Positions 1 through 64,000 of a stretch of DNA of 64,000 bases are shown here, in pieces. Location of the stretch: assembly GCF_016065055.1 (NCBI RefSeq), contig NZ_CP065856.1:2417836-2481835 (forward strand), written 5' to 3'. Position 1 is the stretch's first letter, and the number at the start of each line of letters is the position of its first letter. The DNA comes from Halosimplex litoreum (GTDB lineage Archaea; Halobacteriota; Halobacteria; Halobacteriales; Haloarculaceae). Below the pieces are notes generated by a model. That model saw only the letters and a list, made by a program, of their open reading frames with translations. It ran no database searches and had not been told where the DNA came from. The translations under genes and the position numbers were made by a program.

Positions 1-2
1 AG

Positions 3-50
3 GCGAAGCTCGCCGACGCAGCCCTCGACGAGGTCGGCCCCCGGGCCTGA
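3..50 (+). CDS. 3' end of an unidentified gene cut by the window edge
   Basis: An open frame enters from the left edge and ends in TGA at 48-50. The last 15 residues (AKLADAALDEVGPRA) have haloarchaeal amino-acid and third-position GC use. Too little is visible to name the protein. It lies about 90 bp upstream of the DUF123 gene on the same strand, so the two could be co-transcribed. Confidence 0.4.
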   Translation, partial: AKLADAALDEVGPRA

Positions 51-140
51 GTCGGCGACGCCGCCGGGAGGGGGTCCCCGGACGACGCTCGCGACCCGAA
101 CTCGCCAGTCACTTGCCGGTGGCAACCCGAGCGGAGGGCG

Positions 141-584
141 ATGAGCGAGGGGACGTACACGCTGGTCGTCGAACTGCCCGAGTCGGCGACCATCGAGGTC
201 GGAGCGCTGGACGAGTGCGAGTTCGCGGCGGGCGCCTACGCCTACACCGGGAGCGCGCTCGGCCCGGGCGGGTTCGCCCGCGTCGAGCGCCACCGCGAGC
301 TGGCTGCCGGCGAGCGCGACGCCCGCCACTGGCACATCGACTACCTGCTGGGCCACCCCGACGCCGTCGTCGCGGCGGTCGTCCGGACGGCCGGCGCGGA
401 CGTGGAGTGTGTGGTCGGTCGCGACCTCGCCGAGGCGCGGTGGACCGAGCGGGTCGCGGGGTTCGGCGCCTCCGATTGCGACTGCGCTTCGCATCTCGTC
501 TACGCCGCCGACGGCGAGCGGCTCCGGGCGGCCGTCGAGCGGGCCCACGGGACCGCCGGCGGGGCGAGCGATACCGACGGGTAA
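141..584 (+). CDS. DUF123 (GIY-YIG-like) domain protein
   Basis: A 147-residue protein made of one DUF123 domain. Visible family features are the opening TYTLVVELPE strand, the GAYAYTGSALGPGG loop carrying the degenerate GIY-YIG-like motif, the HWHIDYLL segment and the C-terminal CDCASHLVY motif. DUF123 occurs alone or fused to endonuclease III in archaea and is distantly related to GIY-YIG nucleases; the biochemical role is not established. The ATG at 141 starts directly at the conserved domain. The next gene downstream is a histidine kinase with no obvious functional link. The family call is strong; nuclease activity is only inferred. Confidence 0.85.
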   Translation: MSEGTYTLVVELPESATIEVGALDECEFAAGAYAYTGSALGPGGFARVERHRELAAGERDARHWHIDYLLGHPDAVVAAVVRTAGADVECVVGRDLAEARWTERVAGFGASDCDCASHLVYAADGERLRAAVERAHGTAGGASDTDG

Positions 585-660
585 TCGACCGACGAACGAA
601 CTGAAAGAAACTCCCAGGCTTATGGTCGATGTCCGCGAACAACGTGTAGACCGGCCACAT

Positions 661-3438
661 ATGAGCGCGACACCGACGACGATCCGCGTCCTGCACGTCG
701 ACGACGACCCGGACCTCTCGGCGCTGGTCGCGTCGGCGCTCGAACGCGAGGACGACCGCTTCGACGTGACGACGGCGACGAGCCCGGACGAGGGGCTCGA
801 CGTGCTCGCCGACGAGCGGGTCGACTGCGTCGTCTCGGACTACGACATGCCCGGGACGAACGGGATCGAGTTCCTCGAACGCGTCCGCGCGGACCACCCC
901 GACCTCCCGTTCGTCCTCTACACGGGCAAGGGGAGCGAGGAAGTGGCGAGCGACGCCATCTCGGCGGGCGTGACGGACTACCTCCAGAAGGGGACGGGGA
1001 CCGACCAGTACGCGCTGCTGGCCAACCGGATCGACAACGCCGTCTCGGCGGCGCGGTCCCAGCGGGCGCTGACCGAACGCAACCGCCGGCTGGAGACGCT
1101 GATCAGCAACCTCCCGGGGATCGTCTACCGCTGCGAGAACGACCCCGCCTGGCCGATGGAGTTCGCCGCCGGCGAGTGCGTCGAGATCACCGGCTACGAC
1201 GCCGCGACGCTGGAATCGGACGAGGTGAACTGGGGGACGGACGTGATCCACCCCGACGACCGCGACGCGCTGTGGGAGACGATCCAGTCGTCGCTGCGCG
1301 AGGGCGACCCCTTCGAAGTCACCTACCGGATCCGCACGGCCGACGGCGAGATCCGGTGGATGTGGGAGCGCGGGCGGGCCATCGACAGCGACCGCCGCGA
1401 TGCGGGCGCGGAGCGTGGCGGCGCGTGCATCGAGGGGTTCATCACCGACGTGACCGAGCGCAAAGAGCGCGAGCAGACCCTCGAACGCTACCGGAGCATG
1501 GTCGACGCGATGCCCAACGCCGCGTGTATCTACGACACCGACGGTCGCTTCGCCCTCGTCAACGACCACCTCGCCGACTTCCTGGGGACGGCTCCCGAGG
1601 AGCTCGAGGGGACGAAGAGCGTGCTCGTCGAGGAGATCCGGGCCGGGGCCGACGGCGACCCGTTCGGCGCGCTCGTCGACGGCGAGCGCGAGACGGTCCG
1701 CGGCGAGGTCGAGGCGCGGTTCCCCGGCTACGGCCGGGCGGTCGTCGACTACCGACTGGCGCGACTGGAGATCGACGGCGAACTGGACGGCGTCGTCGCG
1801 ATCGGCCGCGACGTGACCGAGCGCCGCGAGCGCGAGCGGGAACTCGAGGCGACCGGCGCCCGGCTGGAGGCGCTGGTCGACAACTCCCCGGACATGATCG
1901 ACGTGCTCGACCCCGAAGGGCGGATCGTCGACGTGAACCCGCGACTCTGCGAGGCGCTGAACCGCGAGGAGGACGAGTTGCTCGGACGCCCCGTCTGGGA
2001 GGTCGACGAAGCGGTCGATCCCGGATCGGTGCGGTCGCTGCTGGACGGGATGGACGTCGGCGAGTCCCGGAAGTTCGACGGTCGCTATCGCCGGGCCGAC
2101 GGGTCGACGTTCCCCGTGGAGGTCCACTTGGTCCGCGTCGACCTCCGCGGGGCCGACCGGTATCTCGCGGTGTCGCGGGACATCACCGAGCGCAAGCGCC
2201 GCGAGGACGCGCTGGCCGGGCTCACGGACGCGACCGAGGGGTTCATGGACGCCCCTGACCCCGAAACCGTCGCCGAACACGCCGTCGAGACCGCTCGGTC
2301 CGTCCTCGGTCGCGACATCAACGGCGTCTGGCTGGCCGACGACGCGGGCGAGGAGCTCCGCCCGGTCGTCCAGACCGACGCGGCCGACGCGCTGTTCGAC
2401 GAGATGCCCGCCTTCGACGGCGGGTGCGAGGGCGAACGTGGGGACGAAGGTGCGACGAGCCTCGCCTGGGAAGCCTTCCAGACCGGCGACATCGTCGTCT
2501 GCGAGGAGTTGGCCGACGAGCCCGACCGCTACAACCCCGACACGCCGCTGTCGAGCGAGATCGTCCTGCCGCTGGGCGAGTACGGCGTCGCGGCCGTCGG
2601 CGCGACCGACCCCGCCGACTTCGACGAGGTCGACGTGTCGCTGGCACACGTCTTCGCCAGTACCGTCGAGGCGGGCCTCGACCGGGCCGCCCGCGAGGCG
2701 GAATCCCGTCGCCACCGCCGGGAGCTCGAACGACAGAACGACCGGCTCGACGAGTTCGCGAGCATCGTCTCCCACGACCTTCGCAACCCCCTGCAGGTCG
2801 CGACGGCCCGGCTCGATTTCGTCCGCGAGGAGTGCGACAGCGACCACCTCGACACCGTCGAGCGCGCCCACGACCGCATGGAGGCGCTCATCGAGGACCT
2901 GCTCACACTCGGTCGCGAGGGCAAGGCCGTCCTCGACATCGAACCCGTCGACCTCGACACGGTCACCCGCTCGTGCTGGCGGAGCCTCCGTACACCCGAG
3001 GCGACCCTCGCCCTCGAGACCGACGCGGCCGTCCACGCCGACCGGAGCCGCCTCCAGCAACTGCTGGAGAACCTGCTCGCCAACGCTGTCGAGCACAGCT
3101 CGACGACCCCTCGCTCGCACGCTCACGACGACGACGCCGAGCACGGCGCCCCGGACGACCGACCGCGGACCGACGGCTCGCCCGACACCGTGACGGTCCG
3201 GGTCGGCGAACTGGCCGACGGGTCGGGTTTCTTCGTCGCCGACGACGGAACCGGGATCGACGAGAGCGAGCGCGACCGCGTGTTCTCCAGCGGCTACTCG
3301 ACCGCGACGGAGGGGACCGGGTTCGGCCTCTCCATCGTCGAACAGATCGCCGACGCCCACGGCTGGTCGGTCGCCCTCGTCGAGAGCGAGGCCGGCGGCG
3401 CGCGCTTTGAGGTCCGGGGCGTCGAAACCACGGCGTAG
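661..3438 (+). CDS. Hybrid sensor: receiver-PAS-PAS-PAS-GAF histidine kinase
   Basis: A 925-residue soluble signalling protein with no membrane segments. A receiver domain occupies about residues 8-125, with acceptor Asp60 in VVSDYDMPG and a conserved Lys in LYTGKG. Three PAS domains follow (about 150-280, 285-395, 400-510), each ending in the usual DVTER or DITER motif. A GAF domain spans about 520-680. The kinase core has His705 in IVSHDLRNPLQ, an N box LLENLLANAVEH and G boxes DDGTGIDE and GTGFGLSI. Between the N and G1 boxes is a roughly 30-residue His/Asp-rich insert. An upstream in-frame start at 409 would overlap the DUF123 gene; the ATG at 661 opens exactly at the receiver and is preferred. 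Such proteins sense redox, light or small ligands in haloarchaea; no output partner is adjacent. Confidence 0.93.
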   Translation: MSATPTTIRVLHVDDDPDLSALVASALEREDDRFDVTTATSPDEGLDVLADERVDCVVSDYDMPGTNGIEFLERVRADHPDLPFVLYTGKGSEEVASDAISAGVTDYLQKGTGTDQYALLANRIDNAVSAARSQRALTERNRRLETLISNLPGIVYRCENDPAWPMEFAAGECVEITGYDAATLESDEVNWGTDVIHPDDRDALWETIQSSLREGDPFEVTYRIRTADGEIRWMWERGRAIDSDRRDAGAERGGACIEGFITDVTERKEREQTLERYRSMVDAMPNAACIYDTDGRFALVNDHLADFLGTAPEELEGTKSVLVEEIRAGADGDPFGALVDGERETVRGEVEARFPGYGRAVVDYRLARLEIDGELDGVVAIGRDVTERRERERELEATGARLEALVDNSPDMIDVLDPEGRIVDVNPRLCEALNREEDELLGRPVWEVDEAVDPGSVRSLLDGMDVGESRKFDGRYRRADGSTFPVEVHLVRVDLRGADRYLAVSRDITERKRREDALAGLTDATEGFMDAPDPETVAEHAVETARSVLGRDINGVWLADDAGEELRPVVQTDAADALFDEMPAFDGGCEGERGDEGATSLAWEAFQTGDIVVCEELADEPDRYNPDTPLSSEIVLPLGEYGVAAVGATDPADFDEVDVSLAHVFASTVEAGLDRAAREAESRRHRRELERQNDRLDEFASIVSHDLRNPLQVATARLDFVREECDSDHLDTVERAHDRMEALIEDLLTLGREGKAVLDIEPVDLDTVTRSCWRSLRTPEATLALETDAAVHADRSRLQQLLENLLANAVEHSSTTPRSHAHDDDAEHGAPDDRPRTDGSPDTVTVRVGELADGSGFFVADDGTGIDESERDRVFSSGYSTATEGTGFGLSIVEQIADAHGWSVALVESEAGGARFEVRGVETTA

Positions 3439-3634
3439 ACCGACTCCACGCCCCACGGCGACGGCGACACCGCCGCTCGCGGTGGTCGACTCGTGATTCC
3501 CTCGAACGACGCCGCTCCGCTGTCCGACGAGGCCGGTCGTCGGCTCCCGCCGGACGGAGCGGTCGTCACCCGACTCGGCCAGCGGCCCGTTCGGTGACCT
3601 ATCACCACGACGACCGAAAGCGCGTTCTCCCATC

Positions 3635-3964
3635 GTGGAGAAGTATCTCGGGACGCCCGAGGAGAGCCCCGAACTGTACGAAGAGCGCTTACCGGTCACC
3701 CACGTCGAGACCGTCGACTCGCCGCTGTCGCCCCTCCACGGCGTCAACGACCGGCGGGTCCCCGTCTCGCAGGCTCGTATCGTCCGCGAGGCGCTCGAAG
3801 ATGCGAGGTACGAAGCGGGCGAGGGCGGCGACTTCGAGTACGAGGAACTCGGCGAGGGGGGCCACGCCTCCTCCGACCAGGCGCAGAAACTCCGACCGTT
3901 CCGCCTGTTCGACGAGTTCCTCGACCGCCGGGTCGGCGCACCCGCCGAGGACGAGGCCGGCGAC
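3635..3964 (+). pseudogene. Remnant of an S9 (prolyl-oligopeptidase family) peptidase C-terminus
   Basis: A stretch of about 110 residues matches the last part of haloarchaeal S9 peptidases: EKYLGTPEESPELY, then LHGVNDRRVPVSQA with the triad Asp, then a GHASSD-like motif with the triad His. The segment upstream of the catalytic Ser, the nucleophile motif and the beta-propeller are absent. Conserved residues have drifted (SPLLLLHG has become SPLSPLHG, EEGH has become EGGH). The frame runs on to a stop at 4075 through sequence unlike the family. The piece therefore looks like a decayed gene end rather than a working protein. Sequence upstream (3439-3634) holds no recognisable coding matter. Confidence 0.7.
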
Positions 3965-4089
3965 TCAATCCCGGCGGTCGTCGCCGACGGCCGACCTCGG
4001 AATCGGCGAATACTGCCGTTGTGGGGGGCAAGAGTGACGAAACCGCGACTACGCTTATACTGTGTGGGGGCGTAGCACGGACCGAGACG

Positions 4090-4356
4090 ATGGCAGGATC
4101 CGACGGGCACGTCACCACGAGACGGACGGAACGGCGAGCGGCGGCACTGGAACGGGAGACGTCGCGGCGAATCGACGACTCGGGTGCGAGATCCGTCCCG
4201 TCCGAGCGTTCGGTGTCGGCCCGAGCCTGCAACCGGTGCCGGGCGCCCGTCGGACCCGAAGATACCGTCCTGCGGCCCACCGGGAGCGACCGCCTGACGG
4301 TGTCGGAGTGCGCTCGCTGTGGTGCGATCGTCAGTATCGGGCCTCACTCCAGATGA
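4090..4356 (+). CDS. Small unknown protein with a CxxC...CxxC zinc-ribbon-like tail
   Basis: An 88-residue basic N-terminal region followed by a C-terminal CNRCRAP...CARCG pair of CxxC motifs, the pattern of a small zinc ribbon. No family is recognised. A TATA-like CTTATA at about 4052 lies 38 bp before the ATG at 4090, which is preferred over an in-frame start at 4021 upstream of that box. Many haloarchaea encode dozens of such tiny zinc-finger proteins, some affecting biofilm or stress responses; that role is only a family-level possibility here. Moderate confidence that it is a gene. Confidence 0.5.
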   Translation: MAGSDGHVTTRRTERRAAALERETSRRIDDSGARSVPSERSVSARACNRCRAPVGPEDTVLRPTGSDRLTVSECARCGAIVSIGPHSR

Positions 4357-4555
4357 CCGCGCCGGGCGAACGCGCTCGCGTGGCGCAGTGACGTGGCACG
4401 TCCCGACGAAAACCGCCGGTACAGCGTACGGCGGCCGGATCCAGCCGGCCGGGCCGCCGACTTCGAACCGCCGGCCCATCCCCTCGGCGGTCAGCTCGGA
4501 GTCGAAGGGCCGGACGGACGCAGTCGGTATCGCGGCGGGCTCGGTTACGGCAGTC

Positions 4556-4885
4556 TCAGTCTCGGCGTCCCCAGTCGGGGGCCGCCGAGAGCGCCTCGCG
4601 GGCCGTGGCCAGGTCGGTGTCGGCGGCGCCGTAGAACAGTTCGCGGCCGACGGGCGTCCGGACGCGGAGGACGGCGGTGTGGTCGGTCACGTCGAAGACC
4701 GCGACCGCCCACGGCGTCGTGTGACAGCGCCACTCGCCCATCAGCGTCGCGTCGGCCCCGCTCGTCACGCGGTCGCCCAGTTCCCAGCTGAGCCGCGTCG
4801 TTCGGTCCAGCGAGACGGGGACGGCGTCGGGGACCCCGCCGTCGCCACGCCCGGCCGCCCCGTCGCGAGCGCTCTGTGTCGACAT
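4556..4885 (-). CDS. Hypothetical haloarchaeal protein
   Basis: A 109-residue acidic protein with no signal peptide or membrane segment. Segments such as GEWRCHTTPWAVAVFDVTDHTAVLRV and a GRELFYGAADTDLATA tail suggest a small mixed alpha/beta fold, but no family is recognised. An earlier in-frame ATG at 4912 is possible; the one at 4885 (MSTQSA) is chosen because the preceding residues look like leader sequence. The 172 bp downstream to the next plus-strand gene hold nothing I can name. Confidence 0.55.
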   Translation of the reverse strand: MSTQSARDGAAGRGDGGVPDAVPVSLDRTTRLSWELGDRVTSGADATLMGEWRCHTTPWAVAVFDVTDHTAVLRVRTPVGRELFYGAADTDLATAREALSAAPDWGRRD

Positions 4886-4980
4886 ACCATAGCCCACGAC
4901 ACTCCCCATCAAAAATCATCCGCTTCGCTCCCCGGTCGCGTCCGGCGGCCGCCCACGCCTGGCCCACCGCGTCGCCCCGC

Positions 4981-5751
4981 TCAGAGGACGCCGTACTCCT
5001 CGTAGACCTCGTCGATCGGCATCCCCTCCTCGATCTTCCGGCGCTCTTCCTGCTCCTCCTCGTGGATGTCCTCGATGCGCAGGAGTACCTCGTCGACGAC
5101 CTCTCGGGGGATCAGCTGCGCGCCGTCGAAGTCGGCGAACACGAAGTCTCCCGGGCGGATCGTCACGTAATGTGAGAGGTGACCGGGCACGTGGATCGGC
5201 TGGTCGACCTCGATTATCTCCCAGCCGCCGTGCCAGTTGGGCGTCGTGCCTCGCGTGTAGACCGGGAAGTCGTCCATCTCGCCGATGTAGCGCGTGTCGC
5301 GGACGTTGCCCGCACAGAGCATCCCCCGAGCGCCGTGGGCCTTCGCCAGCGTACACGACATCTCGCCGAAGTGGGCCGGTTGCATATCGCCGCCGGTGTC
5401 GAAACAAAGGACCGTGCCGTCGTCTTTCGCCTCGACGGTCCGCATCAGCTCTTTCTGGGGGTGGACGCCGTCGTTTTCTTCCTCCCACTTCTCCTCGAGA
5501 TATTCCTCGACTTCGTCGGTCTTGGGGTAGGTGTGTAGTTTCACTGGAAGCGCCCGACCGGCCAGGGTCTGGCCACGCTCGACGCCGAAGAAGTCCTGGT
5601 CGAAGACGAACCGCCGGACGCCGACGTTGTACAGCGCGTCGGCGACACTCCCGCCGTAGCCCGCCTCCTTGTACCGCTCGATGCGGTCCAGATCCGTGAT
5701 GTCGAGGGTGCGGGGCTCCTCGTCGAGGTCGAAGTCGTACTCGGGACCCAT
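4981..5751 (-). CDS. RraA-like / HMG-aldolase-family protein
   Basis: A 256-residue protein of the RraA fold (formerly annotated dimethylmenaquinone methyltransferase). The characteristic central region is present: GARGMLCAGNVRDTRYIGEMDDFPVYTRGTTP, in which the G-NVRD-R signature binds the carboxylate substrate and metal, followed by IHVPGHLSHYVTIRPGDFVFADFDG. Family members are class II metal-dependent aldolases or oxaloacetate decarboxylases, or inhibitors of RNase E; the first role is more likely in archaea. Start at 5751 (MGPEYDF) rather than 5766. It is divergent from the MBL hydrolase at 6291, with the palindromic element between them. Substrate unknown. Confidence 0.85.
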   Translation of the reverse strand: MGPEYDFDLDEEPRTLDITDLDRIERYKEAGYGGSVADALYNVGVRRFVFDQDFFGVERGQTLAGRALPVKLHTYPKTDEVEEYLEEKWEEENDGVHPQKELMRTVEAKDDGTVLCFDTGGDMQPAHFGEMSCTLAKAHGARGMLCAGNVRDTRYIGEMDDFPVYTRGTTPNWHGGWEIIEVDQPIHVPGHLSHYVTIRPGDFVFADFDGAQLIPREVVDEVLLRIEDIHEEEQEERRKIEEGMPIDEVYEEYGVL

Positions 5752-5851
5752 GAGTCTCGGTTGCACGTGGCGTCCGCTTGATTCTGTGGGTGATCGAAAC
5801 TCTCTCCGGAGTCCGTGGGAGCGAGGTCGTGACGACGAACGACAGCACCGT

Positions 5852-5879
5852 GACCGCAGCTACGAACTGCGTGAAATCC
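5852..5879. repeat. Degenerate third copy of the element's terminal repeat
   Basis: The stretch ending GAACTGCGTGAAATCC resembles the left terminus GAACAGCGTGAAAGCC of the adjacent palindromic element (14 of 16 positions by eye), and both are preceded by GACCGCAG. It may be a decayed end of an older nested insertion, or chance. Low confidence. Confidence 0.35.
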
Positions 5880-5927
5880 CCTCGAACGGTCACCAGTACC
5901 GCGACTGCAGCGAGATCCAGACCGCAG

Positions 5928-6112
5928 AACAGCGTGAAAGCCTCGCCCCTTTCGTTCCCGCCCGCACAGACTGGCCGATCAGCCGACACGGGTGGGAATG
6001 AAAGGGGCCGCGTGCTCCGGGAAGCACGACGACGTAAGCACCGCAGCGAACGGAGTGAGCGAGGCACGCAGCGAGGCGCGCGAGCGGAGCACGCGGGGGC
6101 TTTCACGCTGTT
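5928..6112. repeat. Modular palindromic element, copy A (one-armed)
   Basis: A 185-bp non-coding element. Terminal inverted repeats are AACAGCGTGAAAGCC at 5928-5942 and its complement at 6098-6112. Next to the left end is a hairpin with 18-bp arms at 5946-5963 and 5990-6007, paired apart from positions compatible with G-U pairs. Then comes an arm closed by a perfect 12-bp stem (6008-6019 with 6085-6096; inner strand CGCGTGCTCCG) around a 65-nt loop that carries a conserved core. The same modules recur at 19819-20092 with a different stem sequence. No transposase or protein signal is present; frames crossing it are low-complexity shadows. It could be a MITE-like element, a REP-like palindrome or a structured RNA. 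Confidence 0.85.
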
Positions 6113-6113
6113 T

Positions 6114-6215
6114 GCAGTCGTGGTCGGTCGAGCGGTCGCAGTCGTGGTCGGTCGAGCGGTCGCAGTCGTGGTCGGTCGAGCGGTCGCAGTCGTGGTCGGT
6201 CGAGCGGTCGCAGTC
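6114..6215. repeat. Tandem repeat, 24-bp period, four copies
   Basis: Four exact 24-bp units (6114-6209) plus a 6-bp partial unit start two bases after the right end of palindromic element copy A. The unit contains GTCGTGG and GGTCGAGCGGTCGC. Translated, it would read as VVVGRAVA repeats, but it precedes the ATG of the next gene and has no conserved protein context. Copy B of the element is followed at the same position by a 15-bp-period repeat that also contains GGTCGTGG. Confidence 0.95.
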
Positions 6216-6290
6216 ACCGGACCCCGAATCGCAGACTACGGAAGTTGCTGGGTCACCAGACTGAAGCCCAGGGCGCCCGAGCACACGGCT

Positions 6291-6902
6291 ATGGAAGTCG
6301 TCAACGTCACCGCCGACGCCGAGACGTTCACGAGCAACGCCTATCTCGCGCTCGGCGAGTCGCCGACGCTGGTCGACGCGGGCGCGATGACGGGCGTCGT
6401 CGACGTGATCGCAGAGCACACCGACGACCTCGACCGCGTCGTACTCACCCACCAGCACGGCGACCACGTCTCGCAACTGGACGCCGTCCTCGACGCCTTC
6501 GACGCCGAGGTGTACGCCTACGCCGACCACCCGCGCCGGACGCACGAACTCGCCGATGGCGATACCGTCACCGTCGGCGACGAGACCTGCGACGTCGTCT
6601 ACACGCCGGGCCACGCCGACGACCACGTCTCGCTGGTCTCCGACGCGTCGCTCTTCTCGGGCGACGTGGTCGTCCACGACGACGGCGCCTTCGACGACGG
6701 TAGCTTCGGTCGGACCGACATGGCCGGCCAGTCCCGCGAGCGGCTCGTCGAATCGATCGCGGACTTGCTCGAGCGACTCTCCGGGAGCGTCGAACACATG
6801 TACAGCGGCCACGGCGGCGTCTTCGAGGGTGACGTGCGGAGCGTCGTCGAGCGAGCGCTCGAACGCGCCGAACGCCGCGAGCCGAAGTACCCCGACGAGT
6901 GA
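6291..6902 (+). CDS. Metallo-beta-lactamase-fold hydrolase
   Basis: A 203-residue cytoplasmic MBL-fold protein. The metal site is clear: HQHGDH after a LTH strand, a downstream TPGHADDHVSL His, the SGDVV Asp and a C-terminal SGHGG His. This is the minimal glyoxalase II-like arrangement binding two metals. The ATG at 6291 gives a start directly at the first strand; the frame is open further upstream only through the tandem repeat, which is not accepted as coding. It follows palindromic element A by 179 bp. Substrate cannot be told; glyoxalase II-type thioesters or similar small esters are typical. Confidence 0.88.
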   Translation: MEVVNVTADAETFTSNAYLALGESPTLVDAGAMTGVVDVIAEHTDDLDRVVLTHQHGDHVSQLDAVLDAFDAEVYAYADHPRRTHELADGDTVTVGDETCDVVYTPGHADDHVSLVSDASLFSGDVVVHDDGAFDDGSFGRTDMAGQSRERLVESIADLLERLSGSVEHMYSGHGGVFEGDVRSVVERALERAERREPKYPDE

Positions 6903-7020
6903 GCGCGCCCGCTCGACGAGCGACCGCGCGGGCGCTCGGTGAGTGCGAGCGGGTGTTCCACCCGAAACGGTGGCGTCGCTGTGACGGCAGACGAAAGAGA
7001 GCGGCAGAGAAAAGACCGGC

Positions 7021-7170
7021 TTAGGCGTTGCGGCGCTCTTTGCTCTTGCGGCGGAGCTTCTTGTAGCCGCACTTCCGGCAGCTCTCGGCCTCGACGGAGT
7101 TGCGGGCGTTGCAGCGCATGCAGATCTGCTTCTCGAGCTCGCGTCGTTCCGCGGGTTCGAACTTGGGCAT
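7021..7170 (-). CDS. rpl40e: 50S ribosomal protein L40e
   Basis: A 49-residue basic protein, [13 protein letters not shown] at the start and [12 protein letters not shown] at the end. A C4 zinc site is formed by Cys17-x2-Cys20 and Cys31-x2-Cys34, and the [13 protein letters not shown] block is diagnostic of archaeal L40e, a large-subunit ribosomal protein. The gene is short and easily missed. Reading on the minus strand, a TTTAAG-type TATA box lies about 25 bp upstream of the ATG (around 7191-7197), consistent with a leaderless mRNA. Confidence 0.95.
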
Positions 7171-7312
7171 ACCCGCCTTTCCGCGTCACCGCGTTTAAGC
7201 GTTGCCTCTCCGAGTCGGCCAGCGCGAAGCGCCCGTCGCGCTCTCTCCGCGTCGGCGACGCTCGCCTGCCGGTTGAACCAGCGTTATCCGGCTCCCCGCC
7301 GAAGTGACCGGT

Positions 7313-8392
7313 ATGAGCGACCTGTACGACGAGATAGCGGATCTCCCCCTCGCGGTCGAGGGATTCGACCTGGACCGCCACGAGATGGACACCTCCGCCG
7401 GGTTCACGCGCGTGACGACCGTCGTCGAACTGCACGGCCCCGACGGGAAAGTGGGCCGCGGCGAGGACGTCGCCTACGACACCGAGGACCACGACCGGCT
7501 GCGCGAGGCCCACGAGGGCGGCGCCCTCGACTGGGAGTTCGCCGGTGAGTACGCCTTCGACGAGTTCTCGACGGCGCTGGACGACGTCGAGCTGTTCCCC
7601 GAGCCGCCCGAACAGGAGACCGCCCGGCAGTACCGCCGATGGGCCGTCGAGAGCGCGGCACTGGATCTCGCGCTCCGACAGGCCGAGACGACGTTCGCCG
7701 ACGCGCTCGGCCGGAGCTACGACCCCCTTCGGTTCGTCGTCTCGACGCGCCTCGACACCGAGGACGACCCCTCCGCCGAGCGGATCCACGAGTGGCTCGA
7801 TATCGACCCCGCGATGGAGTTCAAGCTCGATCCCACCGACGAGTGGACCGCGGCGCTGATGGACGACCTCGCCGCGACCGACAGCGTGCGCATCCTCGAC
7901 CTGAAGAGTTACTACGAGGGCACCGAGGTCGACACCGACGCCGACCCCGAACGCTACCGCCAGGTGGCCGAGGCGTTCCCCGACGCCGTGCTGGAGGACG
8001 CGAAGTTCACCGACGAGACCGAAGAGATCCTCGACGGCGTCGCCGACCGACTCTCCTGGGACTACCCGGTCGTCGACGTCGAGAGCGTCGAGAACCTGCC
8101 GATCGAGCCGGAGTGGCTGAACATCAAGCCCTCGCGCTTTGGCACCGTCTCCGACCTGCTCGACACGATCGAGTACTGTCTGGAACGCGATATCACGCTG
8201 TACGGCGGCGGCCAGTACGAACTCGGCGTCGGGCGCGAGCACCTCCACGCCGTCGCCTCGGTGTTCTACCCCGACGGTCCGAACGATATCGCGCCGAGCG
8301 CCTACCACAGTCCAGAGCCGCACGCGGACGTGCCTGCGAGCCCGCTGGCCGTGCCCGAGGATCCGGTCGGGCTGCGCTGGTCGCGGGAGTGA
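7313..8392 (+). CDS. Enolase-superfamily (mandelate racemase / muconate cycloisomerase-like) protein
   Basis: A 359-residue protein with enolase-superfamily signatures: a MEFKLDP Lys at the end of a barrel strand, then candidate metal ligands in sequence (Asp in RILDLKSYYEG, Glu in VLEDAKFTDE, Asp in YPVVDVESV), then NIKPSRFGT with a catalytic-type Lys. An AVESAALDLALRQ helix is typical of the capping and barrel boundary. Members abstract a proton alpha to a carboxylate on two metals, as in sugar-acid dehydratases, cycloisomerases or epimerases. The substrate is unknown. The gene is tail-to-tail with a TrmB regulator and near an RraA-like aldolase, which hints at sugar-acid catabolism by context only. 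ATG at 7313 is chosen over GTG at 7304. Confidence 0.75.
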   Translation: MSDLYDEIADLPLAVEGFDLDRHEMDTSAGFTRVTTVVELHGPDGKVGRGEDVAYDTEDHDRLREAHEGGALDWEFAGEYAFDEFSTALDDVELFPEPPEQETARQYRRWAVESAALDLALRQAETTFADALGRSYDPLRFVVSTRLDTEDDPSAERIHEWLDIDPAMEFKLDPTDEWTAALMDDLAATDSVRILDLKSYYEGTEVDTDADPERYRQVAEAFPDAVLEDAKFTDETEEILDGVADRLSWDYPVVDVESVENLPIEPEWLNIKPSRFGTVSDLLDTIEYCLERDITLYGGGQYELGVGREHLHAVASVFYPDGPNDIAPSAYHSPEPHADVPASPLAVPEDPVGLRWSRE

Positions 8393-8439
8393 GGGCGGAA
8401 ACCGCCGAGACGGCCGGCGGCGCCGGCCCGCTCCGGTTG

Positions 8440-9513
8440 CTACTCCGTGACGCCTTCGACGCGGACGACCTCGGCCTCCACGTCCTCGGTGACGGCGCCC
8501 CAGCCGCCGACTGCGACCTCGCCGTCGTCGGTCGCGACGACGATCGAGACGGTTCCGCCGAGCTGGTCGTAGGTCGGGTCGGTGACGGCGCCGTTGTCGG
8601 GGCCCAAGCGGACGTCGACCAGGTCGCCGCGGATCTCGACGGGGTCGCCGGTGTCGGTGTCGCGGCCGCGGACGGCGACTGCGACGGTGGCGCCCTCGCT
8701 CCAGCAGACGGCGGCGTTGCGGACGAACTCCTCGATGCTGATGTAGGCGGTCTCGTCGGGGTCGGCGACGTGGACCCGGTCGGCCGGGACCCACCCGCAA
8801 GTGAGAAACGACCAGTGAAAGAGGAAGGTGAGCAGGTCGTCGCCGACCTGGACGCCGTACTCCTCGTCGGCGTGGACGTTCGGTGAGAGGAAGCCCTGCC
8901 GGCGGTCGACGACGGTGAGGAAGGAGCCGGGCGAGTGGGAGTGGCGCACTTCGGTGATGGGGCTGTTCGCGAGGCGCTCTGCGGACACGTCGGTGTCGGC
9001 GACGGGGCCGTTGACCGAGGCGTGGACGACGACGCCGCGCTCGGCGGCGGCCGCCAGCGCGGGACGGAGCTCGGCGAACTGCGCGGCGCTCCCACCGAAC
9101 TCGACGGAGACCTCGGCGTCCTCGATAGCGGCGCGGGCGTTCTCGACGACGGTCCGGCGACGCTTGACGACGCTGACGCGGTGTTCGCTGGGGTCCGGCC
9201 GCTCCCAGCGGTCCTCGATCTCGTCGGCGGCCGTCGCCAGCAACTGCCCCGTCGAGCGCAGCTCGTCGAGCACGTCACCGGGTTCGTCGGCGCGAGCGTG
9301 CAGACGGTCCCGTTCGATCGTCTCGACGAACCCGCGGTCCTCCAGCGTCCGCACTACGTCGTACACCTGTGATGTGGGGACGCCGGCCCGCTCGGCCACG
9401 TCGACGACCGGCGACGTCCCCCGGTCGAGCAACCCCAGGTAGACGGCCGCCTGGTACTCCGTCAGGCCCGCGCGCTCCAGCGCCTCGCGGAGTCGTTTCG
9501 TCTCCATGCCCAC
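8440..9513 (-). CDS. TrmB-family sugar-responsive transcription regulator
   Basis: A 357-residue protein. The N-terminal winged helix (about residues 10-75) has the TrmB signature LTEYQAAVYLGLLDRG and VPTSQVYDVVRTLEDRGFVE. A coiled linker follows to about 110, then a long C-terminal TrmB ligand-binding region. Haloarchaeal members regulate sugar uptake and central metabolism, releasing or binding DNA when sugars bind the C-terminal domain. It is divergent from the GH9 cellulase-like gene with about 170 bp between starts, so it is a natural candidate regulator of that gene. An ATG at 9507 (METKR) is an equal start candidate. Confidence 0.92.
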   Translation of the reverse strand: MGMETKRLREALERAGLTEYQAAVYLGLLDRGTSPVVDVAERAGVPTSQVYDVVRTLEDRGFVETIERDRLHARADEPGDVLDELRSTGQLLATAADEIEDRWERPDPSEHRVSVVKRRRTVVENARAAIEDAEVSVEFGGSAAQFAELRPALAAAAERGVVVHASVNGPVADTDVSAERLANSPITEVRHSHSPGSFLTVVDRRQGFLSPNVHADEEYGVQVGDDLLTFLFHWSFLTCGWVPADRVHVADPDETAYISIEEFVRNAAVCWSEGATVAVAVRGRDTDTGDPVEIRGDLVDVRLGPDNGAVTDPTYDQLGGTVSIVVATDDGEVAVGGWGAVTEDVEAEVVRVEGVTE

Positions 9514-9685
9514 TGGTGCTCCCCACCCGAGTAAAGCGTTACCCTGGACGCTCGGCTCCCCACTCGCCCCGGTCCCGCCAGCGACCCGGACGAGGGAACG
9601 GCCCCACCGCCGCTCATCCTACCGAAACATTATTTCAGCTTCGAGGGAACTTTTTTGTAGACAGTTCGACAACGGTACGTCCGTC

Positions 9686-11617
9686 ATGGCAGACGATAGC
9701 GAACGGTGGGTTTCGCGGCGGGCGCTGCTCGCCGCGGGCGTATCGGGTGTGACGGCGGTCGCAGGCTGTCCGAGCGGCAGTGGGTCGACGGCGGCGCCCG
9801 GTGACGGCGGCGCCGCCGCCGACGGCGACGAGGGTGCGACGTCGACCGAACCGCCGAGTGGTGGCGACGGGGGCGGCGACGGGCCGGCGACCGACGCCGC
9901 GGCGACGGAGGCGGCCGAGAGCGGTGTCGACCCGGGCGGGCCGGGCGGAGCGGTCCTCGTCGACCAGGTCGGGTATCGACCTGGCGACGCCAAAACCGCC
10001 GTCGTGCGCGCTGACGCGGCGACCTTCTCGGTCGTCGACGCCGAGAGCGGGGAGACGGTGGCCAGCGGTGACCTCTCCGAACCGACCGACGACGACGCCT
10101 CCGGCGACACGGTTCGCCACGCCGCTTTCGACGGCGTGACCGAACCCGGAACCTACCGGCTCACCGTCGGCGACGGCGCCGTCGCCTCCCACGAGTTCGA
10201 CGTCGGCGCGAGCGTCTACGGCCGGACCCTGGCGGAGATCTGCCGGCGCTACACGCTCCGACGGGCCAACACCCGGATCGACGACTCCGTGACCGGGCTC
10301 GAATACGGGCCGGGTCACCCCCAGGACCGTGAGGCCCGCACGTACTTCGCCGACGAGTTTCACGACGAGGGCGACCGGATCGACGCCCGTGGCGGGTGGT
10401 ACGACGCCGGCGACTACGGCAAGTACGTGACGCCGGGGGCGGTGACGGTCGCGCAGTTGCTGCTGGCCTACGAACGCAATCCCGACACCTTCCAGTCGGA
10501 GCAACTGGCGCTGCCCGAGGGCGTCTCGACGGCCGACCGCGAGGCCGGACTGCCGGACCTGCTCGCCGAGGCGAAGTTCGAACTCGAGTGGTTAGAGCGG
10601 ATGCAGCGGCCGGACGGCGCCGCTTACCACAAGGTCGCCGGGCAAAGCTGGCCGGCGATGGACACCCGACCGACCGAGGACACCCAGCCGCGGTACGTCT
10701 TCGGGCTCTCGACGTACGGGACCGGGATGGTCGCCGGCGTGATGGCGATGGCGGCCCGCGTCTACCGCGAGTTCGACGCCGACTTCGCCGACCGGCTGCT
10801 CGCGAACGCTCGCGACGCCTTCGCCTTTCTCGAATCGAACCCCGACCCGATATTCCGCCGCGACGACGGTCAGAACGACGGTTCCGGCGGGTACGCCAAG
10901 GAGACCGACCGCACGGAACGGTTCTGGGCCGCCGCGGAACTGCTGAAGACGACCGACGAGTCCCGCTTCGCCGACTATCTCGAGACCCAGGTCGCCCCGC
11001 AGTTCGAGGCGACGCCGCCGGCGGTCTCGTGGGTGAACACCCTCCTGCTGGGCCACTGGGCCTACTACACGGCCGAGGCGGCCGACCCGGACCGTCGGTC
11101 GGCGGTCGGCGAGCGCCTCGTCGCCGAGGCCGATCGACTGGTCGAACACGTTCGGTCGGAGGGGTACCGCGTCGCGCTGTCGACCGACCAGTACTACTGG
11201 GCGTCGGCGAAGCTGGCGGTCGCGCAGGGCTGTACGCTCCTGCTTGCGAACGACGTCGAGGCTCGCGAGGCGTACGTCGACGCCGCGCTCGACCAGGTCC
11301 ACTACGTTCTCGGGCGGGCACCGACGGGCCGCTCGTACGTCACGGGCTCGGGCGAGGCCGCCCCGGAGAACCCCCACAGCCGGACCGTCGAGAGCACCGG
11401 CGTCGACGTCCCGGGGAACCTCGTCGGCGGCCCGAACGCCGAGGGCGGTGACCCGGCACTCGACGAGTTGATCGAGACCGAGGACCCGCCGCCGGCCAAG
11501 TGCTACCTCGACGAGACGGCCTCCTACGCCTCGAACGAACCCGCCATCGACTACGCCGCGCCGCTGGTCGTCGCGCTGGCGGAGGTGACCCCCGCCTCGG
11601 CCGTCGGCGTCCGGTAA
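9686..11617 (+). CDS. Tat-exported lipoprotein, glycoside hydrolase family 9 (cellulase-like)
   Basis: A 643-residue exported enzyme. The N-terminus has a twin-arginine-type SRRALLAAG followed by a lipobox AVAGC, so the mature protein is predicted to be lipid-anchored at Cys on the outside. A Ser/Gly/Asp-rich linker follows to about residue 90, then an Ig-like CelD N-domain (VLVDQVGYRPGDAK), then a GH9 (alpha/alpha)6 barrel. Catalytic residues are visible: Asp240 and Asp243 in YDAGDYGKYV, His564 in ENPHSR and Glu618 in SNEPAIDYAAPL. GH9 enzymes hydrolyse beta-1,4-glucans. ATG at 9686 places the signal peptide at the very N-terminus. The neighbouring divergent TrmB regulator suggests sugar control. 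Activity on cellulose itself is not proven. Confidence 0.93.
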   Translation: MADDSERWVSRRALLAAGVSGVTAVAGCPSGSGSTAAPGDGGAAADGDEGATSTEPPSGGDGGGDGPATDAAATEAAESGVDPGGPGGAVLVDQVGYRPGDAKTAVVRADAATFSVVDAESGETVASGDLSEPTDDDASGDTVRHAAFDGVTEPGTYRLTVGDGAVASHEFDVGASVYGRTLAEICRRYTLRRANTRIDDSVTGLEYGPGHPQDREARTYFADEFHDEGDRIDARGGWYDAGDYGKYVTPGAVTVAQLLLAYERNPDTFQSEQLALPEGVSTADREAGLPDLLAEAKFELEWLERMQRPDGAAYHKVAGQSWPAMDTRPTEDTQPRYVFGLSTYGTGMVAGVMAMAARVYREFDADFADRLLANARDAFAFLESNPDPIFRRDDGQNDGSGGYAKETDRTERFWAAAELLKTTDESRFADYLETQVAPQFEATPPAVSWVNTLLLGHWAYYTAEAADPDRRSAVGERLVAEADRLVEHVRSEGYRVALSTDQYYWASAKLAVAQGCTLLLANDVEAREAYVDAALDQVHYVLGRAPTGRSYVTGSGEAAPENPHSRTVESTGVDVPGNLVGGPNAEGGDPALDELIETEDPPPAKCYLDETASYASNEPAIDYAAPLVVALAEVTPASAVGVR

Positions 11618-11786
11618 CGCCGCCGAGACCGTCGCCCGAGCCGGGCGGACGCCGAGAGAGGTGCCGAATGTACTCTTTCGATGAAAAGTATTACAACCGA
11701 TCCATTCGCCAATGTTGACATGGTTGGGAACCACCGGCCGGGGGAAGCGGGGAACGACGAGTCCTACCTGGTACAGAGGTGGGACG

Positions 11787-12341
11787 ATGACGAGTGACGA
11801 GTCCACCGAAGCGAACGGCTCCGACGAGACCGGGGAGGCCATCGAGGGGCAGTCGACGAGTGGGCAGTCGACGGGCGGCCACAGCAGTGTCCAGACGGGT
11901 GGGCAAGCCGGCGGGCAGGCGAGTGGCCACTCTGCCGGGCCGGCCGCGAACGAACCGAACACCGAGATGACCGGGCCGGCCGCGGGCGGGACGGACCTGG
12001 AGCCCAACGTCGCGGCGGCGATCGCGTACCTGTTCGCGCCGCTGACGGGTATCGTCATGCTGCTGCTCGAGGGCGACGAGGACGACTTCGTCCGCTTTCA
12101 CTCGCTCCAGAGCATCGGCTTCGGCGCGGTCGCCGTCGCCACCTGGGTCGCGATCGGCGTCGTCATGGGGATCCTCACGGTGATACCGTTCGTCGGCGAC
12201 ATCTTTGCGGTCCTGGTGTTGCCGCTGAACGCCGTCGTCGGCCTGGGACTGTTCGCCGTCTGGCTGTTGCTGATCCTCAGGGCCTACCAGGGCGAACGCT
12301 ACGGGCTGCCGGTACTCGGACCGATCGCCGCGTCGGACTGA
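11787..12341 (+). CDS. DUF4870-like small membrane protein
   Basis: A 184-residue protein. The first about 70 residues are a polar, Gly/Ser/Gln-rich low-complexity segment with repeated GQ and SGQST motifs. The rest holds about three hydrophobic helices, including NVAAAIAYLFAPLTGIVMLLLE, VRFHSLQSIGFGAVAV and the C-terminal AYQGERYGLPVLGPIA. The FVRFHSLQS and YQGERYGLP motifs are typical of DUF4870/Tic20-like proteins, whose function is unsettled. The ATG at 11787 is preceded by a GAGGTGG Shine-Dalgarno match 5 nt upstream, which decides it against ATG at 11712. Confidence 0.8.
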   Translation: MTSDESTEANGSDETGEAIEGQSTSGQSTGGHSSVQTGGQAGGQASGHSAGPAANEPNTEMTGPAAGGTDLEPNVAAAIAYLFAPLTGIVMLLLEGDEDDFVRFHSLQSIGFGAVAVATWVAIGVVMGILTVIPFVGDIFAVLVLPLNAVVGLGLFAVWLLLILRAYQGERYGLPVLGPIAASD

Positions 12342-12449
12342 ATAGGCTCCCGGGACGGTCATGGTTTCGGCACGATGTCGCCGAGCGGCAGCACCTTCGG
12401 TGCCGCAGAGACATATACCTCTTTACCATTCGAGAGAACAGAAGGCCCC

Positions 12450-13574
12450 ATGCGTCGGATTTGCAAGTATATACTGGTGTTTACCGTCGCGTTGGCGGCA
12501 CGAATTAGTTGGGTTATCTACACGGGGATACACACGGGGGTTGACACTTCGAATTTTATGGCCTCCTGTGAGTTTTGGCTGCACAACCCGGCTGGAATTG
12601 TCGGTATCGACCTCATTGCCGGCCTCGAATACGCAGGAGCAACGATTCCGATGTGCTGGCTTATCGATGGACTTGGTCTCGGAACCCTCGGGTTCGTCGC
12701 ATATCAGATTCTCATTTCCGCGCTTGGAACTGTTCTGTTCGCTGATGCCTGCCGTCGAGAATTTGGGAGTCCGTGGGGTATCTTCGGTGGCCTCGTGCTC
12801 GCGATACACTGGCCGACGTTCAAGTGGGTCTCTTGGATCCTCACGGACGCGACGTTCATTGCCGCGCTCGTTGCTGGTATCTGGGTCGTGGTCTGGGTTC
12901 GAACGAGCAGTCAGGTGCGGATCTATCACAGGGGCGCGGTCGCTGTGGCCGCGATCGTAATCGCCTTCACGAGGCCGGTTGGTCTCCTGATCGCGGTGAT
13001 TTGGCTCTGCTGGTTCGCGGTCTACGCACAGAACTGGTGGGACCTCGAAATTCGGATTCCGGAAGTTGCAGGTGCCATTGCAACGGTCTGGGCGTATGTC
13101 TCACTGAGTTCACGTGGCGAATTTTCCACACAACTACTCGATGTCTGGCAACAGGGCGTGATCGTCCTCGACAGCGGCCTGTTGAGGCAATCTTACGAAG
13201 CCACCTCTGCTGATAGTGTTCTCGGATTCTTGATCGCACACCCAATCCACGTCCTGTTTATGGGCCTTCTGAAAGTGGCCGTTTTTTTTCTCCCCGTGGT
13301 ACCCCGATTTTCGGTGATACACAATCTCCTGAATGTCCTGCTACTGGTCCCCGTAATGGTTGGTGCGTTTCTGGGAGCCGTGGTTTTGGTCAGACGGTAC
13401 GATCGGGGTATGATGATGACGTGGCTCGTTCCGGCCCTTGCAATGCTGGCGCTCATCGCAGCGACGTTTGTAGACTGGGACTGGAGATATCGTTCTCCTT
13501 TCGGACCACTGTTTATCGGACTCACGATCGCCGCGGTCTCGAGCTACGTAGATGTCGACCGGATTCGGGGGTGA
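12450..13574 (+). CDS. Polytopic membrane protein, GT39/ArnT-like glycosyltransferase candidate
   Basis: A 374-residue protein with about ten hydrophobic segments. The first extracytoplasmic loop after helix 1 has an acidic residue (TGVDTSNF), and a later GSPWGIFGGLVLAIHWPTFKWVSWILTDA region resembles dolichyl-phosphate-sugar-dependent (GT-C/GT39) transferases. That assignment rests on topology and is weak. GC is visibly lower than the neighbours and codons are more mixed, so it may have been acquired by transfer. No other glycosylation gene adjoins it. A TATA-like CATATACC at 12412-12419 lies about 34 bp before the ATG at 12450, which is preferred over ATG at 12375. Confidence 0.75.
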   Translation: MRRICKYILVFTVALAARISWVIYTGIHTGVDTSNFMASCEFWLHNPAGIVGIDLIAGLEYAGATIPMCWLIDGLGLGTLGFVAYQILISALGTVLFADACRREFGSPWGIFGGLVLAIHWPTFKWVSWILTDATFIAALVAGIWVVVWVRTSSQVRIYHRGAVAVAAIVIAFTRPVGLLIAVIWLCWFAVYAQNWWDLEIRIPEVAGAIATVWAYVSLSSRGEFSTQLLDVWQQGVIVLDSGLLRQSYEATSADSVLGFLIAHPIHVLFMGLLKVAVFFLPVVPRFSVIHNLLNVLLLVPVMVGAFLGAVVLVRRYDRGMMMTWLVPALAMLALIAATFVDWDWRYRSPFGPLFIGLTIAAVSSYVDVDRIRG

Positions 13575-13698
13575 GAATCGGGTTGATCGCCGCTACGAAC
13601 GTTCGCCGCGATCTGACGCTGCAATCGGTCTATACGAGTGGCCACACCGAGACCGGAAGGTGGCTGGAGCGTACCGTCGTACGACGGCGACGGAGCCG

Positions 13699-14214
13699 TT
13701 ACTCGCCCTCCTCGGCGAGGTAGTCGTCCTGCACGGCGAGCACGTCGGCCGAGTCGGCACACGCCGCGTACCGGCCCAGCGGTTCCTCGTTGAGTTCGAG
13801 GAAGGTGTGCCCCCACGAGAACCGGCCGAGGATCTCTTCGGCCTGCTCGCGTTCGCCGAGGATACAGAGCGCGCCGGCGAAGGCTTCGACGGTGTTCAGC
13901 TGGAAGGCCGTCCCGTAGTTGACCGGGTTGCCGGCGACGAGGAAGGGCAGCGAGCGATGAACTCCCTCCAGGTCGAACGCCTCGCGTTCGGCGGTCTCCC
14001 ACGAGCAGTCGAGGGCGACGAGGCGGTCGCGGCGGTTCCCCGTTCCCTCGCGGTCGGCGGGCGAGAGCGCCCGGTCGGCGAAGGGGTTGAGGACGATTCC
14101 GGGGGGCGTCGCCCGCGTCGAGCGGTGTAACTCGGCGTCGTCGAACTGCGCCAGCCGGCGAGCCGAGCACTTCTCGGGGTCGTCGTCGCCCTCGTAGCGG
14201 ACGTGTAGCTCCAC
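13699..14214 (-). CDS. tsr3: 16S rRNA aminocarboxypropyltransferase Tsr3 (DUF367)
   Basis: A 171-residue SPOUT-like enzyme of the DUF367/Tsr3 family, which transfers the aminocarboxypropyl group of S-adenosylmethionine to a hypermodified uridine of small-subunit rRNA. Family landmarks are the start [54 protein letters not shown] and the [11 protein letters not shown] motif near the end. A GTG at 14214 starts exactly at the conserved N-terminus; an ATG at 14241 would add nine residues without family support. It is divergent from the peroxiredoxin gene. Confidence 0.9.
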
Positions 14215-14314
14215 GGGAGCGGCTACTCCCCGCGATGGCAAAAGCCGCTCGGAGCGGATCCGTCCCGGCGGGGAACCGATCGGCGTATACAGCGCGTGAA
14301 AACGCTGGGAAGGT

Positions 14315-14322
14315 CTAAATAC
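14315..14322 (+). promoter_or_regulatory. TATA box of the peroxiredoxin gene
   Basis: CTAAATAC lies 27 bp upstream of the ATG at 14345, the spacing of a leaderless haloarchaeal promoter. It supports 14345 rather than 14333 as the start. Confidence 0.65.
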
Positions 14323-14344
14323 GATAGGTCAGTTGTATGTTACA

Positions 14345-15823
14345 ATGCTATCGGAGGGTGCGGCGGCGCCAGCGGTCGACCTGCCGGGGTACGTCGACGG
14401 CGAGCGCCGGCGCGTGGACCTCGACGACTATCTGGGCGAGGGGATCGTCGTCCTCGCGTTCTATCCGGCCGATTTCAATCCGGCCTGCACGATGCAGGAG
14501 TCCGACCTGGGAGATCTGGATCTGTTCACGATGCAGAAAGACGTGTCGGTGTTCGGGGTCTCACCGGACAGCACCTACAGCCACGAGGCCTTCGCCGAGC
14601 GCTACGGGCTGCACGTCCCGCTGTTGAGCGACCGCGAGGGCGAGGCCGCCGACGCCTACGGCGTGAGGACCGAAAACGAGGTCGGCGAGGCCCTCGTCCG
14701 ACGGGCCGTCTTCGTCGTCGACCACCGCGGCACCGTCCAGTACGCCCGGGCGGCCGAGGACTTGGAGACGCCGCTCGACGTGGCGCCGGTCAAGGCGGCC
14801 GTCGGCGACATCGGCGGCGACGACACCGCGCTGGAGCGCTACCGCGTCGGGCACGGCCACTACGGGGAGGGCCGCGAGATCTTCCGCACGGCGATGGCCG
14901 CATACGAGGACCGCGAGTGGATGGACGCACGCAACGGGTTTCGGGACGCAGAGCCCGACTTCTCCGCCGCGGCCGACCACTTCGACACGGCCGTGCGCTT
15001 CGCCGAGACCGCGGACTTCGAGACGGTGGTCGACCGCACGGAGGAGAAAGCCGACACGCTCGCCCACGCGGCCAGCTGGCTGGCCGACTCGGCGGACGCC
15101 CTCGCCAGCGGCCGCGGCAAGCAGGGCAGGCAGTACCGCGAGGACGCTCAACGGCTGCTCGACGCCGCGACCGACCTCTCGGAGCCCCCCGAGCCCGACG
15201 CCTTCCGGCTGACCGCCGACGAGATCGAACTTGGCGACTCCGTCGTCGTCGACCCCGACGAGGAGGAGGGCTACGACTGGCGGGCCGACGACGCCGGCGA
15301 CGTCGACACCGGGCTGGCCGTCGACGACGCCGATCTGGACGCCGCCGTCGACGGCGAGACCGACGACTACGAACCGGCCGACGAACCGGACACAGTCGAG
15401 GGTGATCTGGAGATGGACCTCGACGCCGTCGACGCGGCCGACGACGGGGACGGCGAGAGCGCGGCGGAGGGATCGAACGTCGAGGGCGACACCGTCGAGG
15501 GCGACCTGGAGATGGACCTCGACGCCGTGGACGCGGCCGCCGACGAAGGCGACGGGGCAGGCGGTGAGCCCGACCGACCGGACGGAGCAGCCGACGCGAC
15601 GACCGAACCGGACGCCGCGCCCGTGTCCCGCGAGGGGTCGGACACCGACGCCGACGCCGCGGCGGCGGCGACCGAGACCGACGAAGACGGGTCCGGCGGC
15701 GACGAACCGGACGAGGGCAGTGATTCGGACGTCGAGGAGCTCGACCTGGCCGACCCGACCGAGGTCGACGACGAGGACGAGGAGGAAGACGAGCGGGCGA
15801 ACTGGGACATCCCCGGTCGGTAG
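14345..15823 (+). CDS. Peroxiredoxin (AhpC/TSA) with helical and long acidic C-terminal extension
   Basis: A 492-residue protein, about three times the usual length. Residues 1-150 are a peroxiredoxin of the Bcp type with peroxidatic Cys48 in FNPACTM; no resolving Cys follows, so it would be a 1-Cys enzyme. Residues about 160-280 form a helical region (AAYEDREWMDARNGFRDA onward). From about 290 to the end is an Asp/Glu-rich, probably disordered tail that contains two copies, 33 residues apart, of TVEGDLEMDLDAVDAA. The nucleotide copies at 15392 and 15491 are near identical, which suggests recent duplication. The N-terminal domain should reduce peroxides; the role of the tail is unknown. Confidence 0.9.
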   Translation: MLSEGAAAPAVDLPGYVDGERRRVDLDDYLGEGIVVLAFYPADFNPACTMQESDLGDLDLFTMQKDVSVFGVSPDSTYSHEAFAERYGLHVPLLSDREGEAADAYGVRTENEVGEALVRRAVFVVDHRGTVQYARAAEDLETPLDVAPVKAAVGDIGGDDTALERYRVGHGHYGEGREIFRTAMAAYEDREWMDARNGFRDAEPDFSAAADHFDTAVRFAETADFETVVDRTEEKADTLAHAASWLADSADALASGRGKQGRQYREDAQRLLDAATDLSEPPEPDAFRLTADEIELGDSVVVDPDEEEGYDWRADDAGDVDTGLAVDDADLDAAVDGETDDYEPADEPDTVEGDLEMDLDAVDAADDGDGESAAEGSNVEGDTVEGDLEMDLDAVDAAADEGDGAGGEPDRPDGAADATTEPDAAPVSREGSDTDADAAAAATETDEDGSGGDEPDEGSDSDVEELDLADPTEVDDEDEEEDERANWDIPGR

Positions 15824-15888
15824 TCTGCCGTCGGCGGCCGAGGTGCTCGGACCGCCGCGCTCTTGCCGCGAGGCCGTCAAGCGGAGGT

Positions 15889-16251
15889 ATGACCGACGGC
15901 GCCGAGCGAGCGCGGGCGTACTACCGGGCGCTCGACCAGGGCGAGTACGACGCGCTCACGGCCCTGCTCGCTCCCGAATTCGTTCACGACCGGCCGGATA
16001 TGCGGCTGGAGGGGCGCGAGCGCTTCGTCGAGTTCGTGCGCGAGGAGCGACCGCAGACGGACACCGACCACCGGGTCGAGGCGGTGTTCGCGGTCCGGGA
16101 AGACACGGAGAGTCGGGACGGCGAGGCCGGTGGGAGCATCGCCGTTCAGGGACGACTGCTCGCCGCCGACGGCTCGGTGATCACCGGCTTCGTCGACGTC
16201 TTCTCGCTGGACGACGCCGGGATCGACCGGATCGAGACGTACACCGACTGA
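15889..16251 (+). CDS. NTF2-like / SnoaL-type small protein
   Basis: A 120-residue protein with the cone-shaped NTF2-like pattern: ERARAYYRALDQGEYDALTALLAPEFVHDRP, a GRERFVEFV helix, then strands ending in GFVDVFSLDDAGIDRIETYTD. Members may be isomerases, dehydratases or ligand-binding proteins; the active role is not visible. It follows the peroxiredoxin gene by 65 bp on the same strand. Confidence 0.82.
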   Translation: MTDGAERARAYYRALDQGEYDALTALLAPEFVHDRPDMRLEGRERFVEFVREERPQTDTDHRVEAVFAVREDTESRDGEAGGSIAVQGRLLAADGSVITGFVDVFSLDDAGIDRIETYTD

Positions 16252-16279
16252 TCGCGGTGCGACCTGTCGCCGGGAGATA

Positions 16280-16286
16280 TTTATAT
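16280..16286 (+). promoter_or_regulatory. TATA box of the Bat-type sensor gene
   Basis: TTTATAT centred about 28 bp upstream of the ATG at 16311, in an AT-rich patch unlike its surroundings. Spacing fits a leaderless transcript. Confidence 0.7.
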
Positions 16287-16310
16287 CGGCATCGATAAAT
16301 CACCCCGATA

Positions 16311-18266
16311 ATGGGTGATACGGGACAGGTATCGGTCGGATGGGAGAGCGTGGTTCGGGCCGTGCCGGGAGGGGTGGGAGTCCAGGAAGAGGAGGCGCTG
16401 GCGTACGTCTCCCCGACGTTCGCCGGGATCGTCGGCCGGAGTCGCGAGAAGTTGCGGGACAGTCCGTGGGAGTCGCTGTTCGAGCCGGGGGCCTCCGAGC
16501 GGATGCGGGCGGCGCTCGACGCGGCCCGGACCGGCGGCCGCTGGCGGGGCGAGGTGTCGATGGTTGGTGCGGGGAGAGTGCCCGTCGAGCTGTCGCTCTC
16601 CTCGCCGGCGGGGACCGACGCAGTCGTCTGGTGGCTCTCCGGACGGGACCCCGAAGCGGCGGACGAGCACGACGCCGAGACGCTCCCGCGGGGCACGTCG
16701 GCCCGGCTGGCGCGGACGGTCCTGAACACTATCGACGACGTCGTCTACGTCATCGCCGAGGACAGCAGCTTCTGGTTCTGGAACGAGCGACTCGCCGAGA
16801 CGACGGGGTACAGTCACGAGGAGATCGCGGCCATGGACCCCATGGAGTTCATCCCGGAGGACCAACACGAGTACGTCCCGGGGTTGCGGGAAGCGATCGA
16901 GAGCATCGAGGACCGCCGCGTCGAGGTGGACATCCTCACCGCCGACGGGGAGCGCGTCCCCCACGAGTTCAGTGGGACGACCTTCGAGGACCCGGAGACC
17001 GGCCGTTCGTTCAGGTGCGGCGTCGCGCGCGACATCTCGGAGCGGCGCGAGCGCGAGCGGACGCTGCGACGCCAGCGTGACGAACTGGCGACGCTGAACC
17101 GCATCAACGCGCTCCTGTTCGAGACCGCCCGGGAGGCGATCCGGACGGGCAGCTGGGAGGCGGTCACGCGGGTCCTCTGCGAGCAGGTCGTGGCGTCGGA
17201 GTTCTACCGGTTCGCCTGGGTCGGCCGATTCGACCGGGGCACGGACCGGCTCGCACGCGTCGCCGCCGACGGTGTCGACGGCGGCCTCGAGACGATCCGG
17301 ACCGACGGGCCGGCCGACGGTGAGGACCGTGACGTCGTGAGGCGGGCGGTGCACACCGGCGAACTCGCGGTGACGAGGCGACGGGACGGAGCCGCGTGGC
17401 GGTGGGACGAAACCGCGGTGGACGGCGGGATCGGGTCGGTCGCCGCCGTCCCGCTCGACCACGACGGAACCGTCTACGGCTGTCTCGTGCTCGGGACGGA
17501 GCGGCCGGACGCGTTCGAACCCCGCGAGCGGACCGGTCTGGAGGTGCTCGGTCGGCTCGTCGGGATCGTGTTGCACGCCGCACGGACCCAGAAGCTGCTG
17601 TTCGCGGACTCCGTCGTCGAACTCGAGTTCGAGGCGGCGCGCGGCGAGTCGCCGCTCCTCTCGGTCGGGTCCGAGCTGGACTGCACGCTGTCGCTCGACG
17701 GGTACGTTCCGGGCGGCGAGGGATGGGTCCTTTACCTGTCGACCGAGAGGCTGGCCCCGACCGAGGTGGCGAACGCCGTCGGCCAGAACCCCCGCGTCGA
17801 GACCGTGCGGGCGATCACCGGCGGCGACCGGTCGGCGCGGTTCGAGGTGGGCGTCTCCGCGTCGTCGCTCCTCGACGTCGTCACCGACGCCGGCGCCGCC
17901 GTTCGGACGGCCACCGTCACGCCGACGGAGACACGGTTCGTCGTCGAAGCCCCGATCGACGCCGACATCCGCCGGATCGTCGACCGGGTCGTCGCGGCGT
18001 TCCCGGAGGCGGACCCGCTCGCCACCCGCGAACGGAACCGCGAGCCCGTGACCGTCGGCCGGCCCGGCGGCGTCCTCGACGAGCTGACCGCCCGCCAGCG
18101 GGAGGTCCTCGAAGCCGCCTACCGGGCCGGTTACTTCGCCTGGCCGCGCGAGAGTACCGCCGAGGAGGTCGCCGATGCGCTCGGGATCGCCCCGTCGACG
18201 GTCCACGCCCACCTCCGGAAGAGCGAGGCGAACATCCTGTCGGAACTGCTCGACACCGCGGCATAG
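16311..18266 (+). CDS. PAS-PAS-GAF-Bat HTH sensor-regulator
   Basis: A 651-residue one-component regulator of the bacterio-opsin-activator type. A divergent PAS occupies about residues 8-110. A second PAS (about 130-245) opens LNTIDDVVYVIAEDSSFWFWNERLAETTGYS and ends GVARDISERR. A GAF domain follows (about 265-430; YRFAWVGRFDRG), then the Bat domain (about 435-585), then an HTH_10 domain at about 595-648 with LTARQREVLEAAYRAGYFAWPR and APSTVHAHLRKSE. Such proteins couple light, oxygen or redox sensing to transcription. No membrane segment and no kinase core. Target genes are unknown. Confidence 0.93.
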   Translation: MGDTGQVSVGWESVVRAVPGGVGVQEEEALAYVSPTFAGIVGRSREKLRDSPWESLFEPGASERMRAALDAARTGGRWRGEVSMVGAGRVPVELSLSSPAGTDAVVWWLSGRDPEAADEHDAETLPRGTSARLARTVLNTIDDVVYVIAEDSSFWFWNERLAETTGYSHEEIAAMDPMEFIPEDQHEYVPGLREAIESIEDRRVEVDILTADGERVPHEFSGTTFEDPETGRSFRCGVARDISERRERERTLRRQRDELATLNRINALLFETAREAIRTGSWEAVTRVLCEQVVASEFYRFAWVGRFDRGTDRLARVAADGVDGGLETIRTDGPADGEDRDVVRRAVHTGELAVTRRRDGAAWRWDETAVDGGIGSVAAVPLDHDGTVYGCLVLGTERPDAFEPRERTGLEVLGRLVGIVLHAARTQKLLFADSVVELEFEAARGESPLLSVGSELDCTLSLDGYVPGGEGWVLYLSTERLAPTEVANAVGQNPRVETVRAITGGDRSARFEVGVSASSLLDVVTDAGAAVRTATVTPTETRFVVEAPIDADIRRIVDRVVAAFPEADPLATRERNREPVTVGRPGGVLDELTARQREVLEAAYRAGYFAWPRESTAEEVADALGIAPSTVHAHLRKSEANILSELLDTAA

Positions 18267-18317
18267 CGAGCCGTCGACTCCCGCGGACGCGCCGCGGAGC
18301 GGTCCGACCGAGCGCGC

Positions 18318-19700
18318 TCACTCCTTCTCGCCGGCGCCGACGGCGCTCTCGCCGACGGGTTCGTGACCGTCGATGACCGCCTGGCCGTTCATGTACGGCC
18401 GTAGCGGTTCGGGGACGGTGACGGTGCCGTCGTCGTTCTGGTAGTACTCCATGATCGCGACCATCACGCGCGGCACGGCGACCCCCGACCCGTTGAGGGT
18501 GTGGAGGTACTCGGCCGATTCGTGCCGTTCCGGTCGGTATCGGAGCCCGGCCCGCCGGGCCTGGAAGTCCTCGAAGTTCGAGACCGACGAGACCTCCAGC
18601 CAACGACCGCCCACGTCGGGACCCTCGTCCATGTCGTCGCCGGGCGCCCACACCTCGATGTCGTACTTCTTGGCCTGGGTGAACCCCATGTCGCCGGTGC
18701 ACATGTCCAGTACGCGGTAGGGCAGCCCGAGTCGCTGGAGCACCTCCTCGGCTTCGCTCAGGAGGTCCTCCAGCCGGTCGTAGCTCTCCTCGGGGCGGAC
18801 GAAGTTGACGAGTTCGACCTTGTTGAACTGGTGGACGCGGACGTACCCGCGGGTCTCGGTGCCGTGTTCGCCAGCTTCACGGCGGAAATTGGGCGAGAAC
18901 GCCTGGTGTTTCAGGGGGAGGTCGTCGTCGAGCAGGATCTCGTCGCGGTACATGTTGGTGACCGGCACCTCCGCAGTGGGGAGCAGCCACAGGTCGTCGT
19001 CGTCGTAGTCGTCGTCCTGGCGGGCCTCCACGCGGTAGGCGTCCTCGGCGAATTTGGGGAGCTGGCCGGTCCCGCGCATCGACGCGGAGTTGACCGGGAT
19101 CGGCGGGGACACCTCGACGTAGTCCTGTTCCTCGTGGACGTCGAGGAAGAACTGGATCAGCGCCCGTTCGAGTTTGGCGCCGTCGCCCTTGACGAACTGG
19201 AAGCCCCCGCCCGACACTTTCGCGCCGCGCTCGAAGTCCAAGATATCGAGCTCCTCGCCCAGGTCGTAGTGTGGAGTCACGTCGTCGGGGTCGACCCGCA
19301 GGTCGTCGAAGCCCTCGCGGTAGCGCTCGACGTTGTCGCTCTCGTCCTCGCCCGTGGGGACCGACTCGTGGGGGACGTTCGGGATCGTCAGGAGGCGCTC
19401 CTCTAGTTCCGTCTGGAGTTCGTCCGCGCGGTCCTCGACGTCCTGAAGCTCGTCTTTGAGTTCCTGGGAGCGCTCGATGGCCTCCTGGGCCTCTTCGTCT
19501 CTCCCTTCCTGTTTCAGCTCGCCGATCCGACTGGAGACCTCGTTGCGCTCGTGGCGGAGGCTGTCGCCGTGGGCCTTCAGTTCGCGCCACTCCTCGTCCA
19601 TCTCGAGGATATCGTCCAAGTCGACGCCCGTGACGCCCTTGCGCTCGATGGCGTCGCGGACCCGTTCGGGGTTCTCCCGAACGAACTGCCTGCTTAACAT
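18318..19700 (-). CDS. serS: Seryl-tRNA synthetase
   Basis: A 460-residue class II aminoacyl-tRNA synthetase charging tRNA-Ser. The N-terminal coiled-coil arm that grips the tRNA long arm lies at about residues 30-110. The catalytic domain shows LLPTAEVPVTNMYRDEIL, motif 2 FRREAGEHGTETRGYVRVHQF and motif 3 NGSGVAVPRVMVAIMEYYQ. It is the standard bacterial/haloarchaeal type. The ATG at 19700 (MLSRQFVREN) matches the usual start; the frame stays open upstream through the palindromic repeat and that extension is rejected. Its 5' region contains palindromic element B. Confidence 0.97.
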   Translation of the reverse strand: MLSRQFVRENPERVRDAIERKGVTGVDLDDILEMDEEWRELKAHGDSLRHERNEVSSRIGELKQEGRDEEAQEAIERSQELKDELQDVEDRADELQTELEERLLTIPNVPHESVPTGEDESDNVERYREGFDDLRVDPDDVTPHYDLGEELDILDFERGAKVSGGGFQFVKGDGAKLERALIQFFLDVHEEQDYVEVSPPIPVNSASMRGTGQLPKFAEDAYRVEARQDDDYDDDDLWLLPTAEVPVTNMYRDEILLDDDLPLKHQAFSPNFRREAGEHGTETRGYVRVHQFNKVELVNFVRPEESYDRLEDLLSEAEEVLQRLGLPYRVLDMCTGDMGFTQAKKYDIEVWAPGDDMDEGPDVGGRWLEVSSVSNFEDFQARRAGLRYRPERHESAEYLHTLNGSGVAVPRVMVAIMEYYQNDDGTVTVPEPLRPYMNGQAVIDGHEPVGESAVGAGEKE

Positions 19701-19818
19701 GGTCGGCGCTTCTCGATGGAGGGAAGTAGGCGTGTCGGTCCGATGTGGATCGGTCTCGGTGTGGAGCGGTGAGAACGGAACAACGGTGAACGCGACCGCC
19801 GCTCGAACTGGACCGCAG

Positions 19819-20092
19819 AACAGCGTGAAAGCCCCCGCCGTCTCGGCTCCCGGGACTCGCTGCGCTCCTCGGCTCACTCCGTTCGCCTGCGGTGCTTACG
19901 TCGTCTGGGTTCGCCGAGACGGCGGCCCCTTTCATTCCCGCCCGCACAGACCGACCGGTCAGCCGACACGGGTGGGAATGAAAGGGGCGACGCGTTCGAC
20001 GACGGCCGACGACGCAAGCACTGCAGCGAACGCAGTGAGCGAAGCGCGCAGCGAGGCGCCCGAGTCGAACGCGTCGGGGCTTTCACGCTGTT
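19819..20092. repeat. Modular palindromic element, copy B (two-armed)
   Basis: A 274-bp element with the same terminal inverted repeats as copy A (19819-19833 and 20078-20092). Around a central hairpin (18-bp arms 19926-19943 and 19970-19987, one G-U-type difference) lie two arms in opposite orientation. The left arm is closed by a 13-bp stem (19835-19847 with 19913-19925, CCGCCGTCTCGGC). The right arm is closed by another 13-bp stem (19988-20000 with 20064-20076, CGACGCGTTCGAC). The loops (63-65 nt) share a core with copy A including AAGCAC, GCGAACG, AGTGAGC and CGCAGCGAG, the left one on the opposite strand. Stem sequences are unrelated yet perfectly complementary. It lies between serS and an alpha/beta hydrolase, which are divergent. 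No encoded protein. Confidence 0.87.
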
Positions 20093-20095
20093 CGC

Positions 20096-20224
20096 GGTCG
20101 TGGAGTTGGCGGTCGTGGAGTTGGCGGTCGTGGAGTTGGCGGTCGTGGAGTTGGCGGTCGTGGAGTTGGCGGTCGTAGAGTTGGCGGTCGTGGAGTTGGC
20201 GGTCGTGGAGTTGGCGGTCGTGGC
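20096..20224. repeat. Tandem repeat, 15-bp period, eight copies
   Basis: Eight units of GGTCGTGGAGTTGGC from 20096 to 20215 (one unit with a single substitution) and a 9-bp partial unit. It begins four bases after the right end of palindromic element B, the same relative place as the 24-bp repeat behind copy A. It is not coding: it precedes the start of the next gene by 84 bp. Confidence 0.95.
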
Positions 20225-20307
20225 AGTCGCGATCAGAGGGATCGCATGAGGAACCGATACACATCGGAACGATACCCGTTTGTACGCAGAGCCGTAGGCA
20301 CAGACAC

Positions 20308-21159
20308 ATGACCGAGCCGTCGACGATCGAGTTGCCGGACGGCCGAACGCTGTCGTACGCCGAGTACGGCGACCCCGAGGGGACGCCCGTGTTCGCCTTC
20401 CACGGCGTCATCGGGTCGCGACTGATGTGGTCGCTGTGTGACGACGAGGCCCGCGAACGCGACGTCCGCCTGATCGCACCCGACCGCCCGGGCTTCGGCG
20501 CGTCGTCGTTCCATCGCGACCGGCGACTGCTCGATTGGCCGGCGGACGTGACCGCGCTGGCCGATTCGCTGGGCGTCGACCGCTTCGGGGTGACTGGGTT
20601 TTCGGGGGGCGGCCCCCACGCGATGGCCTGTGCCCACGCCGTGCCGGAGCGCGTGCGCGGCGTCTCGCTGGTGAGCACGGTGACGCCGCCGGAGACGCGT
20701 GACCACGCGAACCCGTTCAACGAGGCGGTGCTGTCTGCGACGCGGTTCGTCCCGGGGTTCTCCCAGGCGGCGTTCGCGTCGTCGGCGTGGCTGGCGGACA
20801 ACGCCTGGCCGCAGTTCCGCACGGCGCTGAAAGTCGGGTCGCCGCCCGAGGACCGGGCGATATTCGACGGGCCGGCGGGCGAGACGCTGTTCGCCGACGG
20901 CGCCGAGGCGTTCCGCAACGGCTCCCGCGGGCCGGCCCACGACCTCCCGCTGGTCGGGAACGATTGGGGGTTCGACGCTCGCGACTGTCCCCACGACGTG
21001 GCCCTCTGGCACGGGCGGAGCGACGCGACGGTCGGTCCCGACCTGGCGCGGGCGTTCGGCGACCTGCTCCCCGGGGCGGACCTCTATCTCGGCGACGGCG
21101 CCCACTACTCGACGTACGTCGACAACCGCGGGGCAATTTTGGACGCCGCGGCGGAGTAG
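20308..21159 (+). CDS. Alpha/beta hydrolase
   Basis: A 283-residue cytoplasmic hydrolase. An HGVIGSR oxyanion-hole region follows strand 3. The nucleophile elbow is GFSGGG with Ser about residue 99, the acid is likely Asp in WHGRSDATV, and the catalytic His lies in GDGAHYSTY. The cap region carries many aromatic residues. Typical reactions are ester, lactone or epoxide hydrolysis; the substrate is not evident. The ATG at 20308 starts at the first strand and lies 216 bp after palindromic element B. Confidence 0.88.
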   Translation: MTEPSTIELPDGRTLSYAEYGDPEGTPVFAFHGVIGSRLMWSLCDDEARERDVRLIAPDRPGFGASSFHRDRRLLDWPADVTALADSLGVDRFGVTGFSGGGPHAMACAHAVPERVRGVSLVSTVTPPETRDHANPFNEAVLSATRFVPGFSQAAFASSAWLADNAWPQFRTALKVGSPPEDRAIFDGPAGETLFADGAEAFRNGSRGPAHDLPLVGNDWGFDARDCPHDVALWHGRSDATVGPDLARAFGDLLPGADLYLGDGAHYSTYVDNRGAILDAAAE

Positions 21160-21252
21160 GTGCCACGCAATCGCCGCCTGCAGCGGTATCGGGTAAAGTG
21201 ACCGCCAGCTTTACTACCGATACTTGATCTTTTGTCCGGTAGTGATCCATCC

Positions 21253-24162
21253 GTGACGGGATTGTGTCCGGGACGAAGCGATTCTGTTAGTGTTCTCGTC
21301 GTGTTGCTCGTGTTCACCAGCGCGGTCGGCGGCGTCGTCGTGGGGGCAGCGGGTGCCGCGGACGCGAGTAGCGCCGAAACGGCGGACTACCGGATGGACG
21401 TGACCGGGACGCTCACTACCGGTGACTGGTACGTCGACCGGTTCGGATACCACGACAACTACACGTTCTACGGGGAGAGCGGAGACAACGTCACCGCCGC
21501 GCTCCGCCAGACCGTCGGTGAGGACGAGAACGTACAGGAGCTGCAGCTGTGGTTGGTCGCGCCGAGCGGTGAGATCGAGACGAGCGAATCGCTGCGTCTC
21601 AAGTACGACCCCTACCAAAACATCAGCGTCGACACTGCTCTCGACGAGACTGGCACATATACGCTCGTGGCAGGGACGACGAACGACGACCCGAACTTCG
21701 ATTACCGGCTCCGGCTCCGTGAGCGACTCGCGACGGCCGATACCGTCGCCTACGGCGACAGAGTCGATGGCGCGGTCACCGCGACCGACGCCTTCTCCGA
21801 CGGGGCCGGGACCGGCGGCGACGACCTCCCCGTGCTTCGAGGGTACCACGACGTCTACGCCTTCGACGGGGTCGAAGGCGACAACGTCACCGCCGAGCTT
21901 CGCCAGACCGTCGGCGAGGACGAGACGGCCGAGCGGCTCGTACTCAAGATGATCGCGCCCAGTGGGGAGGTCGAGACGGTCGAACAGCTCGACATCGAGT
22001 ACGACCCCTACCAGAACATCAGCGTCGACACCTCCCTCGACGAGACCGGCACCTATAGGCTGGTCGTCACAGGCGGGACGGTTACGGGAACCTTCGATTA
22101 CGAGTTGCGCTTCCACCGCCCGTTCGAACCGAACGAGGCGATCGCCTACGGTGACCGGGTCTCCGGTGCGATCACGAAATCGGACGCCTTCTCGGTGTAC
22201 TCGGGGAGTGACCGCGACGACATCCCCGTGCTCGAGGGGTACCACGACGTCTACACGTTCGAGGGCGAGGTCGGCGAGAACGTCACCGCCGAGCTTCGCC
22301 AGACCACCGGGACGGACGAGCCCGCCGAGCCGATCCTGCTGAAACTGGTGGGGCCCGACGGCGGGATCGAAGCGGTCGACCAGCACGACCTCGAGTACGA
22401 TGCCTACCAGAACGTCAGTGTCGACACTTCCCTCGACGCAAACGGCACTTACCGGCTCGTGGTCTCCAGCGCGCGAGTCACCGACACCTTCGATTACGAG
22501 TTGCGCTTCCACCGTCCGTTCGAACCGAACGAGGCGATCGCCTACGGCGACCGGGTCTCCGGTGCGATCACGAAATCGGACGCGTTCTCGGTGTACTCGG
22601 GGAGCGACCGCGACGACATCCCCGTGCTCGAGGGGTACCACGACGTCTACACGTTCGAGGGCGAGGTCGGCGACAACGTTACCGCCGAGCTCCGCCAGAC
22701 CACCGGGACGGACGAGCCCGCCGAGCCGATCCTGCTGAAACTGGTGGGGCCCGACGGCGGGATCGAAGCGGTCGACCAGCACGACCTCGAGTACGATGCC
22801 TACCAGAACGTCAGTGTCGACACTTCCCTCGACGCAAACGGCACTTACCGGCTCGTGGTCACCAGCGCGCGAGTCACGGACACCTTCGACTACCAGTTGC
22901 GCCTCCACCGCTCGCTGGCGACGGGGGATTCGCTGGCGTACGGTGACCGGGTCTCCGGTGCGATCACGAAATCGGACGCGTTCTCGGTGTACTCGGGGAG
23001 CGACCGCGACGACATCCCCGTGCTCGAGGGGTACCACGACATCTACACGTTCGAGGGCGAGGTCGGCGAGAACGTCACCGCCGAGCTCCGCCAGACCACC
23101 GGGACGGACGAGCCCGCCGAGCCGATCCTGCTGAAGCTGGTAGCACCGAGCGGCGAGGTCGAAGCCGTCGAACAACACGACCTCGAGTACGACCCCAACC
23201 TGAACATCAGTCTCGACTCCTCGCTCGACGAGACCGGCATCTACCGGCTCGTGGTCACGAGCGCGGAAGTGACCGACACCTTCGACTATCGACTCCGGCT
23301 CCACGAACGCCTGGCGACGAACGAGACGCTCGCCTACGGCGACCGGGTCACTGGCGCGGTCACCACCGCCGACGACTTCTCCGACGTCGACGGGACCGAC
23401 GACGGACTCCCGACGCTCGACGGCTACCACGACGTCTACGCCGTCGAGGGTGAGGCGGGCGAGAACGTCAGCGCGGTACTCGAACAGACCGGGAGCGGTT
23501 CCGCCGAAGCGATCACGCTGAAACTGGTCGCGCCGAGCGGCGACCTCGAAGCCGTCGACCAGTACGACCTCCAGTACGACAGCGACAACAGCGTCGGCGT
23601 CGACACCGCCCTCGAAGAGACGGGGCGGTACAAGCTGGTCGTCGAGGGGATACAACTCACGGACACGTTCGAGTACGCGCTGAACGTGACCGGTCCTGCC
23701 CCCGAACCGACGACGCCGCCGACCGCGGCGCTGTCGGTCTCGCCGGCGACCGCGACGGTCGGCGAGACAGTGACCTTCGAGGCCGAAGCGTCGACGGACA
23801 CCGACGGCTCGGTCGTCGAGTACGCCTGGGACTTCGACGGCGACGGGACGGTCGACCGGACGACGACGACGGCGACGGTGACACACGACTACGGAGCCAG
23901 CGGCGACTACGCCGCGAGCGTGACCGTCACCGACGGCGACGGGCTAACGGATTCGACGAGCGAGACGGTCACGGTCGAAGCCGCGAACCAGATCCCGGAC
24001 GATGCAGTCTACGAACCGGGAAGTGTCGCCGCCGAGTTCGACGCCGACACCGACGGCCGAATTAGCATCGGTGAACTCGCGACAGCGGCAGAGACCTTCG
24101 CGTCCGGCGAACTCCGGATCTCCGGACTCGCGACGATAGCGGAAGCGTTTGCCGCCAGCTGA
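21253..24162 (+). CDS. Secreted six-repeat PPC-like / PKD / dockerin-like surface protein
   Basis: About 969 residues. A Sec-type signal (VLVVLLVFTSAVGGVVVGAAGAADA) is followed by six beta-rich repeats resembling PPC (pre-peptidase C-terminal) domains: YGDRVSGAIT, HDVYTFEGEVGENVTAELRQ, and a GTYRLVV strand. The spacing is exactly 396 bp, or 132 residues, for all six; equivalent points fall at 21748, 22144, 22540, 22936 and 23332. Units 3-5 are almost identical DNA. A PKD domain follows (YAWDFDGDGTVD), then a dockerin-like EF-hand DADTDGRISIGEL near the C-terminus. Many N-x-S/T sequons suggest N-glycosylation. No ATG is available: TTG at 21232 or GTG at 21253 could start it, the latter chosen. 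Probably an adhesin or binding protein; partner unknown. Confidence 0.87.
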   Translation: MTGLCPGRSDSVSVLVVLLVFTSAVGGVVVGAAGAADASSAETADYRMDVTGTLTTGDWYVDRFGYHDNYTFYGESGDNVTAALRQTVGEDENVQELQLWLVAPSGEIETSESLRLKYDPYQNISVDTALDETGTYTLVAGTTNDDPNFDYRLRLRERLATADTVAYGDRVDGAVTATDAFSDGAGTGGDDLPVLRGYHDVYAFDGVEGDNVTAELRQTVGEDETAERLVLKMIAPSGEVETVEQLDIEYDPYQNISVDTSLDETGTYRLVVTGGTVTGTFDYELRFHRPFEPNEAIAYGDRVSGAITKSDAFSVYSGSDRDDIPVLEGYHDVYTFEGEVGENVTAELRQTTGTDEPAEPILLKLVGPDGGIEAVDQHDLEYDAYQNVSVDTSLDANGTYRLVVSSARVTDTFDYELRFHRPFEPNEAIAYGDRVSGAITKSDAFSVYSGSDRDDIPVLEGYHDVYTFEGEVGDNVTAELRQTTGTDEPAEPILLKLVGPDGGIEAVDQHDLEYDAYQNVSVDTSLDANGTYRLVVTSARVTDTFDYQLRLHRSLATGDSLAYGDRVSGAITKSDAFSVYSGSDRDDIPVLEGYHDIYTFEGEVGENVTAELRQTTGTDEPAEPILLKLVAPSGEVEAVEQHDLEYDPNLNISLDSSLDETGIYRLVVTSAEVTDTFDYRLRLHERLATNETLAYGDRVTGAVTTADDFSDVDGTDDGLPTLDGYHDVYAVEGEAGENVSAVLEQTGSGSAEAITLKLVAPSGDLEAVDQYDLQYDSDNSVGVDTALEETGRYKLVVEGIQLTDTFEYALNVTGPAPEPTTPPTAALSVSPATATVGETVTFEAEASTDTDGSVVEYAWDFDGDGTVDRTTTTATVTHDYGASGDYAASVTVTDGDGLTDSTSETVTVEAANQIPDDAVYEPGSVAAEFDADTDGRISIGELATAAETFASGELRISGLATIAEAFAAS

Positions 24163-24293
24163 CTGTCGTCCACGGCGACGGGCGAGTCGCCGGCCAGGAG
24201 ACCATCCCCGTCGCCGACGTGACCGCGCCGTTCAACGCGATCGCTGGACAGCCCGACGCGAACGCTTTTGCGCACGGCAGTCGCCTATCGAAC

Positions 24294-25208
24294 ATGGCCA
24301 TCGGCGACGTATCGGCGGTGACGGTCGGCGACTGCACGGACCTCTCCTTCGTCGACACGGGGATGTACGACACCGAGGCGTACGGCGCGGTGTACCTGAT
24401 CGACGACGAGCGGCCCGCGCTGGTCGACACCGGCATCGGGACCGACTACGAGCGTGTCCTCGATCTCGTTCGCGAGGCGGGTCTCGACCCCGAGGACGTC
24501 GAGGTGATCGCGCTGACGCACGTCCACCTCGACCACGCGGGCGGGGCGGGCTTTCTCGTCGAGGAATGCCCGAACGCCGAGGTGTACGTCCACCCGGTCG
24601 GCGCGCCCCACGTCGCCGACCCCGAGCGGCTGTGGGAAGGGACGAAGTCGGCTGTCGGCGAGCAGATCGAGTTCTACACCGAACCGGAGCCGGTTCCCGA
24701 AGAACGGATCGTCGAGATCGAGGGCGGCGACGCGATCGACCTGGGCGACCACGCCCTCGAAGTCCATCACGCGCCGGGCCACGCGCCCCATCAGGTCGTC
24801 TTCCACGACCCCGAAAACGACGCGGTCTTCACCGCGGACGCGGCGGGCATCTACGCGCCGAGCCGCGACGAGGTCTTCCCGACGAGCCCGCCGCCGAACT
24901 TCGACCCCGAGGGGTGCCAGGACGACATCGACACCCTGCAGGATATCGACCCCGCGGTGCTGTGTTACGCCCACTTCGGGCCGGTCGCGACGGGCGACAA
25001 ACTCGACCGCTACGCCGACGTGCTCGACTCGTGGGTCGAGGCCGTCGCCGAGAAGCGGGCCGAACTGGGCGACGACGCGGCGGTCGTCGACTACTTCGTC
25101 GCCGAGGCCGACGCCGAACGGTCGGTCTGGGGCGCCGAGAAAGCCGACGCCGAGGTGGCGATGAACGTCCGGGGCGTGTTGAGGGCACTGGACCGACGCG
25201 AGGAGTGA
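24294..25208 (+). CDS. Metallo-beta-lactamase-fold hydrolase
   Basis: A 304-residue MBL protein. The metal motif HVHLDHAGG follows an IALT strand, then HHAPGHAPHQ, FTADAAG with the bridging Asp and a late YAHFGPV His. The C-terminal helical part (residues about 240-300) is longer than in simple glyoxalase II types, as in RNase Z/flavorubredoxin-like hydrolases of unknown substrate. The ATG at 24294 is chosen; an in-frame GTG at 24219 lies upstream and the frame remains open there, but the residues do not match the family. Confidence 0.88.
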   Translation: MAIGDVSAVTVGDCTDLSFVDTGMYDTEAYGAVYLIDDERPALVDTGIGTDYERVLDLVREAGLDPEDVEVIALTHVHLDHAGGAGFLVEECPNAEVYVHPVGAPHVADPERLWEGTKSAVGEQIEFYTEPEPVPEERIVEIEGGDAIDLGDHALEVHHAPGHAPHQVVFHDPENDAVFTADAAGIYAPSRDEVFPTSPPPNFDPEGCQDDIDTLQDIDPAVLCYAHFGPVATGDKLDRYADVLDSWVEAVAEKRAELGDDAAVVDYFVAEADAERSVWGAEKADAEVAMNVRGVLRALDRREE

Positions 25209-25260
25209 GTCGCCGGGCGGGAGCGGACGATCCGCCGCTGGACCTGTCGCGGTCCCTCGT

Positions 25261-28200
25261 TCAGTCCGCGTTTCCATCGAAGAGGCCGCCGAACACCTTG
25301 CCCTCTGCCTTCCGGAGGTGCTGGTGGAAGGTGGGCGGGGAGACCTGTAGCGACTCGGCCACGTCCTCGCCGGAGGCGTCGCGGGGCCACTCGAAGAAGC
25401 CGGCGTGATACGCGGCTTCGAGCGTGGTCCGCTGGCGGTCGGTGAGTCCTTCCAGCAGCGACCGCGTCGGACGTGCGCGGGCGTCGTCCGTGGTCACTTG
25501 CTGGCGGCGGAGCATCTCCGCTTCGGGGTAGGCCTCGGTCACGGCGTCGATCACGCGGCGCACGTCCGTGTTCGGCGAGACGTGCAGCGCCATCCGGTAA
25601 TCGCCGTCCTCGACGACGGCTCCCTGGACGGAGCCGCCGAGCGACGCGAGCGTCGACAGGACGGGCGGTTCGACCATCCGGAGTTCGAAGCCGCGTTCGC
25701 CGTCGCGCTCGGCGTCGGCCTCCTGGAAGGACACGTCGGTCCAGTGGGGGTGGTGTTCGACGAGGTCGCCGAGCGTGCCGACCGCCTCGGGCGAGGTCGT
25801 CCCGTAGACGAGGAACTCGTCGTCGGCCACGGAGACGACGTGGTCGAACGAGAACCGCCCCTCGGGCTGCTCGGGGAGGTCGAGCACCTCGAAGAAGTCG
25901 GTGATCTGGAACTCGAGTTCGACCACCTCGTCCGAGAGCAGCGCCTGCTTGCGCTCGGCGGCGGCGATTGCGTGGCCGACGACCTCGCCGAGCTGGGCCA
26001 GAACGGCCCGCTCCTGGGCCTCGAAGGCGTCGGGGCGGCCGGCGTAGACGTTCAGGACGCCGTAGGTCGTCCCCTCGTGGACGATCGGGATCGCCGCCGA
26101 CGACCGGACGCCGTAGCTGTCGACGCGCTCGCGCCAGGGGTCGTGGCTGTCGCTGGTCTGGACGTCCTGGGTGACCTGCACCGCACCCGTGCGGAACGCG
26201 CGGCCGGTCGGGCCGCCGCTGCGCTCGTCGTCCGGGTCGACGGAGATCGTGATCCCGTCGAGGTACCCGTCGGTCCCGGCCTTCGCGCGCGCCTCGACGG
26301 TCCGGTCGGCAGTGTCGACCTCGCCGATCCAGGCGAACCGGTAGGAATCGGCCGCGGCGAGGTGTTCGCACACCGTCCGTTCGATCTCCTCGCGGGTCGA
26401 CTGGTCGACGACGGCGTCGGTGATCCCGTTGACGACCTCGTTGAGGCTGTTGAGCGCCGCCAACTGCTCGCGCTGGTGGACGAGCCGTTCCTCGTAGCGG
26501 TTGCGGTCGATCGCCGTCGCCAGCACCGTCGCGACCGACCGGACGAAGTTCACGTCCTGCCGGGACACACTCCCGGACTCGGTGTCGTGGGTTGCGAGGA
26601 TCCCCCACGGCCCCGCCGACGATTCGACCACCACGCTGATCCCCGAGCGAACGTCGTGGTCGCACAGCAGGTCCGGGCCGCCGAACCGGTTCTCGCTCCG
26701 CAGGTCCTCGACGACGACCGGGTCACCAGACCGGAGCGTGTACGCCGCCTGGGAACCCTCGGCGACCGCCGAGACGGTCGCCTCGCCGACGAGCCCCTCG
26801 TCCCACCCGACCCCCTGGCGGAGCAGCAGTTGCTCGCCGTCCTCGTCCAACTCGAGCACTTTGCAGTAGTCGTCCCCGAGCGTCGTCGCGACCTCCTCGA
26901 CCGCCTCGGCCATCAGCGCGTCCAGATCGCGCTCTTCGAGGGCGCGCTGGCCCAGGTCGGTGACGACCGCTTGCTGGCGGATCCGCCGCTGGAGTTCCCG
27001 CTCGCGTTCGAGGCGCTCGGAGATGTCCCGGACGACGCCACAGCGACCGGTGCCGTCGCCGTAGGGGAACGGCTCGAAGCGTGTCTCGACCGGGACGGCG
27101 GTGCCGTCCTCGCGGTGGAGCTCGAACTCGATGGTCGCCGCCTCGCGTTCGTCCGCCGCGACCGCTTCGGCCCGTTCCTCGACGACGGGCGCGTACTCTT
27201 CGTCGTAGATCGCCGACGCTTCCAGCCCCAGCAACTCCTCGCGGTCGTAGCGCAGCAGCTCGCAGAACGCCTCGTTGACGAGGACGAACCGCCCGTCGTC
27301 GTCGAGCGCGTAGATGCCGTCGTCGACCGTCTCGACGATCCGCTCGTACTGTTCGAGCTCGCGCTCGCGCTCCTTGCGCTCGGTGATGTCGCGGACGACG
27401 GCGATACGCTCGCGGCCCGAGTCGACCACCCCGTCCGGGCCCGCGTCGGCGTTCATCAGCGAGAAGGTCGCCTCGCCGATCCACGCCTCGCCGTCGGGGC
27501 CGGTCAGCGTCGCCTCCAGCGTCGCCGTCGCCCGCTCGTCGACCGCGAGGGCGTCTTCCAGCCGCTTCGCCGCGGCCATCGTCTCCTCGTCGACGACCGT
27601 CGAGACGTGGTCGCCGACCAGCGACTCGGGGTCACTGCCGACCATCGCCGCGTAGGTCTCGTTGACCTGCGTGAAGTGGCCGTCCTCGTCGACGGTGTAG
27701 ATGCCGTCGTCGACCGTCTCGACGATCCGCTCGTAGCGTTCGAGCTCCCGCTCGCGGGCCTTGCGCTCGGTCACGTCGCGGAAGTACACCGAGAGGCCGC
27801 TCTCGGAGGGGTGGGCCGACACCTCGAACCAGGCCTCGAGTGGCGCGAAGTACGCCTCGAAGGCGACCGACTCGCCGGTCTCCCGGGCGCGCTCGTAGTG
27901 CGTCTGGAAGGTCGACCCGACGGCCGCCGGAAAGGCGTCCCAGACGTTCCGACCGACGAGTTCGTGCCGGTCGCGGTCGAGGAGTTCCGCGGCCCGGTCG
28001 TTGACGTAGGTGAACCGCCACCGTTCGTCGAGCGCGTAGAACGCGTCGTCGATCCGTTCGAGCACCTCGTCGAGCTCGGATTCCAGGTCCGCTCGACGGC
28101 GTTCGAGCCGCTGGGCCTGCGTCTTGAGCTGGGTCACGTCCTCCGCGGAGACGACGACGCGAGAGACGCCGTCGTCGTCGGTCAGCGGGACGGCGTCGAT

Positions 28201-29526
28201 CGAGAGCCACCGCTCGCCGTGGTCCGGGAGGTCGAACCGACCGACCCAGTCTCTGACCGGCTCGCCCGTCCGGAGCGGCCGCTCGTAGGGCCGCTCGCCC
28301 GGCGGGACCGCCTCGCCGTCCTCGTCGAAGACGGTGCCCGCGGGGAGGGTGCCGGATTCGAGACTGGCCGAGGGCTCGATCCCGAGCAGTCGCCTGGTCC
28401 GGTCGTTCATCCTGACGGGCTCGCCGTCTCCGTCGAGGACGGCGACCCCGACCGGGATGGCGTCGAAGACCCGTTCGAGCAGGTCTCGCTCGCGCTGGAG
28501 CCGTCGCTCGAACTCGCGGCGCTCGGTCATGTCGCGGGTGACCTTCGCGAACCCCTCGACGTCGCCGTCGTCGTCGTAGATCGCCGTGAGCGTCACGTTC
28601 GCCCAGAAGCGCGTCCCGTCGGCTCGCACGCGCCAGCCCTCGTCCTCGATCCAGCCCCGCTCGGCCGCCGCCGCGAGGTTCCGCTCGGGGACCCCCGCCT
28701 CGCGGTCGGCCTCGGTGTAGAACGTCGAGACCTCCTCCCCGACGATCGCCTCGGCGTCGTACCCCTTCAGGCGTGTCGCGGCCGGGTTCCACGTTTGCAC
28801 GCGGCCGTCGGCGTCCAGGCGGAAGATCGCGTACTCCTCGACGGCGTCGACGAGCGACTCGAACTGGTCGCGCCGGTCGCGCCGAGTCAGCTCCGCCCGC
28901 TTGCGCTCGGTCACGTCCACGTACAGCTCCACCCGACCGCCCGCGTAGGCGCCCGACTCGATCGGCCGACTCCGGTGTTCGAGCCATCGCTCCTCGCGGC
29001 CGTCGGTGGGCGTGACGTGACACTTGAAGCGCTCCTCGCCGACGGCCTCGTCGTCCGTCGAGCGGACTCGGTCGGTGAACGCCTCGGCGTCTTCGACGAC
29101 CGGCGCGATCCGTTCCTCGAGCAGGGCCCGTTCGTCCCGACCGATCGCGTCCGCCCGGTCGAGCCCGAAGTAGCGCTCGACGGCGTCGTTGACCCACCGC
29201 ACCTCGCAGTCGGCGTCGAGGACGAGCACGCCCACGTCGACCGTCCGAAACACGTCGGTGACGAGCGACTCCGCCGCCGCCGGCCAGTCCGGCTCCGCGG
29301 CTTCGGTGACGACCGGATCCGGGATCCGCCACCACACGCGAGCGCTCGCCCCGACTTTCTTCGTCCGGAGGTGACCGGCCTCGACCAGCCGGTCGAGCCG
29401 GTCGTACGTGCTCCGCCGACCCAGATCGAGGCGGTCGGCGACCTCGCTCGTCGTCCGCGGCTCCCCGCCCCCGTCGAACGCCGCGAGCGTCTCCCGGAGA
29501 CTCTCTGTCAGCCCGTGCGATTCCAT
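25261..29526 (-). CDS. Giant multi-PAS/GAF sensor with HTH domains at both ends (Bat type)
   Basis: A 1,421-residue cytoplasmic regulator. An N-terminal winged helix (about residues 20-68; TSEVADRLDLGRRSTYDRLDRLVEAGHL) precedes six PAS domains at about 75-210, 215-340, 345-470, 480-605, 610-740 and 745-870. Each PAS ends in a DVTERK- or DITER-type motif. Two GAF domains follow (about 875-1035 and 1050-1210), the second with YRFAWIGEVDTADR. A Bat domain comes next, and last an HTH_10 (LTDRQRTTLEAAYHAGFFEWPR, PPTFHQHLRKAEG). There is no kinase core, so ligand or redox signals probably act directly on DNA binding. ATG at 29526 (MESHG) or 29532. Targets unknown. Confidence 0.92.
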   Translation of the reverse strand: MESHGLTESLRETLAAFDGGGEPRTTSEVADRLDLGRRSTYDRLDRLVEAGHLRTKKVGASARVWWRIPDPVVTEAAEPDWPAAAESLVTDVFRTVDVGVLVLDADCEVRWVNDAVERYFGLDRADAIGRDERALLEERIAPVVEDAEAFTDRVRSTDDEAVGEERFKCHVTPTDGREERWLEHRSRPIESGAYAGGRVELYVDVTERKRAELTRRDRRDQFESLVDAVEEYAIFRLDADGRVQTWNPAATRLKGYDAEAIVGEEVSTFYTEADREAGVPERNLAAAAERGWIEDEGWRVRADGTRFWANVTLTAIYDDDGDVEGFAKVTRDMTERREFERRLQRERDLLERVFDAIPVGVAVLDGDGEPVRMNDRTRRLLGIEPSASLESGTLPAGTVFDEDGEAVPPGERPYERPLRTGEPVRDWVGRFDLPDHGERWLSIDAVPLTDDDGVSRVVVSAEDVTQLKTQAQRLERRRADLESELDEVLERIDDAFYALDERWRFTYVNDRAAELLDRDRHELVGRNVWDAFPAAVGSTFQTHYERARETGESVAFEAYFAPLEAWFEVSAHPSESGLSVYFRDVTERKARERELERYERIVETVDDGIYTVDEDGHFTQVNETYAAMVGSDPESLVGDHVSTVVDEETMAAAKRLEDALAVDERATATLEATLTGPDGEAWIGEATFSLMNADAGPDGVVDSGRERIAVVRDITERKERERELEQYERIVETVDDGIYALDDDGRFVLVNEAFCELLRYDREELLGLEASAIYDEEYAPVVEERAEAVAADEREAATIEFELHREDGTAVPVETRFEPFPYGDGTGRCGVVRDISERLERERELQRRIRQQAVVTDLGQRALEERDLDALMAEAVEEVATTLGDDYCKVLELDEDGEQLLLRQGVGWDEGLVGEATVSAVAEGSQAAYTLRSGDPVVVEDLRSENRFGGPDLLCDHDVRSGISVVVESSAGPWGILATHDTESGSVSRQDVNFVRSVATVLATAIDRNRYEERLVHQREQLAALNSLNEVVNGITDAVVDQSTREEIERTVCEHLAAADSYRFAWIGEVDTADRTVEARAKAGTDGYLDGITISVDPDDERSGGPTGRAFRTGAVQVTQDVQTSDSHDPWRERVDSYGVRSSAAIPIVHEGTTYGVLNVYAGRPDAFEAQERAVLAQLGEVVGHAIAAAERKQALLSDEVVELEFQITDFFEVLDLPEQPEGRFSFDHVVSVADDEFLVYGTTSPEAVGTLGDLVEHHPHWTDVSFQEADAERDGERGFELRMVEPPVLSTLASLGGSVQGAVVEDGDYRMALHVSPNTDVRRVIDAVTEAYPEAEMLRRQQVTTDDARARPTRSLLEGLTDRQRTTLEAAYHAGFFEWPRDASGEDVAESLQVSPPTFHQHLRKAEGKVFGGLFDGNAD

Positions 29527-29752
29527 TACCACATCGAGGGTCGGCCACCACTACAACCTTCCGCCGGCGGAGCCGCCGACCGATCGCGACGGATCAGTAG
29601 CCGATCCGTATCGCGATATCGAACGAAACTACGCCGCCGGTGGCCCTGACAGCGTCGCTCCCCCATCCGCGGAGTGGCGGACCTAATTACTTCTAGCGAT
29701 CCCTTACCGGGGCGGGAGGAGTCGGTACTGGTACGCCCGACGGAGACCACAG

Positions 29753-30091
29753 ATGTCCCAGCCCACACCCCAAACGACGGACGACGACCGAGCCGTGATC
29801 GACCTCTGCGCAGACGAGCGCCACGACCTCTTGGCGGTCGAGCGGCGCCGCGTGGTCCTCGAGGCGCTCGTGGACCGCGAGGAGCCGGTCGCACTCGCGG
29901 ACCTCGCAGAGTGGGTCGCCGCCCGCGAGACGGATGCGGCGACTCCGGGCGAAGACGCGACCGAACGGGTCGCCGTCTCGCTTCACCACGTCCACCTGCC
30001 GCGGATGGATGACCTGGGTGTGCTCGACTACGACGTCGCCACGAATCGCGTCGAAGCCGCCGACGACCTCGCCGTCTCTCGGTCGTCGTGA
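29753..30091 (+). CDS. DUF7344-type haloarchaeal HTH protein
   Basis: A 112-residue acidic protein. The pattern RRRVVLEALVDREEPVALADLAEWVAARE, then VAVSLHHVHLPRMDDLGVLDYD, is that of the winged-helix DUF7344 domain common in haloarchaea, a presumed transcription regulator. It is divergent from the giant Bat sensor, 226 bp apart, so the two may share control. The role is otherwise unknown. Confidence 0.8.
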   Translation: MSQPTPQTTDDDRAVIDLCADERHDLLAVERRRVVLEALVDREEPVALADLAEWVAARETDAATPGEDATERVAVSLHHVHLPRMDDLGVLDYDVATNRVEAADDLAVSRSS

Positions 30092-30146
30092 ACCCGCCGG
30101 CGTCGCCCACGCTCGGCACTCAGTCGGAAGCAAACCGCCGCGACCC

Positions 30147-30278
30147 GTGACGGCGCTCTGCCCGAACTACGGGAGGGCCGGCGTCGAACACACCGACAGG
30201 TGCCACGGGAGCGAGAGCGCGGTCACACTGGCGGTTTCCTGTCCGGAGTGTGGCCACGACTGGACGGTCTCGCCGTAG
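30147..30278 (+). CDS. Possible micro-protein with zinc-ribbon ends
   Basis: A 43-residue frame from GTG 30147 with ALCPNYG near the start, Cys in DRCHG and a C-terminal SCPECGHDW motif. The CPxC pair and spacing resemble haloarchaeal mini zinc ribbons, although the first knuckle has CPNY instead of CPxC. It follows the DUF7344 gene by 55 bp. Support is limited to this motif. Confidence 0.35.
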   Translation: MTALCPNYGRAGVEHTDRCHGSESAVTLAVSCPECGHDWTVSP

Positions 30279-30508
30279 GCGTTCCGCGCGTCCAACGGCG
30301 GTCACGTCAGTCCTGCGCCGATCCGTACGCTTATCGGGACAGCCACCTACGACCCACGCGAGAACACAGTGACCGTCGCCACCAGTCCCGACTGGGACGC
30401 TTCTCGACCCCGGTGTCGACACCCCGCGTTCGGACCCGACGGACCGCCGAGTCCGTCGCTCGCGGGCGAACTGCGGCGACGAGACCGCACGGGCGGGATC
30501 GCGGCCAG

Positions 30509-32683
30509 ATGAAGTCGCTGGAACGCGACCTGGGCCTCCCCACGGTACTCGCGATCAGCATCGGCGCGATGATCGGGAGCGGTATCTTCATCCTCCCGGC
30601 GCTGGCGCTGGAGACCGCGGGGCCGTCGGTCGTGCTCGCGTACCTGCTGGCGGGCGTGCTCGTGCTGCCGGCCGCCCTCTCGAAGTCGGAGATGGCGACG
30701 GCGATGCCCGAGGCCGGCGGGACGTACATCTACATCGAGCGCGGGATGGGGCCGCTGCTCGGAACGATCGCCGGCGTCGGGACGTGGTTCTCCCTGGCGT
30801 TCAAGGGCGGGTTGGCCCTGGTCGGTGGCGTCCCCTACTTGCTGATCGCCTTCGACCTGCCGGTCAAGCCCGTCGCGCTCGCGCTCGCGGCCCTGCTCAT
30901 TCTCGTCAACCTCTTCGGGGCGAAACAGACCGGCCGCCTGCAGGTCGTCATCGTGACGATCATGCTCGCGGCGCTGTCGTGGTTCGTCCTCGGGAGCGCG
31001 CCGAGCGTCCAGCAGGCGAACTTCGAGCCGTTCTTGACGGACGGCGCGGGCGGGCTGCTGGCCGCGACCGGGCTCGTGTTCGTCTCCTACGCCGGCGTGA
31101 CGAAGGTCGCCAGTATCGCCGAGGAGGTCGAGAACCCGGACCGGAACATCCCGCTGGGCATCCTGGGGTCGCTCGGGTTCACGACGCTGTTGTACGTGCT
31201 GATCGTCGCGATCATGGTCGGCGTCACCGACGCGGGCGTGGTCGCCGACTCGAACGTTCCCGTGGCCGACGCCGCCCGGGTAACGGTCGGCACGCTCGGC
31301 GTCGGCGCGGTCGTCGTCGCGGCCGTCCTCGCCCTGGTTTCGACGGCCAACGCCGGCATCCTCTCCTCGTCGCGATACCCCTTCGCGATGGCGCGCGACG
31401 GCCTGGTCCCCGAGTCGCTGGCCGCCGTCAGCGAGCGCTTCGGGACGCCCGCGACCTCGATCACGCTCACCGGCGCGGTGTTGCTCGCGCTGATCGCCTT
31501 CGTCCCGATCCGCGAGATCGCCAAGCTCGCCAGCGCCTTCCAGATCCTCGTGTTCATCCTGATCAACGTCACCATCGTCGCCTTCCGCAAGGGAAAGGCC
31601 GACTACGACCCCAGCTTCGAGTCGCCGCTGTACCCGTGGACGCAGGTGTTCGGCGTCCTCGGTGGGCTCGTGCTCATCACGCAGATGGGAGGAACGGCGA
31701 TCCTGGGCGCGGTCGTCATCACGGTCGGGAGCGCCGTGTGGTACGCCGCCTACGCCCGCCCGCGGGTCCAGCGCGAGGGCGCGGCGACGGACGTGGTCCG
31801 CCGCCGGGTCGGCGAGGACGTCCTCGCCGAGACCGAGGACGCCATGACCGGCGAGACCTACGAGGTCCTCGTCGCGCTCACCTCGGAGGTGTCTCGCGAG
31901 CGCGAGGCGGCACTGTTGCGGATGGCCGCCGACGTCGTCCGGCCTCACGACGGTCGGGTCGTCGTCGTCTGGTTCGAGGAGGTGCCCGACCAGGCGCCCC
32001 TGGAGACCGCGACCGAGACCCAATCGCCCGCGGAGGTCCGCTTCGAGGAGCAGACCGACGACCTCGCGGTCGACCTCGACGTCGACGTCGACGTGGGCGA
32101 GATCGTCAGCCACGACACGAAACACGCGATCGTCAACTTCGCCGAGCACCGCCGCGTCGACACGGTCCTCGCAGAGCACGAGCGGCTCCGCTTGCGGTCG
32201 CGCCTCGTCGGCGACCCCATCGACTGGGTGGTTCGCCACGCCCCCTGTGACGTGTTGCTCGTCCACGACGAGGGGTACGACCGGCCCGAACTGATCGAAC
32301 TCGTCGGCGACGGGGGGCCGTTCGACCCCGACCAGGTCGCCGTCACCGAAGCGATCGCGACCCAGAACGGCAGCGAGGTGTGTCTCGGCTACCCCGAGAC
32401 CGACGACAGCCCCGCGCAGCGCGAGCGGACCATCGAGGAGTACCGCGAGCGGCTGGCCGAACTGCTGTCGGTCCCGGTCCGGACGCCCTCCGACCCGGCC
32501 ACCGACGGCGGCTCCGACCGGCCCGACCTCAGGATCCGGCGGGGCGCCGACCACCGGCTCCGGGGCGCGCTGTTCGACCGCGAGCAGACCCGGCCGCCGA
32601 CCTGCACGGAGATAACGGTGTACTCCCACGAGTCGGCACAGCCCGGACTCGTCCGTCGGTTCTTCGAACGGGTCGTCTTCTGA
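30509..32683 (+). CDS. APC-superfamily amino-acid permease with C-terminal universal-stress domains
   Basis: A 724-residue protein. Residues 1-430 form about twelve membrane helices with the APC signature ISIGAMIGSGIFILPA at helix 1 and EEVENPDRNIPLGIL later, as in amino-acid/polyamine transporters. From about 443 to the end are two soluble UspA-like domains (YEVLVALTSEVSREREAALLRMAADVV onward; VRHAPCDVLLVHDEGYD ends the first), likely regulatory nucleotide-binding modules in the cytoplasm. ATG at 30509. A TATA-like CTTATC near 30331 would leave a leader of roughly 150 nt; no closer box is seen. It is convergent with the FNT gene. Transported substrate unknown. Confidence 0.92.
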   Translation: MKSLERDLGLPTVLAISIGAMIGSGIFILPALALETAGPSVVLAYLLAGVLVLPAALSKSEMATAMPEAGGTYIYIERGMGPLLGTIAGVGTWFSLAFKGGLALVGGVPYLLIAFDLPVKPVALALAALLILVNLFGAKQTGRLQVVIVTIMLAALSWFVLGSAPSVQQANFEPFLTDGAGGLLAATGLVFVSYAGVTKVASIAEEVENPDRNIPLGILGSLGFTTLLYVLIVAIMVGVTDAGVVADSNVPVADAARVTVGTLGVGAVVVAAVLALVSTANAGILSSSRYPFAMARDGLVPESLAAVSERFGTPATSITLTGAVLLALIAFVPIREIAKLASAFQILVFILINVTIVAFRKGKADYDPSFESPLYPWTQVFGVLGGLVLITQMGGTAILGAVVITVGSAVWYAAYARPRVQREGAATDVVRRRVGEDVLAETEDAMTGETYEVLVALTSEVSREREAALLRMAADVVRPHDGRVVVVWFEEVPDQAPLETATETQSPAEVRFEEQTDDLAVDLDVDVDVGEIVSHDTKHAIVNFAEHRRVDTVLAEHERLRLRSRLVGDPIDWVVRHAPCDVLLVHDEGYDRPELIELVGDGGPFDPDQVAVTEAIATQNGSEVCLGYPETDDSPAQRERTIEEYRERLAELLSVPVRTPSDPATDGGSDRPDLRIRRGADHRLRGALFDREQTRPPTCTEITVYSHESAQPGLVRRFFERVVF

Positions 32684-32710
32684 GCGGGGCCGTTCGGTCG
32701 CCCCGTCGCC

Positions 32711-34537
32711 TCACCTGTCCGACCCTTCGCCGCTCTTGTCCCGTCGCCCGCTCCCGAACAGCCGGTCGACCAGCGGCCGGTCGGTGGGTCGTTCGGCGAA
32801 CAGCACGGACGCGTCGACGTCGTTGACCACGTCGAGATGCAGCGAGTCGGTGACGAGCCGCGAGATCATCCCCCGCTCGGTCGCCCCGAGCAACACCATC
32901 GTGTGGTCGTCGGCCGCCGCCTCGATCGCCGCCTCGATGTCCCCGGAGTCGTCGACGATCGCGGCCGCGTCGCCCAGGTCGTGCGCCGCGCCCCACCGCT
33001 CGAGGAACCGCTGGCCCGCCTCGCGTTCGTCGGGGCCGTCGACGACGTGCAGTAGCGACACCTCGGCCCCGGCGTCCGTCCGGAGGGCGCGTGCGACCTC
33101 GGCGCTGAGGTCCGAGTCCGGGCCGCCCGCGGTGGGCAGCAACACCCGCGAGCAGTCCAGTCCGCGGTCCTTGACGACGAGGAAGTCACAGGGCAGGCGG
33201 TTGGTCAGCTCGTCCAGCGGGCGCTCGGCGCGGGCGGCGTTCCACAGGCGACCCTGTCCCCAGCCCATCAACGCCAGGTCCGGGCGGGTGCGCCGCGCCC
33301 GGTCGAACACCTCCTCGAACGACCGCGAGGAGACGATGGTCGACGTCTCGAAGGCCACGTCCTCGCGGTCGACCTGCTGTTCCAGATCCGCCATGAGCCG
33401 CTCGGACTCCCGGGTGATCCGGGTGCGGTCGCCGTCGTCGAGCGGACGATTCGACGGTGCCTGGACGATGTGGAGCGCGTGGACGGTGCCTTTCTCGCGC
33501 GTGCTCGCCAGTGCACAGGCGAACTCGACCAGCCGGGTCTCGGTCCGCGGGTTCGCGATCGGGACGAGGATCCGGTAGGAGTCGGGGTCGCGGACGAACT
33601 CCTCCAGCGTGTCGACCAGCGGCACGTACGACCGCCCGGCGAGGTTGCCCAGCAGCATCTCCCGGACCGACAGCCGTCGGACGTTCTCGAACTGCTCGAT
33701 CTCCAGGCGGCGCTCGCTGGTCTGGTAGTAGTTGACGACCGTGACCAGCAGGATGCCGCCCAGCGTGTTGCCCAGCAGGACGGGGATCACGAACTCGGTG
33801 AGCCCGACGACCAGCGCGAGGTCGCCGGCCAGCATCGTGTACACCACCTCGGTGAAGGAGACGACGACGTGGAAGAGGTTGCCCAGCGGGATCGCCAAAA
33901 ACGCCATGTAGACGACGGCGATCCGGGAGATGGTGTCCCGAGCTGCGAAGTCCATCCAGACGACGCCGGCGACGATCAGCCCGGCGAAGGCGGCCTTGAA
34001 AAAGAGGGCGGTGACCGGCGTCTCGACGCCGTTCTGTGCGAGTCCGAGGGCGTACTCCGCGGCGGCCGGCTCGAAGACGCCGCCGTAGGCGAGCACGACC
34101 GCGCCGACGGCGCCGCCGGCGAAGTTGCCCGCGAGGACGATCAGCCAGTGGCGCACCAGCGCCGGGAGGCTGGCCAGCCGCTCAAGGGTCAGCGCGACCG
34201 GCGGCAGCGTGTTCTCGGTGTAGAGCTGGTAGCCGCCGATGATGATGTAGACGAATCCGAGCGGGTAGAGCAACACGGCCAGCACCGGCGACTCGGTCGA
34301 CGCCGACAGCGAGGCGTACAACAGGAAGGTGATCGTGATCGCGAACCCACCGGCGACGCCGCTGAAGAACAGCTCGCGGAAGCCGGACGTGATCTCGTGG
34401 TCGGCGTCGGCGACGATCCGCTGGAACACTTCGTCCGAGGAGAACCGACCGGGCACGACCTCGCCCGTCTCGGGGACGCTCTCCTCGGACTCCGTCTTGC
34501 GGCTCGTCGGCGACTCGGGGTCGGCGTCGGCCATCAC
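32711..34537 (-). CDS. Formate/nitrite transporter-family channel fused to two UspA domains
   Basis: A 608-residue protein. After a polar N-terminus, six membrane helices at about 55-290 carry FNT features (FRELFFSGVAGGFAITITFLLY, GNFAGGAVGAVVLAYGG, IPLGNLFHVVVSFTEVVY, LGNTLGGILLVTVVNYY). These pentameric channels pass formate, nitrite or similar monovalent anions. Residues about 325-465 and 466-590 are two UspA domains (YRILVPIANPRTETRLVEFACALA; SRVLLPTAGGPDSDLSAEVARAL with a GATERG loop), probably sensing ATP or AMP. ATG at 34537; MADAD at 34534 is equivalent. The gene is divergent from the antiporter and convergent with the permease. Confidence 0.92.
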   Translation of the reverse strand: MMADADPESPTSRKTESEESVPETGEVVPGRFSSDEVFQRIVADADHEITSGFRELFFSGVAGGFAITITFLLYASLSASTESPVLAVLLYPLGFVYIIIGGYQLYTENTLPPVALTLERLASLPALVRHWLIVLAGNFAGGAVGAVVLAYGGVFEPAAAEYALGLAQNGVETPVTALFFKAAFAGLIVAGVVWMDFAARDTISRIAVVYMAFLAIPLGNLFHVVVSFTEVVYTMLAGDLALVVGLTEFVIPVLLGNTLGGILLVTVVNYYQTSERRLEIEQFENVRRLSVREMLLGNLAGRSYVPLVDTLEEFVRDPDSYRILVPIANPRTETRLVEFACALASTREKGTVHALHIVQAPSNRPLDDGDRTRITRESERLMADLEQQVDREDVAFETSTIVSSRSFEEVFDRARRTRPDLALMGWGQGRLWNAARAERPLDELTNRLPCDFLVVKDRGLDCSRVLLPTAGGPDSDLSAEVARALRTDAGAEVSLLHVVDGPDEREAGQRFLERWGAAHDLGDAAAIVDDSGDIEAAIEAAADDHTMVLLGATERGMISRLVTDSLHLDVVNDVDASVLFAERPTDRPLVDRLFGSGRRDKSGEGSDR

Positions 34538-34648
34538 TCACACGGCCAGGGCCGACGGCAAAGAGGTTTGTCTCTCCGCGGAGCGACGCCCCGACCGCTC
34601 GGAGGGTCGAGACGGCCCGACGGACGGGGGCGCGGCCAGTGGATGTGC

Positions 34649-34654
34649 TTTTAT
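34649..34654 (+). promoter_or_regulatory. TATA box of the Na+/H+ antiporter gene
   Basis: TTTTAT, about 28 bp upstream of ATG 34680, consistent with leaderless transcription. It lies between the divergent FNT and antiporter genes. Confidence 0.6.
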
Positions 34655-34679
34655 GTACGGCAACCGACAGCGGAGACGA

Positions 34680-36539
34680 ATGGCCGAGAGTACGCTGCTC
34701 CTGCTGGTTGCCGGTGTCATCGCCGTCGGGGTGCTGGCCCAGATCCTGGCCGACCGTCTTCAGGTGCCGGCCATCGTCTTCTACATCGTCGCCGGGCTGG
34801 TGCTGGGCCAGCCGGGGCTGGAGGTCATCACGCGGGAGACGTTCGGCGGCGCCCTCTCGACGGTCGTCGGGTTCGCCGTCGCGATCATCGTCTTCGAAGG
34901 CGCCTTTCACCTGAAGGTCGAACGCATCCGGACGGCGCCGAAGGCCGCGTTGCGGCTGGTCACCGTCGGCGCGGTCGTCGCGCTGGCCGGGACCGCCGTG
35001 GCCGTGCGGCTGGTCTTCGGCGTGAGCTGGAACCTCTCGCTGGTGATCGGGTCCCTGCTGGTCGCGACCGGGCCGACCGTCGTCACGCCGATCCTCAGTA
35101 TCGTCCCGGTGCGCGACCGGGTGGCGACTGCCCTGGAGTTCGAGGGTATCGTCAACGACGTGACCGCGGCCATCCTCGCCGTCGTCTTCTTCCAGACGGT
35201 CCTCCCGGAGACGGCCGGCAACGACATCGTCCGGGGGTTCGTCGTCCGACTCGGGGTCGGACTGCTGTTCGGCGTCGTCGTCGCGGGCGCCGTCTACTAC
35301 CTGCTGCGGTACGTCGACCTCTCGCCGGGCGACGCGCCGCGCAACGCCCGCCTGCTCGTGCTCGCTGGCGCGCTAGTCGCGTTCGCCGCCGCGAACTTCG
35401 AGGCGACCGAGGCCGGCGTCGCCGCGGCCGCGACCGCGGGGTTCCTGCTCGGCAACGCCGACGTGCCCTACGAGGCGGAGATCGAGGCGTTCAAAGGCGA
35501 CCTGACGCTGCTGGTTCTGGCGTTCGTCTTCATCGGGCTCGCGGCGCTGCTCGACCCCGCGGCGCTGGCCGAGGTCGGTCTCGGCGGGCTGGTCGTCGTG
35601 GCCGCGATCGCGCTGGTGATCCGCCCGGTACTCGTGTTTCTGTCGACCGCCGGCGACCGGTTCACCCGCCAGGAGCGGACGTTCATGAGCCTGGTCGGCC
35701 CGCGGGGGATCATCCCGGCGTCGGTCGCGACACTCTTCGCGGTCCAGTTCCAGGAGGCCGGGCTCGTCCGGGAGGCGAACGTCCTCCTGGGGACGGTCTT
35801 TCTCGCGATCTTGCTGACGGCCGTCTTCGAGGGCGGCCTCGCGCGCTACGTCGCGCGCTACCTGAACGTCATACCCATGAGAGTCATCATCGTCGGCGGC
35901 GGCCGGGTCGGCCGGTCGCTCGCCGAACGGCTGGAGAACCGGGGCGAGAACGTCGTCATCGTCGAGCAGGACGAGTCAGTCGCAGAGTCGGTCCGCAACG
36001 CCGGATACACCGCTATCATCGGCGACGGCACCGACACCGAACTCCTCCGGGAGGCCGGCGCGGACAACGCCAAGACGGTCGTCGCCGCGACCGGCGACGA
36101 CGACGCGAACCTGCTGGTCGCGCAGCTGTCGAGCTCGAAGTTCGACGTCGAGAACGTCATCGCGCGGGCGAACGATCCCGACAACGTCGACGCCTTCGAG
36201 GACCTCGGGGTGCGCACTATCTCCTCGTCGATGGCCACGGCCTGGGCCATCGACAACCAGATCGAACGCCCCGCTATCACCCACTGGATGACCGACGTGG
36301 GCCGCTCGGGCGACGTCCAGGAGGTCGAGGTCACGAGCGAGGAGGTCGCGGGCAAACCGGTCAGCGAGATCGGCCCGATGCTCCCCGCGGCCTGTCTGAT
36401 CGCACTGGTCAGCGAGGGCAAGCACGACGACGCCGAGGTACCCACCGCCGACCACGTGGTCGAACTCGGCGACCGCATCACCCTCCTCGGGCGTCGCGAG
36501 TCGGTGCAGGACGGCATGAAGTTCGTCAACCCGGACTGA
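34680..36539 (+). CDS. Cation/proton antiporter (CPA family) with TrkA-N and TrkA-C domains
   Basis: A 619-residue protein. Residues 1-395 are about twelve helices of a sodium/hydrogen exchanger (VPAIVFYIVAGLVLGQPGLEVI, VATGPTVVTPILSIVP, LEFEGIVNDVTAAILAVV with the conserved N-D pair, LVGPRGIIPASVATLFA). Residues about 400-515 are a TrkA-N Rossmann domain (MRVIIVGGGRVGRSLAERL) that binds NAD(H). TrkA-C occupies about 530-615. It likely exports Na+ (or K+) in exchange for protons under nucleotide control, a core need in high salt. ATG 34680 is supported by the TATA box 28 bp upstream. Confidence 0.94.
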   Translation: MAESTLLLLVAGVIAVGVLAQILADRLQVPAIVFYIVAGLVLGQPGLEVITRETFGGALSTVVGFAVAIIVFEGAFHLKVERIRTAPKAALRLVTVGAVVALAGTAVAVRLVFGVSWNLSLVIGSLLVATGPTVVTPILSIVPVRDRVATALEFEGIVNDVTAAILAVVFFQTVLPETAGNDIVRGFVVRLGVGLLFGVVVAGAVYYLLRYVDLSPGDAPRNARLLVLAGALVAFAAANFEATEAGVAAAATAGFLLGNADVPYEAEIEAFKGDLTLLVLAFVFIGLAALLDPAALAEVGLGGLVVVAAIALVIRPVLVFLSTAGDRFTRQERTFMSLVGPRGIIPASVATLFAVQFQEAGLVREANVLLGTVFLAILLTAVFEGGLARYVARYLNVIPMRVIIVGGGRVGRSLAERLENRGENVVIVEQDESVAESVRNAGYTAIIGDGTDTELLREAGADNAKTVVAATGDDDANLLVAQLSSSKFDVENVIARANDPDNVDAFEDLGVRTISSSMATAWAIDNQIERPAITHWMTDVGRSGDVQEVEVTSEEVAGKPVSEIGPMLPAACLIALVSEGKHDDAEVPTADHVVELGDRITLLGRRESVQDGMKFVNPD

Positions 36540-36601
36540 CGCCCCGTCGGTCGGCGGGCTCGCGTCCCCGCGGGCCGTCCGCGCTCACTCCACCGCCCCG
36601 G

Positions 36602-38233
36602 TCACTCCACCGGGATCCGGATCCCGACGCACCGGCCGCGCTCGTAGTCGGCCAGCAGTTCGCCGCCCAGCCGCTCGGCGCCCCACGAGACCGCCCAGAC
36701 GTCCAGGTCGTTGGCGTGTTCGAGCGGCGTCTCCCCGCCGTTCGTGACCGCCGTCGCGTCCTGTTCGAGGAGGAGTCGGTCGTCGCTCTCGGCGGTCACG
36801 TCGACGTAACAGCCGTCGCGCTCGACGGTCACGGCGACCGGCCCCGTCGCGTTGCCGGTCGCGTACGACAGCAGGTGTTCGCAGATCGACGCGACCAGCT
36901 TCGGCGACCGACTGACCTCGGTGTCGCCGCCGGTCGCGACCGACAGGTCGTGGCCCTGCTCGCCGAGCATGGCTGCGACGTCGGACGCGAGCGACCCCAC
37001 GTCGGCCGTCGCGTCGGTGGCCGGCTCCAGACACATGCTCTCCTCGACGGCACGGGCCCGCTCGCTCACGTCGACCAGCGAGTCGGCCGTCTCGCGGAGC
37101 CGCTCGGCGACCTCCTCGTCGCCGCCGTCGGCGACGACGTCGGCCATCGCGTACACCGCCGTCATGTCGTTGCGCACGTTGTGTCGGAGCACCCGCTGGA
37201 GGACCTCCAGGCGCTGGCCGCGGATGCGCTCGTCGGTCACGTCCCGCAGCGCCACCGCGTAGCCCGCATCGACGTCCCCGTCGCGGCGCACCCGCGAGAC
37301 CGACACGTCGAAGTAGCGCTTCCCGGCCGGTCCCTCGAAGGGGATCGTCGACTCGGTCGGCAGTCCGTCGGGCCCCAGCAGGTCGTCGTCGACCAGCGCC
37401 GACAGCGGCTCGCGGACCACCTCCTCGAGCGACTGCTCGAACACCTGTTCGGCCGACCGGTTCATGTCGACGATCCGCGCGTCGCCGTCGACGACGGCGA
37501 CCGCGTCGTTGAGGTTCGAGACGATCGCCGCGCGGCCGATCGCCTCCGCGATGGGCAGCGACCGATAGGGTCGCCCGACCGCCACGGCGACCGCCAGCGC
37601 CGCGAGGATCACCGTCTGGGAGACCACCGTCCCCGTCTCGATAGTGATCGTGTCCGCGAGTTCCAGCGCCGAGGTGACCAACGGCAGGCCGACGACCGAG
37701 AGACCCACGAGCGCCAGCGCGAGGCCACGGGACCGCCCGAACGAGCTGTACCGCGTCGAGTCCCAGACGACCAGCAGCGACAGTCCGATCAGGATCCCCC
37801 ACGACGCCGCGCTCGGGACGGAGGTGAGGAGGATGTACACCGGCCCCACCGTCTCGACCGACTCGGTCAGCGGCAACACCGGCGTGAGCCGCACCAGCGC
37901 GCCGAACAGCCCGACCACCGGGAATACCAGCGTGAGGGCCAAGACCGTTCGGCCGCCGCCCTCACGTCCCGTGTAGGCGATGACGAACGTCGCCCAGCAC
38001 ACCGCCCCGCCGAAGACGGCGATCTGCGTCAGCGGGGAGAGCGCCGACGCGGGTAGTCCGAGCCCGATCACCAGCGACGCGGCCGCGGTCACGACCGCGA
38101 GCAACGCCGCTATCCCGACCAGCCCGGTCCCCCCCGGCCGGCCGCGCACCCCCCGCAACCGCCACGCGTACCACCCGAACGCGACGGCCACGGCGCCCAG
38201 TATCGGCCCACCCACCAGCGGCGCCGAAAGCAT
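36602..38233 (-). CDS. Seven-helix PAS sensor with degenerate histidine-kinase ATPase domain
   Basis: A 543-residue membrane protein. Residues 1-215 hold seven hydrophobic helices of the haloarchaeal sensor N-terminal type. A PAS domain follows (about 220-335; VDGDARIVDMNRSAEQVFEQ, ending ALRDVTDE). A dimerisation helix with the His box RHNVRNDMTAVYAMADVVAD comes next. The C-terminal ATPase-like region retains strand pattern but lacks a DxGxG G1 motif. The N-box position reads CEHLLSYATGNA without the usual ENLxxNAxEH context. It may be a pseudokinase or rely on a partner. ATG at 38233 (MLSAP); 38248 is also possible. Downstream is the thiolase-flank repeat region. Confidence 0.85.
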   Translation of the reverse strand: MLSAPLVGGPILGAVAVAFGWYAWRLRGVRGRPGGTGLVGIAALLAVVTAAASLVIGLGLPASALSPLTQIAVFGGAVCWATFVIAYTGREGGGRTVLALTLVFPVVGLFGALVRLTPVLPLTESVETVGPVYILLTSVPSAASWGILIGLSLLVVWDSTRYSSFGRSRGLALALVGLSVVGLPLVTSALELADTITIETGTVVSQTVILAALAVAVAVGRPYRSLPIAEAIGRAAIVSNLNDAVAVVDGDARIVDMNRSAEQVFEQSLEEVVREPLSALVDDDLLGPDGLPTESTIPFEGPAGKRYFDVSVSRVRRDGDVDAGYAVALRDVTDERIRGQRLEVLQRVLRHNVRNDMTAVYAMADVVADGGDEEVAERLRETADSLVDVSERARAVEESMCLEPATDATADVGSLASDVAAMLGEQGHDLSVATGGDTEVSRSPKLVASICEHLLSYATGNATGPVAVTVERDGCYVDVTAESDDRLLLEQDATAVTNGGETPLEHANDLDVWAVSWGAERLGGELLADYERGRCVGIRIPVE

Positions 38234-38330
38234 ACCGCCACACCTCACACCACTGACGTAAATATTTTTTCGATACTGAATTAGTCTCTCGAACGGACTG
38301 TCTCCGACCGGCGCGTTCGCTGCGGGTACC

Positions 38331-38502
38331 CGACTCGAAAAACGTGGGCGAAAAACCGGTCGCCTCGCTCGCTGGGCTCACGGGTCGCTCCGCTCCCCGT
38401 TCGCAACGAGATACTCCCTTCGGTCGCACCTCGCTACACTCGCTCGCGACCGGGCAACCGCGCGCCGAGGGCGCGCGGACGCTACGGCAGCGAGAACTCG
38501 AT
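38331..38502. repeat. Direct repeat copy 1 (duplicated thiolase 3' flank)
   Basis: A 172-bp segment nearly identical to 38628-38800, offset 297 bp. It includes CCGGTCGC and its complement GCGACCGG around an about 90-nt loop, the hairpin CGCGCGCC/GGCGCGCG, and a copy of the last seven thiolase codons reading to the stop (right end at 38502). That gene tail is severed here and is non-functional. Confidence 0.92.
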
Positions 38503-38627
38503 AGACACGCCGCTGCCACCTTTTTCTCGTCGGGTATCCTCGCTCGCTGCGCTCGCTGTGGATACCGCTCTCTGTTCACGGGCGCTTCGCGCCCGTTCGC
38601 ACGGTCAGCGGGACCGGAGGTCCCGCT
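38503..38627. repeat. Cluster of short perfect hairpins between the direct repeats
   Basis: Three separate stem-loops in 125 bp: GGTATCC/GGATACC around a 20-nt loop, ACGGGCG/CGCCCGT with a CTTCG loop and GCGGGACC/GGTCCCGC with a 3-nt loop. They lie between convergent or tandem gene ends and could act in transcript 3' end stability. No coding signal. Confidence 0.75.
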
Positions 38628-38800
38628 CGACTCGAAAAAGATGGGGCAAAAAGCCGGTCGCCTCGCTCGCTGGGCTCACGGGTCGCTCCGCTCCCCGTTC
38701 GCAACGAGGTACTCCCTTCGGTCGCACCTCGCTACACTCGCTCGCGACCGGGGAACCGCGCGCCGAGGGCGCGCGGACGCTACGGCAGCGAGAACTCGAT
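38628..38800. repeat. Direct repeat copy 2 (includes thiolase stop)
   Basis: The second copy of the 172-bp repeat. Its right end overlaps the last seven codons and the stop of the thiolase gene (stop at 38780-38782), so this copy is the ancestral position and the one at 38331 the duplicate. Confidence 0.92.
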
Positions 38801-39919
38801 CGCCGCGCCCTGACCGAAGCCGACGCACTCGGTCGCCAGTCCCAGGTCGGCGTCGCGCTCGTTCATCTCGTGGATCAGCGTCACCGGGAGTCGGGCACCG
38901 GAGGCGCCGAGCGGGTGGCCGATGGCGATGGCGCCGCCGTTGACGTTGTAGATGTCGTCGTCGAAGCCGAGCTCGCGCTGGCAGTACAGCGCCTGGCTCG
39001 CGAACGCCTCGTTGAGTTCGACCAGGTCGTAGTCGTCGGTGTCGCGGCCGGTCCGCTCGCAGAGCTTGCGGACCGCCGGGACGGGCCCGACGCCCATGAT
39101 CGTCGGGTCGACGCCCGCGACCATGTGATTCCCCACCTCGGCGAGCACGTCTAGGTCGTGGTCGTCGGCGAACGCGCGGGAGGTGATCATCGTCCCCGAG
39201 GCGCCGTCGGAAATCTGGGAGGCGTTGCCCGGCGTGATCGTCCCGTCGCTCTTGAAGACGGTGGGCAGTCCCGAGAGGGTCTCGAGGGAGGTGTCCCGGC
39301 GGATGCCCTCGTCCTCGGAGACGGTGCCCTCCTCGGTCTCGACCGGGACGATCTCGTCGTCGAATCGACCCGAGTCGGTGGCCTCGCCGGCGCGCTGGTG
39401 GCTGCGCAGCGCGAACTCGTCCTGGTCTTCCCGCGAGACGTCGTACTCCTCGGCGACCTTCTCGGCGGTCATCCCCATCTGTAGCTCGCCGATGTTGTAC
39501 AGTTCGGCGAGCCGCGGGTGGACGTTGTGGGTGTTCTGACCGAGTTCGACGCGGGACATCGACTCCACCCCGCCGGCGATGACGCAGTCGCGTTGCCCGG
39601 CCGCGACGGCGTCGGCGGCGCGCATGATCGCCTCCGCCGAGGAGGCACACCAGCGGTTGATCGTCGCCGCGGGGACCGACTCGCCGAGATCCGAGAGGAG
39701 GGCCACCACCCGAGCCACGTTGTTGCCCTGTTCGTCCCGCTGCTGGGCGCAGCCCCACAGCAGGTCGTCGACCTGCTCGCTCGCCACGCCCGTGTCGGCG
39801 AGCATCTCGTTCACCAGCGGGACCGACAGGTCCTCGCTGCGCACGTCCGCGAAGGCACCGTCCTCCTTGCCCTGTGGTGTCCGTCGCGCCTGCACGACGA
39901 CCGGTGTCGCGTCACTCAT
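38780..39919 (-). CDS. Thiolase (acetyl-CoA C-acyltransferase)
   Basis: A 379-residue thiolase. The acyl-accepting Cys91 lies in [13 protein letters not shown] is present, the catalytic His is in [16 protein letters not shown] and the second Cys in [12 protein letters not shown]. The family condenses or cleaves beta-ketoacyl-CoA, in fatty-acid oxidation or polyhydroxyalkanoate and acetoacetyl-CoA synthesis; the length and degradative-type motifs fit an acyltransferase of beta-oxidation. The ATG at 39919 is standard. The gene is monocistronic, and its 3' flank has been duplicated. Confidence 0.95.
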
Positions 39920-40023
39920 GGCTCCAGAGTGGTGCCGCGTCGTGTTAAGTCCTCACAAACGAGCGACGCGTCGCCCGGAGTTTCTCCGGGACTCGGTCGC
40001 GACGGCGGTCCGCGTGCCGGTCC

Positions 40024-40248
40024 TCACAGGAGGTCGCCGACGACGAACAGCACGACCGGGGCGACCATCAGCAGGACGCCGACGACCATCAACACCGCCG
40101 GGAGCACGAGCAGACCCGTGTCGGTCAGGAGCCACAGCCCGAGCCCGCCCAGGACGAGCAGGAACCCGACGAGCCCCAAGAGTAGTCGGAACACGCCCTC
40201 TAGTCCGAAGTCGGCCGCGACTTCCGCAACTTCGAGGACTTCGTCCAT
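40024..40248 (-). CDS. Small two-helix membrane protein
   Basis: A 74-residue protein with an amphipathic N-terminus (MDEVLEVAEVAADFGLEGVF) and two hydrophobic segments, LLLGLVGFLLVLGGLGLWLL and VLPAVLMVVGVLLMVAPVVLFVV. Similar small unknown membrane proteins are common in haloarchaea. It lies between the thiolase start and the divergent AAA+ ATPase. Confidence 0.7.
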   Translation of the reverse strand: MDEVLEVAEVAADFGLEGVFRLLLGLVGFLLVLGGLGLWLLTDTGLLVLPAVLMVVGVLLMVAPVVLFVVGDLL

Positions 40249-40360
40249 GGTTCGTCAGCACCGTCGTTTGCCCGGCGACATAAACGTGGCGAGACGTGTC
40301 TGTCTCGATAGGAGTCGACGACCCCGGCAATATTCGGACGGCGACGACAGTTCGCGACAC

Positions 40361-40364
40361 TTAT
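40361..40364 (+). promoter_or_regulatory. TATA element of the AAA+ ATPase gene
   Basis: CTTATCC around TTAT at 40361-40364, 28-31 bp upstream of ATG 40392. It supports that start and a leaderless mRNA over an in-frame upstream start at 40296. Confidence 0.55.
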
Positions 40365-40391
40365 CCGGTCGGGGGACGAATCTCGGTGGGA

Positions 40392-41762
40392 ATGAGCGAT
40401 CCGGAGCTTGCAGTCGTGGAGTTCGTGCTGACGGCGCAGGCCTACAGCGACAACCGCGACCTCGACGCCGACGATCTACCGCCCGACTATCGGGCGGTCT
40501 TCTGGAGCGACGGGGAGATCGAGCGCCCGCTCTCGGCGACGACGACGACCGCCCGAGAGGCGACCGACGTGGACCGGCCCTGGGAGGCGATCTCCGGGCT
40601 GATGTTCACCGACCGGGACGACTTCTCGGGCACGATCTCCTTCACCGACGAGGACATGGCCGAGGAGTGGTTCCTCGACCGGGTCGACGCCGACCGCCTC
40701 CACGACAACCCCGTCCTCGCGAGCGTCTACGAGGCGGCGGTCGACGGCGCGGACTACGAGCACGCCCGCGCCGAGAACCGCCCGGTGCGAGCCGATCGGG
40801 TCTGGATCGACAACCTCCTCGAAGAGTACTTCGACGAGGACGACGAGGACGAGCAGGAGATGCTCGACCTGGTCGACATCCGCGCCCCCGAAGAGGTCGA
40901 GATGACCATGGACGACCTCGTGCTCACCGCCGACCAGGAAGGGGAGATCCACAAGATCGTCAAGGCCATCGAACACCGCGACTACCTCGCCCAGATCGGC
41001 CTGCGCGAGATCGGGAAACTGCTGTTCGTCGGCCCGCCGGGCACCGGAAAGACCTCCGTCGCCCGCGCGCTCGCGAGCGAACTCGACCTCCCGTTCGTCG
41101 AGGTGAAGCTGTCGATGATCACCTCCCAGTACCTCGGCGAGACCGCCAAGAACGTCGAGAAGGTGTTCGAAGTCGCCACCCGCCTCTCGCCGTGTATCCT
41201 CTTCATGGACGAGTTCGACTTCGTCGCGAAGACCCGCGCCAGCGACGAACACGCCGCCATCAAGCGCGCCGTCAACACCCTGCTCAAGAGCATCGACGAA
41301 GTGAGCCTCATCGAACACGAGGTCCTGCTCATCGGCGCGACAAACCACCCCGACCAGCTCGACGCCGCCGCGTGGCGCCGCTTCGACGAGATCGTCAACT
41401 TCCCCAAGCCGGACGACCAGATGCGCGCCGACATCTTGCAGGTCGTCACCCGCGAGATGGAGATCGACGACTTCGATCCGCTCGAGGTCGCCCGCCAGAC
41501 CGAGGGGCTGACCGGGTCGGACCTCCGACTCGTCCTGCGGGAGGCGGTACTCGACGCGCTGACCGAGGAGCGGACGACGCTCACCCAGCAGGATCTGATG
41601 GACGCCGTCGCCGACTTCGAGGAGCGGGACAACCTGAAAAATATGGACATGATCGAGGGCGACCACGACGCCCTCGTGGCGGGGGGCGACATCTCCGGGA
41701 CGAACGACGCCGCCTCCGACGGCGGCCACTCACACGACCACGACCACAGCCACGACGACTGA
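40392..41762 (+). CDS. AAA+ ATPase with His-rich C-terminal tail
   Basis: A 456-residue protein. Residues 1-180 are an acidic helical N-terminal region of unknown fold. A single classic AAA domain follows, with Walker A GPPGTGKTS at 214-222, Walker B ILFMDEFD, sensor 1 LLIGATNHP and a sensor 2 region SDLRLVLREAV, closest to the Vps4/CbxX/26S-like AAA clade. The tail ends GGHSHDHDHSHDD, a possible metal-binding motif. It probably remodels protein complexes; the substrate is unknown. Downstream is a convergent reductase gene. Confidence 0.9.
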   Translation: MSDPELAVVEFVLTAQAYSDNRDLDADDLPPDYRAVFWSDGEIERPLSATTTTAREATDVDRPWEAISGLMFTDRDDFSGTISFTDEDMAEEWFLDRVDADRLHDNPVLASVYEAAVDGADYEHARAENRPVRADRVWIDNLLEEYFDEDDEDEQEMLDLVDIRAPEEVEMTMDDLVLTADQEGEIHKIVKAIEHRDYLAQIGLREIGKLLFVGPPGTGKTSVARALASELDLPFVEVKLSMITSQYLGETAKNVEKVFEVATRLSPCILFMDEFDFVAKTRASDEHAAIKRAVNTLLKSIDEVSLIEHEVLLIGATNHPDQLDAAAWRRFDEIVNFPKPDDQMRADILQVVTREMEIDDFDPLEVARQTEGLTGSDLRLVLREAVLDALTEERTTLTQQDLMDAVADFEERDNLKNMDMIEGDHDALVAGGDISGTNDAASDGGHSHDHDHSHDD

Positions 41763-41789
41763 CGCTCGACGCGCCGTCGGTTCCCCGCG

Positions 41790-42809
41790 CTAGGGCTTCG
41801 GTTCGCCGACTGCGACGAGCTGTTTCCCGATGTTCTCGCCTTCGAACAGCCCGAGGAACGCGTCGGGCGCCGACTCTAGCCCTTCGGTGACGGTCTCGCG
41901 GTACTGGAGGTCGTCGCTCGCGACCCACTCGGCCAGCCGCTCGGTCGCGGCCTCGAACCGGGGCGCGAAGTCGCTGACGAGGAACCCCTCGACGCGGGCG
42001 CGCTTGCTGACGAGGCCGGGGAGCTTGCGCGGGCCGGTCGGCCGTTCGGTCGCGTTGTACAGCGATATCTGGCCGCAGACGGCGACGCGGGCGTCGACGT
42101 TCAGGCGGTCGAAGACGGCGTCGGTGATCGGCCCGCCGACGTTGTCGAAGTAGGCGTCGACGCCGCCGGGCGCCGCCTCCTCGAGCGCCGCGCCGTAGTC
42201 GTCGATCGCGCTGTAGTCGATCCCGGCGTCGAAGCCCAGATCGTCTTCGAGGAAGGCGACCTTCTCGGCCGAGCCGGCGAACCCGACGACGCGAGCGCCC
42301 GCGAGACTCGCGATCTGGCCGGCGACCGAGCCGACCGCGCCCGCCGCGCCGGTGACGACGAACGTGTCGCCCGGCCCGGGTTCGGCCACCTCGCGGACGC
42401 CGAAGTAGGCCGTCCGGCCGGGCATCCCGAGGACGCCCAGCGCGGTCGAAACTGGACCGAGGTCGGGGTCGACCTCGCGAAGGGCGGTCCCGGGTGCGGT
42501 GGCGTAGTCGGCCCACTCCAGGTCGCCGGTCACGATATCGCCGGCTTCGAAGCCGGCGCCGTTCGATTCGACCACCTCGCCGACGACGCCGCCCCGGAGT
42601 GGGCCGCCAACGTCCCAGGGGTCGGCGTAGGACTCGCCGGCGCTCATCCGACCGCGCATGTACGGGTCCACCGAGAGATAGCGGGTGCGGACGAGCGCCT
42701 CGCCCGGCCCGGGCTCGGGCACGTCGGTCTCGACCAGGTCGAAGACGTCGCGGCCCGGTGTCCCCTCGGGTCGCTTCGCCAGGCGGAACTGTCGGTTGGT
42801 GTCTCGCAT
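41790..42809 (-). CDS. NADPH-dependent MDR-family reductase (2-alkenal/curcumin reductase-like)
   Basis: A 339-residue medium-chain reductase without zinc ligands. The N-terminal domain begins FRLAKRPEG and contains LSVDPYMRGRM, the signature of the leukotriene-B4/2-alkenal reductase branch. The Rossmann motif is VTGAAGAVGSVAGQIA, followed by DAYFDNVGGPI and CGQISLYN. Members reduce activated carbon-carbon double bonds using NADPH. ATG at 42809 (MRDTNRQF). Confidence 0.92.
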   Translation of the reverse strand: MRDTNRQFRLAKRPEGTPGRDVFDLVETDVPEPGPGEALVRTRYLSVDPYMRGRMSAGESYADPWDVGGPLRGGVVGEVVESNGAGFEAGDIVTGDLEWADYATAPGTALREVDPDLGPVSTALGVLGMPGRTAYFGVREVAEPGPGDTFVVTGAAGAVGSVAGQIASLAGARVVGFAGSAEKVAFLEDDLGFDAGIDYSAIDDYGAALEEAAPGGVDAYFDNVGGPITDAVFDRLNVDARVAVCGQISLYNATERPTGPRKLPGLVSKRARVEGFLVSDFAPRFEAATERLAEWVASDDLQYRETVTEGLESAPDAFLGLFEGENIGKQLVAVGEPKP

Positions 42810-42952
42810 GACTCGCGGTAGGGACGTGGCCCGGAAAGGTCCCGCGACTTTCGGACACAGTGAACTAATTTTCAGTTTCACCGTCGCGGAGCCGTCGGTC
42901 GGCGCTCGCCGCGATCGGCAGGGTTTCGTCGCCGACGGTCGAACAGGTGGAC

Positions 42953-43255
42953 ATGTACGTCTCACCGGCGGTTCGGACGATCCGAGACGACCCGGTCGAG
43001 GGTGAGTCGGTGACGCTGCTGCTGGAAGTCGCCGACGACGCGGCGGTCGACGACGTGGCCGCGGCCGCCGAGGCGGCGGGGGCGACCGTCGAGGAAGAAC
43101 TGCAGTTCCGGACGCTGGAGACGACCGTCGGCCACGAGCGTGTCGGCGCGGTCTGTGCGGTCGAGGGGATCGCCCACGTCGAGACGGGGAACACCCTCGG
43201 GATCGACCCCGACGGGGCGGAGGGCGCGGGCGAAGACGTGCGGCCGGACGGTTGA
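42953..43255 (+). CDS. Hypothetical acidic protein
   Basis: A 100-residue protein starting MYVSPAVRTIRDDP (ATG 42953; ATG 42947 adds two residues). It is predicted as an alternating alpha/beta ferredoxin-like fold: VTLLLEVADDAAVDDVAAAAEAAGATVEEELQF, then GHERVGAVCAVEGIAHVE, reminiscent of peptidase-inhibitor-I9 or ACT-like small domains. No family is recognised. An AT-rich patch at 42864-42880 may hold its promoter. Confidence 0.6.
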   Translation: MYVSPAVRTIRDDPVEGESVTLLLEVADDAAVDDVAAAAEAAGATVEEELQFRTLETTVGHERVGAVCAVEGIAHVETGNTLGIDPDGAEGAGEDVRPDG

Positions 43256-43427
43256 GGCGGTTCGTGGCCCCGAGCGGACCGAAAGCGTCGGACCAGCGGG
43301 CGATAGACCGGGGGCTACGGGCCCACACCAGCGGCCGCGAACGGCCGTTCGGCTGCACGAAACGCCGATCTCGGGTGCTGGCGGACAGAGCGCAAGCGTT
43401 TACTTCGCCCCAGCGCAACTGAGCCTC

Positions 43428-43883
43428 ATGCCCGACTGTCCACTCGCGGACGAGTGCCCCAGTTTTCAGGAGCGCATCGAGGGGATGGGCTGTACGCACT
43501 ACGGCGACCGCGGCGGCGCCGAGTGGTGTAACCATTACAATCAGCCGATCGAGGACCTCAAGAGTCAACCCGTCCAGCCCGGCCAGGAAGTCGTGGTGAC
43601 CGTCGAGGACATCCACGAGAGCGGTGCCGGCGTCGGCCGCACCGAGGACGGCTTCATCATCATGGTCGACGGCGTCCTGCCGCCGGCTCGCGCGAAGGTG
43701 AAGATAACCAAGGTCCGCTCGAACCACGCCCGCGCCGACGAACTCGAACGTCTCCCCGACGACCCCGACGAGGAGGGTGAAGACGCCGAGACCGAGGGCG
43801 ACGAGGCGGACGACGAGACCGAAGAGAGCGACGAAACCGACCGCGAGCGCCTCGGTAGCCGCGACAACTTCTGGGGCTCGTAG
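43428..43883 (+). CDS. TRAM-domain protein
   Basis: A 151-residue protein. The N-terminus has a Cys-rich segment (CPLADECPSFQERIEGMGCTHYGDRGGAEWCNHY) that could bind metal. A TRAM beta-barrel follows at about residues 50-105 (VTVEDIHESGAGVGRTEDGFIIMVDGVLPPARAKVKITKV), a putative RNA-binding module. The tail is strongly acidic. Haloarchaea carry several TRAM proteins, and some act as cold-shock-like RNA chaperones. TTTACT lies 27 bp before the ATG at 43428. The 172 bp between this and the preceding gene hold nothing else I can identify. Confidence 0.9.
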   Translation: MPDCPLADECPSFQERIEGMGCTHYGDRGGAEWCNHYNQPIEDLKSQPVQPGQEVVVTVEDIHESGAGVGRTEDGFIIMVDGVLPPARAKVKITKVRSNHARADELERLPDDPDEEGEDAETEGDEADDETEESDETDRERLGSRDNFWGS

Positions 43884-44028
43884 CTCCCATCGCGGCTGGC
43901 GCTTCAACCTGGACAGTCGTATCACCGTTCGCTCCGTTCTCACCGCTCGGTCCGTTCGCGCCGCTCACGGTCCCGTCCGAGACTCCACCTGTCGCCGATT
44001 TCACAGTCGTTCTCACCCGTTTCAGCGG

Positions 44029-44034
44029 TTTTAT
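44029..44034 (+). promoter_or_regulatory. TATA box of the flippase-like gene
   Basis: TTTTAT about 30 bp before the GTG at 44061, supporting this unusual start codon and a leaderless mRNA. Confidence 0.6.
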
Positions 44035-44060
44035 GCGGTCGGATCCGCCAACGTAGCGCC

Positions 44061-45788
44061 GTGGTCTCCGACCCAGCGGTCGCCGACGGAACCGAGACCG
44101 ACGAGTCCGCCACCGACGGGTCCACTCTCGATGGGGCCGCCGGTCGAACGGGCTCGACCGACGATGCGGACGACGAGCCGGCCGACCCGGTCGAGGCGCG
44201 GCTCGACGACGCCTTAGAGCGGGTCGCCCACGGTGCGACCGTCTCGGTGCCGAGCATCCTCCTCCAGCGCGGGCTGACCGTCGCGTTCACCGCGGTGCTG
44301 ACGAACGGGTTCGCAGCGGGCGCCTACGGCGTCTTCGCCGTCGCCCGCCGGCTCCAGCAGTTTCTGTTGCACGTCGCGCTCGGCTTTCGCAGCGGGCTGA
44401 GCCGGTTCCTGCCCAACGCCGACTCGCCGGCCGAGCGCGACGCGCTCGTCACCGTCGCCGGGCTGCTGTTGGGGACCGTCGCGACCGTCTTCGGCGCCGC
44501 GCTGTTTTTCGCCGCACCCGCGGTGACCGCACTCACCGACCAGCGGCCGCTGTTCGAGACGGTCCTTCGAGTGTTCGCCGTCGGCCTCCCGGCGACGGTG
44601 TGGCTGTTCACCGCGGCCGAGATCCTGCGGGGGCTGGAGGAGGTCGGCCCGCTGAACCTCACACTCCGGGTCGCGTTCCCGGCCGCACAGTTGCTCGTGG
44701 GCGTCGTCGGAACGGTCGTCTACGGCGATCTGGTCGCCGTCGCGGTCGGCGTCGTCGCGATTTCGGGGCTGACCGGTCTCGCCGCGACCGCGTGGCTCGT
44801 CCGCGAGCGCGGGCTCGGGCTGCGATTCCGGAGCGAGGGAAGCGACACGGGGACGAGCGACCCCGGGAACGACGGCACCCAGACCGATCGAGGCGACGGC
44901 GCCCGGCACGCCGAAGCCGACGCCAGCGTACTCGACCTGCGGTCGGTGTGGCGTCGGTACGTCCGCTACACGGCACCGCTGTTCGTCGGTGGCGTCGCGA
45001 CGACGATCCAGCGGCTGGGGTTCTATCCGTTGATCGCCGTGTTCCTGACGGACGTGGCCGGCGGCGTCTTCGCGGTCGGGATGGTCGTCGGGTCGCTGGT
45101 GCGGCTGCCGCTGATGGGGATCAACCAGTTCGTCCCGCCGGTCGCCGCCGCGCTCCACGAGGACGACCACCGGGCCGCGCTCTCGCGGTTCTACCACGTC
45201 ACCAGTCGGCTCGTCCTCGTTGGCGTCGTCGGTCTCTCCGTGCCGGTTATCGTCTACCGCGAGACGGTGATGTCGCTGTTCGGGCCGGCGTTCGTCCCCT
45301 ACGCACCGCTTTTGGTCGGGTTCGTCCTCGCGCAGGTCGGTGCCTGCGCCGCCGGCAGCGTCGGCATCCTCCTCATGATGACCGACAACCAGCGACCCTA
45401 CCTCGCGGTCAACGTCTGTATCACGCTCCTGCTGACCGCGATCGCCGTGCCGCTGACGATACGGTTCGGCCTCTCGGGACTCGTGGCGAGTTACGTGCTC
45501 ATGCTGACGCTGAACAACGGCCTGGAGGTCGCCGTCCTCTATCACTTCGAACGGCTCCAGCCGTTCACGCCGCTGCACGGGAAGGCGCTCGCGGCCGGGG
45601 TGCCGCTGGGCGTCGTCGCCTGGGGCGCGAAGGCCGCGCTCGCCGGATCGGTGGCGCCCGCCGTCGGGGTCGTCGGCGGGCTGGCGGCGTACGCGGCGAC
45701 GCTGGGACTGCTCGGGTTCACGCCCACCGAGCGGCGGCTGGCCGGGACGCTCCGCGACCGGTACCGCGCCGCGCTCTCGCGGGGCTGA
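44061..45788 (+). CDS. Polysaccharide flippase-like (MATE/MOP superfamily) membrane protein
   Basis: A 575-residue protein. After an acidic, low-complexity N-terminus of about 45 residues come 14 predicted membrane helices in the pattern of Wzx/MurJ-type lipid-linked oligosaccharide flippases (VSVPSILLQRGLTVAFTAVLTNGFAAGAYGVFAVARRL; LGFRSGLSRFLPNADS). A charged, Gly/Asp-rich loop of about 40 residues (near 255-300) divides the two halves. It would move lipid-linked sugars across the membrane for glycoprotein or polysaccharide synthesis. GTG at 44061 is chosen because of the TATA spacing. Mannose-1-phosphate guanylyltransferase lies about 3 kb away. Confidence 0.86.
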   Translation: MVSDPAVADGTETDESATDGSTLDGAAGRTGSTDDADDEPADPVEARLDDALERVAHGATVSVPSILLQRGLTVAFTAVLTNGFAAGAYGVFAVARRLQQFLLHVALGFRSGLSRFLPNADSPAERDALVTVAGLLLGTVATVFGAALFFAAPAVTALTDQRPLFETVLRVFAVGLPATVWLFTAAEILRGLEEVGPLNLTLRVAFPAAQLLVGVVGTVVYGDLVAVAVGVVAISGLTGLAATAWLVRERGLGLRFRSEGSDTGTSDPGNDGTQTDRGDGARHAEADASVLDLRSVWRRYVRYTAPLFVGGVATTIQRLGFYPLIAVFLTDVAGGVFAVGMVVGSLVRLPLMGINQFVPPVAAALHEDDHRAALSRFYHVTSRLVLVGVVGLSVPVIVYRETVMSLFGPAFVPYAPLLVGFVLAQVGACAAGSVGILLMMTDNQRPYLAVNVCITLLLTAIAVPLTIRFGLSGLVASYVLMLTLNNGLEVAVLYHFERLQPFTPLHGKALAAGVPLGVVAWGAKAALAGSVAPAVGVVGGLAAYAATLGLLGFTPTERRLAGTLRDRYRAALSRG

Positions 45789-45859
45789 CCGGTCCAGGTC
45801 CGCCCGCTGCCGATCCGAAACCTCCCGGTTCTTTGAGGGGCCGGTCCCAGGGGTCGCGT

Positions 45860-46645
45860 ATGGACCTGCAACTCGACGACAGCGCGGCACTGACGACGGC
45901 CAGCTCCAGCGGTCTCGGGCTCGCGAGCGCGAAGGCGCTGGCCCGCGAGGGCGCGGACGTGGCCGTCTGTGGCCGCACGGAATCGCACCTCGAATCGGCC
46001 GAGAACGAACTCGAAGCGCTGGGCGACGGCGACGTGCTCGCCGTCGAAGTCGACCTCACCGACCGCGCGGAGGTCGAGGCGTACGTCGAACAGGTCGCCG
46101 ACGAGTTCGGCGGGATCGACCAGGTCGTCATGAGCGCCGGCGGGCCGCCCAGCGGCGCGTTCCTGGAGATGGACGACGACGACTGGTACGGCGCCTACGA
46201 CACGCTCGTCATGTCGGCCGTCTGGACGACGCGGTTCGCCTACCCCTACCTGGCCGAGTCCGATCAGGGCTCGATCACGGCGATCACTTCCCGCTCCGTC
46301 CGGGAGGTCATCGACGACCTCGTGCTCTCGAACGCCGTCCGCCGGGCGGTCATCGGGATGGTCAAGACCCAGGCGCGGGAGTTCGCGCCCGAGGTCCGGG
46401 TCAACGCCGTCCTCCCGAGCGCTCACGAGACCGCGCGGATGGAAGAACTCATCTCCGACGCCGTCGAGCGCGGCGAGTACGAGGACTACGAGGCCGGTCT
46501 CGCCGACTGGGGCGAGGGCGTCCCACTGGGCCGGATGGGCCAACCCGAGGAACTGGCCGACGTGGTCGCGTTCCTGGCCAGCCCGCGCGCCAGCTACGTG
46601 AGCGGAGTGGCGCTGCCCATCGACGGCGCGACGATGCGGAGCTAA
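45860..46645 (+). CDS. SDR-family protein lacking the usual Tyr-x3-Lys
   Basis: A 261-residue Rossmann protein of the short-chain dehydrogenase family: ASSSGLGLASAKALAREGADVAVCGR at the N-terminus, VEVDLTDRAEV, MSAGGPP in place of the usual NNAG, and a C-terminal SPRASYVSGVALPIDGA. Where YxxxK should stand the sequence is LSNAVRRAVIGMVK, so the canonical catalytic Tyr and Lys are absent. This matches a known divergent SDR subgroup often annotated as 3-oxoacyl-ACP reductase-like. The reaction cannot be stated. It starts 72 bp after the flippase-like gene on the same strand. Confidence 0.88.
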   Translation: MDLQLDDSAALTTASSSGLGLASAKALAREGADVAVCGRTESHLESAENELEALGDGDVLAVEVDLTDRAEVEAYVEQVADEFGGIDQVVMSAGGPPSGAFLEMDDDDWYGAYDTLVMSAVWTTRFAYPYLAESDQGSITAITSRSVREVIDDLVLSNAVRRAVIGMVKTQAREFAPEVRVNAVLPSAHETARMEELISDAVERGEYEDYEAGLADWGEGVPLGRMGQPEELADVVAFLASPRASYVSGVALPIDGATMRS

Positions 46646-46657
46646 GGGTTCGGTCGG

Positions 46658-47131
46658 TCAGGTACCGACGCTGTGCGGAACGTTCTCGGTGTTCCCGGCC
46701 ACCTCGCGGGAGCGTCCGAGCAGGTAGCCCGCCACGGCGCCCAGCGGGAGCGTCAGCGGCGCGACGCTCACTGGGACCAACAGTCCGACGAACAGCGCGG
46801 CGCCCAGTCGTCCCAGGGGATCGATCCCGAGGACGGCCGCGTTCCGTGCGAGACTCCAGAACGCGAAGAACGCTCCCGGGCCCAGCAGTCCGACCAGGGC
46901 GCCCGCGACCGCGCCCCGCCGCGAGGTCGACCCGCCGCCGGGACGTTCGACGACCGCGGCCCAGCAGGCGGCGCCGACGACGACGGTCACGGCCGCGATA
47001 GTGGCCAGTCCGCGCACGCCCCAGGTGCCGTACTCCGACGCCAGCGACGCCGCACCGACCAGTGCAAGGGCGACGACGGCGAATCCGAGGCCGGCTCCGA
47101 GCGGCCACCAGGGCGACGACCCGTCGGCCAT
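46658..47131 (-). CDS. Polytopic membrane protein of unknown function
   Basis: A 157-residue protein with four hydrophobic segments (LGFAVVALALVGAASLA, VRGLATIAAVTVVVGAACWAAVV, AVAGALVGLLGPGAFFAFWSL, LGAALFVGLLVPVSVAPLTLPLGAVAGYLLG). No family is recognised. ATG at 47131 follows the stop of the upstream membrane protein at 47134 by two bases, so the two are probably co-translated. Confidence 0.7.
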   Translation of the reverse strand: MADGSSPWWPLGAGLGFAVVALALVGAASLASEYGTWGVRGLATIAAVTVVVGAACWAAVVERPGGGSTSRRGAVAGALVGLLGPGAFFAFWSLARNAAVLGIDPLGRLGAALFVGLLVPVSVAPLTLPLGAVAGYLLGRSREVAGNTENVPHSVGT

Positions 47132-47133
47132 CG

Positions 47134-47361
47134 TCACCGCGTCCCGGGCGAGCCGCCCGACCGCTCGCTGTCGGCGGTCAGCGACCACACGAGCAGTCCC
47201 AGCGATATCAGGGCGACGAACACCGAGACGACGTAGCCGACCGAGTCGGCCGTCCCGAGGATCGACCCCGGCAGGAACGCCGAGACGACCAGGAGGATGG
47301 CCGCCGAGACCGTCCCCGCGAGCGCGAGGATCAACAGCCAGAAACGAACCGCCGGGTCCAT
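47134..47361 (-). CDS. Small two-helix membrane protein
   Basis: A 75-residue protein with hydrophobic helices LLILALAGTVSAAILLVVSAFL and VGYVVSVFVALISLGLLVWSL and a short polar tail. It is first gene of a two-gene unit with the next membrane protein. Function unknown. Confidence 0.65.
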   Translation of the reverse strand: MDPAVRFWLLILALAGTVSAAILLVVSAFLPGSILGTADSVGYVVSVFVALISLGLLVWSLTADSERSGGSPGTR

Positions 47362-47491
47362 GCTGGTCGGCGGTTGTCACCGGGGAAGTATGAGCGTTCC
47401 GGCGGCGACGGCGAACGGCGGGATTGTACACTTCTCTTACAAAAATGCGGTTCAGCGAACAGTTTTGCGGACAGCGACGCCCCGATCGAGT

Positions 47492-48631
47492 ATGGACGAC
47501 GAGCGAGCGAACGACGACCGACCGACCGTCGGCACCGACTGGCGCACTGCTGGCCCGGAGATCCGCCTGACCGACGCCGACGCAGCAGAACCCGTCCGCG
47601 AGACCACCCCCTCGGACGCGCAGGCCGGCGCGAACTTCGTCGTGTTCGAGCCGGGGTGGCTCCCCGACGACTGCGAGATGAGCGAGACGACGATCCGACC
47701 CGAACAGCCGCCGGGGCGGCCCGAGGGACTGGACGCCGCGGATATCGGACAGACGCCCCACAGCGAGGGGAACCCGTCGGCGGTCCGGACCGTCGTCGCG
47801 GGCGAGGGCCGCGAGTTGCGGATCAAGCAGTTCTGCTACGACTGGGCGCCACCGGCCGCCAGTGTCGCGCCGCTGTGGGGCACCGAGGACCCGACGCCGG
47901 TCGACGCGGGCGACGCCGTCGGCTTCCTGGGGACCGACTACAAGGACAACCGGGGCGCCTGCGTCCAGCGGAGGCGTACGCAGGTCGAGGTGTCCGTGCT
48001 GGCGGGGGCGTTCGACGACGACGAACTCGCGGGACTGCTCGACGGGTTAGAGCCGGCGGTCGACTCCGATTCGGGTGGCCGCGGGGCGACTCCGATTCGG
48101 CAGATCCCCTTTCACCGCCTGAGCTACTGGGCTCGCTACCGGTGTGCGGCGGTGGGGGTGCCCCACGGGCTGTGGGCCCACGGGATCGCTCGACCGTACG
48201 ACGAGAGCGTCCCGTGCTCGCCGGTGGCGCTCCGCGACGCGGAGCCGCGACTGCTCGTCCCGAGCGGCGACGGCCCGGGCGCGGCGTACGCCCTCGACTC
48301 GGCCGTGACCTTCCCGGAGCACGACGCGGTCGAAGCGGTCTACCGCCACGAGGGGAACGAGAGCGACCACCTGTGGATCACCGCGGCGGCGCCCGAGAGC
48401 GACCTCGGCCCCGAGGTACCGCCGGAGCCGGCCGACCAGCCCGCCGAAACCCGCGAGACGGTCGACCTGCGCGGCGAGCGAGTCCACTACGCGGCGCTGA
48501 CCGAAGCGGCCGGCGCGTGGGAAGCGGTCTGGACGGAGGGCGGCGTCACCTACGCCGTCGTCGCCGGGGCGTCGCGGTATCTCGACGGCGCGGCGTTCCG
48601 ACGGCTGGTCGACGGGTTGGAGCCGGTCTGA
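47492..48631 (+). CDS. Unknown protein with two DUF4367-like halves
   Basis: A 379-residue soluble protein that appears to be an internal duplication. Each half ends in a similar motif (LAGLLDGLEP near residue 187, FRRLVDGLEP at the C-terminus) after a strand-rich stretch (VEVSVLAGAF; VTYAVVAGASRYL). The first half opens FVVFEPGWLPDDCEM, the W-LP motif of DUF4367-like/anti-sigma-associated domains. No signal peptide or lipobox is visible, unlike many relatives. Function unknown; the family call is tentative. Confidence 0.65.
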   Translation: MDDERANDDRPTVGTDWRTAGPEIRLTDADAAEPVRETTPSDAQAGANFVVFEPGWLPDDCEMSETTIRPEQPPGRPEGLDAADIGQTPHSEGNPSAVRTVVAGEGRELRIKQFCYDWAPPAASVAPLWGTEDPTPVDAGDAVGFLGTDYKDNRGACVQRRRTQVEVSVLAGAFDDDELAGLLDGLEPAVDSDSGGRGATPIRQIPFHRLSYWARYRCAAVGVPHGLWAHGIARPYDESVPCSPVALRDAEPRLLVPSGDGPGAAYALDSAVTFPEHDAVEAVYRHEGNESDHLWITAAAPESDLGPEVPPEPADQPAETRETVDLRGERVHYAALTEAAGAWEAVWTEGGVTYAVVAGASRYLDGAAFRRLVDGLEPV

Positions 48632-48648
48632 GCGGGACCCGTCCGCCC

Positions 48649-49662
48649 TCAGAACAGGTCGTCGTCCCCGAGTTCGTCGACTACGTCGCGCACGCGCTGG
48701 GCCTGGTCCTTCGGCACGACGAGCGTGCGGTCGCCGTAGGAGGCGACGATCAGGTCGGAGACGCCGACGACGCTGGCGTGGCCGTCGGTGGCGACGACGG
48801 TGTTCTCGGCGTCGACGGTGAGCGCGTCGCCGAGTACCGCGTTGCCGTCGTCGTCGGTATCGAGGACGCGGGAAACGGCGTCCCAGGCGCCCAGGTCGTC
48901 CCACTCGAAGGTCGCCGGAACCAGGGCGGCGTCGTCGGTCGTCTCCATGACCGCGTAGTCGACGCTCACCGGATCGACGGCGTCGAACCCGCGCTGGGGG
49001 TCGCCAGCGTCGAGCGCGTCGACGAGGGGCGACAGTTCGGAGTCGGCGGCCGCCCGGAGGAAGGCGTCGGGCGTCCAGGCGAACGTTCCGGCGTTCCAGT
49101 AGTAGCCGTGGTGGCGATAGCGCATCGCCGCGCCCTGGTCGGGTTTCTCCGTGAACCGCTCGACGGGGTAGTAGGCATGCCCGCTCGCGGTCGCCGACTC
49201 CTCGCCCGGCTTGATGTAGCCGTAGCCGGTCTCCGGCCGAGTCGGTTCGACACCGACGGTCACGAGCGAGCCGGTCTCGGCGGCGACGGCGGCGGCGTCG
49301 GTCATGGTCCCCGCGAAGTCTCCCGTCACGTGGTGGTCGCTCGGGAGACAGACGAGCGTGCAGTCGCCGACCTGTTCGCGGACACGGTGGGCTGCGTAGA
49401 CCAGTGCGGGGCCGGTGTCCTTCGGTTCGGGTTCGGTGAGGACGGCCGCCGAGGGGGCGTGTTCGCGGACCTGGTCGGCCAGGTCCGGGCGCGTGAGGAC
49501 GTACACCTCGTCGGCGAAGCCGGCGCGGTCGACGGTCTCGGCCAGGAGTGACTGGTCGCCTCCGAGCGGGAGGAACTGCTTCGGGCGATCGCTCCGGCTG
49601 GCGGGATAGAGGCGGGTCCCGGTGCCGCCCGCCAAGACGACGGCGACGACGGTGTCGGTCAT
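48649..49662 (-). CDS. Mannose-1-phosphate guanylyltransferase
   Basis: A 337-residue nucleotidyltransferase. The signature VVLAGGTGTRLYPASRSDRPKQFLPL holds the P-loop and the metal Asp/Lys. CLPSDHHVTGDF, TRPETGYGYI, RFTEKP and YYWNAGTFAW follow, as in ManC-type enzymes that make GDP-mannose from GTP and mannose-1-phosphate. The C-terminal phosphomannose-isomerase domain of bifunctional forms is absent. GDP-mannose feeds N-glycan and compatible-solute synthesis. ATG at 49662. Confidence 0.93.
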   Translation of the reverse strand: MTDTVVAVVLAGGTGTRLYPASRSDRPKQFLPLGGDQSLLAETVDRAGFADEVYVLTRPDLADQVREHAPSAAVLTEPEPKDTGPALVYAAHRVREQVGDCTLVCLPSDHHVTGDFAGTMTDAAAVAAETGSLVTVGVEPTRPETGYGYIKPGEESATASGHAYYPVERFTEKPDQGAAMRYRHHGYYWNAGTFAWTPDAFLRAAADSELSPLVDALDAGDPQRGFDAVDPVSVDYAVMETTDDAALVPATFEWDDLGAWDAVSRVLDTDDDGNAVLGDALTVDAENTVVATDGHASVVGVSDLIVASYGDRTLVVPKDQAQRVRDVVDELGDDDLF

Positions 49663-49849
49663 GGGCGTGTCGTCGAGCGGACGGGAAAAATAGCCGCCGG
49701 GTTCGGCGAATCGTCGCGGCCGATCCCGGGCTCCGATCGCTCCGGCAACAGATACCGGTGACGGCGTGCGATGTCTCCGGTCCTCGAGCTGGGCGTCCGT
49801 CCGAGCGAGATCGAAAGCGGTGAGTACGTACTGGACGGATATCGAACAC

Positions 49850-50278
49850 ATGTATCACGAAATCCTGGTCCCGACCGACGGCAGCGAGCCGATAGCGACC
49901 GTCCTCGAGCACACCGGAGCGGTCGCCGAGGGTCGCGATGCGCGGGTTCACATCCTCTACGTCGTCGACGACCGGGCGTTCCTGACGCTCGGCGAGGAGA
50001 TGAAAGACGACGTGATCGAGAACCTCCGACAGGAGGGACAGACAGCGGTCGAGGCGGCGTCGAAACAACTGGAAACGGGGGACATCGAGGTCACGACGGC
50101 GATAACGAGGGGAAAGCCGGCAGACGAGATAATCGCCTACGTCGAGGACGAGGGGATCGACCTCGTCACGATGGGCACGCGTGGCGACGACACGTCGAAC
50201 CTGCTCGGGAGTACGGCCCAGACGATCGTGACGAACGCGCCTGCACCCGTCCTGACCGTCAACATCGGCGAGGAGTGA
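49850..50278 (+). CDS. Universal stress protein (UspA)
   Basis: A 142-residue single UspA domain. It starts MYHEILVPTDGSEP and ends with the ATP-binding signature GTRGDDTSNLLGSTAQTIVTNAPAPVLTV (G-x2-G-x9-G-S/T). Such proteins bind ATP and act in stress survival. ATG at 49850; the open frame upstream lacks family residues. Confidence 0.95.
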   Translation: MYHEILVPTDGSEPIATVLEHTGAVAEGRDARVHILYVVDDRAFLTLGEEMKDDVIENLRQEGQTAVEAASKQLETGDIEVTTAITRGKPADEIIAYVEDEGIDLVTMGTRGDDTSNLLGSTAQTIVTNAPAPVLTVNIGEE

Positions 50279-50404
50279 CGGAGCCGGACGGGGCTCTCCT
50301 CGCCCGAGGCGGACCTGGAGCCGAAAGTGCAGCGTCGGTCAGTGCGTCACTGCCAGAGCACGGGTTCTCGACTGTCGCCGGACGTGGGGACCTCGACTCC
50401 GAAT

Positions 50405-51268
50405 TCACTGCCGACTAGCCAGTCGTCGCTCGCGGAGGAACGCCCGCATTTCGTCTGTCGTCCGCGCGGGTGCTTCCGAGGGGCCGGAGTGGCTGACGCC
50501 GTCGAACTCGACGAAGCGGCTCGACGGGAGCGCGTCGTGGACGGCCCGGGCGCTCTCGCGGAGGAACTCCGGACCGTCGGTCCCCGTCAGGACGAGCGCG
50601 GGCGCGTCGACGGCGAGGCGCTCGGGCAGTTCGTAGCGCTCGACAGCGCGGTTCATCCGGATCACTTCTTCGAGCAGGTCGACGCAGTCGGGCCAGACCG
50701 GCCACTCGGCCAGCCAGGCGTCCAGGTCGTCGACCGCGCCGGCGCAGACGACCTGCTCGACGTACAGCTTCATCGCCCCCTCGCGGTCGCCGTCGTCGAG
50801 GCGCTCCTGCATCCGGTCGGCGAGGTCGGCGTGTTCGGCGAACGGTTCGGGAAGGACCGCGGGCTCGTAGGCGACGACGGCGTCGATCGCGTCGCCCTCG
50901 CCGTCGGCCGTGAGTGCCCGCACCGTCTCGATGGCCGTCAGCGCGCCGAAGGAGTGGCCCAGCAGGACGGGTTTCTCGTCGCCGTCCGTCGCGTCGTCGG
51001 TGAGGTCCTCGACGAGCGCGCGGACGTACGCGACCTCGCGGTCGAGTACTTCGTCGGGACCGGTCTCCTCGGGGTCGTCGAGGCAGGTGCCGAAGCCCGG
51101 CCGCTGCGGGACGACGGCGGCGAACGCCTCGAAGTGCGGGATCGCGGGCCGCCAGTACTCTCTGGGGGCCATCCCGCCGTGGAGCAAGACGAGGGGGCGG
51201 CCCTCGCCGTGGCCTTCGTACTCGACGTCGATACCGTCCGCGGTCGCCGTAGACCGTGTCGTCGGCAT
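50405..51268 (-). CDS. Alpha/beta hydrolase
   Basis: A 287-residue hydrolase. LLHGGMAPREYW is the oxyanion region. The nucleophile elbow is LLGHSFGALTAIE with Ser in GHSFG, the acid probably lies in LTGTDGPE, and the His is in FDGVSHSGP. The GHSFG elbow resembles non-haem haloperoxidase-like or lactone hydrolases. Substrate unknown. ATG at 51268; a TTTTTAAG box around 51324-51331 on this strand may be its promoter. Confidence 0.9.
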   Translation of the reverse strand: MPTTRSTATADGIDVEYEGHGEGRPLVLLHGGMAPREYWRPAIPHFEAFAAVVPQRPGFGTCLDDPEETGPDEVLDREVAYVRALVEDLTDDATDGDEKPVLLGHSFGALTAIETVRALTADGEGDAIDAVVAYEPAVLPEPFAEHADLADRMQERLDDGDREGAMKLYVEQVVCAGAVDDLDAWLAEWPVWPDCVDLLEEVIRMNRAVERYELPERLAVDAPALVLTGTDGPEFLRESARAVHDALPSSRFVEFDGVSHSGPSEAPARTTDEMRAFLRERRLASRQ

Positions 51269-51428
51269 GGGACTCCTCGTTGTGCGCTCGCGGGGCTACG
51301 CCTGACTCTCAGTCGTGCGGTCGTTTTTAAGCCGGTATCCGGCTACCCCCACTTTCGGTAGAGGAGCGGTCGGTCGCGTCCCCGAACGGATCGATACGTT
51401 CCATACATCGAGTACAGCAATACATTCA

Positions 51429-51455
51429 ATACCGACGGAACGCTACCGCCGGTAT
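51429..51455. promoter_or_regulatory. Candidate operator of the wHTH/MazF-like operon
   Basis: An inverted repeat ATACCG (51429-51434) and CGGTAT (51450-51455), 15 bp apart, overlaps the start codon at 51454. Toxin-antitoxin operons are usually autoregulated by the antitoxin at such a site. This is an inference from position and symmetry only. Confidence 0.45.
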
Positions 51456-51831
51456 GCCGATCGGAACGGATCGATTCGAGCAACTGGGTGCCGACGGGGA
51501 CGGAGACGGACCGACGCCGGGCACGAACGCGGCGGCGATCCTCGATTTTCTCCGGGAGAATCCGGACAAGGCGTACACCCAGAGCGAGATCGCGGACGCG
51601 ACGGAGGTGAAAGCGGGGTCCGTCGGACCGACGCTCGCTCGGTTGCGCGAGGGGGGACGTGTCGACCACCGTGGACACTACTGGCGTGTCAGCGACCACG
51701 AACGCGGCGTCGACGAGGCCGCCAGCCAGTCCGCCGCCGCGCTCGCGAGTCGGGAAGCCGACGACGAGACACCCGGGATGGCGGCCTGGCGGGACCACGC
51801 CGTCGACTCCCGTGAACACCGTGACGAGTGA
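51454..51831 (+). CDS. Winged-helix antitoxin-like protein
   Basis: A 125-residue protein with a winged-helix core at about residues 25-80 (AAAILDFLRENPDKAYTQSEIADATEVKAGSVGPTLARLREGGRVDHRGHYWRV). The C-terminal tail is acidic and flexible, as expected of an antitoxin that wraps its toxin. It overlaps the downstream MazF-like gene by about 20 bp. That arrangement and the paired family suggest it neutralises the toxin and binds the operon's promoter. Confidence 0.8.
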   Translation: MPIGTDRFEQLGADGDGDGPTPGTNAAAILDFLRENPDKAYTQSEIADATEVKAGSVGPTLARLREGGRVDHRGHYWRVSDHERGVDEAASQSAAALASREADDETPGMAAWRDHAVDSREHRDE

Positions 51832-52180
51832 GCGGTTCGCGGCCGGCGACGTGTTCTGGGCACCGGATCCCTACAACTCCGGAGGCGATCCGCGACCGTG
51901 GCTGGTGCTCTCGGCCGACGCCATCCCGTACGCCGGCGAGGAGTACGTCTGCGCGGGACTGACGCTGAGTGACCTCCCGGACAACGTCGAACTCACCGAC
52001 GAGGACTGGGTAGTGGGGTCCGACCCCGAGCGAACGTCGTTCTGCTCACCGTGGGTTCTGGCGACGGTCGAACACGACGCGGTCGCGAACCCGCAGGGAT
52101 CCGTGACCGACGCGTTCGCGCGCCGGATCGTCGATCAGAGCGTCGCGTACCTCTCCGGGGACGTGTCCATCGAGTACTGA
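51812..52180 (+). CDS. MazF/PemK-like endoribonuclease toxin
   Basis: A 122-residue protein with MazF/PemK pattern: FAAGDVFWAPDPYNSGGDPRPWLVLSADAIPY, later YVCAGLTLSD and GSDPERTSFCSPWVLATVEHDAV. Such toxins cleave mRNA or tRNA at short sites. GTG at 51812 (or 51821) overlaps the 3' end of the wHTH gene, pointing to coupled translation. The family assignment rests on GDVFW and the RPWLVLS motif, and is good but not certain. Confidence 0.8.
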   Translation: MNTVTSERFAAGDVFWAPDPYNSGGDPRPWLVLSADAIPYAGEEYVCAGLTLSDLPDNVELTDEDWVVGSDPERTSFCSPWVLATVEHDAVANPQGSVTDAFARRIVDQSVAYLSGDVSIEY

Positions 52181-52226
52181 ACGGCCGGTTCGGGGGGTCG
52201 TGGGAGCGAGACGAGGCGGTTCGAGA

Positions 52227-52952
52227 TCAGAACGGATCGACGGGCCGCGGTCGCTCTTCGACGTGGGCCTCGACCAGATGGGTCTGGGCGCGCCGGAGCC
52301 GTTCCGACAGCGACGACGCCGAAATGTCGAGTTCCGCGGCCACGTCGTCGAGCGTGGCAGTGCGGGGGATCTCGAAGTAGCCCAGCCGGTGGGCGGTCCG
52401 GACCGCCTCGCGCTGGGCGTCGGTGAGGCCGTCGTCGTTGTCGGAGTCCGGGCCGGAACCGAACCGGTTCTCGGCATCGTCGCCGACGCGGGTGAGCTTG
52501 CGGAGACGGAAGGGAACGTTTCGCTGCCAGAACTCCCGCAGTTCGTCGAACGCGCCGCGGTCCGCGAATCGGCTCGTCTGCACCCATCCGGTCGGGGTCG
52601 CGCGGATGCGCTCGATGTGCGTGGGCGTCTCGTAGAGCGCCCGAAGGTCGTCCAGGTCGTCGAGGTCGTCCCCGAGTTGTTCGGCCATACTCGTCCCCGG
52701 GAGAATCGTGTATCTGCTCGCCTCACCTTCGCGAGTGACCAGCGTGTACTCCCCGACGAACGGCGTGCGCTCGAACTCGACCTCGACCGCCGCGACGGTC
52801 TCGTCGCTCCCGACCACACGGACGGTGAAACGCGGCCGCTCGTTCATGCCCGGACTGATCGCGAGGTCGATGTCGGCGTCGGGGACCGCCGCGGCCACGT
52901 CGACCAGCGGGAGGGCCGTACAGCCGATCTCGTACTCGGCGCGCAGCGCCAT
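52227..52952 (-). CDS. Bat-type HTH transcription regulator
   Basis: A 241-residue protein. Residues about 1-165 are a Bat ligand-like domain (MALRAEYEIGCTALPLVDVAAAVPDADIDLAISP, FERTPFVGEYTLV). The C-terminal HTH_10 occupies about 180-235 (LTDAQREAVRTAHRLGYFEIPRTATLDDVAAELDISASSLSERLRRAQ). It is a typical single-domain-sensor regulator of haloarchaea. The ATG at 52952 gives the usual start; an in-frame start at 53054 lies inside the neighbouring gene's 3' end. Confidence 0.9.
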   Translation of the reverse strand: MALRAEYEIGCTALPLVDVAAAVPDADIDLAISPGMNERPRFTVRVVGSDETVAAVEVEFERTPFVGEYTLVTREGEASRYTILPGTSMAEQLGDDLDDLDDLRALYETPTHIERIRATPTGWVQTSRFADRGAFDELREFWQRNVPFRLRKLTRVGDDAENRFGSGPDSDNDDGLTDAQREAVRTAHRLGYFEIPRTATLDDVAAELDISASSLSERLRRAQTHLVEAHVEERPRPVDPF

Positions 52953-53013
52953 ACCGTCGTCTCGAATCGGAATGTCAAGTGTCCGTCGAAAGCCCACGGT
53001 CGACGAGCGCCGC

Positions 53014-53295
53014 TCACCACGTCTCGATGTCGCCCGAGCGGATGTCCTCGACACAGCCCTGGCAGTCCTGCGATTGGGGGTCGAAACAGCCCGGGCGGTG
53101 CTCGGGGTCGAGTTCGACCGCGCGGCGCTCGGCGTGCCGGCGGCAGACGATCCGCGCGCGCCCGTCGTCGCCGTGGGGGAGGTCGGCCTCCGCGGAGCGG
53201 CGGGCGTGTCTGTAGGCGCGCTTGGCCTCGCCGATCTGGCGGCCCGCCGACCGGAGCTTCTGCCGGAGGACGCGCTCGATACGGTCGTCTGCCAT
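53014..53295 (-). CDS. DUF7091-like haloarchaeal protein
   Basis: A 93-residue protein with basic N-terminus (IERVLRQKLRSAGRQIGEAKRAYRHARR) and a Cys-rich end (IVCRRHAERRAVELDPEHRPGCFDPQSQDCQGCVED), where four Cys may bind zinc. It resembles a conserved haloarchaeal family of unknown function. It ends 62 bp upstream of the Bat regulator, same strand. Confidence 0.72.
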   Translation of the reverse strand: MADDRIERVLRQKLRSAGRQIGEAKRAYRHARRSAEADLPHGDDGRARIVCRRHAERRAVELDPEHRPGCFDPQSQDCQGCVEDIRSGDIETW

Positions 53296-53371
53296 CTGGT
53301 CGCCGGTTAGGCGGCGTGGCCCTTAGCCCCGTCGGCGTTCGGCGGGATCGGGGGTGGACGAGGACTACCGC

Positions 53372-54076
53372 TCAGCCCAGATCGTCGATCACCGCTTCGA
53401 CCTCGCCGAGCGTCTCGACGACGTAGTCCGGCTCACACACCTCGCCGACGGGCGGGGTCGCGTGGGCCGTGACTTGGACGGTCGTCATCCCGACCTCGGA
53501 CGCCCACGTGTCCTCGTCGACCCGGTCGCCGACCATCAGACAGTCCTCGCCGTCGAGACCCGTCCGGTCGAGAAACGCCTCGAACGGCTCGACCGTCGAC
53601 TTCTCGGCCTCGACCGCGGCCGAGGTCAGCACGAGGTCGAAGGCGTCGTCGACGTCCAGCGATTCGAGTCGCCGGTCGGTCATCAATTCGTTGCCGTTGG
53701 TGATGGCGCCGACGAACAGATCGCGGTCACAACAGTGTCCCAGGACCGATTCGGCGTCCTCGTCCGGTGATTCGGCGTCGAGGCGAGTCTCCCAGAACAC
53801 CCGGTCGAGGGCTTCGATATCTTCCTGGGGCGCGTCGCGGTCCCAAACCTCGAAGAACAGTTCGGTGTAGCGGCCGAGTTCGAAGCGTCGATAGTCGCCG
53901 TGATAGCGGTCGGCGAACCGTTCGCCCGTTCGTGCCGTCAGGTCGTCGAAGGTCTCGCGGTCGATCTCGTAGCCTCGGTCGCACATCTCCCGATAGCGCG
54001 CGTCGACCGCGCGGCCGACCGCGTCGTCGCCGTGAAAGAGCGTTCCCCCGAAGTCGAAGATCACCGCCTCGACCAT
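53372..54076 (-). CDS. HAD-family phosphatase/hydrolase
   Basis: A 234-residue haloacid-dehalogenase-superfamily enzyme. Motif I is FDFGGTLF with nucleophile Asp8; the position two after it is Gly rather than the usual acid-base Asp. Motif II is GAITNGNE, motif III a Lys in EAEKSTVEPF and motif IV LMVGDRVDEDTW. The cap is an alpha-helical C1 type (residues about 15-95). The altered motif I is seen in some haloarchaeal HADs and may signal a changed activity. Substrate unknown. Confidence 0.87.
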   Translation of the reverse strand: MVEAVIFDFGGTLFHGDDAVGRAVDARYREMCDRGYEIDRETFDDLTARTGERFADRYHGDYRRFELGRYTELFFEVWDRDAPQEDIEALDRVFWETRLDAESPDEDAESVLGHCCDRDLFVGAITNGNELMTDRRLESLDVDDAFDLVLTSAAVEAEKSTVEPFEAFLDRTGLDGEDCLMVGDRVDEDTWASEVGMTTVQVTAHATPPVGEVCEPDYVVETLGEVEAVIDDLG

Positions 54077-54144
54077 CCGTGCTCGTTCTCCGACGCCACG
54101 CTGTGGCGATAAAAAGCTGCCGCGAACGCCCCGATGGGTGCGGG

Positions 54145-55170
54145 TCAGTCCGCCTCGACCCGCGGTTCGGTCCGGAGGTCGACGTCGACGCGGCGCCCGG
54201 TCCGGGCGGACTCGTAGGCCGCTTCGGTGACGGCGGTGACTTTCAGGGCGTCGCGGGCCGTGGCCGGCGGTTCCGCGCCGTCGCGGATCACGTCGACGAA
54301 GGCCGTGCCCTTGTTGCGGCTCTCCCCCTCGTGTTCGGGGGCGTGCGCGTTATTCTCGTCGTCGACGAAATCGAGGTCGCGCTCGCCCCAGTCGCTCCCG
54401 CGCACGCGGAACCCGCCCTGCTCGCCCCAGACGTCGAGGTGCTCGCGCACGACCGGCGAGTCGCCGGAGACGCCGACACTGGCGACCGCGCCGTTCTCGA
54501 ACGCGACGTCCAGCGCGGCCTGGACGTCCACCCGCTCGGCCTCGTCGTCGAAGCGCATCTGGGCGCTGACCGAGACGGGGGTGAGTCCGGTCGTCCACAG
54601 CAGCGCGTCGAGGACGTGGCTCCCGGTGTCGTAGAGCTGCCCGCCCCCGGAGAGGTCGGGGTTGGCCCGCCAGGTGCCCCGCTGGTGGGTGATCCAGTTC
54701 TGGGTGATCGACGCGCTGAGGAACTGCGGGTCGCCGACCCGTTCGTCGAGCGCCTCGCGTGCCCGCTGGAACGCCGGCGAGAGGTGGCGCTGGTAGCCGA
54801 CCATCAGCGCGGCGTCGCTGGCCTCGCTGCGGTCGACGAGGTCGCGCGCGTGGTCGAGGTCGACACACAGCGGTTTCTCACAGAGGGTGTCGATCTCTCG
54901 TTCGAGCGCGGCGACGACCTGCTCGTGGTGCAGTGCGTGGGGCGTGGCGATCGCGACCCCGTCGAGGTCCGCGCCGTCGAGCATCGCCTCGTGTGACTCG
55001 TAGCGCTGGTCGTCGGGCACGCCGAACTCCTCGGCCCCGCTCCGCCGGGCCTCGTCGCTCACGTCCGCGACCGCCACGACCTCGGCGTCGGCGACGGCAT
55101 CGATTTCGCGCGCGAGCGGCGTCCCGAGACCGCCGAGCCCCGTGACGCCGATCCTGACCGTGTCTACCAT
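54145..55170 (-). CDS. Gfo/Idh/MocA-family oxidoreductase
   Basis: A 341-residue NAD(P)-dependent dehydrogenase. The N-terminal Rossmann motif is GVTGLGGLGTPLARE, followed by GVAIATPHALHHEQVVAALER and the signature CEKPLCVDLDHARDLVD. The C-terminal domain supplies a GGQLYDTGSHVLDALLW segment with the catalytic-type His. Family members oxidise sugars, sugar acids, inositols and related alcohols; the substrate cannot be read. ATG at 55170. Confidence 0.93.
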   Translation of the reverse strand: MVDTVRIGVTGLGGLGTPLAREIDAVADAEVVAVADVSDEARRSGAEEFGVPDDQRYESHEAMLDGADLDGVAIATPHALHHEQVVAALEREIDTLCEKPLCVDLDHARDLVDRSEASDAALMVGYQRHLSPAFQRAREALDERVGDPQFLSASITQNWITHQRGTWRANPDLSGGGQLYDTGSHVLDALLWTTGLTPVSVSAQMRFDDEAERVDVQAALDVAFENGAVASVGVSGDSPVVREHLDVWGEQGGFRVRGSDWGERDLDFVDDENNAHAPEHEGESRNKGTAFVDVIRDGAEPPATARDALKVTAVTEAAYESARTGRRVDVDLRTEPRVEAD

Positions 55171-55462
55171 ACCCGTCCCATGTGAGTGAGTTTCAAGACT
55201 CTTTGGTTTCCGGAGGCTTCGGATAGCTGAACCGATAGTCGAAACATACGTACGAGGTTTCCGCTCGGTACGCCGGATACCACGGCGGATCCCTTCGGCG
55301 GTTCGGCGGCCGTTGCTCGCCGCCAGTTTCGAGGGTCCCGACCGCCCGACGCACTCGTCGGTAATCGCGGCACGACGCCCGTGCTCCGCCGGCCAGACGC
55401 CGAGAATATCCGACTCTTAGGTGCTCTGGCGCAACGTTTCACTTCCACTCCGCCGTGCGAGC

Positions 55463-55468
55463 GTTTAT
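55463..55468 (+). promoter_or_regulatory. TATA box of the RPA3 operon
   Basis: TTTATG about 27 bp before ATG 55492, the only recognisable element in the 321-bp gap after the Gfo/Idh gene. It supports a leaderless mRNA and the upstream of two candidate starts (55492 over 55534). Confidence 0.6.
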
Positions 55469-55491
55469 GTACGGGGGCGACCAAGTGACGG

Positions 55492-56469
55492 ATGTCTCCC
55501 ATCGAAAACAACGCGGAGACAGGAACGACACAGATGACGGATTTGCGTACACAGGCGACAGAGATACACGAACAGTTCGAAGACCAGCTGGAGATTTCCG
55601 TCGACGACGTGGAGGAGCGTCTCGACACGCTGGTCAACGAGTACAAGGTCCCCCTCTCGGAGGCCCGTCGGAGCGTCACCAACACCTACCTCGACGAGGC
55701 GGGCATGGAGCGCGACGAACTGGGCGGTGGCGGCTCGGGCAACGACCGGGTGCAGGTCGCCGACGTCGACGCGCCCGAGGAGTGGGTCGACATCAAGGGC
55801 GAGGTCACGGAGCTGTGGGAGGCCAACTCCGACGCCGTGGCACAGGTCGGCCTGTTCGGCGACGAGACGGGCACGATCAAGTTCACCAAGTGGTCGAAAT
55901 CCGACCTGCCCGAGCTGGAGGAGGGGACGGTCTACGACCTGCGGAACGTCGTCACCGACGAGTACGAGGGGCGGTTCTCGGTGAAGCTCAATCGCACCAC
56001 GGTGATCGAGGAACTCGACGAGGAGATCGAGGTCGGCGACGACGACGTGAGCGTCGAGGGGGCCTTAGTCGACATCCAGTCCGGGTCCGGACTGATCAAG
56101 CGCTGTCCCGAGGACGAGTGCACGCGCGTCCTCCAGAACGGGCGCTGCAACGAGCACGGCGAGGTCGAAGGCGAGTTCGACCTCCGGATCAAGGGCGTGC
56201 TCGACGACGGCGAGGAGGTCCACGAGATCCTCTTCAACCAGGAGGCCACCGAGAACCTCACCGGCATCACGCTGGAGGAGGCCCAGGAGATGGCGATGGA
56301 CGCGCTGGACACCTCCGTGGTGGCCGACGAGATGCGCGCGGACCTGCTGGGGAAGTACTACCGCGTCACCGGGCCGACTTTCCGTCGGTACGTGCTGGTC
56401 GACGAGGTCGAGCGACTCTCCGATCCGACGGATGCAGAGGCCGTGCTGATCAAAGCGAGGTCGATCTAG
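55492..56469 (+). CDS. rpa3: Replication protein A subunit, RPA3 type (single-strand DNA-binding)
   Basis: A 325-residue protein. A helical N-terminal segment (about residues 15-75) precedes an OB-fold at about 85-180 (WVDIKGEVTELWEANSDAVAQVGLFGDETGTIKFTKW). A zinc-finger-like site follows, with Cys205, Cys210, Cys219 and His222 in RCPEDECTRVLQNGRCNEHG, then a C-terminal domain. It coats single-stranded DNA in replication and repair. The stop TAG abuts the ATG of the next gene, the RPA-associated partner, so they form a translationally coupled pair as in Haloferax RPA3. Confidence 0.93.
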   Translation: MSPIENNAETGTTQMTDLRTQATEIHEQFEDQLEISVDDVEERLDTLVNEYKVPLSEARRSVTNTYLDEAGMERDELGGGGSGNDRVQVADVDAPEEWVDIKGEVTELWEANSDAVAQVGLFGDETGTIKFTKWSKSDLPELEEGTVYDLRNVVTDEYEGRFSVKLNRTTVIEELDEEIEVGDDDVSVEGALVDIQSGSGLIKRCPEDECTRVLQNGRCNEHGEVEGEFDLRIKGVLDDGEEVHEILFNQEATENLTGITLEEAQEMAMDALDTSVVADEMRADLLGKYYRVTGPTFRRYVLVDEVERLSDPTDAEAVLIKARSI

Positions 56470-57093
56470 ATGGCGACGACACCCACTCGAGAGGTCGCCC
56501 GCCGCGTGTTCGCGGGCGAGTTCAACGACGCGACCTACACGTTCAAAGAGAGCGACGACGAGCGAGCCCCCGTCTATCTGTTGCTCCCGACGGGCGAGCG
56601 GGCCAACCGCGTGTTCCTCGTCGGGACGCTCATGGAGACCGAGGACGTGGGCGACGACAGCGAGTACTGGCAGGGGCAGGTCATCGACCCCAACGGCGAC
56701 CGCTACTACATGTACGCGGGCCAGTACCAGCCCGACGCGGCCTCGATGCTGCGGGAGCTGGAGCCGCCGGCGTACATCTCGGTCGTCGGCAAGCCACGCA
56801 CCTACGAGACCGACGACGGCGAGGTGAACGTCTCCATCCGACCGGAGTCGATCACCGAGGTCGACGCGGCGACCCGCGATCGGTGGGTCGTCGAGACCGC
56901 CGAGCGCACGCTCGACCGGATCGGCCGCTACAAGGACGAAACCGGCGAGGACGGCGACGCCGCCGTCGACGAGTACGTCGCGATGGCCGCCGAGGAGTAC
57001 GACCTCCCGATCGAGGACTACCGCCGCCAGGTCGTCGAGGCGCTGGAGAGCCTCGAAGACGACGAGGCGGTCGCCGCCGAGCCCGACGCCTGA
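56470..57093 (+). CDS. rpap3: RPA-associated protein (RPAP3 / COG3390)
   Basis: A 207-residue protein of the RPA-associated family. The OB-like portion is REVARRVFAGEFNDATYTFKESDDERAPVYLLLPTGERANRVFLVGTL, with YWQGQVIDPNGDRYYMYAGQYQPDA and then a helical acidic tail. In haloarchaea it is encoded with the cognate RPA and binds it; loss sensitises cells to DNA damage. The gene starts directly after the RPA3 stop. Confidence 0.92.
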   Translation: MATTPTREVARRVFAGEFNDATYTFKESDDERAPVYLLLPTGERANRVFLVGTLMETEDVGDDSEYWQGQVIDPNGDRYYMYAGQYQPDAASMLRELEPPAYISVVGKPRTYETDDGEVNVSIRPESITEVDAATRDRWVVETAERTLDRIGRYKDETGEDGDAAVDEYVAMAAEEYDLPIEDYRRQVVEALESLEDDEAVAAEPDA

Positions 57094-57297
57094 CCGGCGG
57101 GCCGCGGTAGCGACTCTTCGACCCGTTCGAGAGAACACGACGGCCCGGTGAAAGCCGTCGATCGACGCTCGCAATCGGGCGTTCGACGACTCCACGTATC
57201 AGAGATGATGCCGAGCCGAGCCCGCGTATCGGTCCGTAGCGAGTCCGAGACGGTTTCTTTCAGCCGAGCACGGACTCGTGCCAGCGTCTGACAAACG

Positions 57298-57303
57298 ATT
57301 AAG
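57298..57303 (+). promoter_or_regulatory. TATA element plus Shine-Dalgarno for the RHH protein
   Basis: ATTAAG about 28 bp before ATG 57329; GAGGAG lies at 57321-57326. The two signals give this gene both a leaderless-type spacing and a ribosome site, so the true leader length is unclear. Confidence 0.5.
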
Positions 57304-57328
57304 TGGGGCGGGAAACGAGTGAGGAGTA

Positions 57329-57766
57329 ATGAGTAAGAACAAGACGATCTCCTTTCGCGTGAGCGAGGACAAGTTCGAGACGCTCCGCGAGATCGCCGAC
57401 GAGCGAGATCTCTCGCTGTCGGCGGTGTTCAGGGACTACGTCGACATGCTCGTCGCCCACGACGGGCAGGTGGAGGTGGTACCGGAACACCAGCTCAACG
57501 AGTCCAACGCCTCGACCAGCGACACGGAGAGCTTCCCGCCGAAGGTCGAGGTGCCAAAGAGCTTCGTCCGCGAGCACGAGCGCCTCGAACTCGAAGCGGA
57601 ACACCTCCGCGAACAGCTCGAAGAGCACAAGCGCTACGTGACGAAACTCCGCCAGCAGCTCGACGAGCAGGACAAGGAAGACGTCGTCCAGCTCGAAGAC
57701 CTCGACGGCAGCGAGGACGACGAGGAAGCCTCCTATCGCCTCGGCAACTTCGAAGAGTCGATCTAG
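57329..57766 (+). CDS. Ribbon-helix-helix / coiled-coil regulator
   Basis: A 145-residue protein. The N-terminal ribbon-helix-helix (residues 1-50) reads KTISFRVSEDKFETLREIADERDLSLSAVFRDYVDMLV. A coiled coil spans about 75-115 (LELEAEHLREQLEEHKRYVTKLRQQLDEQ), and the end is acidic. It is conserved in haloarchaea without a settled role; dimeric DNA binding is expected from the fold. It is monocistronic, with no toxin partner downstream, so an antitoxin role is not supported. Confidence 0.85.
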   Translation: MSKNKTISFRVSEDKFETLREIADERDLSLSAVFRDYVDMLVAHDGQVEVVPEHQLNESNASTSDTESFPPKVEVPKSFVREHERLELEAEHLREQLEEHKRYVTKLRQQLDEQDKEDVVQLEDLDGSEDDEEASYRLGNFEESI

Positions 57767-57895
57767 CGCGGCCGTTCTCACTCCGCTTCTCGCGTTCTCT
57801 TCACCCACGTTCTCTCCGTTTCCCGTCACTGGCGCTCGCGTACGACACCCGCCAGCCGAGCCGTTATGTTCTTCGCGAGCGTGATGTGGTATCGT

Positions 57896-58090
57896 ATGTC
57901 GTTCGACACAGAGCGCGTGTCGACACTCCTGTTCGATTCGCACAGCACGCTCGTGGACGTCGACGTGGCCGAGCGGGCGCTCGCGGAGTGGGTCGCCGAT
58001 CCCGACGAAGCTGTGGCGAGCGCGCTCGCTGGAGTACACGATGGTCGCCAACCACCTCGGCGCCTACCGGCCGTTCTACGAGCTGAAGCC
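57896..58090 (+). pseudogene. Frameshifted remnant of a type II haloacid dehalogenase-like gene
   Basis: From ATG 57896 the frame reads LLFDSHSTLVDVDVAERALAEWVADP, the motif I region of haloarchaeal HAD type II proteins. At about 58014 the conserved continuation (WRARSLEYTMVANHLGAYRPFYEL) moves to the next frame, indicating a single-base indel. After about 58090 nothing of the family remains. The product would be inactive. The rest of the gap to 58274 is unrecognisable apart from the promoter of the next gene. Confidence 0.85.
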
Positions 58091-58236
58091 GACCTCGGGC
58101 ACAGACCACCCCGCTGTTCCCGTCCTCAGTGACAGTCAGCACAGTAGGCTTCATCCCGCGACGAAATCTCCGGGGATTCGCCTCGCGACCACTGTCACGA
58201 GTTCCGTCGTTCAATTATCGGCGATGAGAGCGAGCG

Positions 58237-58255
58237 GAGACATTTAATATGTCTC
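58237..58255. promoter_or_regulatory. Palindrome overlapping the TATA box of the 7TM kinase
   Basis: A perfect 7-bp inverted repeat GAGACAT (58237-58243) and ATGTCTC (58249-58255) encloses TTAAT, which itself is the TATA-like element about 29 bp before ATG 58275. A dimeric regulator bound here would block TBP, so this is a good candidate operator. Confidence 0.6.
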
Positions 58256-58274
58256 TGTAAGGGTAGCCAGTCAT

Positions 58275-60071
58275 ATGGCTGGCAGTTCGTCGGTTGTCTG
58301 GGCATACCACTCGCTCTTGCTATTTGCGACGGTTCTACACGTGCTTCTCGGGTACTGGATCTATCGGGATCACTGGGACAAGCGCGGTGCGAAGTGGTTC
58401 GTAGCGATGCTCGCGATCGGCGGCGCGTACGCGCTGTGCGCGTCCGCTCAGTTGCTCGTTCCCTGGCTCGAAGTGAAGACCGTCCTCTCGACGGTGGGTG
58501 GCTTCTTCGGGTTGCTCTCCTACGTGGCCTTCGCCGTTTTCGCGGGGAAGTACACGGAGACCGAGTACCACCGGCGTCCGGTCGTCAAGCTCGCCCTGGT
58601 GACAGTTCCGGTCAGCTACTTCGTGTTCGTCCTCGTTCGACCAATCGTAGACCTCTGGGTTACCGACTACTGGATCGAGACCGAGCCGTTCCGATACCTG
58701 GCGCACAAACCCGGGCCGGGCCTTCTCTTCGTCGCGGTGCTGTCGTATCTCGTCGGCTTCTACAACCTCTACAGGCTGTCCATATATCTCCTGTCGACCT
58801 CGAAACGTGCCACGAAACAGCTCGGTCTCCTGATGGCCGGGACGTTCAGCGTCATGCTCATCGCCACCGCGAGCAACCTCGGGCTGTTCCCCGCGGAACA
58901 CTTCTATCACGGCGTCTACGCGACGATTCCGTTCATCCTGTTCACCTCACTGGCGCTGTTCCGGTACGACTTCCTGCGGGTTCAACCCGTCGCCCGTACC
59001 GCTGTCGTCGAAGGTCTCGACGACCCCGTCATCGTCCTCGACGGGGACCGCGCCGTCGCGGATTTCAACCAGGCGAGCACCCGCCTGTGGCCACTTCTGC
59101 CCGACGCCGTCGGCGAACCGATCGCGGACGCCTGTCCCGACCTGGTAGACGCGATGTGGCTCGACGACGAGACGTGGGACCTCGCGGTGAAGGGAGACCG
59201 AGACGAACTCGCCGACCAGATCACGTTCACAGTCGACGGGACCGAGCGTCACTTCTCGGTCAACCTGTCGACTGTCGGCGGTGACGACGAGAGCGCAAAC
59301 TGGGTGTCGATTCTTCTCGGAGACGTCACGGAGCTCGAACGATCCCGTTGGCGGCTCGAGAAACAGAACGAACGCCTCGATCAGGTCGCCTCGACGATCT
59401 CACACGACCTCCGCAATCCCATCAATGTCGCCGACGGCTACGCCGAGCTCGTCGAGAGTCTGATCGACGAAGACGGGCTCGACGCAGGTGACGCCGAGAC
59501 CGCGATCGAACACCTCCACCGGATCCGGACCAGCCACGACCGGATGGAGGCGATTATCGCAGATATCCTCACCATCGCCCGCGAGGGCAAGACTGTCGAC
59601 GAGACTCGGCAGGTCTCGCTGGTGGCCGCAGCCCGCGACGCATGGCACAACGTCGAGACGGAAGACACCACCCTGACCATCGCCGCCGACCGGCGTCTCC
59701 AGGCTGACCGCTCGAAGCTCCTTTCGATTTTGGAGAATCTCTTCCGGAACGCCCTCGACCACGGTCCGAACGACGTCCACGTGACTGTGGAAGCGACCTC
59801 CGATGGCTTCGCTGTCGCCGACGACGGCCCTGGAATCCCGGCGGAGCACCGTGACAGTCTCTTCGAGTACGGCTACACCACCAGCGAGGAGGGAACCGGT
59901 CTCGGTCTTTCGATCGTCCAGGCCATGGCCGAGTCCCACGGCTGGACCGTCGAGCACGACGACGGATACGCCGACGGCGCGCGATTCGTCTTCGGCAACG
60001 TCGACGCAGTGCCGCTGTCCGACTCCGAAGCCGCCAGTCACGGCGATTCTGACCCGGTCCAGCACGGGTGA
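58275..60071 (+). CDS. Seven-helix membrane histidine kinase (7TM-PAS-HisKA-HATPase)
   Basis: A 598-residue sensor. Residues 1-225 contain seven hydrophobic helices with the haloarchaeal sensor type I pattern (YHSLLLFATVLHVLLGYWIYRDHWDKRGAKWF; NLGLFPAEHFYHGVYATIPFILFTSLALFRYDFL). A PAS domain occupies about 240-355. The kinase has His377 in STISHDLRNPINVADGY, an N box ILENLFRNALDHG, DDGPGIPAEH and GTGLGLSIVQ, all intact. It is likely a functional kinase sensing a membrane or extracellular cue. ATG at 58275; a palindrome covers its TATA box. No response regulator adjoins it. Confidence 0.94.
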   Translation: MAGSSSVVWAYHSLLLFATVLHVLLGYWIYRDHWDKRGAKWFVAMLAIGGAYALCASAQLLVPWLEVKTVLSTVGGFFGLLSYVAFAVFAGKYTETEYHRRPVVKLALVTVPVSYFVFVLVRPIVDLWVTDYWIETEPFRYLAHKPGPGLLFVAVLSYLVGFYNLYRLSIYLLSTSKRATKQLGLLMAGTFSVMLIATASNLGLFPAEHFYHGVYATIPFILFTSLALFRYDFLRVQPVARTAVVEGLDDPVIVLDGDRAVADFNQASTRLWPLLPDAVGEPIADACPDLVDAMWLDDETWDLAVKGDRDELADQITFTVDGTERHFSVNLSTVGGDDESANWVSILLGDVTELERSRWRLEKQNERLDQVASTISHDLRNPINVADGYAELVESLIDEDGLDAGDAETAIEHLHRIRTSHDRMEAIIADILTIAREGKTVDETRQVSLVAAARDAWHNVETEDTTLTIAADRRLQADRSKLLSILENLFRNALDHGPNDVHVTVEATSDGFAVADDGPGIPAEHRDSLFEYGYTTSEEGTGLGLSIVQAMAESHGWTVEHDDGYADGARFVFGNVDAVPLSDSEAASHGDSDPVQHG

Positions 60072-60147
60072 GTGGTCTCATCACAGCCTCGCGAGACGGG
60101 TATATCGTAGTCCGGAAGGGCCCGATTAGAGTGGATTCCCGAGACTG

Positions 60148-60600
60148 CTACAGTAGTTCTTCGCGCTTGCGACGAGCCTCGCTCGCGGCGTCGGAGCGAC
60201 CGTCCACGTCGGCGAGCGTCTCGACGGCTTCGAGCGTGCGGACGGCGCCGTCGAGAAAGGAGAGCACGTCGCCAGGGTAGGCGTAGAGCATGTAGTCGTC
60301 GCCCATCACGTCGACGATGGCATCGGGACCCAGCCCCTGGGCGCGGAGTTCGAGGAGATAGCGGACGAACTTCTCTTCGGGGTGGCCACAGTGGGGGTTG
60401 GCCTGGCAGTCACAATCCATGAAGTCGGTGGCGAAATCGAGCACGCGGTCCTGAGTGGTGTCGTCGAGTTTCGCGAGGTTCTCCCCCTGGAAGAGCATGT
60501 CCAGCGTCGCCCCTTTGAACGCCCCCTTGGGGAAGGAGGTCTCTAGCTGGGAGGCGATCTGCTGGTGGTTCTTGATGTAGATCTTGTCCGTGATGGCCAC
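60148..60600 (-). CDS. DUF5814-family protein
   Basis: A 150-residue protein matching the DUF5814 type: KIYIKNHQQIASQLETSFPKGAFKGATLDMLFQGENLAKLD, then DFMDCDCQANPHCGHPEEKFVRYLLELRAQG, where the Cys/His cluster (CDC...HCGH) may bind metal, and LYAYPGDVLSFLDGAVRTLEAVE. The domain also occurs fused to helicases, so a nucleic-acid link is possible but unproven. ATG at 60600. Confidence 0.82.
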   Translation of the reverse strand: MAITDKIYIKNHQQIASQLETSFPKGAFKGATLDMLFQGENLAKLDDTTQDRVLDFATDFMDCDCQANPHCGHPEEKFVRYLLELRAQGLGPDAIVDVMGDDYMLYAYPGDVLSFLDGAVRTLEAVETLADVDGRSDAASEARRKREELL

Positions 60601-60664
60601 GGTTGTTCGATCGGAGCGGCCGCGAGAGCAAAAGCGTCTCGGACGAAAGACGGAAGCATCGCCG

Positions 60665-60685
60665 GTGTATACACGGATGTGTACA
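60665..60685. promoter_or_regulatory. Candidate vapBC operator
   Basis: A perfect palindrome GTGTATACAC at 60665-60674 followed by TGTACA at 60680-60685, ending at the VapB ATG (60685). The symmetric pair is what a VapB dimer of dimers would bind to repress its own operon. Inference from position and symmetry. Confidence 0.6.
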
Positions 60686-60897
60686 TGGCCGACAAGACGA
60701 TCCGGGTCTCGGAGGAGACGTGGCGAAAGCTCCGGGCGCGAAAGCGGGGCGACGAGAGCTTCGACGCCGTCATCGAGCGCGAGCTGGTGGACGACGACCC
60801 GTTGGCCGGGTTCGGTGCGTGGAGCGACACGACCATCGACGAGTCGGTCCGCGAAGTCAAAACGGAGATGGACGAGGACCTGGAGTCCGAGCAGTGA
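60685..60897 (+). CDS. vapB: VapB-type antitoxin
   Basis: A 70-residue protein. The N-terminal DNA-binding segment KTIRVSEETWRKLRARKRGDESFDAVIERELV resembles ribbon-helix-helix antitoxins, and the tail GAWSDTTIDESVREVKTEMDEDL is of the kind that fits the PIN-toxin active site. Its stop TGA overlaps the GTG start of VapC (GTGA at 60894-60897), so translation is coupled. Confidence 0.9.
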   Translation: MADKTIRVSEETWRKLRARKRGDESFDAVIERELVDDDPLAGFGAWSDTTIDESVREVKTEMDEDLESEQ

Positions 60898-61283
60898 AAA
60901 TTCTCGACAGCAGTTACTGCGCAGACTTCCTTCGGGGTCGCGACGCGGCGCGGGAGTTCCGGCTCACCAACAGAGACGAGGGTCTCGTGCTCACGTCTGT
61001 GGGGTTCTACGAGCTCTATCACGGTGCAGTCAGAGAGGGACGAGATCCGGTCCTCGTCGACGACGATCTCCCGTGGGTGGAGCATCTGGAGTTCGACCGA
61101 CGTCACGCGCTGGAAGGGGCGCGTATCCGGCGAGAGCTGGAAGCCGACGGCCGGCGACTCCAGCATCCGGACATGATGATCGCCGGTGCCGCCCGCTCAC
61201 TGGACGTACCTGTCGTCACCGCAGACAGAGGGTTCGAGCACGTCGACGGCCTCACCGTCGAGAACTATCGCGAGCGAGACTGA
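60894..61283 (+). CDS. vapC: VapC-type PIN-domain ribonuclease toxin
   Basis: A 129-residue PIN-domain protein. The acidic active-site residues are Asp5 (ILDSSYC), Glu40 (FYELYHG), Asp93 (HPDMMIAGAA) and Asp111 (VVTADRGFEHV), all present, so it is predicted active. VapC toxins cleave tRNA or rRNA at defined sites when freed from VapB. GTG start overlaps VapB's stop by four bases. Confidence 0.93.
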   Translation: MKILDSSYCADFLRGRDAAREFRLTNRDEGLVLTSVGFYELYHGAVREGRDPVLVDDDLPWVEHLEFDRRHALEGARIRRELEADGRRLQHPDMMIAGAARSLDVPVVTADRGFEHVDGLTVENYRERD

Positions 61284-61320
61284 TCGGCGAGTCGATCGGA
61301 GTCCTGATCGCCGAGGCCGC

Positions 61321-62169
61321 TCACAGGTCTGCGCTACTGAAGCGGGCGTAGCCGACCGCGAGTGGGACGACCAGCCAGACCGCGAGGACGACGAAGCCGA
61401 TCTCGGGGACGGCGTAGAAGGCGTCGATGCCCGCGCCGGCGAACGTCTGCGTGGGGAGCGAGGCGGCCACGTCGGGCAACAGGGCGGTGAGGACGGCGGT
61501 GTAGGCCGTCGACGGCGGTACCTGCATGACGAGGAACGTCCAGTCGGGCATCTGCTGTGGGAGCGCGAAGCCGTTGGCGACGTAGACGACGCCGATCGGC
61601 ACGACGTCCCAGAGGAACTCGAAGACGACGAAAAAACCGATGGCGAGCGTCGTCGCCCGCGAGGTCGACCCCGTCGTCGCCGAGATGCCGACGACGACCG
61701 AGACGTACACCGCGGTGAACAGCAGCGTCGCGACCAGGAAGAGGCCGACGGTCACCACGTCGAGCGACCCCAACATGGCGAAGGCGAAGCCGAAGCCGAC
61801 GGCCAGGCCGATCGCCAGCGCCAGCGAGAGGACGGCCATACGCCCGAGGAGCTTGCCGAAGAGTACGTCCCGTCGCCGGTGGGGCAGCGCGAGCAGGAGT
61901 TTGACGCTCCCGATCTCCCGCTCGCCGGCGATCGCTTTGTAGCAGACGACGATGGCCGTCAGCGAGACGAACAGGCTGACGATCCCCGCCGTGAAGAAGA
62001 CCAGCCCGCCGACCGACGGCTCGGCGCCCGGGCTGACCAGCTGGGGCAACTCGACGTAGGAGTAGGTGAGCGTCAGCGAGAGGACGACGAAGACGGCCAG
62101 CAGCGCCCACAGCGCCCGCGACTGGACGGCGTCGCGAAAGTCCTTCTTCGCGACGGCGAGGGTACTCAT
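61321..62169 (-). CDS. ABC-2-type transporter permease
   Basis: A 282-residue membrane protein with six hydrophobic segments. It opens LAVAKKDFRDAVQSRALWALLAVFVVLSLTLTYSYV, followed by VCYKAIAGEREIGSVKLLLALPHRRRDVLFGKLLGRM, the pattern of ABC-2/NosY-like permeases. With the ATPase encoded just upstream it forms an exporter; the cargo is unknown. ATG at 62169, 46 bp after the ATPase stop. Confidence 0.93.
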   Translation of the reverse strand: MSTLAVAKKDFRDAVQSRALWALLAVFVVLSLTLTYSYVELPQLVSPGAEPSVGGLVFFTAGIVSLFVSLTAIVVCYKAIAGEREIGSVKLLLALPHRRRDVLFGKLLGRMAVLSLALAIGLAVGFGFAFAMLGSLDVVTVGLFLVATLLFTAVYVSVVVGISATTGSTSRATTLAIGFFVVFEFLWDVVPIGVVYVANGFALPQQMPDWTFLVMQVPPSTAYTAVLTALLPDVAASLPTQTFAGAGIDAFYAVPEIGFVVLAVWLVVPLAVGYARFSSADL

Positions 62170-62215
62170 CGACTCGCCTCCAGGATGCAGTCGGCGACCC
62201 GCGGGCGGACGGGCG

Positions 62216-63142
62216 TCACTGTGGCACCTCCTGTTTCTCGGTCGTGTACTCGGCGAAGAGATCCTCCAGCGAGGACTCGTCGATCGCGAAGTCGCGGATC
62301 TCGACGCCGCGCTCGTCGAGGGCCTTCAGGATCTCGAACTTCGAGCCGTCGCGAGTCAGCGTCACTTCGAGTCGGTCGCCCTCCAGGGCCGCGCTCGTGA
62401 CGTAGATGCGGTTGCGGATCGCCTCGGCGTCTTCGGCGTCGGCGCCGCCGACGTCGATGGTGAGCGTGGTGACCGTCTCGGTCTGGCCGCGCAGGCCGTC
62501 GATGGAGTCGACGGCGACGAGACGGCCGCGATTGATGATCGCCACGCGGTCGCAGATGGCCTCGACCTGCTCCATGATGTGACTGGAGAAGAAGACGGTC
62601 GTCCCGCGCTCGTTCTCCGCCCGGATGATCTCCCGCATCTGGCGGGCGCCGTTGGGGTCCAGCCCGGTCGACGGTTCGTCGAGGATCAACAGATCGGGGT
62701 CGCCCAGCAACGCCATCGCGAGGACGAGCCGCTGGCGCATCCCCTTGGAGTAGCCGCCGGCCTTCCGGTCGGCCGCCTCGGCGATCGACACCCGCTCCAT
62801 GACATCGTCGATGTCCGCGCCGTCGAGGTCCTTCGAGTCGACGACGAACTGGAGGTGCTGGCGCCCAGTCAGCCGGTCGTAGACGTGGAACGCATCGGGG
62901 AGCACGCCGATCCGCTCTCGAACCCGCAGGCTGTCGGCCTGGGCGTCCAGTCCCATGACCGTCGCCGACCCCGACGTGGGCCGCACGAAATCGAGTAGGA
63001 TGTCGATCGTCGTCGACTTCCCCGCGCCGTTCGGCCCTAAAAATCCGAATATCTCACCCTCCTGTACTTCGAGGTCGAGCCCGTCGACCGCCAGCACGTC
63101 GCCGTAGCGCTTGGTCAGCCCGTCGAGTTCGATCGCCGTCAT
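62216..63142 (-). CDS. ABC transporter ATP-binding subunit
   Basis: A 308-residue ATPase. Walker A is GPNGAGKSTT, the Q-loop region holds GVLPDAFHVYDRLTGRQ, the signature is GGYSKGMRQRLVLAMALLGDPDLLILDEPSTGLDP with Walker B, and the H loop is FFSSHIMEQVEAICDRVAIINRGRLVAVD. A C-terminal extension (about residues 220-300) is typical of drug and lipid exporters with DUF4162-like tails. It pairs with the permease downstream. The 181 bp upstream is AT-rich with a palindrome at 63260-63275. Confidence 0.95.
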   Translation of the reverse strand: MTAIELDGLTKRYGDVLAVDGLDLEVQEGEIFGFLGPNGAGKSTTIDILLDFVRPTSGSATVMGLDAQADSLRVRERIGVLPDAFHVYDRLTGRQHLQFVVDSKDLDGADIDDVMERVSIAEAADRKAGGYSKGMRQRLVLAMALLGDPDLLILDEPSTGLDPNGARQMREIIRAENERGTTVFFSSHIMEQVEAICDRVAIINRGRLVAVDSIDGLRGQTETVTTLTIDVGGADAEDAEAIRNRIYVTSAALEGDRLEVTLTRDGSKFEILKALDERGVEIRDFAIDESSLEDLFAEYTTEKQEVPQ

Positions 63143-63259
63143 CGGTCTCCGCCCTCCGCACCCGTCGTGTCGCCCGCGCTCGTTGTCCCGTTCACACCAC
63201 TACTCTACTACCGGGTACGATAAGTATTATTGAATTATTTACATATAACGGATCGCTTA

Positions 63260-63275
63260 CTCAAAGATATTTGAG
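63260..63275. promoter_or_regulatory. Palindrome in the ABC operon upstream region
   Basis: A perfect inverted repeat CTCAAA (63260-63265) and TTTGAG (63270-63275) with a 4-bp spacer, in a strikingly AT-rich patch (63210-63270) that also holds TATA-like sequence on the minus strand. It lies 118 bp upstream of the ATPase start, and could be an operator for it or part of the end of the upstream gene. Confidence 0.5.
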
Positions 63276-63323
63276 CGGTATCAGCCCGTGACGACGCCGT
63301 ACGCCGGGAGTATTGTGGGGTTG

Positions 63324-64000
63324 TCAGGGCGGCTCGAAATCGTCGACCGGCGTGACGGCGAACGAGTCGTCCATCGCGAGCGCGAGCGTGTCGCCCTCGA
63401 AGTCGAGCTCGAAGCGGGCGTCGACCGGGTCGGCCGAACGCACGTCGGTCGTCCATTCCTCGGAGACGAACAGTCCGAACAGCTCCCACAGGGGCGTCTC
63501 GGGCAGTGGGATCTCGTGGTCCCAGAGGAAGGCACTCGCCCGCGGGTGAAAGACCGCCGGGACTTCGATCGGGAGGTGGATCGTAAAGTCGCAGGTCCGA
63601 CAGATAGCGGCGAAGGTGTACTGGCCCGCGTCGCCGGGTGTCTCGTGGCTCTCGTGGGCGTCGACGCGTCGGTCGACTCGCCCGAAACACTCCGGGCACA
63701 CGTCGCCACGGATCAGGACGTAGGTGCTCCAGATCCGATAGCCGAAGCTCGCGACGACCTCGTCGGGCGAGCGCTCGCTCGCCTGGCTCCGCGGGAACGA
63801 GTCCGAGAGCAGCGTCCGGTCGCAGGCGCGACAGCTGACGACGAACCGCTCGTCGTCGAGACGCGCCCCCAGGTCGCTCGTGCCGCAGACGACGCAGGCG
63901 CCGGCGACTGCGATCGGGTCGAACGACGGTGTCGTCTCGTACAGTCCCGACCGGACGGCCCGGACGATCTTGTCGCCAGCGTAGGTGAGGCGATACCCCG
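63324..64000 (-). CDS. Regulator-like protein with two zinc ribbons (DUF7351-like), 5' end cut off
   Basis: At least 225 residues, reading from the right edge of the window to the stop at 63324. The visible N-terminal part (GYRLTYAGDKIVRAVRSGLYE) is the end of a winged-helix domain of ArsR-like type. Two zinc-ribbon halves follow (CVVCG...CRACD, then CPECF...CRTCDFTIHLP), with a HLPIEVPAVFHPRASAFLWDHEIPLPETPLWELFG segment near the end. This is a common haloarchaeal regulator layout. It ends 182 bp upstream of the ABC ATPase start on the same strand, suggesting a regulatory link. Confidence 0.85.
   Translation of the reverse strand, partial: GYRLTYAGDKIVRAVRSGLYETTPSFDPIAVAGACVVCGTSDLGARLDDERFVVSCRACDRTLLSDSFPRSQASERSPDEVVASFGYRIWSTYVLIRGDVCPECFGRVDRRVDAHESHETPGDAGQYTFAAICRTCDFTIHLPIEVPAVFHPRASAFLWDHEIPLPETPLWELFGLFVSEEWTTDVRSADPVDARFELDFEGDTLALAMDDSFAVTPVDDFEPP

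Follow-up and report, generated by a model that had tools for sequence, protein, structure and literature searches.

Compensatory change holds the arms of haloarchaeal repetitive palindromic elements to one fold

Three hairpin arms in the 64-kb stretch of Halosimplex DNA analyzed here (the window) raised the question of what keeps a stem paired while its letters change. A sequence-only reading had described self-complementary stems of unrelated sequence, at positions 6008-6096, 19835-19925, and 19988-20076, around a fixed, conserved loop core. When the window was scanned blind for 12-bp perfect inverted repeats enclosing loops of 55-75 nt, all three arms were recovered at these positions, together with one unrelated match, whereas first-order Markov sequences matched in length gave a mean of 0.75 such matches; the three arms thus exist and are not due to chance. 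As more than 100 related sequences could be collected, the family offers a natural covariation experiment on whether evolution can preserve a single-stranded DNA fold, and on which protein reads it. The parts of the two elements found in the window are the following.

19819..19835, minus strand: left outer inverted end GGGGCTTTCACGCTGTT, the 17-mer that bounds elements genome-wide in inverted pairs
19826..19934, minus strand: left arm in the canonical fold, with the 13-bp stem 19835-19847 paired to 19913-19925 (C+CGCCGTCTCGGC)
19925..19988, no strand: element centre, made of GCCCCTTTCATTCCCGCCC, a quasi-palindromic spacer, and GGGTGGGAATGAAAGGGGC; dimers of other genera have a similar centre
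19979..20085, plus strand: right arm in the canonical fold, with the 13-bp stem 19988-20000 paired to 20064-20076 (C+GACGCGTTCGAC)
20076..20092, plus strand: right outer inverted end GGGGCTTTCACGCTGTT, the 17-mer end
20090..20223, plus strand: tandem array of about 9 copies of a 15-bp unit, beginning at the outer end of the element
5928..5963, minus strand: left-half remnant of the second element, AACAGCGTGAAAGCC joined to GCCCCTTTCGTTCCCGCCC, the left arm missing
5990..6008, plus strand: centre motif GGGTGGGAATGAAAGGGGC of the second element
5999..6105, plus strand: right arm of the second element, with the stem 6008-6019 paired to 6085-6096 (C+CGCGTGCTCCG)
6096..6112, plus strand: right outer end GGGGCTTTCACGCTGTT of the second element
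6114..6214, plus strand: tandem array of about 4.2 copies of a 24-bp unit, beginning at the outer end of the second element

Across 19819-20092, the order is AACAGCGTGAAAGCCCC, left arm, GCCCCTTTCATTCCCGCCC, quasi-palindromic spacer, GGGTGGGAATGAAAGGGGC, right arm, and GGGGCTTTCACGCTGTT; the one at 5928-6112 no longer has a left arm. Both elements lie between divergent genes, one with a seryl-tRNA synthetase gene and an alpha/beta hydrolase gene as neighbours, the other flanked by an RraA-like gene and a metallo-beta-lactamase-fold gene. The window genome holds about 20 full or partial copies, and the 17-mer outer end occurs in 42 copies with at most 2 mismatches, at about 20 element sites. 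In a full element, two arms of about 107 nt stand in inverted orientation on either side of a conserved centre. The sites are intergenic, with neighbouring genes in mixed orientation, and the elements are non-coding and contain no ORF. Other repeats were also noted: 63-bp duplications, made of the outer end motif and about 46 bp, at 5865-5942 of the window and at two other loci (L075 and L080), in which AACAGCGTGAAAGCCCC recurs 63 bp apart; 396-bp direct repeats in five to six copies within a long ORF for a repeat-containing protein (21350-23680); and a 166-nt direct repeat present twice with 96% identity and a spacing of 298 bp (38346-38809).

Arms were collected from the window genome and its relatives, with H. 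pelagicum (G003), H. salinum (G004), H. aquaticum (G005), and H. carlsbadense (G007) as the same-genus comparison genomes; 152 arms were extracted, 121 were clean, and 106 were aligned on the canonical strand (A1). Counting related arms as independent, as most of our statistics do, 98.5% of the cells of the 13-bp stem were standard pairs and 429 were doubly changed. The stem covariation score was 0.808, against 0.222 for shuffled and at most 0.09 for slid alignments, so the covariation anticipated from three arms was borne out in 106. The sequence-only reading had gone further and placed compensatory change at every position. Among Halosimplex and its relatives, double changes were seen at least once in 12 of the 13 stem pairs; of these 12, however, one is nearly invariant (U-A in 104 of 106 arms), and the basal C-G pair is invariant in this group, being A-T in some other genera. 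The stems are not wholly unrelated: among the 121 clean arms they are loosely patterned, roughly as NNNNYGYTCCGG and GACNCGTTCGAC, and some recur.

The loop core, on the other hand, is conserved but not fixed. RNAalifold independently recovered both the stem and a set of inner helices, in which 294 cells were doubly changed; none of 500 shuffles reached the observed count, percentage paired, or covariation score. The whole arm is therefore a covarying structure, and the stem renewal that had been proposed around a fixed loop, although real as far as the stems are concerned, is part of a general compensatory drift. The outer helix was also compensated in 43 arms from other genera (5 arms had C-G in place of G2-C, 4 had G-C in place of A3-T, and 3 had A-T in place of the basal C-G), about 42 of which carried a GGG/GGG internal loop.

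Between the covarying helices, unpaired features were conserved. Three tandem G·A motifs were found in the 106 arms (G·A in 97 with A·G in 87, G·A in 102 with A·G in 92, and G·A in 91 with A·G in 99), together with a C·C mismatch in 81 and an apical GNA triloop, N being any base, in 96. Internal loops such as GYAAGCAC and GCGCAGCGAG were conserved, an upstream GGGNGGG was exact in 76% of 117 class-wide arms, and the inverted ends GGGGCTTTC proved to belong to the arm fold. The canonical fold thus consists of a 5-bp basal helix, the GGG/GGG internal loop, and the 13-bp stem of free sequence, followed by short helices split by the tandem G·A motifs, the C·C mismatch, and the GNA triloop. Wobble pairs in the stem were asymmetric (18 G·T versus 3 A·C, p = 0.0015), indicating that the written strand is the folding strand. 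These results show that one strand of each arm is held to one fold by compensatory change. In the arm loops of three loci (L057, L048, and L289), secondary insertions that are themselves hairpins (e.g., GTTCGAGAGAGCGAAGCTCTCTCG...GACAGCGA) were observed at similar places in several species.

How stems change was followed at orthologous sites, defined by their flanking genes, which formed 18 groups. Several species carried an element at the same site with stems that differed yet were still perfect. In three groups, the whole element was inverted relative to its neighbours (L039/L122, L087/L096, and the window element/L129 of G007); between the window element and its inverted counterpart, the stem of one arm was unchanged and the other differed by one compensated pair. 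Small stem changes look like single compensated pairs. At the same sites, element-free species had 8-50 bp between the matched flanks, against 300-480 bp, and the flanking intergenic DNA at these empty sites was too diverged for a target duplication to be read. Over all pairs, the mean number of stem differences was 4.96 and 5.37 for orthologous arms versus 5.35 for non-orthologous ones, so that orthology made stems scarcely more similar. In three arms (L102, minus; L112, plus; L114, minus), the loop runs opposite to the stem and flanks that enclose it, which points to local inversion inside the hairpin. At orthologous intergenic sites, elements thus come and go, are inverted, and acquire different stems.

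Such rearrangements count in favour of passive maintenance of the pairing, by templated quasi-palindrome correction and gene conversion between copies, with no selection on the fold. Recombination at these palindromes is evident from both kinds of inversion, and stem and loop are decoupled, as loops at least 95% identical can carry stems that differ at 4-7 positions. Correction, however, yields perfect palindromes, whereas the C·C mismatch, the three tandem G·A motifs, and the GGG/GGG loop persist between covarying pairs, and the excess of G·T over A·C would be left unexplained. Palindrome correction as the sole cause was rejected since the mismatches are conserved across the class, and we regard a purely passive origin as very improbable. 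As correction is unable to retain mismatches, the best reading is selection on one folded strand, in which the fold is kept rather than the letters. The earlier suggestion of selection or a mechanism acting on folded DNA or RNA is, on this reading, narrowed to its first half.

The two arms of one element were never closely alike. None of 43 within-element arm pairs had three or fewer stem differences, compared with 170 of 737 paralogous pairs (p = 3e-5). One possible reason is that pairing between the two arms is avoided; another is simple inheritance from an old A/B pair. Tandem arrays starting from element ends were also observed, within 60 bp of 8 of 78 elements, against one case at 60-200 bp and one at 200-600 bp, a strong enrichment next to the elements. 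Their units of 9-24 bp differ from element to element (both window elements, L090, L113, L133, L047, L043, and L124), as would be expected from slippage next to a DNA structure. The family may also be a hotspot of inversion and of tandem-repeat birth in archaeal chromosomes.

The distribution of the family was examined with a covariance model, R1, with which the right arm at 19979..20085 scored 122 bits in a whole-genome search. R1 matched 126 of 145 sampled haloarchaeal genomes (~87%; 19 were negative), often with at least 20 copies and in many genomes of the class with at least 27. This structural element is apparently unannotated. In a phylum-wide sample, 17 of 19 haloarchaea and none of 101 non-haloarchaeal genomes were positive. 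Matches were also found on 29 haloarchaeal plasmids, mostly in stretches without an annotated gene. A viral origin was rejected, as phage records and IMG/VR viral contigs gave no matches. When 18 loci were compared with Rfam, none reached the gathering threshold and the window gave only sub-threshold hairpin matches; motif and keyword searches of the open-access literature returned no description of the family. The unit differs by genus, being a single arm in some and a pair with a similar centre in others, and in many genera the single arm lacks a far inverted end. Stem variety also depends on the lineage. Stems are varied in Halosimplex and its relatives; in the Haloarcula group, where five loci have ACGCCGCTGGCG in common, and in the genus g20, with two recurrent stem sequences, they are nearly fixed, a point on which the sequence-only reading needs amendment. 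The arms thus appear to be the working units of a family of repetitive palindromic elements that extends across the haloarchaeal class and had gone unreported.

Inverted ends, intergenic location, the lack of an ORF, copy numbers in the tens, and presence or absence at orthologous sites are all features of MITE-like or SMR-like non-autonomous elements, which a transposase binding the inverted ends would move in trans, the hairpins being structural cargo. Haloquadratum SMRs offer a precedent, as they are transposase-free, have inverted ends, and make no target duplication (PMC3119063). The single-arm units of many genera, however, indicate that the conserved unit is the arm and not the inverted-end pair; the ends GGGGCTTTC are themselves part of the arm fold; and the copies diverge far beyond what is seen among recent transposon copies. 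We therefore consider this explanation unlikely.

Selection on a folded strand leaves the choice between RNA and DNA. Were the arms a structured RNA, either a small RNA or part of intergenic transcripts, the elements would be multi-copy genes. A covarying multi-helix fold with conserved internal loops is typical of such RNAs, G·U is tolerated above A·C, and at position 38-85 an RNA-like T·G wobble is common (29 of 106 arms), which also counts against DNA. But G·U makes up only ~1.4% of stem cells, apical loops are nearly all GNA triloops, a favourite of DNA, and not tetraloops, and no Rfam family was matched. Moreover, single arms of g20 showed no strand bias relative to neighbouring genes (upstream gene on the same strand in 20 cases and on the opposite strand in 15; downstream, 17 versus 21), inspection of the DNA directly upstream of single arms revealed G-rich sequence with no evident TATA box, and whole elements are freely inverted at orthologous sites. 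A structured RNA is thus possible but rather doubtful. A cis-regulatory UTR element was likewise judged unlikely, given the lack of strand bias in g20 and the free inversion. A passage of PMC6479982 citing Yoshizawa 1997 presents GNA triloops as an ultra-stable DNA turn. Taken together, the triloops, the absence of gene-strand bias, and the orthologous inversions make DNA the more probable form, and are not proof of it; the tandem arrays that begin at element ends also speak for DNA.

Our overall explanation, to which we give about an even chance, is that the arms are constrained by their fold and recognized as single-stranded DNA by a structure-specific protein. Recognition would take place at forks, in extruded cruciforms, or during transfer. 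By analogy with TnpA_REP on REP hairpins, the putative protein would read the mismatches, the loop, and the GGGYGGGANTGAAAGGGG head and be indifferent to the letters of the stem, so that stems could drift freely provided that pairing holds. The arms of one element would be kept unlike so that each folds on itself and the two do not zip into one long palindrome, although nearest-neighbour predictions for the whole element favour a single long hairpin, which runs counter to two-arm folding. The IS200/IS605 TnpA was rejected as a partner: in Halosimplex, genes with PF01797 (IS200-type Y1) number at most two per genome and none adjoins an arm, and H. aquaticum has at least 15 element sites and no PF01797 gene; a partner enzyme was not found by this search. 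Along the chromosome of genome G044, element orientation suggested a replication-strand bias by eye, but no significant regional bias was detected (p = 0.17), and no link to replication forks is thus shown. More specifically, and only tentatively, this class-wide single-stranded fold under selection, with its GNA triloop, tandem sheared G·A motifs, GGG/GGG loop, and a possible quadruplex-duplex hybrid with GGGNGGG, might be the recognition site of a haloarchaeal structure-specific recombinase or replication factor. The quadruplex itself is suggested only by the conservation of GGGNGGG and GGG/GGG.

Among known systems, the closest functional analogue is the REP/BIME family of bacteria. REPs are repetitive and extragenic, occur as single hairpins or as inverted pairs that are often heterodimers with unlike stems, and have palindromes preserved through complementary mutations (PMC2817692, PMC3733652). 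TnpA_REP recognizes the single-stranded hairpin in a strand-specific manner, via conserved mismatches and a 5' motif (PMC8266576). The haloarchaeal arms have in common with REP/BIME the many extragenic copies and the single or inverted-pair arrangement, but their internal architecture is different. REP palindromes are 20-40 nt long and the arms about 107 nt; REPs bear a GTAG or CGTC tag, whereas the 5' head of the arms is GGGYGGGANTGAAAGGGG or GGGYGGGAMTGAAAGGGG; and REPs flank a Y1 (HUH) transposase gene (RAYT), which is not adjacent to the arms. As tag, length, and adjacent Y1 all differ, we describe the arms as a new REP-like haloarchaeal family and not as REPs.

Within haloarchaea, the PATEs of Haloquadratum are palindromic and transposase-free, originate from IS605 ends, and have no inverted terminal repeats, while among SMRs the identity between copies commonly exceeds 95% and IS605 palindromes are the target of some (PMC3119063). 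The arm family resembles PATEs as transposase-free palindromic repeats of haloarchaea, but its full elements are bounded by inverted 17-bp ends, a link to an IS200/IS605 gene is absent here, and it holds one conserved fold across the class. With SMRs, it has in common inverted ends and no recognized transposase, but its copies are divergent yet structurally constrained, by which description it is set apart. Finally, at the attC sites of integrons, what the enzyme reads is a single strand in folded form, which has extrahelical bases and stems that vary. The arms resemble attC in being a folded strand with variable stems, but no cassette array or integrase was noticed, and the two folds differ.
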